Source: a virus. Taken from it: a DNA stretch of 26,412 nucleotides. The stretch covers positions 1 through 26,412 of IMG/VR virus record IMGVR_UViG_3300018040_000017; one strand, 5' to 3'. This document shows, in pieces, positions 1-26,412 of the stretch. The notes beneath the pieces were generated by a model. The model saw only the letters and a list, made by a program, of their open reading frames with translations. It was not told the origin of the DNA and ran no database searches. The first letter of the stretch is position 1, and every line of letters begins with the position of its first letter. Both the position numbers and the translations under genes were made by a program.

Positions 1-431
1 ACTTCTTTTGTTAGATATTCCCTGCAAATATTTGCTGTCGCTAATTGATTAGTCTTTTTTGCAGCAGCATCAGCAGCAGCATCAGCATCAGCAGCAGCAG
101 CATAAGCAGCAGCAGCAGCATAAGCAGCATAAGCAGCATAAGCAGCAGCATTCCTTAATTGTTCATCATTGATATTACCTTCCCCATAATCAATGGCAGC
201 CTTAACTGCATCTTTACTTCTCTGATCTTTCATCAGATGCAATACTGTTTCTGCACATTTCCCTTTTGCAAGAGTTAAAAGCCTTTTGTCGATTTTAAGT
301 TTTGATGCTATCCAGAGCATCCAATCGCCACGAGGACAGTGCCGCCATGCCAAAATAGCAGATTTTTGAGTTTTTACATACTCTACTGCCTCACGGCAAG
401 AATTAAATTTTTCAAGTTTTGTGGTTTTCAT
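1..431 (-). CDS. Imm-5-like alanine-rich protein, copy 1 (3' end outside window)
   Basis: This gene starts at ATG 431-429 and runs off the left edge after about 143 residues, just before the expected C-terminus. Residues 1-94 are a globular head with the motif RGDWMLWIA near residues 34-42, then LMKDQRSKDA. A tract of about 30 residues made only of Ala, Tyr and Asp follows, then a tail containing NICREYLTKE. The next gene has the same layout, with near-identical stretches (MKTxKLEK, RGDWMLWIA, LMKDQRSKDA, ICREYLT), so the two are tandem paralogues 6 bases apart. This head, Ala-rich tract and ICREYLT tail match what I recall of putative immunity proteins of the Imm-5-like family, common in phages. 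The biochemical role is unknown to me. The family call is from memory; the paralogy and truncation are seen directly. Confidence 0.8.
   Translation of the reverse strand, partial: MKTTKLEKFNSCREAVEYVKTQKSAILAWRHCPRGDWMLWIASKLKIDKRLLTLAKGKCAETVLHLMKDQRSKDAVKAAIDYGEGNINDEQLRNAAAYAAYAAYAAAAAYAAAADADAAADAAAKKTNQLATANICREYLTKE
60..149 (-). repeat. Triplet tract coding Ala/Tyr/Asp, short version
   Basis: About 30 codons, almost all GCT, TAT or GAT on the minus strand (agc, ata, atc on the plus strand). The motif GCTGCTTAT (Ala-Ala-Tyr) repeats. The tract sits in the 3' half of the first Imm-5-like gene. Confidence 0.9.
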
Positions 432-437
432 AATGAT

Positions 438-1106
438 TTACTTTTTTAATTTATTATAGGCATTCAGAACTTCTTCTGTGAGATATTCCCTGCAAATATC
501 TGACGATTTCTTCAAGGAGTTTATTCGAGCAGCAGCATCAGCATCAGCATAAGCATAAGCAGCAGCAGCAGCAACATCAGCAGCAGCAGCATCAGCATCA
601 GCATCAGCAGCAGCAGCAGCAGCATCAGCATAAGCATAAACAGCAGCAGCAGCATAAGCAGCAGCAGCAGCAGCAGCAGCAGCATAAGCAGCAGCAGCAT
701 CAGCATCAGCATAAGCATAAGCAGCAGCATCAGCAGCAGCAGCATAAGCATAAGCAGCAGCAGCATCAGCATCAGCATAAGCATAAGCAGCAGCAGCATC
801 AGCATAAGCAGCAGCAGCAGCAGCAACATTTAATTCCTCTCTGGTTATCTCACCATTTACATATCTCAAACAAGCTACTAATGCATCTTTACTTCTCTGA
901 TCTTTCATCAGATGTTCAACTTGTTTGGCACACATGACTTTTGCTAATGTTAGTTTTTTATCATCAACATTAAGTCTTTTCGCTATCCAGAGCATCCAGT
1001 CTCCTCTTTCACAGTTCTGCCATGCTGAAAGAGCAGATTCTTGAGTCTTCACATACTCAATAGCTTCATTACAAGCATTTAATTTTTCAAGTTTGTCTGT
1101 TTTCAT
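438..1106 (-). CDS. Imm-5-like alanine-rich protein, copy 2
   Basis: This complete 222-residue protein starts at ATG 1106 and ends with TAA. Residues 1-94 form the conserved head, with CERGDWMLWIAKRL at 32-45 and HLMKDQRSKDA at 65-75. Residues 95-193 are almost only Ala, Tyr and Asp with two Val. Residues 194-222 are a charged tail with ICREYLTEEV. It is a tandem paralogue of the gene just downstream, whose Ala tract is about three times shorter, so tract length seems free to change. The Imm-5-like assignment rests on the RGDWMLW motif plus Ala-rich body and ICREYLT tail, recalled from phage immunity-like proteins. An HNH-like nuclease lies directly upstream, 19 bases away. Whether the protein binds or inhibits that nuclease is speculation. 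Confidence 0.85.
   Translation of the reverse strand: MKTDKLEKLNACNEAIEYVKTQESALSAWQNCERGDWMLWIAKRLNVDDKKLTLAKVMCAKQVEHLMKDQRSKDALVACLRYVNGEITREELNVAAAAAAYADAAAAYAYADADAAAAYAYAAAADAAAYAYADADAAAAYAAAAAAAAAYAAAAVYAYADAAAAAADADADAAAADVAAAAAYAYADADAAARINSLKKSSDICREYLTEEVLNAYNKLKK
528..824 (-). repeat. Triplet tract coding Ala/Tyr/Asp, long version
   Basis: Ninety-nine consecutive codons are GCT, GAT or TAT, apart from two GTT codons, so each differs from GCT by one or two bases and the third base is always T. A higher-order unit coding AYAYADADAA occurs three times (residues 108-117, 130-139 and 184-193). This suggests expansion by slippage or unequal recombination on top of point changes. Confidence 0.9.
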
Positions 1107-1125
1107 ATTATTGAGATTTTAATTG

Positions 1126-1629
1126 TCATGGTAATAAGTTCTTTTCTTTGAATTTCCGGTATTCTTCTTTCATCAGTAGTACATCGGCGTCCCACTGATC
1201 AAACTTCCAGTCCGGATGATTTGTCCTGTCCTTCATCGTCCCCTGATCCACAATCCTGTGAAATAATGGATATACTATGCGGATATTCGCCGGATTAAAC
1301 TTGAAATACGGGTACCTGCCTTTCGGGAGGATATGTGAAAAACAGCTATAAAAACTGTCTTTTGACCTCAGATGGGTGACATCCTCCCCGGTATAAGGGC
1401 ATACCACCTTCTTATTCTTGTAGTATTCTTTGTGCCAGAGGTCAAGAAACATCCCCAACTCCCACTCATACCCAAAGCTGAACTCCGGGGGGATGCTTTT
1501 TTTAAATATCATTTTCTTCTTTTTTTTGTCCGTCCTCATAAACTGGTGATACCGGCAAAAACCTTTACCGGTTATCTTGTCAGTACCAAATACTGCATTT
1601 AAACAATGTTCTGCATTACACCTTCTCAT
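1126..1629 (-). CDS. HNH-like (NinG/Rap-like) nuclease, putative
   Basis: A 167-residue protein starting at ATG 1629. Cysteines C4, C9 and C25 with H28 could form an N-terminal zinc site, and a further CPYTGED segment lies near residue 77. The core reads FSHILPKGRYPYFKFNP, then NIRIVYPLFHRIVDQGT, which fits the beta-beta-alpha-metal layout of HNH-type phage proteins: a first His in SHILPKG, a central NI strand, and a second His in LFHRIVDQG. The C-terminus is Lys/Glu-rich and probably helical. The gene lies just past a terminator that closes the replication block and just before the two Imm-5-like genes, so it looks like part of an accessory cassette. The substrate is unknown. The HNH assignment is motif-based and could be wrong in detail. 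Confidence 0.62.
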   Translation of the reverse strand: MRRCNAEHCLNAVFGTDKITGKGFCRYHQFMRTDKKKKKMIFKKSIPPEFSFGYEWELGMFLDLWHKEYYKNKKVVCPYTGEDVTHLRSKDSFYSCFSHILPKGRYPYFKFNPANIRIVYPLFHRIVDQGTMKDRTNHPDWKFDQWDADVLLMKEEYRKFKEKNLLP

Positions 1630-1643
1630 TTTTCATTCAGGTT

Positions 1644-1686
1644 AAAAAGAGGACATTCCAACCATCCCGGCTATCCTGCCCTCTTT
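1644..1686 (-). terminator. Intrinsic terminator closing the replication/recombination block
   Basis: On the minus strand the arms AAAGAGGGCA and TGTCCTCTTT pair over 10 positions with one G-U, around a loop of about 21 bases, followed directly by a T run. The G-U pair is stable only in the minus-strand RNA (it is A-C on the plus strand), which supports minus-strand function. It lies 47 bases beyond the stop of the membrane-protein gene. Confidence 0.7.
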
Positions 1687-1719
1687 ATTTCTTGTGACAA
1701 TAATACAAGAGTTTGGATA

Positions 1720-1727
1720 CAAAGATA
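1720..1727 (-). promoter_or_regulatory. Possible promoter -7 element (weak)
   Basis: The minus strand reads TATCTTTG, matching the Bacteroidetes -7 element TAnnTTTG. No TTTG is found at the expected -33 spacing, so support is weak. If active, its transcript would start upstream of the 1644-1686 hairpin and place that hairpin in the leader of the HNH-like gene. Confidence 0.2.
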
Positions 1728-1733
1728 AATCTT

Positions 1734-2189
1734 TTATTTATTATTTGCCTTAACTTGATTAATTATTGGTGGCTTATTCATCCTTGTTGCTTCCAATATG
1801 GGCAAGTTTGTTTCAGTAGGAATATAAACAACCGTCTTTTCTACATTGGTTCCAGCAACCTCAGTAATCCATAGCCATCTTAAATAATCTTCATTTTCTC
1901 TTAAACTTGTCCCAATTATTTTATTGGCAATAGCTACGCCAACCGCCCTTGTACTATCAGCTAATTTAATATAATGGGCAGACTCATACTTTGCTTGAGC
2001 TTCCTGAACTGCAATTTGCCGATTCTGAGTGGCCTTGGCTAATTCAGCCTTGCCTTCCAAGTTTTGCTGATATACCTTATATCGCGGACATCCTATCATT
2101 CCTGCTAAAATAAGAATGATAAGAAAAAATCCACCTAATACTGACCATTTAATAGTCAATCTTGTTTCTTTTAAATCTTCACTTTCCAT
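1734..2189 (-). CDS. Small membrane-anchored phage protein, coiled coil behind one TM helix
   Basis: A 151-residue protein from ATG 2189. Residues about 15-35 are a strongly hydrophobic segment (LGGFFLIILILAGMIGC), so the protein is probably anchored by one N-terminal helix. It is followed by RYKVYQQ and an Ala/Glu/Gln-rich helical stretch (about 44-75), as in the coiled-coil part of SPFH/HflK-HflC-like proteins. The rest includes NEDYLRWLW and VYIPTETNLPILEATR, a C-terminal pattern I recall from phage proteins annotated as membrane protease subunits. No protease active site is visible, so a scaffold role is as likely. It is the last gene before the terminator at 1644-1686. Confidence 0.6.
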   Translation of the reverse strand: MESEDLKETRLTIKWSVLGGFFLIILILAGMIGCPRYKVYQQNLEGKAELAKATQNRQIAVQEAQAKYESAHYIKLADSTRAVGVAIANKIIGTSLRENEDYLRWLWITEVAGTNVEKTVVYIPTETNLPILEATRMNKPPIINQVKANNK

Positions 2190-2212
2190 AATTTTGTTTT
2201 TAAAGGTTAATA

Positions 2213-3619
2213 CTAATTTCCATCAATTAATTTATTGATTTCATCCGTTGTCGCAAACTTTATAAAAGTCTCCTTATCCTGATACTTCTGCGATAACCCT
2301 GCCTTTCTTGCCAGTTCCAGCCATCTTGGATTATCTATCGGGGGATTAACGGATAGTAAAGCATTGAAAATAGCCTTGCAAGTGCTAAATTCTCTCTGAT
2401 CGCCTTTGTCGTAATCCGGAATAGCCAAATTATATTTATTTCCGGCTTTCACTTCTGTTTGCGGTGGAGGAACACTCCCTTCTGGCTTTCTCTCATCATT
2501 CAGATAGGGCACAATGTATTCGGCGAGCTTTCCTTCCTGATGGGCAAAGATAATCTCCCTGAGCTTCTTGTTTGTGTTTTTCCCGGGTATTATCTCCATT
2601 GCCTCAATCATATCGGAATCCTTGTTCACTATCGCTAAAAGGTCAATGGTGGGCATGTCTTCCATTTGTTTGAGGGTTAATCCCGTTGTTGATGCTTCCT
2701 CAAAATCAGGATGAGTTATTTCCTCTTCATGGCTTTCTATTGGAGGATCATTAACGGTTTCCGGATGCGACTCATTGATTACTGTCGGAGACATGACTGT
2801 CTGCTTGATAGGAGTGACATCTGTCCCCTTTATCGCATCTACAATCTCTTCCTGTGCGAGTTTCTTTATGACCTTACCTGTTAGCTTTCCAGACCTCTCC
2901 TGACTGTGAACCTTATCCGGAATAGTGATCTTTGTTCCATCGGGGGTCTCAATGACTTCTGATACATCCGATGTCATATCTTGAGCTTCTTCTGTGATAT
3001 ACATATTATTCAGCACATCCCCGAATAAGTCCCTTGCCAGATAGCCGAGAGGTCTGTAATATAGCATCCGTTTCTGATACTTCCACCAGGGAGATGACTT
3101 GAATTTCCATCCATCTGTACCATTAACCTGTTGTGAGGTAATCCATAGACCGGCTCTCTTTGCATCATTGATAGAGAAGCTCTTTGACAATGTAAGGCCA
3201 TTATCCTCCCGAGTTGCGGTTATAGTAACCTCCATATCCTCTCCCTCGATGCTTCCTGTTATAGATTCTTTCCATGAATCCTTGCGGAGTTTTCCTGAAC
3301 TGAATATCATACTCTTTGCCAAATCCCCTTTTATGGTAAGGAGTCCATTGATAGGAATGATATTCTGCAAAGCTGTCATAGCAGGCAGATGAAGTGTTCC
3401 GATGCCATGAACCAATACTCCGGCTACCGCACCCACTTTGCCCTTTGTAAAATCCGGCTTGCCGTCTGGTAGTTTTTCGTAATAGTGATAAGGGATAATT
3501 TTGCTTTCAAGAAGGAAATTTGCTACTTGCATAGCTCCTTCCAATGTTTCAATTCCTTTTTCGACAAATGTAGTCATCCTACTGTCTGCCGATTTAATAA
3601 TACTTTTGTCTGCTTCCAT
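2213..3619 (-). CDS. RecT-like single-strand annealing protein
   Basis: A 468-residue protein. The N-terminal 215 residues resemble phage RecT-like annealases: GAMQVANFLLESKIIP (28-43), LPAMTALQNIIPINGLLTIKGD (78-99, shown in part), DAKRAGLW (152-159) and SPWWKYQKRMLYYRPLGYLA (176-195), followed by RDLFGDVL. In the family such proteins anneal complementary single strands during phage recombination. The C-terminal half is longer and more polar than a minimal RecT, with a Glu-rich linker (about 290-320) and a probable helical segment, so it may carry a partner-binding region. A YqaJ-type exonuclease, a RusA-type resolvase and an SSB-like protein in the same operon support the role. Its start overlaps the preceding gene by 26 bases. 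The gene ends in TAG. Confidence 0.72.
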   Translation of the reverse strand: MEADKSIIKSADSRMTTFVEKGIETLEGAMQVANFLLESKIIPYHYYEKLPDGKPDFTKGKVGAVAGVLVHGIGTLHLPAMTALQNIIPINGLLTIKGDLAKSMIFSSGKLRKDSWKESITGSIEGEDMEVTITATREDNGLTLSKSFSINDAKRAGLWITSQQVNGTDGWKFKSSPWWKYQKRMLYYRPLGYLARDLFGDVLNNMYITEEAQDMTSDVSEVIETPDGTKITIPDKVHSQERSGKLTGKVIKKLAQEEIVDAIKGTDVTPIKQTVMSPTVINESHPETVNDPPIESHEEEITHPDFEEASTTGLTLKQMEDMPTIDLLAIVNKDSDMIEAMEIIPGKNTNKKLREIIFAHQEGKLAEYIVPYLNDERKPEGSVPPPQTEVKAGNKYNLAIPDYDKGDQREFSTCKAIFNALLSVNPPIDNPRWLELARKAGLSQKYQDKETFIKFATTDEINKLIDGN

Positions 3620-3962
3620 GATTTTTAACTTTATTTAAAGGTTCTACATAATCCGTGTTATACCGCCAGGTGCGGTTTAGCTTGCCATAAGCACCTTTTC
3701 TGCTTTCGTCCCATGAGCATTTAATCAACTTTCCCTCATGCGTAAGGTCTGTGATGGATCTCCGCACCGAAGTAAGCAATATCTGTTCGTTATAAAGATA
3801 CTGTACCCAATTAGCAACTGAAATAGGAGTGAATCTCTTATCAGCATTCTCCCTGAAGAATAAAAGAATCCTTTCCTTTTGTTTCTTTGCCTTTTCCCGT
3901 GCCTTAATCAAGTCTTCCCTTGCAAGTGGCACTGTGTCGTGAAATGTACTCTCTCTTTCCAT
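3594..3962 (-). CDS. Winged-helix-like DNA-binding protein, putative
   Basis: A 122-residue basic protein from ATG 3962. The Lys/Arg-rich start is followed by KERILLFFRENADKRFTPIS, VANWVQYL, LLTSVRRSITDLTHEGKLIK and a terminal TWRY segment. The order helix, helix, recognition helix (SVRRSITDLTHEGKL), then strands is typical of winged-helix domains that use a 'VRRxLxxLxxxGxL' pattern. It lies between the SSB-like gene (3 bases) and the RecT-like gene (26-base overlap), so it is probably translated with them. It could be a replication accessory factor or a regulator; nothing decides between them. Confidence 0.6.
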   Translation of the reverse strand: MERESTFHDTVPLAREDLIKAREKAKKQKERILLFFRENADKRFTPISVANWVQYLYNEQILLTSVRRSITDLTHEGKLIKCSWDESRKGAYGKLNRTWRYNTDYVEPLNKVKNHGSRQKYY

Positions 3963-3965
3963 GGC

Positions 3966-4280
3966 TTATCCTTTTATAAGTGCGATTACTTCAAGTTTCG
4001 GATAATAGCGGGTCTTACCATCACGCTCGCTCTTTGTGGCATTTAACAGAAAGGTAACGGTTATCCAGTCGCCATCCTTGATGTCCCCAAGCATACTCAT
4101 AACTTTCTGCCCGAGTTCAAAAGAAACCTCATTGATATAATTTCCCTTGAGGACTTCCATGATAATCAGCCTCGTTATCTTTGTCTGACCGTTTCGTGTT
4201 GTAAACTCCTCTGGAGGACATATCTTTAATAGCCTCCCAGAGATCGAAAATTCATTTACCTGTTTGTTTTGGCTTGCCAT
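3966..4280 (-). CDS. DUF3127-like, SSB-fold protein
   Basis: I start this gene at the internal ATG 4280 (MASQNKQ), giving 104 residues. The longer reading from 4313 would overlap the upstream gene by 29 bases, whereas 4280 lies 4 bases past that gene's stop. Visible features are SISGRLLKI, TTRNGQTKITRLIIME, a GDWITVTFLLNATKS strand and a C-terminal YYPKLEVIALI. This is the pattern of DUF3127, an OB-fold family found in Bacteroidetes and their phages and considered SSB-like. By family and by context (RecT, RusA, YqaJ, primase-helicase), it probably binds single-stranded DNA during replication or annealing. No acidic SSB tail is present here. Confidence 0.65.
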   Translation of the reverse strand: MASQNKQVNEFSISGRLLKICPPEEFTTRNGQTKITRLIIMEVLKGNYINEVSFELGQKVMSMLGDIKDGDWITVTFLLNATKSERDGKTRYYPKLEVIALIKG

Positions 4281-4284
4281 AATC

Positions 4285-4680
4285 TTAATTTTTAAATTTA
4301 AAATACTTAACAAATTCTTTAGGAGGAATGAGTATCTCCCTTTGATCAGGATTCTGGCCCGTTAATTTAATTAACCCATCTTCGAAAGATACGCAAATCC
4401 ATTTACCACCTGTTTGAAGATCAATACAGACCTCCCATAGTCTCGGTAATCCTGCATCCATCCACTCTCGAATATCTTCAAATGGATTAAGGGTTCTTTT
4501 AGAAGGTTCGATTTGGGGCAAATGAAATACAAGATTTGAAATACTTAAATAAGATACTTCAGAATTTTGTTCTATACGATTTTTATTCCACCATTCGCTC
4601 AACCTATAGACTTCATCATCTGTTTCGGGGAAAATATGTAAAACATCATAATCCCCTGCTGTAATAAAATTTGCTCTCAT
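4285..4680 (-). CDS. Phage protein of unknown function
   Basis: I place the start at ATG 4680 (MRANFITAG, 131 residues), directly after the RusA stop and behind an A/T-rich leader. The longer reading from 4752 would overlap RusA by 70 bases. The protein is acidic and globular, rich in Trp, Phe and Ile, with SEWWNKNR, FEDIREWMDAGLPRLWEV and GGKWICVSFEDGLIKL. There is no signal peptide or membrane helix. I do not recognise a family. Its place between RusA and the SSB-like gene suggests a role in DNA metabolism, but only by context. Confidence 0.75.
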   Translation of the reverse strand: MRANFITAGDYDVLHIFPETDDEVYRLSEWWNKNRIEQNSEVSYLSISNLVFHLPQIEPSKRTLNPFEDIREWMDAGLPRLWEVCIDLQTGGKWICVSFEDGLIKLTGQNPDQREILIPPKEFVKYFKFKN

Positions 4681-4682
4681 TT

Positions 4683-5099
4683 TTAAATTGTTAATATTGT
4701 TATTTCTGTTCTTGGTTTCTCTGAATAGACTTTCCTTGCCCTTAATTCGCATATCAGGGAGTCGTCCCTGTAATAAATACCTATCAGGCTATCCGTAACG
4801 AATTTGATAAGATTATCAATGTCCGGACGGCTTGAATGATACTCCGGCGCAGAGTCTTTTAAGAATTGGCTGTTTTTGCCCGTTTTATAATGATTCTTCG
4901 GTCTGTGCATATAGAACACCACTTCAAGGAAGATAATGTCAGAAATGGGCTCTTTTGGGGCAGATTCCTGTAATATCCCTGCAAAGGTCTTCTTCTTCTC
5001 ATTGGAGGGATCATAAGTACCGGAAAACTTGCCTCTCGTAAAATGCCTGTGCCTTGCCTGGGCTTTTGGCTCTCCTAATACTGTGAGTTCTATCTTCAT
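4683..5099 (-). CDS. rusA: RusA-type Holliday junction resolvase
   Basis: A 138-residue protein, close to the usual RusA length of about 120-140. The N-terminal GEPKAQARHRH (9-19) is the family's basic loop. RPDIDNLIKFVTDSL (91-105) followed by RDDSLI (111-116) supplies the acidic residues D93, D95, D103 and D112/D113 that match the magnesium-binding aspartates of RusA, and a lysine follows in ARKV. RusA enzymes cut four-way DNA junctions made in phage recombination and replication. The stop overlaps the next gene's leader, and the start overlaps the preceding gene by 4 bases (ATGA), so translation is probably coupled. The call is firm. Confidence 0.9.
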   Translation of the reverse strand: MKIELTVLGEPKAQARHRHFTRGKFSGTYDPSNEKKKTFAGILQESAPKEPISDIIFLEVVFYMHRPKNHYKTGKNSQFLKDSAPEYHSSRPDIDNLIKFVTDSLIGIYYRDDSLICELRARKVYSEKPRTEITILTI

Positions 5100-5335
5100 T
5101 CCTTTGTCTTTTGTCCCACAATCCTAATTTGTTCGGGCAGGAAGCATTGAATCTGCCCTGTTGCCACACTTTCACAAATACCTACCGTGTAATTAACTGC
5201 CATATCGTTTATAATATCATATTTCAGACCAAAATGCAAAAGCCAGTAATTCTCCTTGGAGGTAATCAGATTACCCTCTTCGTCTATGTCACCTGCTTCT
5301 ATCGTGACCTCGCAATATGTCTTCAGGAAGCTCAT
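5096..5335 (-). CDS. Small phage protein of unknown function
   Basis: A 79-residue acidic protein from ATG 5335. It reads as alternating strands (CEVTIEAGDID, NYWLLHFGLKYDII, YTVGICESVATGQIQCFLP) with no membrane helix or recognised motif. Its 5' end overlaps the preceding gene by 47 bases, unusually long here, and its 3' end overlaps RusA by the 4-base ATGA. No later in-frame Met near the N-terminus would avoid the long overlap. I do not recognise a family. Confidence 0.65.
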   Translation of the reverse strand: MSFLKTYCEVTIEAGDIDEEGNLITSKENYWLLHFGLKYDIINDMAVNYTVGICESVATGQIQCFLPEQIRIVGQKTKE

Positions 5336-5684
5336 TCGGTTTATCGTATTTGAAATAATGTCCTTTTCTTGTCATCGCACCCGTCCTCAATGCCCTTATC
5401 ATCCCGTTCTTGCTCAATCCCACGGCCTTTCTTGCATCGCTTATGCTGTCAAACCTCTCTATGACTTTATGATCCGAGTTCTCCTGTATGACGGCTTTCT
5501 CCTGGCTCTGGTTATAATCCTTCACCCTTGCATCGTATCCTATGGCGTACATCCATCCAAGATACTTCTCTGCCGTCTCCCATGATATTGCAGGTATATG
5601 ATCACCGTCATAAACCATCGTGAGAATAAGCCCCTGCTCCTTCATCCATAGCTTTGCTTTCCTTATGGCGATGTCTCGTGTCAT
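5289..5684 (-). CDS. NUMOD1-type DNA-binding protein without a nuclease domain
   Basis: I start at ATG 5684, which shares one base with the YqaJ stop (TAATG). A TTG at 5693 is in frame but less likely. The protein has 131 residues. The N-terminal half (1-70) is an unrecognised globular part containing AISWETAEKYLGWMYAIGYD. Residues about 73-113 are KVIERFDSISDARKAVGLSK, NGMIRALRTG, then GHYFKY, which matches the NUMOD1 helix-turn-helix often attached to HNH or GIY-YIG homing endonucleases. No nuclease motif is present. It may be a stand-alone DNA-binding protein or the remnant of a homing endonuclease. Confidence 0.6.
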   Translation of the reverse strand: MTRDIAIRKAKLWMKEQGLILTMVYDGDHIPAISWETAEKYLGWMYAIGYDARVKDYNQSQEKAVIQENSDHKVIERFDSISDARKAVGLSKNGMIRALRTGAMTRKGHYFKYDKPNELPEDILRGHDRSR

Positions 5685-6793
5685 TAATAGCAATTAAGGT
5701 CTATCTTCTTAAATTCATTCAATAACTGCTCATCAGACGGCTTCTCCTTGATCTTATTAGAAGCCACACGGTTCTTTGACCCTTTCCTCTCGCCCCAAAG
5801 GAAACTGCCCAATTTACCAAAGTCTATGGCCTCTGCTCCACTATTTACAAGGTCATGGATAAGAGTATTGGCTATCTCTGACCGTGCATCATCAATGAGA
5901 TTCTTAACTCCCATGAGAACTTTGTCTTTCTTGCAGAGGTCATAAAGCCTCATCGTACCCTCTATGCTCGGCCTCTCCTCCAGAAACTTCTTATTCATAA
6001 AATCCCTGTAAGCATCTGAACTATCAGGCTCCGGCTCGTATCTTGTTATCTCCGCATCCCACTTCTCAATCTCATGCACATTGCCCATCTTTTCTGCCTC
6101 TCTCTTCTTGGCAAATGCCTCCTTTGCAGGGACTACCCTTTCATACCACCATTTCTTTGAGATATTTATTAGACTATTACAGAGAGCCTCATCCCTTGTC
6201 ACTTTTTCGATTATTAATTCATTTCCATCCTTTAAAATTGCTAATTCTGCATAATCAGCCTCAAGAATTATCATATAGACATGTATCTGTGCTATATATG
6301 AAGGAGGAATGCCATCTTCCCAGGATCTCGATGCATTATAAGAAAGGCATTTGCATTCAAGAATAGCCTCAGTCTTTAAGGGTTCCCCTGTCAGGAGGTT
6401 AATGCCACCCTTAATGTTCATCAACCGGTCAATAGACCCAAATAGCCATGGATATTTTGGATTGACTACAAAACCATTCAGATTCCTGCAGGAGCGAATG
6501 ACCTTTTGGTTCTTGAAATTTTCGATATAACCGGTCTCGCTCCCGTCATAGTATTGCCAGAGATCGGCTATTTTTTCTTCAAGGTATCTGCCAAAAAACA
6601 TTTTTGGATTATCAGGTACTTCCGTAAGTACGTCTCCTGTTTTGTTGTGAAAATGGTAAATCGTCCGATTATATTCAGGTTTTACAAGACCACAAATATC
6701 AGAAATTTCCGATCCTCCTATACCGTTCCTGCGGAAATCGAACCATTCCTTCGTATGCGAAGGAATCCTTGTTATTATTAAATCACTTCTCAT
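5684..6793 (-). CDS. YqaJ-type (lambda exonuclease-like) viral recombinase nuclease
   Basis: A 369-residue protein, in the range of YqaJ/lambda-Exo-like proteins with extensions. The order is as expected: RRNGIGGSEISDICG (21-35, substrate end and fold start), FGRYLEEKIADLW (67-79), NPKYPWLFGSIDRL (111-124, metal-binding D122), AILECKCLS (143-151, E146 and K148 of the ExK pair) and SYIAQIHVYMIIL (165-177, with Q169). Family members degrade one strand from duplex ends so that an annealase can pair the other. The RecT-like gene downstream is the expected partner. The C-terminal 150 residues form a helical region (KKREAEK, EIEKWDAEI) of unknown role. Start and stop are tightly packed with neighbours. 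The call is firm. Confidence 0.88.
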   Translation of the reverse strand: MRSDLIITRIPSHTKEWFDFRRNGIGGSEISDICGLVKPEYNRTIYHFHNKTGDVLTEVPDNPKMFFGRYLEEKIADLWQYYDGSETGYIENFKNQKVIRSCRNLNGFVVNPKYPWLFGSIDRLMNIKGGINLLTGEPLKTEAILECKCLSYNASRSWEDGIPPSYIAQIHVYMIILEADYAELAILKDGNELIIEKVTRDEALCNSLINISKKWWYERVVPAKEAFAKKREAEKMGNVHEIEKWDAEITRYEPEPDSSDAYRDFMNKKFLEERPSIEGTMRLYDLCKKDKVLMGVKNLIDDARSEIANTLIHDLVNSGAEAIDFGKLGSFLWGERKGSKNRVASNKIKEKPSDEQLLNEFKKIDLNCY

Positions 6794-6797
6794 ATCA

Positions 6798-7226
6798 TCA
6801 TAAGTTTAATCCGTGAGGAGGCCTCATCCCTTCCAGTTGCAATGGCAATAGCTCTTTATAGAGTTCTCCCATGAGTTCGCATAAGAGGTCTGCCTGCGAT
6901 CTCATCATCTCAACTTCCTGTTTTCCGTCATTGCTGATATTATTATACCAGTTGTCATAAATCTTAGACATCTTGTTTACAAGGTTTTCATGCTGCCCGA
7001 CAAGATTCCTCCCTGCCTTATAGAAGTGGTTCAATGCCTCAAGCCTTGCCCTGAGCATCTTTAGCTTCTCCTGCCCGACTGCTTTCTGCTTATCGTCTTT
7101 CCATTGATAATTTGCATCGGAGCAAATCCTTTCAGCATCAAAGACCTGCTTTTCCAATTTGTCAAGCTCTTCGGATTTGTACCATTCAAGGAGCTTACTG
7201 AAGACATAATCATTTACGTTACTCAT
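6798..7226 (-). CDS. Helical phage protein of unknown function
   Basis: A 142-residue, mostly helical protein from ATG 7226. Charged repeats such as EELDKLEKQVFDAERI and QEKLKMLRARLEALNHF point to coiled coils, and the C-terminus (DLLCELMGELYKELLPLQLEG) is amphipathic. No catalytic motif or membrane helix is visible. It sits immediately upstream of the YqaJ-type exonuclease (4 bases), so a role with the recombination proteins is plausible by position only. Its start codon lies inside a 38-base stretch that is also found at the end of the GroES-like gene. Confidence 0.75.
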   Translation of the reverse strand: MSNVNDYVFSKLLEWYKSEELDKLEKQVFDAERICSDANYQWKDDKQKAVGQEKLKMLRARLEALNHFYKAGRNLVGQHENLVNKMSKIYDNWYNNISNDGKQEVEMMRSQADLLCELMGELYKELLPLQLEGMRPPHGLNL

Positions 7227-7260
7227 ATATATACATTATTTGTGATTCCTCAATGCCATA
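7223..7260 (-). repeat. Microduplication, copy A
   Basis: This 38-base stretch matches 7596-7633 at 32 of 38 positions. On the minus strand it reads YGIEESQIMYIYE in one frame, mirroring FGIEEQRIMYIYE at the end of the GroES-like protein. In both copies the next gene's ATG is built into the codons for the final Tyr-Glu. Confidence 0.75.
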
Positions 7261-7369
7261 ATCGGACTTCTCCTCTGTTGATCCACATTACCTTATATCT
7301 CTGTGGCTTTCCTGAATTTATAGAAACATCCACTTCCTGCAAAAGTTTGATCTTTATTTTACTCTTCAT
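7250..7369 (-). CDS. Possible 39-residue protein, or frameshifted remnant
   Basis: A short reading frame begins MKSKIKIKLLQEVD and ends at TGA 7250-7252. It starts by a 4-base ATGA overlap with the preceding gene, as real genes in this operon do, and its first residues (MKSK) match that gene's start. It fills the only sizeable gap in this part of the operon. Near its 3' end, a shift of frame would join NRGE to KSDYGIEESQIMYIYE, giving a protein of about 50 residues whose end resembles the GroES-like tail. So it may be a small gene or a broken one. Confidence 0.4.
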   Translation of the reverse strand: MKSKIKIKLLQEVDVSINSGKPQRYKVMWINRGEVRLWH

Positions 7370-7599
7370 AGCATCTCCATTAGTTTTTCTTCAAGCCATT
7401 TAACATAATCAAGATCCGGAAACTCCATCCATTTGGATTCCCCATCTCTTCCTATCATATCAAGAAAGCTATCATCTAAATCATTGCCGTCAAGAATCAC
7501 ATCTCCCATCCTTCCAACTCTGACATAACAGGAAATCTCAATTGGAACTTGAGATGTTTCAGCCTTATATTTCATCCGCAATTCTACTTTACTCTTCAT
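7366..7599 (-). CDS. Small phage protein of unknown function
   Basis: A 77-residue protein from ATG 7599, overlapping the end of the GroES-like gene by 11 bases. After a basic start (MKSKVELRMKYK), residues 15-40 form strands (VPIEISCYVRVGRMGDVILD). The remainder is acidic with DDSFLDMIGRDGESKWMEFP and a helical end (VKWLEEKLMEML). There is no membrane segment or known motif. I do not recognise a family. Tight packing and a probable ATGA link to the next short frame argue that it is expressed. Confidence 0.7.
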   Translation of the reverse strand: MKSKVELRMKYKAETSQVPIEISCYVRVGRMGDVILDGNDLDDSFLDMIGRDGESKWMEFPDLDYVKWLEEKLMEML

Positions 7600-7846
7600 A
7601 GATATACATTATTCGTTGTTCCTCAATACCAAAATACTCCTCACCGTCAATGGTGACAATGCTCGCAGCCTTTCGGTTGAACTGAACCCTCATGCCCGTT
7701 TTTACCTCATTACAAGCATCCCCTGCCTTTATTATCGTTCCGGTAAGGGGCAACATCTCTTTTGATGTCTCAGGCACCAAAACGCTTCCTTTTGCCTCTG
7801 GGAGCTTATCAAGCCTGATTAAAACTGAATTGCCTAATATTTCCAT
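7589..7846 (-). CDS. GroES-like co-chaperonin, short
   Basis: An 85-residue protein, shorter than the usual GroES of about 95-100. It shows the family order: LGNSVLIRLDKLPEAKGSVL (4-23), GTIIKAGDACNEVKTGMRVQ (36-55), FNRKAASIVTIDGEEYFGI (56-74) and a final EEQRIMYIYEE. In phages, GroES-like proteins pair with the host GroEL-type chaperonin to fold large virion proteins. The mobile loop (about 14-30) is short, which accounts for part of the missing length. It lies between the primase-helicase (10 bases) and small unknown genes, in the early rather than the late block. The family call is likely; function in folding is inferred. Confidence 0.75.
   Translation of the reverse strand: MEILGNSVLIRLDKLPEAKGSVLVPETSKEMLPLTGTIIKAGDACNEVKTGMRVQFNRKAASIVTIDGEEYFGIEEQRIMYIYEE
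7596..7633 (-). repeat. Microduplication, copy B
   Basis: Partner of 7223-7260 (32 of 38 bases identical). It encodes the C-terminal FGIEEQRIMYIYE of the GroES-like protein and contains the start codon of the following gene. Confidence 0.75.
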
Positions 7847-7856
7847 AAATTAAAAA

Positions 7857-9842
7857 TTAAAATGGAAGGTCTGAATTATCTTCTTTCCCGTTAAATGTAT
7901 CATCGTCATCATCTTTGGCGGCAGGATTCAGCTTGCCTACGACAGGGGCATTCTTCTTCTTTTCCTCCCACACATAAAACCTCCCCCCCTTGGCGGAATC
8001 CATCTTCAGCTTCGTCTTATCCATCTTTCCCTCCTCCTCAAACCGTATCTTCTCCGTCCTGAGTATCGTAGGCACATCTGAATCAACATAGTATTTATCA
8101 TCCTCATCGGCATCATCAGGTATCTCATCATTGGGCTTCTTCCTGTTCATATAACGGTGAAGTATTATCCCCGTATCCGGCTTCTCCTTCCATGCCGAGC
8201 TCCCCTTGATGTCATAAAGGCATGGCATCCTGTAATTAATCCCCACCTTCTCAATCTTTGTCGGATGGGCAATGATTATTCCATGGACATCGTAAGCATC
8301 GTTGAAATTAATAAGATAATCCAATTGTCTGCTTATAAAGGTGCTCTCCGTCATGTTCCTTGGCTGTTCATGCTCGATCTTGTTCCACGCATCAATGACA
8401 TAACCAAAGATATTCTCTGTCTTCTTCAGGTATTTGAGGTATTCCAAGATAGACTCCATGGTATTCACCTTATCGCTCTTTATCTTGCCGTTCCAGCTCT
8501 CAAAGTTCTTGCTGTTAGGCGATATTATAAAGAAATGCTTCTCTATGTATCTCATGGTCTTATCCCGAAGCTCCTTGCTCATCGAGTTCTTCCATCCCTC
8601 CCTGTAGAACTGTCCTGTCCATACCTCCGCTATTTTGGCAAACTCCCTTGCTTCAGGCACGTTCTCCGGTGTGAATAATGCAAATTTAAGGTTCAGCTTC
8701 TCATTATGCCTTATAAGTTCGCATATATACCAACGTATAAACGTTGACTTACCGGCACTTGGTAGCCCCGTAATTACAGTAAGATGCTTTGGTTTAAGAG
8801 TAAACAGTCTGTCCACTTCCGGAATGCCTATGCCAAGCCCCGGTGTGAAACCGTTCTTCACTATCATCTCCAACTCTTCCCTGCACATGGAAGGCTTTAT
8901 TATTCCTCCTACGGGGAATGACGAAAGGTTCTGATAGCAGTCATCCACTCCTTCCTGATTAAGAGCCTTGAGTCCTTTCTTTTTATCCCCCGCCCATACC
9001 TCGTTGATGTCCTTATAACCTACGGGATATTGTATGTACTTGCATCTCTCCTTGCCGATAATAAGCGCCAGATGATTTTTGAGTTTGATACCTGGCGCAT
9101 CATTATCGGTGGAAAACACATGTAAATCCGCATCTGCAATCTTGCTCTTTGTATAAGGATCATTGATATAATCAAACTCATGGTCAAAGTTCTTCGCATC
9201 GGGATTGGGAGCCCCTGATGGAACACTCAGTACATTCTTATATCCTGCCTGAATCCATGTCAATCTATCCACATGACCCTCTGTCCAGATGATTATCTTC
9301 TTCTCATCAGGAGGGAAATTAAGGTCTTCCAATCCCCATGGTAGCGTCCTTGATCCATCTTCTTTCTTTATGTTCCACCATTTAGGAGAGTCCTGACCTG
9401 CCTTCCACCTTATATCAAGGAATTTGGCATCTACAAGCGTATAGCCTATGTATGTAGGGAATCCAAGGATTGGCTTTGACCCTTCTGCCGACCTCCTTGA
9501 AAATTCGTAAACCTTATGCTTTAAGGGTATTTTAATGTCTATTCCCCGCGACTGCCAATACTCCCTGACTTCTTTGGAATAGGTATCTGCGATCTGCTTT
9601 GGCATCTTGGACTTCTCCTGAACCTTTGCATACTGCTCCATATCTTCAAGATTGCCACTCCATCCGCAATGGACATGGTGACACTTAAACCACCTATTCC
9701 CCGGCTCATCATTAACTGTTAAACATGGAGAATTTTTATGATGTTGGCGGGTATTATTGCAGTGAGGGCAAATAACCGAATAACGGGTTCTGCCAGAAAC
9801 AGGAGTAAATTTTATTCCAAGTTCGCTAAATGTTGTTGCCAC
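7857..9842 (-). CDS. Primase-helicase, T7 gp4/Twinkle type
   Basis: A 661-residue protein with three parts. Residues 25-59 hold a zinc ribbon (C25, C28, C54, C59). Residues about 180-290 are a TOPRIM domain with WTEGHVDRL (E188, D192) and STDNDAPG (D246, D248). Residues about 330-560 are a RecA-like DnaB-type helicase with Walker A GLPSAGKST (359-367), a Walker B-like YVIDAW (D484) and IIIAHPTK (522-529). It probably unwinds DNA and makes primers at the phage fork. The start must be GTG 9842: the codon just before it in frame is the TAA of the upstream gene, and the next Met would lose the zinc ribbon. The C-terminus is acidic and ends SDLPF, like an SSB tail. Confidence 0.9.
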   Translation of the reverse strand: MATTFSELGIKFTPVSGRTRYSVICPHCNNTRQHHKNSPCLTVNDEPGNRWFKCHHVHCGWSGNLEDMEQYAKVQEKSKMPKQIADTYSKEVREYWQSRGIDIKIPLKHKVYEFSRRSAEGSKPILGFPTYIGYTLVDAKFLDIRWKAGQDSPKWWNIKKEDGSRTLPWGLEDLNFPPDEKKIIIWTEGHVDRLTWIQAGYKNVLSVPSGAPNPDAKNFDHEFDYINDPYTKSKIADADLHVFSTDNDAPGIKLKNHLALIIGKERCKYIQYPVGYKDINEVWAGDKKKGLKALNQEGVDDCYQNLSSFPVGGIIKPSMCREELEMIVKNGFTPGLGIGIPEVDRLFTLKPKHLTVITGLPSAGKSTFIRWYICELIRHNEKLNLKFALFTPENVPEAREFAKIAEVWTGQFYREGWKNSMSKELRDKTMRYIEKHFFIISPNSKNFESWNGKIKSDKVNTMESILEYLKYLKKTENIFGYVIDAWNKIEHEQPRNMTESTFISRQLDYLINFNDAYDVHGIIIAHPTKIEKVGINYRMPCLYDIKGSSAWKEKPDTGIILHRYMNRKKPNDEIPDDADEDDKYYVDSDVPTILRTEKIRFEEEGKMDKTKLKMDSAKGGRFYVWEEKKKNAPVVGKLNPAAKDDDDDTFNGKEDNSDLPF

Positions 9843-10031
9843 TTAATATACTTTTGGTAGATATATTATTAACCATTTGCCAATAAGAATAGATTTTGAA
9901 TATCCATTTCTTTCACTTAAAGGAAGTTCATACTTTGTGATATTCCTGATCATCAATCCCCTTCCGAATATTCTGAACCACATTAATCCCCTTTCACAAT
10001 AAAAACAAAATATCCTTCTGATTTTACTCAT
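9843..10031 (-). CDS. Small basic phage protein of unknown function
   Basis: A 62-residue, strongly basic protein from ATG 10031, starting inside the stop of the preceding gene (ATGA) and ending directly before the GTG of the primase-helicase. It contains FCFYCERGLMWFRIFGRGLM and a final IGKWLIIYLPK. I recall similar short proteins near replication genes in Bacteroidetes phages, but with no assigned role. The FxRIFGRG and IGKW segments may contact nucleic acid. Position suggests a replication accessory factor. Confidence 0.7.
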   Translation of the reverse strand: MSKIRRIFCFYCERGLMWFRIFGRGLMIRNITKYELPLSERNGYSKSILIGKWLIIYLPKVY

Positions 10032-10381
10032 AGCTTCACATATCTTTCTGACTTATCGTTTCTTACGATGAATTTAGGTCCAGTTCCATCGGAACTTGGA
10101 TGCGGATAACAGAAATCCAGCTTTAATCCGAATCTGTTAGCCGTGAATGTAGGACGCACCATATTATTAATGGTGGATACCTTCAGCCCTGAAATATCGC
10201 AGAACTGATCTATCGTCCACACATTATAACGCATCAGAAGCCTCACCTGTGACTCTTCCGTATAAGGGCATTTGCAATCCTTTGTCTCCTCTTTGAGCCT
10301 AGCAAACAGCTTCTTTATGAGCTCTGGGTCTGTCTTTACAAAGACTACCTCTATATTAAGTGCTTTGCATTCTTCTTCCAT
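10028..10381 (-). CDS. First gene of early operon, HTH-like, unknown function
   Basis: A 117-residue protein from ATG 10381, the first gene behind the promoter at 10401-10432. The middle reads WTIDQFCDISGLKVSTINNM (about 55-74), a plausible helix-turn-helix of the type that ends in a recognition helix. KCPYTEESQVRLLMRYNV precedes it. The C-terminal part (PKFIVRNDKSERYVKL) looks like strands. Being first in the operon and HTH-like, it could regulate the early genes, but this is inference. No family is recognised. Confidence 0.72.
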   Translation of the reverse strand: MEEECKALNIEVVFVKTDPELIKKLFARLKEETKDCKCPYTEESQVRLLMRYNVWTIDQFCDISGLKVSTINNMVRPTFTANRFGLKLDFCYPHPSSDGTGPKFIVRNDKSERYVKL

Positions 10382-10400
10382 GACAAATAAAATTATGCTA

Positions 10401-10432
10401 CAAATTTATATAATATAATAATATCAAACAAA
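10401..10432 (-). promoter_or_regulatory. Bacteroidetes-type promoter for the early operon
   Basis: On the minus strand, TTTG (10432-10429) is followed by a 20-base spacer and TAAATTTG (10408-10401). This matches the Bacteroidetes sigma consensus TTTG-N19-21-TAnnTTTG. The start site should fall near 10395, leaving a leader of about 15 bases before ATG 10381. A second TTTG directly overlaps the spacer. Confidence 0.75.
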
Positions 10433-10488
10433 TATTTTAGGATATTTTTTATTGTTTTGTTGAAAAATATGTAAAAAAGTGCAGTAGC

Positions 10489-10504
10489 CCCTTATTTTTA
10501 AGGG
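10489..10504 (-). repeat. Short inverted repeat over the end of the late block
   Basis: CCCTTA and TAAGGG flank a 4-base A-rich loop on the minus strand, overlapping the stop codon of the giant gene. A run of six T lies about 12 bases further on. It could mark the 3' end of the late transcript, but the stem is short and the T run is not adjacent. Confidence 0.3.
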
Positions 10505-13500
10505 TTCTCTGATTCGGCTTTTTTATTACGGAACGTAGCACTTGCTATATTGGTTGCCTGTTCCTCGGCTTGTCGTGCCATTTCCTTGAGCAGATTTGTT
10601 TCTTTGGGTTCTTCATCGGTAAGAGTCATGCCTCTCTGCCATGTCTGTTTCTTGGCTTTCTCAAATGCCTCTTTTGTGAGCCCTCCAGGGACAAATCCCT
10701 TTAACATATTGAGATAGTTCGTCCAATAGATGTTGGCATAGCGTTCCTTATCCTCTGCGGTCAGTGGCTTCTGTAAGTAATAATCGGGCACTTTCGGGGC
10801 TTTGAGAACTTGGTTGTTCTTTAATAGCATATATTCTTCCGGATATTTCTTTTGGAACTCCACACCATTAAGCACATTAAACCTCCTTGTCATGCCCTCT
10901 CTCATCTTTGTACCATTCTCTTTTATGAAAGGGTCATCGGGATTCCACTTGCTATACATCATCGTAAGGCTGTCTATCTCTTGATTTACGGGTATCATCT
11001 CTTTAAGCGAGTGATTTATCTCACTTGCCCTTACCCTGTCTGCAGCCTTCTCTATTCGTGTCAGGGCATCACCTGTGGCACCGTTTTCTATTGCTCTTTG
11101 AACTGTCCTGTTATAATCTCCCTCGGCATCACCCATGCTTTTTGCAAGATCGGCATATTCGCCTACGGTATATTCAAGCTGTCTCTCCATGTGAGCCTTT
11201 AACTCCGGATCATTAAACTGCTGTACTTTGATGACATTATTAAGGAGTGACTGTATTATAGTCCTCTTCCTGCCGTAATAATCAAGTTTCCCCGTCATCG
11301 CATCGTAAATATCCTCTCCTGACCGGAAGAAAGGCACCTGACTCCTTGCCGCATAATGAAGGACATTTATAATTCTACTCCATGTACTTGGATTAGGGTC
11401 TCGCCATTTATTTGATGTTGGATTTGATATTGACTGATTGCGGAAGTCCCTGTCTGCAAGAACCGCTGATCCTACAAATCCCCATGTAGCATCACCAAAT
11501 ACTGCGGTTGGAAACAGTTTACTTTTATCTTTCTTTTGAAACTGAAAGGGCAGGAATTTGCTTAAATCGGATAGTGTAGCACTATTATCCTCGCCTACAT
11601 AGTTATACATAGGGCTCAGGTATCTTGCGGCATTTACCTCCGATTTACCCACCTTGAAACTTAATGGTATGGATAGTCCAAATGGAAGGCTTATCTGCGG
11701 AGTGCCTTTCCTGTGCTCCCTCTCTTTCTTTTGTTCCGGTGTCTCCCCTGACATATAGCTGAATGTAGCCCCTATGGCGCTTATAAGGGCGAGATTGCCT
11801 ATCGTGGTAAGCGGGTTCATTGTTATGCCATTGAGCATTATCCTCTGCATGTCTGCCTGGAACTTGACGAATGTGGGGCCTATAAGTGGAGTCTTTGATG
11901 CCACGTCCCATAGCTTACCTATGTGTGCATAGTTACGGAACGAGTCATAAACCCTCCTCACAGCCTGATCATGTGTCAATCCCTGCTTCCTGCAAATCAA
12001 ATAAGCCGCTCCCTTGACATTATTCTCCACATCAATATAATTCTGCCCTGCGAGCTTCTGTCCCCTGTTAAACAGCGTCCTTGCCTTGTCTATGAGGGTC
12101 TGATCACCCGTGAGGGTCTGATACATACTTGTCTTCTTTGCAAAGTCCGGTATCTTCTCCCCTGTCACTCCCGACTCCAATAACACTCCGGATTTCTCCA
12201 CTGCCTTATACAGAGCCGTCCTGTTCTTTGCTTCTTTCTTCCAGTTCTCTTTCTCTACAAGTATCTCCAAGGGATTAAAGCCATTGATGGCACCAAAGAA
12301 ATGCGATCCTGTATAGTTGCCTGTCTGGACAAAAGGATTAAGGCTTGTCCTCCATGCCCTGTAAAACTGATTAAACTTCTGCCTGTTATATACCTTAAAG
12401 GCATCGTACCACGTGTTTGCTGCGGTATTGGCAAAATGAAATCCTGTGAAGTCCTCCACTATGCTATGAAGGACTGCCTTATTTCTAAATGGACCCCATT
12501 TTCGGAAGTTGCCAAGTAAATCAAATCCTTTCGGCACATCTTCTCCCGGCTTCAGAGTCCTGACAAAATTAGGATGATTGTCAACTATGGAGTTCATATA
12601 TTTTATACGAGCATCATTCTGAATAGTCTGTCTTACCCTTAATGCCGTAAGATAGGCAGGATCTTTTATTGCATGTTCCTGCATAGCCTCATTGACCTCC
12701 TGACGAGCCTTGTATATCCCTGTGATGATACCATTATCGCCAGTCTGTGTCAATGCCCTCATCTCTGCCGTAAGCCTATCTTCATCTTCCTGCAGGTGGG
12801 TGTCATATTCCCTTCCGAGATACTGGACTTCTCCGGTATTAGGGTCTTTGAACTTCATATAGGTCTTCGCATCAATAAATCCATTGGCGAAGGTCGTCTC
12901 ATGCACCCATGTGTTCCAGTCCCTCACTGCCCAATAGAGGTTCTTCTCGGAGTTAGATAGATCGCCATATTTCTTTGGCTTTGTGGATAACTCGGGGTCA
13001 AGGACATCAAAGACATTCTCCAATGATTCCTCACTTCCTCCCACTATATCCCTGAGGTTATTCATAAGCCACTGGCTCTCATTACGGGCAAATATACCCG
13101 ATGTACCTCTCATCTCCAATTCCCCCACCTGTACTTTCTTTCCCGACTCATCCGTACCAAAGGTGTCTTTCTGCGTCCTTGCAAGTCCCCTGTATGCCAT
13201 CTCTGCGAACTTAGCAAGATTCCTTATTGCATTATTCTGCGATTCGAGTCCTGCCTGAAGCCTGTTTGCAATGGCATCACTTACTTTATCCCTCAATGGA
13301 GCAAAGAGATGCTTCCATAAGACTGTATTGCCCTTGCTTATCACATCAGGAGGCAATATCCGCATCTGTAGCTTATCATCCTCGTCTTTAAGATTCTTAT
13401 CCGACTCATCGGCATTGGAGTTGAATTTCTTGCTTACATTCCTTGCATTGGTATCGGCTTTCCTTCTGAGGTCATCTTCCCAATTCCTGACTTTCTCAAG

Positions 13501-16500
13501 TAACTGTTTATGCTCATCAGGTGTGAGTTTCTTATCTATGAAGTCCTGCTGGACATCATCAATGTCTGTGTAATACTTGCCATTGAACTCCACTCCCTGA
13601 TCTGCTATAGGCTTCTCTGCTGGTTTTTCTTCTGGGAATAGGTTCTGTTGCTTTTTGACTTCCCCTATCTTAGAATCTCTTTCCTTGGTTAAATCAGCAA
13701 TCTCCTTGGTTAATTGTGCCGCCCTCTCATCAAACTTCTTCCCCACCGCATCAATGGTTTCAGGAGTTACCTTAAATCCCTGTTCTCCCGGCTTAATAAG
13801 ATCACTTGGTTTAGCATTAGGGTCTCCGAATATCTGATTCCTGCTATCAGCCTCAAGTTTGGCTTTTTTCTTCTGGTCGGGAATCTTGTCAAGTTCCTCC
13901 TGCCTTCCCTTTATCTGATTGTTATAATATTCATATATTACTGCTACTTTTTTTTGTTGTTCTTTTGTGTATTTGGGCTTTTTTGGAGGTTTTTCAGCAC
14001 CTTCTGTTTCAGCTCCTCCTTCTCCTTTAGGAGTGCCTGCAGGTATGTTATCTTCTGGCTTCTTGCCTTCTGTATCAGTTGGTTTTGGAATCTCTGTTTC
14101 ATCCTTCTCTGTTTTAGGTTTTTCTTCTGTCTTAGGCGGTTCTTCTTCTCCAAGGCTATTCCCATGCTTGCCGTCTCTCATAGTGCCATCAGGGAACATC
14201 GTGGCTTCTTTCTCCGGCCCATCGGCTGTCTCCTTATAAGTAAAATGGAATCCTTCATCGGTGACATCAATACTTAATACATCCCCTCCATTTGGCTTTA
14301 ACTGTTCATCATAGAATCTCCTGAGAGGTATCTCCATCTTATTGGACTGTTCATGTGCCGATCCCTGTGCGGATGAATAGAGAAGTCCTTTCTTCTCGAC
14401 TTTATATTCCTCCCATATCTCATGTGCGGCGACAAACTTCTTATATTCATCGTCCACGTTATTTGCTACATGAATATCTCCATGAGGATTCCATTCAGGA
14501 TAGACGGCGCTATTGCCTCCTTCCGTCCAGTTGGAATAGAAATGAGTCTTCATGTAACTGTCATCAACGCCAATGACATTACGCCCATTTTGATTCCATA
14601 AGGGTGTATCGGGGATATTATCAATATCTTCTGATGTAAACTCCTGATCGGCTATACCGAACCGTATCTTTACGCTTTCAGGAGTGTCTTTGTCTCCTTT
14701 GTCCCAGAGTCTTGCGCTTGGCTTTTCTGCTGCTCCTGATACTTCTTCTTTCGGCTTTTCTTTTTCTTGTGGTTTTGTCTTAAATGAATCCACCATCTTA
14801 TCTCTTGCTTCAATCACCGCATTCTCATCACTACCTGCTTTGACTGCAAAAGAAGCATCCTTGCCATCTACTTTGACATTATACATATCAAGGGCATCAC
14901 TGCCATCCGGCTCATTCCCCTCCTGCTTACCTACATATTCAATGTTATTCTTTTTGGCTATTTCTTCTGGAGACTGTTCTGTTTTTGGGATTTCAGTTTT
15001 GGCCTTAGGCTCTTTTGTTGTCTTGGGTTCTATCTTGCTTACATCAGCCTTGAACTTGCCCCATTCGGGATGAGCCTCTGCAGCATTGGCTACCTGATCA
15101 CTCAGTCTTTTATTCTTGCCCGTACTTGCCTTGATGAGATTTTCTTGGAAGGTCTTCTTGTCCCAGTCCTCCCATTCTTCCTTCGGAGGCGTCTCAGCCT
15201 TCTCTTTCTCGGCCTTGGCTTTCTCCTCGGCTTCCTTTGCTTCTTTTGCCTTTTGAGCCTCTTTCTCTGCGTCCTCGGCAATCTTATTCAAATCCCTCTC
15301 TTTATTTTCAGGTTTCAGCTCATTATAGTCATCCACAGACTTTGAGAATATCTTCTCTGCATTCTTTTTCTCCTCATTGATCTTATTCTCCAATCCTGCC
15401 ACCTTAGCTTCTTTCTCCGTAGGATTTAAGGATTCATCGTTTTTAGCGTCATTAAGCTCGTTTTGCATACGGTCAATGTTCTCCACCACCGGAGCTGCCT
15501 CCTTTCGCCTGGGGTCGTTTTCCTTGATTGTAGTGCGGAATTTATCAGTCCATATCTTCTTTTCTCTTGCAGATAATACAGGACTGTCGTTTATGCTCTT
15601 TAAGAAGGCATCGGGGTTTCTTAAAACAGACTGAGTGACAAAATTTATGTTAATGGCGTTGTCCACCACATTCTTTTGTGCTATGAGCTGTGATTTTTTA
15701 TCAGGGTCTTTCTCATTCTGAATATCCATAAACAGCTTCATGGACTCTTCTCTTGCCTTCACAGGGTCAATATTCATTGAGTTGACCAGCCGGATATTAT
15801 TATCCGTGGCGGTCATATAACTGAGCATAGCCCTTTTTGTGAGAACATCCTTGACGGCTTCTGGCGTATCGAGCATCCCAAAAGTAAATCCCTGCATCAT
15901 CCCTTGGGCAAAACTGCCTCCTTGTGCCTTTTCCAATCCCCCAAAGCCAAGTGAGTTTGCCAATAGCTTTACTCCATGTGTTGTCCATACTCCGGCACCC
16001 ATGTCCTTTGCAAGTTGTCCTGCCTCACCGGATAATATGCCAAGATTATTAAATAATAATCCTTGCTCTACTTGTGCCCCACTCTGACCGACAATCTCTT
16101 TTACAGGCTTACCTTCTTTCATCCCTTCCGCATAACTTTTTAATCCAAGGTATGCAGGGAATTTAAGCATATTCTCCAATCCGTATTTAACCAATAAAGG
16201 AGCTTTTGCCTCAGGGAAGAGACTCATGGAGAATAAATCCGGAAGGAACTCACCCGTGGCTTCCAATGACTTCCCAAACTCATCATGCGGTGTCTCTCCT
16301 GTCTTTTCGGCTAATGTCTTATCCAAGAAGTCGGCAGTCCTTTCATATCCCTCTTTCATCAGGCTTGCAGTATTGCCTCCATATAAACCATTATCAATAG
16401 ATTCTGCAACTGCCCTTGAGTATTTCTTTAAGGTAGTATCGCCCGTTATCGCTGCTTGTGCCTTGACTCCCAATTCAAGGCTCTCAACCTTTAATTCTTT

Positions 16501-17085
16501 CGGATAATCAACTGCCAGATAGCCTATGTCCCTTACAAGGTTTGCAACACCCTTATAAACGCCTTTTGAGACGGCTCCTATATAAGATTCTTCCGGTTGT
16601 GGATGAGTGACTGGTATCTTATCTTCCTGCGGTATATTTATACCCGTAGTGGATACGGGCATATCCTCTCCCTTATATTGTTTGTTTTCAATATCCTTTA
16701 ATGACGGCTCTCCCTTGGGTGCCATACCCTCGGGTAAATCAAGCCCTAATGTCTTTGCGTTATTGTCTTTATGAGGATTCCGACCTATCTGATCTTCCGG
16801 AATAGTGCCACTAACTTTTGATAAAACCTTTGAAAAGGCTTCTGATGTAGGCAAGCCATAATCGGTAGCATCTTTTTTTTTTAATCCGAGAGTATGGGAG
16901 AAGCTCTCATAGGTATCGGGAGTATCAAATTTATTCGCCTTGAGATAGTCGTAATACTTATGAGCATTCCCCTCATCAGATAATGTCTTTTGAAACGATT
17001 CAAAGTTATCCGGCACATCAGCCTTTGCTGACTTCAGATAGTCGTAATACTTCTGAAGATTAGTATTGTCGCTTGTTACTGCCAT
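10498..17085 (-). CDS. Giant polyvalent-type internal/ejection protein (2195 residues)
   Basis: The N-terminus has two repeats of about 34 residues (8-40 and 41-68), each with KYYDYLK then PDxxESF, a pattern I recall at the start of large Bacteroidetes-phage virion proteins. Residues 530-720 and 960-1160 are charged, Lys/Glu/Pro-rich linkers and coiled coil. Between them, AAHEIWEEYKVEKKG (886-900) with SAHEQSNKME (909-918) resembles a conserved HE...AHE element of phage polyvalent proteins that might bind metal. Residues about 1530-1790 contain NPFVQTGNY, NNVKGAAYLICRKQGLTHDQ, GPTFVKFQADMQ and a hydrophobic stretch, resembling LPD38-type domains. It probably enters the cell with the DNA. No lysozyme or transglycosylase motif is recognised. 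Its start overlaps the preceding gene by 10 bases. Confidence 0.75.
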   Translation of the reverse strand: MAVTSDNTNLQKYYDYLKSAKADVPDNFESFQKTLSDEGNAHKYYDYLKANKFDTPDTYESFSHTLGLKKKDATDYGLPTSEAFSKVLSKVSGTIPEDQIGRNPHKDNNAKTLGLDLPEGMAPKGEPSLKDIENKQYKGEDMPVSTTGINIPQEDKIPVTHPQPEESYIGAVSKGVYKGVANLVRDIGYLAVDYPKELKVESLELGVKAQAAITGDTTLKKYSRAVAESIDNGLYGGNTASLMKEGYERTADFLDKTLAEKTGETPHDEFGKSLEATGEFLPDLFSMSLFPEAKAPLLVKYGLENMLKFPAYLGLKSYAEGMKEGKPVKEIVGQSGAQVEQGLLFNNLGILSGEAGQLAKDMGAGVWTTHGVKLLANSLGFGGLEKAQGGSFAQGMMQGFTFGMLDTPEAVKDVLTKRAMLSYMTATDNNIRLVNSMNIDPVKAREESMKLFMDIQNEKDPDKKSQLIAQKNVVDNAININFVTQSVLRNPDAFLKSINDSPVLSAREKKIWTDKFRTTIKENDPRRKEAAPVVENIDRMQNELNDAKNDESLNPTEKEAKVAGLENKINEEKKNAEKIFSKSVDDYNELKPENKERDLNKIAEDAEKEAQKAKEAKEAEEKAKAEKEKAETPPKEEWEDWDKKTFQENLIKASTGKNKRLSDQVANAAEAHPEWGKFKADVSKIEPKTTKEPKAKTEIPKTEQSPEEIAKKNNIEYVGKQEGNEPDGSDALDMYNVKVDGKDASFAVKAGSDENAVIEARDKMVDSFKTKPQEKEKPKEEVSGAAEKPSARLWDKGDKDTPESVKIRFGIADQEFTSEDIDNIPDTPLWNQNGRNVIGVDDSYMKTHFYSNWTEGGNSAVYPEWNPHGDIHVANNVDDEYKKFVAAHEIWEEYKVEKKGLLYSSAQGSAHEQSNKMEIPLRRFYDEQLKPNGGDVLSIDVTDEGFHFTYKETADGPEKEATMFPDGTMRDGKHGNSLGEEEPPKTEEKPKTEKDETEIPKPTDTEGKKPEDNIPAGTPKGEGGAETEGAEKPPKKPKYTKEQQKKVAVIYEYYNNQIKGRQEELDKIPDQKKKAKLEADSRNQIFGDPNAKPSDLIKPGEQGFKVTPETIDAVGKKFDERAAQLTKEIADLTKERDSKIGEVKKQQNLFPEEKPAEKPIADQGVEFNGKYYTDIDDVQQDFIDKKLTPDEHKQLLEKVRNWEDDLRRKADTNARNVSKKFNSNADESDKNLKDEDDKLQMRILPPDVISKGNTVLWKHLFAPLRDKVSDAIANRLQAGLESQNNAIRNLAKFAEMAYRGLARTQKDTFGTDESGKKVQVGELEMRGTSGIFARNESQWLMNNLRDIVGGSEESLENVFDVLDPELSTKPKKYGDLSNSEKNLYWAVRDWNTWVHETTFANGFIDAKTYMKFKDPNTGEVQYLGREYDTHLQEDEDRLTAEMRALTQTGDNGIITGIYKARQEVNEAMQEHAIKDPAYLTALRVRQTIQNDARIKYMNSIVDNHPNFVRTLKPGEDVPKGFDLLGNFRKWGPFRNKAVLHSIVEDFTGFHFANTAANTWYDAFKVYNRQKFNQFYRAWRTSLNPFVQTGNYTGSHFFGAINGFNPLEILVEKENWKKEAKNRTALYKAVEKSGVLLESGVTGEKIPDFAKKTSMYQTLTGDQTLIDKARTLFNRGQKLAGQNYIDVENNVKGAAYLICRKQGLTHDQAVRRVYDSFRNYAHIGKLWDVASKTPLIGPTFVKFQADMQRIMLNGITMNPLTTIGNLALISAIGATFSYMSGETPEQKKEREHRKGTPQISLPFGLSIPLSFKVGKSEVNAARYLSPMYNYVGEDNSATLSDLSKFLPFQFQKKDKSKLFPTAVFGDATWGFVGSAVLADRDFRNQSISNPTSNKWRDPNPSTWSRIINVLHYAARSQVPFFRSGEDIYDAMTGKLDYYGRKRTIIQSLLNNVIKVQQFNDPELKAHMERQLEYTVGEYADLAKSMGDAEGDYNRTVQRAIENGATGDALTRIEKAADRVRASEINHSLKEMIPVNQEIDSLTMMYSKWNPDDPFIKENGTKMREGMTRRFNVLNGVEFQKKYPEEYMLLKNNQVLKAPKVPDYYLQKPLTAEDKERYANIYWTNYLNMLKGFVPGGLTKEAFEKAKKQTWQRGMTLTDEEPKETNLLKEMARQAEEQATNIASATFRNKKAESENP

Positions 17086-18404
17086 TTTATTCCGCTTTTA
17101 ACTGTTTTTGTTTCTTTCCCCATAATAGTTTCCAATGTCGTCTGCTTGCCATCATCACCTATTATCGGGACATTTTCAATACCCTTGTCAGCAAGTTTGT
17201 CTTGCGGGATAATAAATGTTTCTTTGTCCATAATTTCTGATCCCAATGCTGGACTCTTTGCCCTAAATACAAATGCCTTCTCATTTGGGAGATAATTAAT
17301 GAGTTCACAAGGAGTGTTATTGCCATTATAGACATCCCTCTCTTGATCTCCTATTACACCCTTGGTTATCCCCATATCTTGAAGATTGACATTAATGGTT
17401 GATTTAGGATTGAAGTCATAATGCTCATTATAAGTCTTGCCTCCATAAACAATGGGTTTATCTGATTTCTGGCCGGGAGCATCGAGTTTTAAATTACTTC
17501 CCCCCACGTTTATTGATATTCCTCCCTTGCTTGACGGCTTCTGAATGTATTCCTGTTTGTATTTTGGATTATATAAAGAATAAAGGTATTCATCATCAGT
17601 CATCTTAATTCCATCAGTATCCGGCTGGTCATCGGGATCACTTTGCCTTATTACCTTTATACCTTCTTTCTGCGCAGGAGTCATCGTCCTATATATATTC
17701 CTGAACTCCTTTTTATTCTTTTCCACTATATCGGGAGTCACTTCCCCTGATGTCATTGTATATTCTTTATCTCCCGTTTTTGGATTAATCGTTTCTACTT
17801 GCTTTCTTGGAGGCGGTGTAATCCTATCTTTATTCTGCTCAATAATCTTATTATAATCTGCAGGAATTGGATTATATACTATCGCATTCTGTAATAGATT
17901 TTTCCTATCCTCAATGCTATGACCCTCGAGAGCCTCTGCAAGTTTCTTCTGTGTCTCATCCCAATTCACTTTCCTTTCACTTGGCGGTAACGCATCTTCC
18001 TGTTCGTGTAATTGCTGAATCTTGTCATATACTCCTTTTTGTACTTCCCATTGATCAGCCAGATTTTTTGTCTGAGCATGGTAGTCATTGAGGTATTTGA
18101 ATAGTGTCACTTCGGCATCGTTCTTTGGATTGCTCAGGTTCATTCCTTTCTTCATAGCCTCCATAGCAACTTTATAGGCGGTGTTATTCCTTTCCTGAAG
18201 CTCCTGAAACCCTTTCTGATCCTCCCATCCCTTTAAATTGGTTACGAGGTTAGACAGGTATTCTTTATTACCCGCCTCTTTTTGTTCATAGAGAGCCTTC
18301 TGGACAGCGAACTGTTTATCTTTGAGTCCCTGAACAAACTCTACAGGATTGAACTCGTCTTTTAAGACGGGCGCTCCCTGAAATAATCCTGATTGTGCTG
18401 CCAT
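17076..18404 (-). CDS. Probable internal virion protein, coiled-coil N-terminus
   Basis: A 442-residue soluble protein from ATG 18404. The first 200 residues are helical and charged (FVQGLKDKQFAVQKALYEQK, KAMKxGMNLSNP-like stretches, WDETQKKLAEALEGHSIEDR). The rest is polar with Asn/Gly/Asp-rich strands (GGISINVGGSNLKL, STINVNLQDMG). There is no signal peptide, membrane helix or enzyme motif. Between the Ala/Gly-rich protein (4 bases) and the giant protein (10-base overlap), it fits a three-gene internal or DNA-ejection set like T7 gp14-16 or P22 gp7-16-20. The role is from position only. Confidence 0.7.
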   Translation of the reverse strand: MAAQSGLFQGAPVLKDEFNPVEFVQGLKDKQFAVQKALYEQKEAGNKEYLSNLVTNLKGWEDQKGFQELQERNNTAYKVAMEAMKKGMNLSNPKNDAEVTLFKYLNDYHAQTKNLADQWEVQKGVYDKIQQLHEQEDALPPSERKVNWDETQKKLAEALEGHSIEDRKNLLQNAIVYNPIPADYNKIIEQNKDRITPPPRKQVETINPKTGDKEYTMTSGEVTPDIVEKNKKEFRNIYRTMTPAQKEGIKVIRQSDPDDQPDTDGIKMTDDEYLYSLYNPKYKQEYIQKPSSKGGISINVGGSNLKLDAPGQKSDKPIVYGGKTYNEHYDFNPKSTINVNLQDMGITKGVIGDQERDVYNGNNTPCELINYLPNEKAFVFRAKSPALGSEIMDKETFIIPQDKLADKGIENVPIIGDDGKQTTLETIMGKETKTVKSGIKWQ

Positions 18405-18408
18405 GATA

Positions 18409-19149
18409 TTATTTATTTATGCCACCTTCGTATGATTGAAAACTATATCCTGTTGGTGAAGATATTCCACTCCCACTTCCAATTCCAATCCCGTTTCCGC
18501 CTCCCTGCCCTGACTTGCCCATTAATGTTTGGAGCCATCCCATCACATCATTCATGGTGAAATTCCCCTTGCCTCCTCCATATACTCCTCCTTTGGCAAG
18601 TGCCGAGTAAAAATCGGGAGCTGCGGCTGCTGCCCCTGCCCCTGATACTCCACTGAACATATTCTGCTGTCCCGATGCGCTTAACTTTTGTGCCTGATCC
18701 CTTGCCATGAGATACATATTCTTCTGCCAGTCCTGTTGCCTGTCCTGCGCCTGACCAAGCGTATTCTCTGCGCTGAAGTACCTGTTTGCCCCTTCCGCAT
18801 TATAACTTAAATCGTTTTGTGCGAGTTTGGCTTGTTCCTGCTGTCCTGATGCAATAGCCCTGCTTATTACTCCAAGCCCTTCCGAACCAGAACTCATCTG
18901 TGATGCAGCCTGTAACCCCGCTGCCGTTGCTCCTCCTATCTGATTACGTGAGATTTGGCTTCCAGGTGCCTGTGGTGCGTTCATCTGACCCTGTGCCGTA
19001 GCTGCTGCCGTCTGATATGCGGGAGAGATGGCATTGGATGGTTGCGGTGTATTCCGGGCAATCTCATTACCTTGTCCTATCATACCTGCTCCCATAATAG
19101 TCTTGGCTAAAGAGGGGATTAGTGTTAATATTAATGCTAATGGATTCAT
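18409..19149 (-). CDS. Small Ala/Gly/Gln-rich ejection-type protein
   Basis: A 246-residue protein with low-complexity composition. The N-terminus is a hydrophobic segment (MNPLALILTLIPSLAKTIMG). The middle is Ala/Gln/Ser-rich and helical (AAATAQGQMNAPQAPGSQ, GQAQDRQQDWQKNMYLMARD). The C-terminus is Gly-rich (GQGGGNGIGIGSGSGISS). This composition and position match small ejection proteins such as T7 gp14 and P22 gp7, which insert in the outer membrane when DNA is injected. There is no sequence motif that proves it. It lies 11 bases after the large tail protein. Confidence 0.65.
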   Translation of the reverse strand: MNPLALILTLIPSLAKTIMGAGMIGQGNEIARNTPQPSNAISPAYQTAAATAQGQMNAPQAPGSQISRNQIGGATAAGLQAASQMSSGSEGLGVISRAIASGQQEQAKLAQNDLSYNAEGANRYFSAENTLGQAQDRQQDWQKNMYLMARDQAQKLSASGQQNMFSGVSGAGAAAAAPDFYSALAKGGVYGGGKGNFTMNDVMGWLQTLMGKSGQGGGNGIGIGSGSGISSPTGYSFQSYEGGINK

Positions 19150-19160
19150 GGCTTTATATT

Positions 19161-22136
19161 TTAAACATTTCTTTCTGATGGTGTTGAAAAGATGACTACC
19201 GAATCAATCCTTACCTTATCCGTATGTTCCTCGGTATGGAACTTGAGATAACAATACCTTCCTCTCATGTCCCTACCGTTTAACTTGGCATCAAAGACAC
19301 TTGAGAAGACTCCCGGGGTGTTAATGTCTTTCATTATCTGTCCGAAATAAACTCCCTCCCTCTGCTCAAAGACAGGTATATTTGTCTGCATGAGCTGATG
19401 GCTCTCTGCCACCTGTTGAGGTATATAGACATATTCATCAAGGCTCTCCAATAGATGATCCGTAAATAATCCTACTGCGTTAAATACCTTATTCTTCTGC
19501 GGTTCTATATTAGATACCACTTCCAGTTCGGCATCTGTCGGTATGCCTGACCATGATAAGTAATCCTGTCCTTCGTCACTATTCATAACCCATAATGTCT
19601 GATGATATAAATGTGCGAAGAAATTTCCTAAATGAACATAGCTTTCCGTTATTTGATCTATCTCGGAGACAAACCTGCCCGTGGCTTCGCTGAATATTAT
19701 CCCCTTGACATTCCCATTCATATTGAATGTGATCCATACCTCTTCATGCTCATTGTTTATCCCTATGCGCACCTGAAGAATGCTTGCCCCTCCCGATGAT
19801 CTTATCCATATAAGGAGGTCTTTGAACCACCTCGACATCCTGTATTCCGGTCCTGATAATACTTTCTGACCATTGGGATCTGACCGTATAAGCATTCCTT
19901 CATTGCAGTCATAGTAATATAAGTTGCGGTTATTGGCTACTATGCTATCGGGATGCTGACAGCCATAGTTATCATCCATGGGACGCATCACCCCTAAAAA
20001 CGCATCTGTAAGCGTAAATTGAGACGTTCCATCGGGATTAAAGGTCTGTACCCTGTTTACATAGATGCTCGTCTCCTTGTGCTCCTGAATGACTTTTAAG
20101 ACATATCCTACCTCTCTCAATCCTGTTATTATCCCGTCTTTTTCCGGAAGGTCACGGAAATCCACATCAACAAAATGGGCAATATTATTAGTTGTGGTGC
20201 CGGTTAATAGGAATCCTCCGTTACGAATCCTCTCATCCAACTGAACCTGTTTTAATGTGAGGTCATATATGAAGGGGAACCCGCATGATGTCAGTTTGTT
20301 GTCAATGACCTGACCTACCCACCAGTCACTCGGGAATATGCTTTCTGCCCAGAATGGCTGAACACTGCCCGTATTAACACCTCCTGCAAAACTATAGTTA
20401 AGACGTGAGAACTTCCAGCAGTCATTGGCAGTATTATAGACTTGTGCGGGCGTTACTAATACCCCCGCAGCATTGAATACCTGATTTACATTTCCTGTAT
20501 GATATAAGTTGCCATTACTGTCTGTGGCTATATCAAATACCATACCGCAACCATAAGCTATCACCTGTCCTAATCCTTTCTTTGGACGATAGAGTTCTAC
20601 GATTACGTTCATGGGTGAAGGGAAATCCACTCCCGCTACATGTGCAGTAAAGATAATCGAATTGCCCGAATAAGTAAGGTCGATGCCAAGTGCTGATAAT
20701 GCCGATATGTTCCCGGCAGTGGTGGCGAAGTTCTTTGCTGTCTGCGCCAATCCTGATGCATCCCATGTAACCGTTGCCTCATACGTCCCACAGCATATCG
20801 TTGCCGTTCCAGTTGTTCCTGTAAGTGTTAGCGTATCAACCCTTGCAGTAGGGGTGGCAGGATCATTGGGTGTTGTATGAACTACCGTTCCTGATAAGTC
20901 ACCCGTAAGATTAGTTATTGCCGTTGTCCCGAGGTCGAGATCGTGCGGATGGCTCTTTGCCTGAAAGATAAGATAATCACCGGTTGTGACACTGCCGTCT
21001 TCCGTGCTTGTACCCTCCACTTCATAATCATAAAGGATGGAATATTTCGTAATTACACCTGTACCTGCATTTATCGTGCCAATAAGCCTTATCCTGTCCC
21101 CTAACTGCCATACATAAGCACCTGTCTGCCATCTGTTATTTTGAAGATACGTCCATGCAAAAGTATCATTGACATCAAGAGAATACCTATCCACACCATA
21201 ATTAAGATGCCACACTCCGCTCTCCCTTATCTGCATGAAATAATCCATTGAGTTATTGCCAAAATAGACTATCTCGTATGTCTTTGCCCATGAAGGAGGC
21301 TGATGGCTTATACTGAATGTGAGATTGACAATAGAACTGAGAAGGATGCTTGCTCCATTAGGCTCAGTATAAAATGGTATATAGACCGCATCAAAAGGCA
21401 TCACTGAACACTGTCTCCCTGACCGATCTTTATATACTATCCCGAAGCTATGCGATGATCCGCATTTAAGGTCGGGATATTTATTTGCAAAGCCATAGCG
21501 TAAATAATAGGCACTGTAAGTAAATCCCGAATAGACCGTATTGACATCTCCTGCCACCCATTTCGGTTCACATCCGTATTGTGCGTTTTCCGGGTACATC
21601 AAAATCTGATTTGGCACTGCCGTTGTTTGTAAGACAAAGCCATTTGTTGTCATACTGGCTATGAGTCCATTCTTTAAATCCAACCCCACATCCCCCGCCT
21701 TGACTTCATACGATGCTGTCCTGCTTGTGATTCCTTTGGATGGACATGCTATCGTCACATAATACCAATCATTTGCTATGGGATAATCAGGCAGTGTAAG
21801 TATTAAGAGTCCATAGACGGTTCTCTCTGTCGTATTTGATGATGGATTTGACCAATAATCAGTATGATCCATGAAAGGTATTATGGGAAGATTAGTCTGT
21901 CCCCCTGCCGCAGATACATCCTGATATGTTATTGCAGATGTTATATTGGGCTGTATGACATCCTCTCCTTCAGTTATCTGTCCAAACACAAGGGCATTGC
22001 CTCCCACTACCTCCATACGACCTGCCTTAATAGGTATATAGGTAAAGGGTTCAGCCATGATGTTCACATCCATGACTGCCGATACCTTGTCGTTATAGAA
22101 GGTACGAATAATGTCCGTGTTGTTTGGATATATCAT
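19161..22136 (-). CDS. Large tail (stabilization/hub-like) protein, C-terminal segment
   Basis: A 991-residue structural protein. Residues 222-255 (KCGSSHSFGIVYKDRSGRQC, then MPFDAVYIP) and 276-300 (SISHQPPSWAKTYEIVYFGN) match the middle of the long tail protein of crAss-like and related Bacteroidetes phages, as I recall it. So do GLREVGYVLKVIQEHKETSI (672-691), YGCQHPDSIVANNRNLYYYD (724-743) and SRWFKDLLIW (768-777). Residues about 431-510 (DTLTLTGTTGTATICCGTYE, then IIFTAHVAGVDFPSP) look like an inserted Ig-like or decoration domain of a kind seen in many phages. It appears to be the C-terminal part of a system begun by the two larger upstream tail genes. It lies 1 base past the 145-residue structural gene. 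Confidence 0.75.
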   Translation of the reverse strand: MIYPNNTDIIRTFYNDKVSAVMDVNIMAEPFTYIPIKAGRMEVVGGNALVFGQITEGEDVIQPNITSAITYQDVSAAGGQTNLPIIPFMDHTDYWSNPSSNTTERTVYGLLILTLPDYPIANDWYYVTIACPSKGITSRTASYEVKAGDVGLDLKNGLIASMTTNGFVLQTTAVPNQILMYPENAQYGCEPKWVAGDVNTVYSGFTYSAYYLRYGFANKYPDLKCGSSHSFGIVYKDRSGRQCSVMPFDAVYIPFYTEPNGASILLSSIVNLTFSISHQPPSWAKTYEIVYFGNNSMDYFMQIRESGVWHLNYGVDRYSLDVNDTFAWTYLQNNRWQTGAYVWQLGDRIRLIGTINAGTGVITKYSILYDYEVEGTSTEDGSVTTGDYLIFQAKSHPHDLDLGTTAITNLTGDLSGTVVHTTPNDPATPTARVDTLTLTGTTGTATICCGTYEATVTWDASGLAQTAKNFATTAGNISALSALGIDLTYSGNSIIFTAHVAGVDFPSPMNVIVELYRPKKGLGQVIAYGCGMVFDIATDSNGNLYHTGNVNQVFNAAGVLVTPAQVYNTANDCWKFSRLNYSFAGGVNTGSVQPFWAESIFPSDWWVGQVIDNKLTSCGFPFIYDLTLKQVQLDERIRNGGFLLTGTTTNNIAHFVDVDFRDLPEKDGIITGLREVGYVLKVIQEHKETSIYVNRVQTFNPDGTSQFTLTDAFLGVMRPMDDNYGCQHPDSIVANNRNLYYYDCNEGMLIRSDPNGQKVLSGPEYRMSRWFKDLLIWIRSSGGASILQVRIGINNEHEEVWITFNMNGNVKGIIFSEATGRFVSEIDQITESYVHLGNFFAHLYHQTLWVMNSDEGQDYLSWSGIPTDAELEVVSNIEPQKNKVFNAVGLFTDHLLESLDEYVYIPQQVAESHQLMQTNIPVFEQREGVYFGQIMKDINTPGVFSSVFDAKLNGRDMRGRYCYLKFHTEEHTDKVRIDSVVIFSTPSERNV

Positions 22137-22137
22137 A

Positions 22138-22575
22138 TTAAGTTAAATAGATTATCCCAAGGGCATTCCACTGAATGAGGCTTGTGCCGTTATTCACTAC
22201 CTGGTCTGTAAGGAAGTCAATGATTGCCCGTAGCTTATATGTTGACTGTCCTGTGCCTCCTGTAGTCGTATAAAAAGCCCCATAGCGATAGTCAATGCTC
22301 GAATTGGGGCCTATCGAGACATCTTGCGCATCGAGAAAATAGTTATTGCCATCGGCATTGGATGACAGACCGTTCATCAATATCCCTCCTGCCTTATAAG
22401 CGCCCGGAGTACCGCTATCGGTGATCTCATAAGCCACCACATCCGAGACATAATGTTGTGTTGCCGGATTAGGGGTGAATGAGTTATTAAGGAGCATGAG
22501 ATACCATACTTCACCCGTCCACCCATCGGTGATCTCTTTCTTTACGTATTTCGGAATACAACTTAGATTTGCCAT
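22138..22575 (-). CDS. Small phage structural protein (decoration/minor tail-like)
   Basis: A 145-residue protein from ATG 22575 behind an A/T-rich leader. It has VWYLMLLNNSFTPNPATQHY, VSDVVAYEI, YKAGGILMNG, a SSIDYRYGAFY strand and ends with TSLIQWNALGIIYL. This matches a widespread phage family of about 130-150 residues, whose members read ALLNNSYTPN, then TAGG, RYAV and IQWN near the end. They are usually annotated as structural or hypothetical. It sits between the two halves of the tail protein system, so it is probably in the tail. The exact role is unknown. Confidence 0.75.
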   Translation of the reverse strand: MANLSCIPKYVKKEITDGWTGEVWYLMLLNNSFTPNPATQHYVSDVVAYEITDSGTPGAYKAGGILMNGLSSNADGNNYFLDAQDVSIGPNSSIDYRYGAFYTTTGGTGQSTYKLRAIIDFLTDQVVNNGTSLIQWNALGIIYLT

Positions 22576-22586
22576 AATATTATTTT

Positions 22587-24326
22587 TTAAACTAAAGGTC
22601 CTACATAAACTATGATATAATCTCCGGAGGCAACTTGCCGTGACATCGTTACCGTCCTGCTATTTGAATACTGATTTAATAAGTCTGAAAGCGTTCCCGT
22701 CCCTGATGCTACTCCATTGGCATATATATAATAGGGCGTGCTGAATACTACCTTTGGACCGTAAAGAACATCATCAGGAGTGAATGTAACCGTTATGCTC
22801 GCTGATCCCATCGTGGCTACTCCCGAAGTATTGGAAACGGAAATCAAGTCAGGACTTCCTGCCTCTATGACAAGGGTGGGTGGTATGACCGGTGCTAACT
22901 GAGATACTGCTATATAAATGGTATCCCCCAACGAATCCTTCAAGACAACCGTCCCGCTTCTTAAAACCCCTGTATTTGCCGATGCGGGAGTAATCATAAG
23001 CGTCTGTGCGTTGTATATCGTATCCCCTGCCTTCATTGATCCATGGTAAGGCACATTGGATATTGTTATCCATGATGGGAATGACACAAGCGTTCCCTCT
23101 GTCGTGCCTCCTACTATCGTCAATACCGTCTCTGTCCCGCTATAAGAACTATCCGGCCACTGCATAGAATTGACACTTGCAGATATATAGGCATTTGTCA
23201 CTCCTATTGATGGGAAGCTGAATGCGAATCCCGTATCTCCCGGGTTGACTATTGTGCCATTCTCCATATCCGGCTGTGGGAATGAGAAGCTGATTGTCAA
23301 TACCGGAGCTATGATATTCTGAGATATGGCACCAGCATTCTCCTGTTCGCTGAACTTATCAATGGTGTCAATAAGAAACCATTTGGAGGGATCGCTACTG
23401 CTCCGTACCACCACCTCTATCTGCCTCACCTCCTCGCCTCCTGTATTAAGCGTTATCTCCAAGGCATTATTAAGCGATGTCATCTCATTGGCAAGCCCTG
23501 TAGCCACCTCTTCCTCGCCATTAGGCATGGCAAGTATGCTCGCAGGAGAGAACGTGCTTCTTCTCCAATCCATATAGACATACCTGTAGGCTATCTGAAA
23601 GAGCGTCTGCCTGAGGTTATTCACCTGTCGGTTGTTATCTGAGAAATACTGCACTACCGGAGGATGCTTGGGAGGCATGGCTTCAAAGTAGAAATTCTCA
23701 ATATTCATCGAATAATAAGCGTCTTCTATCATGCAGAGTGGCGGTATGCCCCAATGCGTCCCGTCATCCGTCCGTGGTTCATATCCTACATTATTATAAA
23801 CAAGGCTCTTATAGAAGTAATTGCCATTGGACACAATCTGTCCAAGGCTATAACTACTTGTCGCATTCCATTCCGTAGTATTCGGGAAAGCGCCATAGCC
23901 TATCTTATATGTAAACGAGTTCTTTGCCCTCTTAATATCCATCTGGTATATGGGGTTCACATTATCCGTCCATACAAGCCTCCCAAATACCACCTTCGGA
24001 TTGTAAATCTTATGATTCGGGTCAAAGCCTATGTTATTATACTTGTCGTAATAGACTACCGACTGCACCCTGTTATCAACATTTATCTCAATGATCCAGG
24101 CAGAGCCGAAATAAGTATCAATATAAAAGACATATATGCACCGTGTAAGGGGATCAACACAGTTACCGCACAGAAGGACATTGGTTATATAAGATGGCTG
24201 TAATGGGTTGACGGTACCAATATCTTTAAGAAGCCGTACAGACAGACAGTCATTCTTTGGGGCAAAATCTATCGTTGCCTGTGCGGTGTTATATCCAAGA
24301 GATAATATCTTAGCTGAATTGCTCAT
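22587..24326 (-). CDS. Tail protein, middle segment, with sugar-binding-type and BACON-like domains
   Basis: A 579-residue protein that starts by a 4-base ATGA overlap with the preceding gene. Residues 1-140 are beta-propeller-like (IYVFYIDTYFGSAWIIEINV, VVFGRLVWTDNVNPIYQMD). Residues about 150-196 (EWNATSSYSLGQIVSNGNYF, then HWGI) match a carbohydrate-binding module of the CBM5/12 chitin-binding type. NNLRQTLFQIAYRYVYMDWR (236-255) with STFSPAS resumes the conserved tail protein. Residues about 413-480 (SFPSWITISN, then NTGVLRSGTVVLKD and IAVSQLAP) fit a BACON-like domain. The C-terminal 100 residues form a further beta domain. It probably acts in tail assembly and surface or sugar binding. 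Confidence 0.72.
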   Translation of the reverse strand: MSNSAKILSLGYNTAQATIDFAPKNDCLSVRLLKDIGTVNPLQPSYITNVLLCGNCVDPLTRCIYVFYIDTYFGSAWIIEINVDNRVQSVVYYDKYNNIGFDPNHKIYNPKVVFGRLVWTDNVNPIYQMDIKRAKNSFTYKIGYGAFPNTTEWNATSSYSLGQIVSNGNYFYKSLVYNNVGYEPRTDDGTHWGIPPLCMIEDAYYSMNIENFYFEAMPPKHPPVVQYFSDNNRQVNNLRQTLFQIAYRYVYMDWRRSTFSPASILAMPNGEEEVATGLANEMTSLNNALEITLNTGGEEVRQIEVVVRSSSDPSKWFLIDTIDKFSEQENAGAISQNIIAPVLTISFSFPQPDMENGTIVNPGDTGFAFSFPSIGVTNAYISASVNSMQWPDSSYSGTETVLTIVGGTTEGTLVSFPSWITISNVPYHGSMKAGDTIYNAQTLMITPASANTGVLRSGTVVLKDSLGDTIYIAVSQLAPVIPPTLVIEAGSPDLISVSNTSGVATMGSASITVTFTPDDVLYGPKVVFSTPYYIYANGVASGTGTLSDLLNQYSNSRTVTMSRQVASGDYIIVYVGPLV

Positions 24327-25414
24327 ATTATCAAATTAACACAAATCCGTGCCGCACTTGATGTCTCCCCTGCTTGCCCTATTATCGCTGTCGTATTTGC
24401 CGATCCGGTACCTACGGCTGTCCCTGTTGTTCCTATTGCGACATTTGTTATATTGCTCCATGCAGATGATACTGACTGGTCTGATGGTGCGCATTCAAGA
24501 TACTGGTTGCCATTTTTATAGAATATATATCCTCCTGCTGGTCCAACATCCTGTAAGTCATAACTGAATATTGAGGTGAATGAATGTATTGCCCTTACAT
24601 AAAACTGATAACTCTTGGTCTGTACACTCTGGGCTCCCGAACCGAAATTCTGATACCATGCTGAGATGGCTACAGATTCCGAAGAAGTCCAATATGTGTT
24701 TTGTGAAAAGTTTCCAAGCCCATTCAGATAAAGGACGGAATACATAAGAGCTAATTCATCTTTTGATGGCAGGTACCAATTATTAAAAGTGTTTTCATCT
24801 TTTAGCCAAAATAATCCATTTGCTCCAAGTAGTTCATATATTGTATCATATATCCCTCCCGGCAATGCCCTGAAGCCATAGTTGTCATCGGCTCCTGTAT
24901 TAGGATCATTCCAGTGGTCATCGCCTACCTCTTTCAGATGTCCTCCGGCTATCATCTGTCCTCCAAGGAATGTCAATAGAATGTTAATCTCCGCCTCTGT
25001 AGGCACATGCCATCCCTCCGGACAGAAATCCACTGACATGATCTGATTCCATGAGTAAAGACCTCCGTATATAGCCCTGTTGTCTTCATCGTCATTATAG
25101 ACTCTGCTCCCGGGATAAGCGTTATCCCAGTTCCTCTTCATCCACGTCTGAGATCCAATCGTCACTTCTTCCCAGCCCTCGTATAGGAATGCGCCACCGA
25201 TAGCTGCACCGTAATATGTTATCTCTGCGCTTACATTTAACAAAACAGGGACTTCTCCCTGTAGCGTCTCAAGAACCCCTGCCCCATGTTGTTCACTGCT
25301 ACTTGCGGTGCGCACATTTTTGGCAAAGGTAAACTCCCCCTCCTGAAGGAACTGAGGGTCTTGATCACTGTTTAGACCTAAAAATAATTTCTTTATATCT
25401 CTAAGAGTTGCCAT
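24323..25414 (-). CDS. Tail protein with mosaic C-type-lectin-like (FISUMP/Lcl) domain
   Basis: A 363-residue protein from ATG 25414. Residues 1-55 (RDIKKLFLGLNSDQDPQFLQ, EGEFTFAKNVR, GVLETLQGEVPVLL) resemble the start of the long tail stabilization protein. Residues about 80-187 are FISUMP-like (IGSQTWMKRNW, YSWNQIM, CPEGWHVPTEAEI, GFRALPGG). Residues about 205-278 look like the second half of a DUF1566/Lcl lectin domain (WYLPSKDELALMY, YWTSSES, AWYQNF, FYVRAIHSF), and residues 290-361 like its first half (GPAGGYIFYKNG, APSDQSVSSAW, GTAVGTGSANTTAI, AARICVNL). The halves are in reversed order. The protein probably binds host surface structures. It may be a variable protein, but no reverse transcriptase is in the window. 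Confidence 0.72.
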   Translation of the reverse strand: MATLRDIKKLFLGLNSDQDPQFLQEGEFTFAKNVRTASSSEQHGAGVLETLQGEVPVLLNVSAEITYYGAAIGGAFLYEGWEEVTIGSQTWMKRNWDNAYPGSRVYNDDEDNRAIYGGLYSWNQIMSVDFCPEGWHVPTEAEINILLTFLGGQMIAGGHLKEVGDDHWNDPNTGADDNYGFRALPGGIYDTIYELLGANGLFWLKDENTFNNWYLPSKDELALMYSVLYLNGLGNFSQNTYWTSSESVAISAWYQNFGSGAQSVQTKSYQFYVRAIHSFTSIFSYDLQDVGPAGGYIFYKNGNQYLECAPSDQSVSSAWSNITNVAIGTTGTAVGTGSANTTAIIGQAGETSSAARICVNLII

Positions 25415-25417
25415 ATA

Positions 25418-26224
25418 TTAACGTTTTGGCGACTGTCTGTAACTGCCCCAAAGAGCTCTTTTCAGTTCATCGGCTGTGAAACTGTTCTGAAATGCCCTTA
25501 GTTCTGCCACTGCCTCTTCGTGATCTTTCTTCCGTCTCTCAATCTCCGAATAAGCCATCTTAACCGCAGTCCTGCCGGTAAGGAACCCAAGCATATCACC
25601 CGAGATCATCTGCCACTCCACATACGTCCTGAGTGCAGGAACGGCTTCCCTTGGCACTAATGAACTACCATCAAGTTTTACGCCTGAACTCAGATACTCT
25701 AAAACTATACCTGTTCGCGGTATATGACCCGAGAACACTATCTGTCTCCTCTCCCTGTCTATGCGGTAATATGAACTATCAATACCTCCTGGTAAGCCAA
25801 ATAATCCGCCCACGTACTGCCCATTTCTAAAGTGTGAACTGAAAAATATGGCATCCGGAATACCATGAAAATGGTCATTGTCCGCATTGCCCACTTCAAG
25901 TCCGGTGTCATCGTACGTCCGAGGTAGCAATAGATTATCATGCCTTGTTATCACCCGTAGCTTGCCGTTAATCGGAATGCCAATGCGGACATAATCTATA
26001 AAATCTGCAGGCAGAGGAACTGTTTTGGCAAGTGACATGTGCAAATATACGACCTGTAATCCCGCATCCATGTTATACATATTTAATTCAGTAAACCCCT
26101 CTAACGCTATCTGTGTCAATCGTTTATAATCTTTCATCGAGTAATTAGATAACCTATTTAATATGGACATAATTACGTAACGAATTGTCACAAATCCTTC
26201 GGTGTTGGGTAATGCATTTGACAT
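25418..26224 (-). CDS. Tail tubular/ring (head-tail adaptor-like) protein
   Basis: A 268-residue protein from ATG 26224, which shares one base with the stop of the preceding gene (TAATG). It opens with helices (YVIMSILNRLSNYSMKDYKR), then MSLAKTVPLPADFIDYVRIG (108-127), PINGKLRVIT, FGLPGG, YYRIDRERRQIVFSGHIP and IVLEYLSSGVKLDG. EAVPALRTYVEWQMISGD and a charged C-terminal helix (YSEIERRKKDHEEAVAELRA) follow. This is the layout I recall for the tail-tubular/ring proteins next to the stabilization protein in crAss-like and other Bacteroidetes podoviruses. It probably forms part of the neck or tail tube. Confidence rests on the 'PLPADFIDYVRIG' and 'LEYLSSG' landmarks and context. Confidence 0.72.
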   Translation of the reverse strand: MSNALPNTEGFVTIRYVIMSILNRLSNYSMKDYKRLTQIALEGFTELNMYNMDAGLQVVYLHMSLAKTVPLPADFIDYVRIGIPINGKLRVITRHDNLLLPRTYDDTGLEVGNADNDHFHGIPDAIFFSSHFRNGQYVGGLFGLPGGIDSSYYRIDRERRQIVFSGHIPRTGIVLEYLSSGVKLDGSSLVPREAVPALRTYVEWQMISGDMLGFLTGRTAVKMAYSEIERRKKDHEEAVAELRAFQNSFTADELKRALWGSYRQSPKR

Positions 26225-26412
26225 TATGCTATTTTTTTAATTTGATTATTTATTTCTTTTTTTCTCATAATGCTCTGTTTCTGAGCAATACTTAATTTTC
26301 TTTTATGTTCATCAGAAAACGGCTTCCCTTTATGCACAAGGCTTAATTTCTTTTTTGTTTCAGAATTTGCCCTTTTTCCAAGATGTGATAATCTGTTTTT
26401 CAATTTTGATTC
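26224..26412 (-). CDS. NUMOD3-containing protein, C-terminal end only
   Basis: The last 62 residues of a gene that enters from the right edge. The end reads LSHLGKRANSETKKKLSLVH, KGKPFSDEHKRKLSIAQKQ, then a Lys-rich tail and TAA. Two motifs of the GK..SxExKxKLS type fit NUMOD3, a DNA-binding module common in GIY-YIG and HNH homing endonucleases. The nuclease part, if any, lies outside the window. The stop overlaps the tail gene's ATG by one base (TAATG), so the gene is integrated into the late operon rather than a loose insertion. Confidence 0.7.
   Translation of the reverse strand, partial: ESKLKNRLSHLGKRANSETKKKLSLVHKGKPFSDEHKRKLSIAQKQSIMRKKEINNQIKKIA

What the first reader, a model, noticed from the sequence alone, without database searches (positions are those of the whole stretch)
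24323..25177. Mosaic lectin-like domain with its two halves in reversed order
The protein joins the first part of a FISUMP domain to the second half of a DUF1566/Lcl lectin domain (WYLPSKDEL to VRAIHSF), followed by that domain's first half (GPAGGYIF to AARICVNL) at the very end. In members I recall, GPAGGYIF comes before WYLPSKDEL. So this is a circular permutation, or a new repeat unit cut off by the gene end. It seems an undescribed chimera of two lectin-type families in a phage tail.
Basis: partly seen in the sequence, partly recalled or inferred. Interest (0 to 1): 0.65.

Follow-up and report, generated by a model that had tools for sequence, protein, structure and literature searches.

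The report
Circularly permuted, promiscuous phage lectin-fold domain
A lectin-fold domain in a phage tail protein really is encoded with its two halves swapped; the same swapped version turns up, spliced in frame into many different proteins of other phages, and is predicted to fold normally, so it looks like a cut-and-joined binding module that phages reuse.

Summary
In the 363-aa ORF 25414..24323 (-), residues 211-279 match the second half, and residues 285-363 the first half, of a DUF1566/Lcl_C domain (phrog_4245 positions 506-580, then 423-501). It is neither an assembly error (five contigs, 100% identical) nor a truncated repeat. I found 35 other distinct copies with the same order, 33 of them in viral contigs. 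All are opened at the two-residue NG/GG turn that joins the halves in ordinary Lcl domains, with the old ends joined by a 5-7 residue linker. Among 395 Bacteroidota genomes only the centre genome had the swapped order, although 87 had Lcl-like matches. Trees fit one origin. AlphaFold2 closes the halves into one confident domain (pLDDT 87-99). The permuted domain lies in frame inside unrelated proteins: four places in FISUMP domains, a ~125-aa phage protein with two uninterrupted relatives, SWM- and PKD-like repeats; or at C-termini. FISUMP and Lcl are separate domains here; relatives without Lcl end their FISUMP at the same point. Best reading: a circularly permuted C-type-lectin-like module used as a receptor-binding insert on phage tails. 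Binding is inferred, not shown. How it moves is unknown.

The parts
24323..25414 (-). ORF1, 363 aa: crAss-muzzle-like N-terminus + FISUMP (C-terminally short) + circularly permuted Lcl domain
25235..25414 (-). residues 1-60, N-terminal piece resembling the crAss muzzle family (phrog_14478 positions 2-44, weak, E 0.25); conserved in relatives L056/L308-L311
24785..25165 (-). residues 84-210, FISUMP (PF09603) positions 1-158 of 187; last strands absent, as in relatives without an Lcl domain
24578..24784 (-). residues 211-279, second half of the Lcl domain (NNWYLPSKDEL..VRAIHSF), placed first
24563..24577 (-). residues 280-284 (TSIFS), linker that joins the old C-terminus to the old N-terminus; 5-7 residues in all 36 copies
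24326..24562 (-). residues 285-363, first half of the Lcl domain (YDLQDVGPAGGYIF..AARICVNLII), placed last; TGA stop 24325-24323
22587..24326 (-). ORF2, 579 aa, next piece of the muzzle-like protein (phrog_14478 164-281), ATG overlaps ORF1's stop codon
19161..22136 (-). ORF4, 991 aa, third muzzle-like piece (phrog_14478 966-1147; crAss_MUZ_C 7e-4, below cut-off)

Best explanation
The C-terminal 153 residues of ORF1 are one complete, circularly permuted Lcl_C/DUF1566 C-type-lectin-like domain ('cpLcl'). Compared with the ordinary domain, the chain is opened in the two-residue NG/GG turn between the first-half helix (SAAKLCDDL) and the WFLPSKDEL segment, and the old ends (VRACRAF and YALRDVGPAGG) are joined by a 5-7 residue linker (shown by sequence). 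The halves close into one domain (predicted). The permuted form arose essentially once and spread among phages as a promiscuous module, spliced in frame into loops of other domains or added to C-termini (shown by comparison; how it moves is unknown). In this phage it follows a FISUMP domain on a piece of the split crAss-like muzzle protein at the tail tip, where it most likely binds a cell-surface ligand of the host (inferred from fold, location and the variable second half).
For: Complementary halves on phrog_4245, 506-580 then 423-501 of 583. 36 distinct copies with the order h2-h1 and a 5-7 residue gap (18x6, 17x5, 1x7), against 123 ordinary copies with mostly a 3-residue NGY/GGY/NGF/GGF join. 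At the cut only the aromatic residue of that join is kept (Y/F at -1 in 26 of 36); residues -2 to -6 are unconserved. AlphaFold2 on full ORF1: residues 211-363 at block pLDDT 87-99, everything before it low. Foldseek, which keeps sequence order, finds the Legionella Lcl C-terminal domain 8q4e as best hit but aligns only 55 columns at 1.5 A, as expected for a permutation. One origin: AU test p 0.93 for all 36 as one clade; SH-aLRT 94 for one separating branch when long-branch rows are left out. Uninterrupted counterparts: L052 vs L051; L048/L064/L243/L058 vs L056's second FISUMP; L063 vs L303/L304; L056 vs L309-L311. The nested FISUMP(cpLcl) protein L048 models as two confident parts with weakly modelled linkers. 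All full-length permuted copies listed are in open frames without stops.
Against: No experimental structure or binding data. The fold is a monomer prediction from 36 related permuted sequences; a domain-swapped oligomer was not modelled (Legionella Lcl is a trimer, PMC11162425). No non-sequential superposition of the model on 8q4e was possible. Receptor binding is inferred. Tree support is limited by 149 columns; in the first tree L071 and L120 fell outside the main group, so a second, independent permutation is not excluded. In the full-ORF1 model the FISUMP part is poorly predicted.
Confidence: 0.85

Rival explanations
1. Truncated tandem repeat: the gene once held h1-h2-h1-h2; the terminal half is the start of a second unit cut off by the gene end and is not part of a folded domain.
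For: Ordinary tandem pairs with a 4-residue linker exist (L119 h1 349-426, h2 430-497, h1 502-579, h2 583-650). Arrays h2-h1-h2-h1 exist in L240, L246 and L257. This is a likely route of origin.
Against: 35 other copies end at the same point; 12 continue into other protein for 40 or more residues. The terminal half is the better conserved one (mean entropy 1.33 vs 1.89). The model closes the domain.
Confidence: 0.06
2. Assembly artefact or collapsed repeat.
For: Metagenomic contig; the window genome is known only from metagenomes.
Against: Five contigs from several datasets agree at 100%; no second Lcl copy in the 66 kb contig; the same order occurs in 35 other domain sequences.
Confidence: 0.01
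3. A diversity-generating retroelement (DGR) target whose rearrangement is linked to mutagenic retrohoming.
For: DUF1566 proteins are known DGR targets (PMC8143477, PMC4159848; Bacuni_F1 region with reverse transcriptase); the second half is the variable one.
Against: No reverse transcriptase in 30 of 31 viral contigs with cpLcl, including the window's phage. No template-like repeat in the window genome, nor in the one contig that has a reverse transcriptase.
Confidence: 0.03
4. FISUMP-Lcl mosaic: the second Lcl half completes the FISUMP, which lacks its last strands, and the terminal half is extra.
For: FISUMP stops at profile position 158 of 187 exactly where Lcl_C starts.
Against: Relatives without an Lcl domain in that gene end the FISUMP at the same point; in L043 a complete FISUMP (3-187 of 187) precedes the same permuted domain; AlphaFold2 gives one confident unit for the two Lcl halves and not for the FISUMP part.
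Confidence: 0.05

Closest known systems
Lcl_C / DUF1566 (PF07603); Legionella collagen-like protein C-terminal domain, PDB 8q4e
   Same: Same sequence family and, by prediction, same C-type-lectin-like fold; best Foldseek hit
   Different: Order of the halves is permuted; opened in the NG/GG turn before the WFLPSKDEL segment; old ends joined by a 5-7 residue linker
FISUMP / Fib_succ_major (PF09603)
   Same: Neighbouring or enclosing domain in many cpLcl proteins, including this one
   Different: A separate domain; the cpLcl sits after it or inside its loops
DUF1566 targets of diversity-generating retroelements (e.g. Bacteroides phage Bacuni_F1)
   Same: Same domain family; variable second half
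   Different: Ordinary order, with a reverse transcriptase nearby; none found here
Promiscuous Ig-like domains of phage virion proteins (from general knowledge)
   Same: A domain added to or inserted in unrelated virion proteins
   Different: Different fold; no fixed circular permutation known to me
phi-crAss001 muzzle protein gp44 (PMC10172136)
   Same: ORF1/2/4 match a muzzle-like family in order; muzzle proteins are reported to vary by insertions
   Different: Split over separate genes here and carries FISUMP + cpLcl

Membership tests
Lcl_C / DUF1566 (PF07603) | Sequence match above the curated cut-off | tested here: met
   36.0 bits vs 34.9 in ORF1; the permuted relatives scanned fall below it
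Lcl_C / DUF1566 (PF07603) | Ordinary order: GPAGG half, NG/GG turn, W[FY]LPS half | tested here: not met
   Order reversed; hence a circularly permuted variant rather than an ordinary member
Lcl_C / DUF1566 (PF07603) | C-type-lectin-like fold as in 8q4e | tested here: inconclusive
   Confident model, partial order-bound match to 8q4e at 1.5 A over 55 columns; no permutation-aware superposition available
Lcl_C / DUF1566 (PF07603) | Glycosaminoglycan binding and trimerisation, as reported for Legionella Lcl (PMC11162425) | not testable with these tools
   Experiment needed
FISUMP (PF09603) | Full-length profile match | tested here: not met
   Positions 1-158 of 187 only; clear family match (74 bits vs 33.9) but C-terminally short, as in relatives
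DGR target protein | Reverse transcriptase and template repeat in the same genome | tested here: not met
crAss-like muzzle protein | Matches in order along the muzzle family | tested here: met
   phrog_14478 2-44 (weak), 164-281, 966-1147 in successive ORFs; PF25729 below cut-off
Receptor-binding protein | Binds host surface | not testable with these tools
   Inferred from fold and position only

The most novel reading that the evidence does not exclude
The ~460-bp cpLcl unit moves as a discrete DNA unit (for instance a circle or an excised tandem-repeat segment) that integrates in frame into other genes, the permutation being the footprint of integration through the NG turn of a circularised ordinary domain: a domain-sized mobile element.
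Probability: 0.1. Interest if true: 0.85.

Novelty: new variant of a known kind. Interest (0 to 1): 0.62.

Why it matters
It is a natural circular permutant of a widespread lectin-like fold that appears to have one origin and yet sits at many unrelated insertion points. That gives a direct way to test whether opening a domain at a surface turn makes it insertion-competent, an old idea about how domains spread. It also marks probable receptor-binding inserts in otherwise unannotated phage tail proteins; annotation by Pfam alone hides the swap, because Lcl_C matches only the second half here.

Tried and rejected
DGR: no RT or template repeat. Assembly error: identical contigs. Recent transposition: the best DNA identity between copies at different loci is 71%, so no recent burst is visible. 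Target-site duplications: not seen consistently; only L052 shows a similar ~9-base flank (ACTCASTGG) on both sides, a single case. Search of annotated phage records for the first half: no match; for the second half only weak matches, 30-38% identity. Papers: none holds both DUF1566 and circular permutation, none combines circular permutation, phage, lectin and domain insertion. The viral structure library gave only partial, order-bound hits.

Full report
WHAT IS THERE. ORF1 (25414..24323, minus strand, 363 aa) has three parts. Residues 1-60 resemble the start of the crAss muzzle family (weak on their own: phrog_14478 2-44, E 0.25). Residues 84-210 match FISUMP (PF09603) positions 1-158 of 187. 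Residues 211-363 hold an Lcl_C/DUF1566-type domain in swapped order: the second half (NNWYLPSKDEL..VRAIHSF, phrog_4245 506-580), a 5-residue linker TSIFS, then the first half (YDLQDVGPAGGYIF..AARICVNLII, phrog_4245 423-501) and a TGA that overlaps the ATG of ORF2. ORF2 and ORF4 match phrog_14478 at 164-281 and 966-1147. So ORF1, ORF2 and ORF4 look like pieces of one split muzzle protein, in order (inference).

NOT AN ARTEFACT. Four further IMG/VR contigs are 100% identical over the shared stretch. The largest, 65,958 bases, matches 26,272 bases of the window with one mismatch; the window bridges its two ends, so the genome is probably circular. No second Lcl copy, template-like repeat or reverse transcriptase was found in it.

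RECURRENCE. A search with the terminal half alone brought phages at 60-75% identity, and eight of these loci have the same swapped order. Two wider viral scans and one scan of genome contigs, sorted with profiles of each half, gave 36 distinct swapped copies, the window's included, against 123 ordinary ones. Thirty-four of the 36 lie in viral contigs and two (L118, L120) in genome contigs. The scans are seeded by patterns and cut at the best 80, so these numbers are not frequencies. As a frequency check, in 395 Bacteroidota genomes only the centre genome gave one full-length match in swapped order (212.6 bits); the other 86 genomes with matches gave shorter ones of 69 bits or less.

THE CUT IS ALWAYS AT THE SAME PLACE. 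Ordinary domains join the halves mostly by three residues, commonest NGY, GGY, NGF, GGF. Swapped ones mostly keep the aromatic residue (Y/F in 26 of 36), then start [ND]DW[FY]LPS, and end C[DN]D[LY]xx. Residues -2 to -6 and those after the end are unconserved. So the chain is opened in the two-residue NG/GG turn. The linker that joins the old ends has 5-7 residues in every copy. This is what a circular permutation needs: almost nothing lost, nothing doubled.

FOLD. AlphaFold2 on full ORF1, with 36 natural sequences, gives block pLDDT 87-99 for residues 211-363 and low values before that. The order of elements is helix 218-231, strands 240-280, then strands 296-318 and helices 337-359. In the Legionella structure the S1-S4 strands come first and the DUF1566 part with H2, H3 and S5-S9 last (PMC11162425), so ours is that order rotated. 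Foldseek, bound to sequence order, has Legionella Lcl 8q4e as top hit but aligns only 55 columns at 1.5 A. I could not run a permutation-aware superposition.

ONE ORIGIN. With halves aligned separately and set side by side, FastTree puts 34 of 36 swapped copies together without any ordinary one (weak support 0.31). A quick IQ-TREE search needed 2 changes (shuffled mean 28.6). Holding all 36 as one clade raised the likelihood, p-AU 0.93; without eight long-branch rows one branch separates the groups, SH-aLRT 94. One origin is therefore well compatible; independent origin of L071 or L120 is not excluded.

A PROMISCUOUS MODULE. The same unit sits in very different surroundings. Inside FISUMP: after '..YADGTAIPNI' (L048, L064, L243, L058; a FISUMP without it in L056); between LYNWYxxKG and IAPAGWHxP (L051, L237); between LKET and THW (L052, while its relative L051, 79-83% DNA identity nearby, lacks it there); and between PGGxF and the LLG motif in L056, a relative of the window gene. 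Inside a ~125-aa phage protein in L063; relatives L303 (56%) and L304 (49%) lack it. Next to or inside SWM-like and PKD-like repeats (L054, L120). At C-termini of several other proteins. The FISUMP with the cpLcl inside it (L048) models as two parts, cpLcl 81-98 and the split FISUMP about 61-91, with both linkers under 50. Copies at different loci share at most 71% DNA identity, so no recent movement is seen.

THE WINDOW GENE AMONG ITS RELATIVES. L308-L312 carry the same N-terminus and a FISUMP that ends at '..LLGxxGLFWLxDE'. What follows differs: permuted Lcl (window), propeller-like repeats (L309), FN3-like repeats with a separate gene of two permuted units (L310), FN3/FISUMP/long repeats (L311), or permuted Lcl inside the FISUMP plus a second FISUMP (L312 = L056). 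So the short FISUMP was not made by the Lcl join, and this place of the muzzle gene is a variable site. (Names of repeats in L308-L311 are from reading the sequence, not from profiles, except the tail-protein PHROGs of L311.)

FUNCTION. [quoted passage not shown] Lcl of Legionella binds glycosaminoglycans (PMC11162425). The second half of the permuted domain is its variable half (entropy 1.89 vs 1.33). I infer that the domain binds a host-surface ligand. The host is probably a Bacteroidota bacterium: terminase relatives are Flavobacterium, Cellulophaga and Maribacter phages at 28-32% in the best rows. None of this is shown by experiment.

ORIGIN OF THE PERMUTATION. Ordinary tandem pairs with a 4-residue linker exist (L119). 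Loss of the first h1 and the last h2 from such a pair would give exactly this form. That is an inference; a circularised intermediate would give the same result.

NOVELTY. Circular permutation and promiscuous domains are both known kinds. A single-origin permutant that is itself promiscuous in phage structural proteins I did not find described (searches; only an open-access library was searched).

Noticed in passing
window 19161-25414 (-): Muzzle-like protein split into three ORFs (1, 2, 4) with a phrog_644-like ORF between 2 and 4; the ORF1/ORF2 split is shared by relatives L309-L312.
   Followed up: partly
L240, L246, L257 (and L046, same contig as L257): Arrays h2-h1-h2-h1: two permuted units whose middle junction restores an ordinary h1-h2 order.
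   Followed up: partly
window 438-1106 (-): Protein with a long low-complexity stretch of Ala/Asp/Tyr repeats (AAAAYAYADADA); related repeats lie next to it in the 66 kb contig.
   Followed up: no
65,958-base contig, 42501-50475 (locus L020, 2501-10475): Run of about a dozen genes that read like glycosyltransferases and sugar or methyltransferase enzymes, large for a 66 kb phage; not checked with profiles.
   Followed up: no
65,958-base contig, 26084-26929 (starts at the window's end): ORF that reads like a GIY-YIG endonuclease between structural genes; not checked with profiles.
   Followed up: no
L375-L377 (contig of L069), RT at contig 36241-36816: Reverse transcriptase in the only viral contig with cpLcl that has one; no template-like repeat matching the cpLcl copies.
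   Followed up: yes
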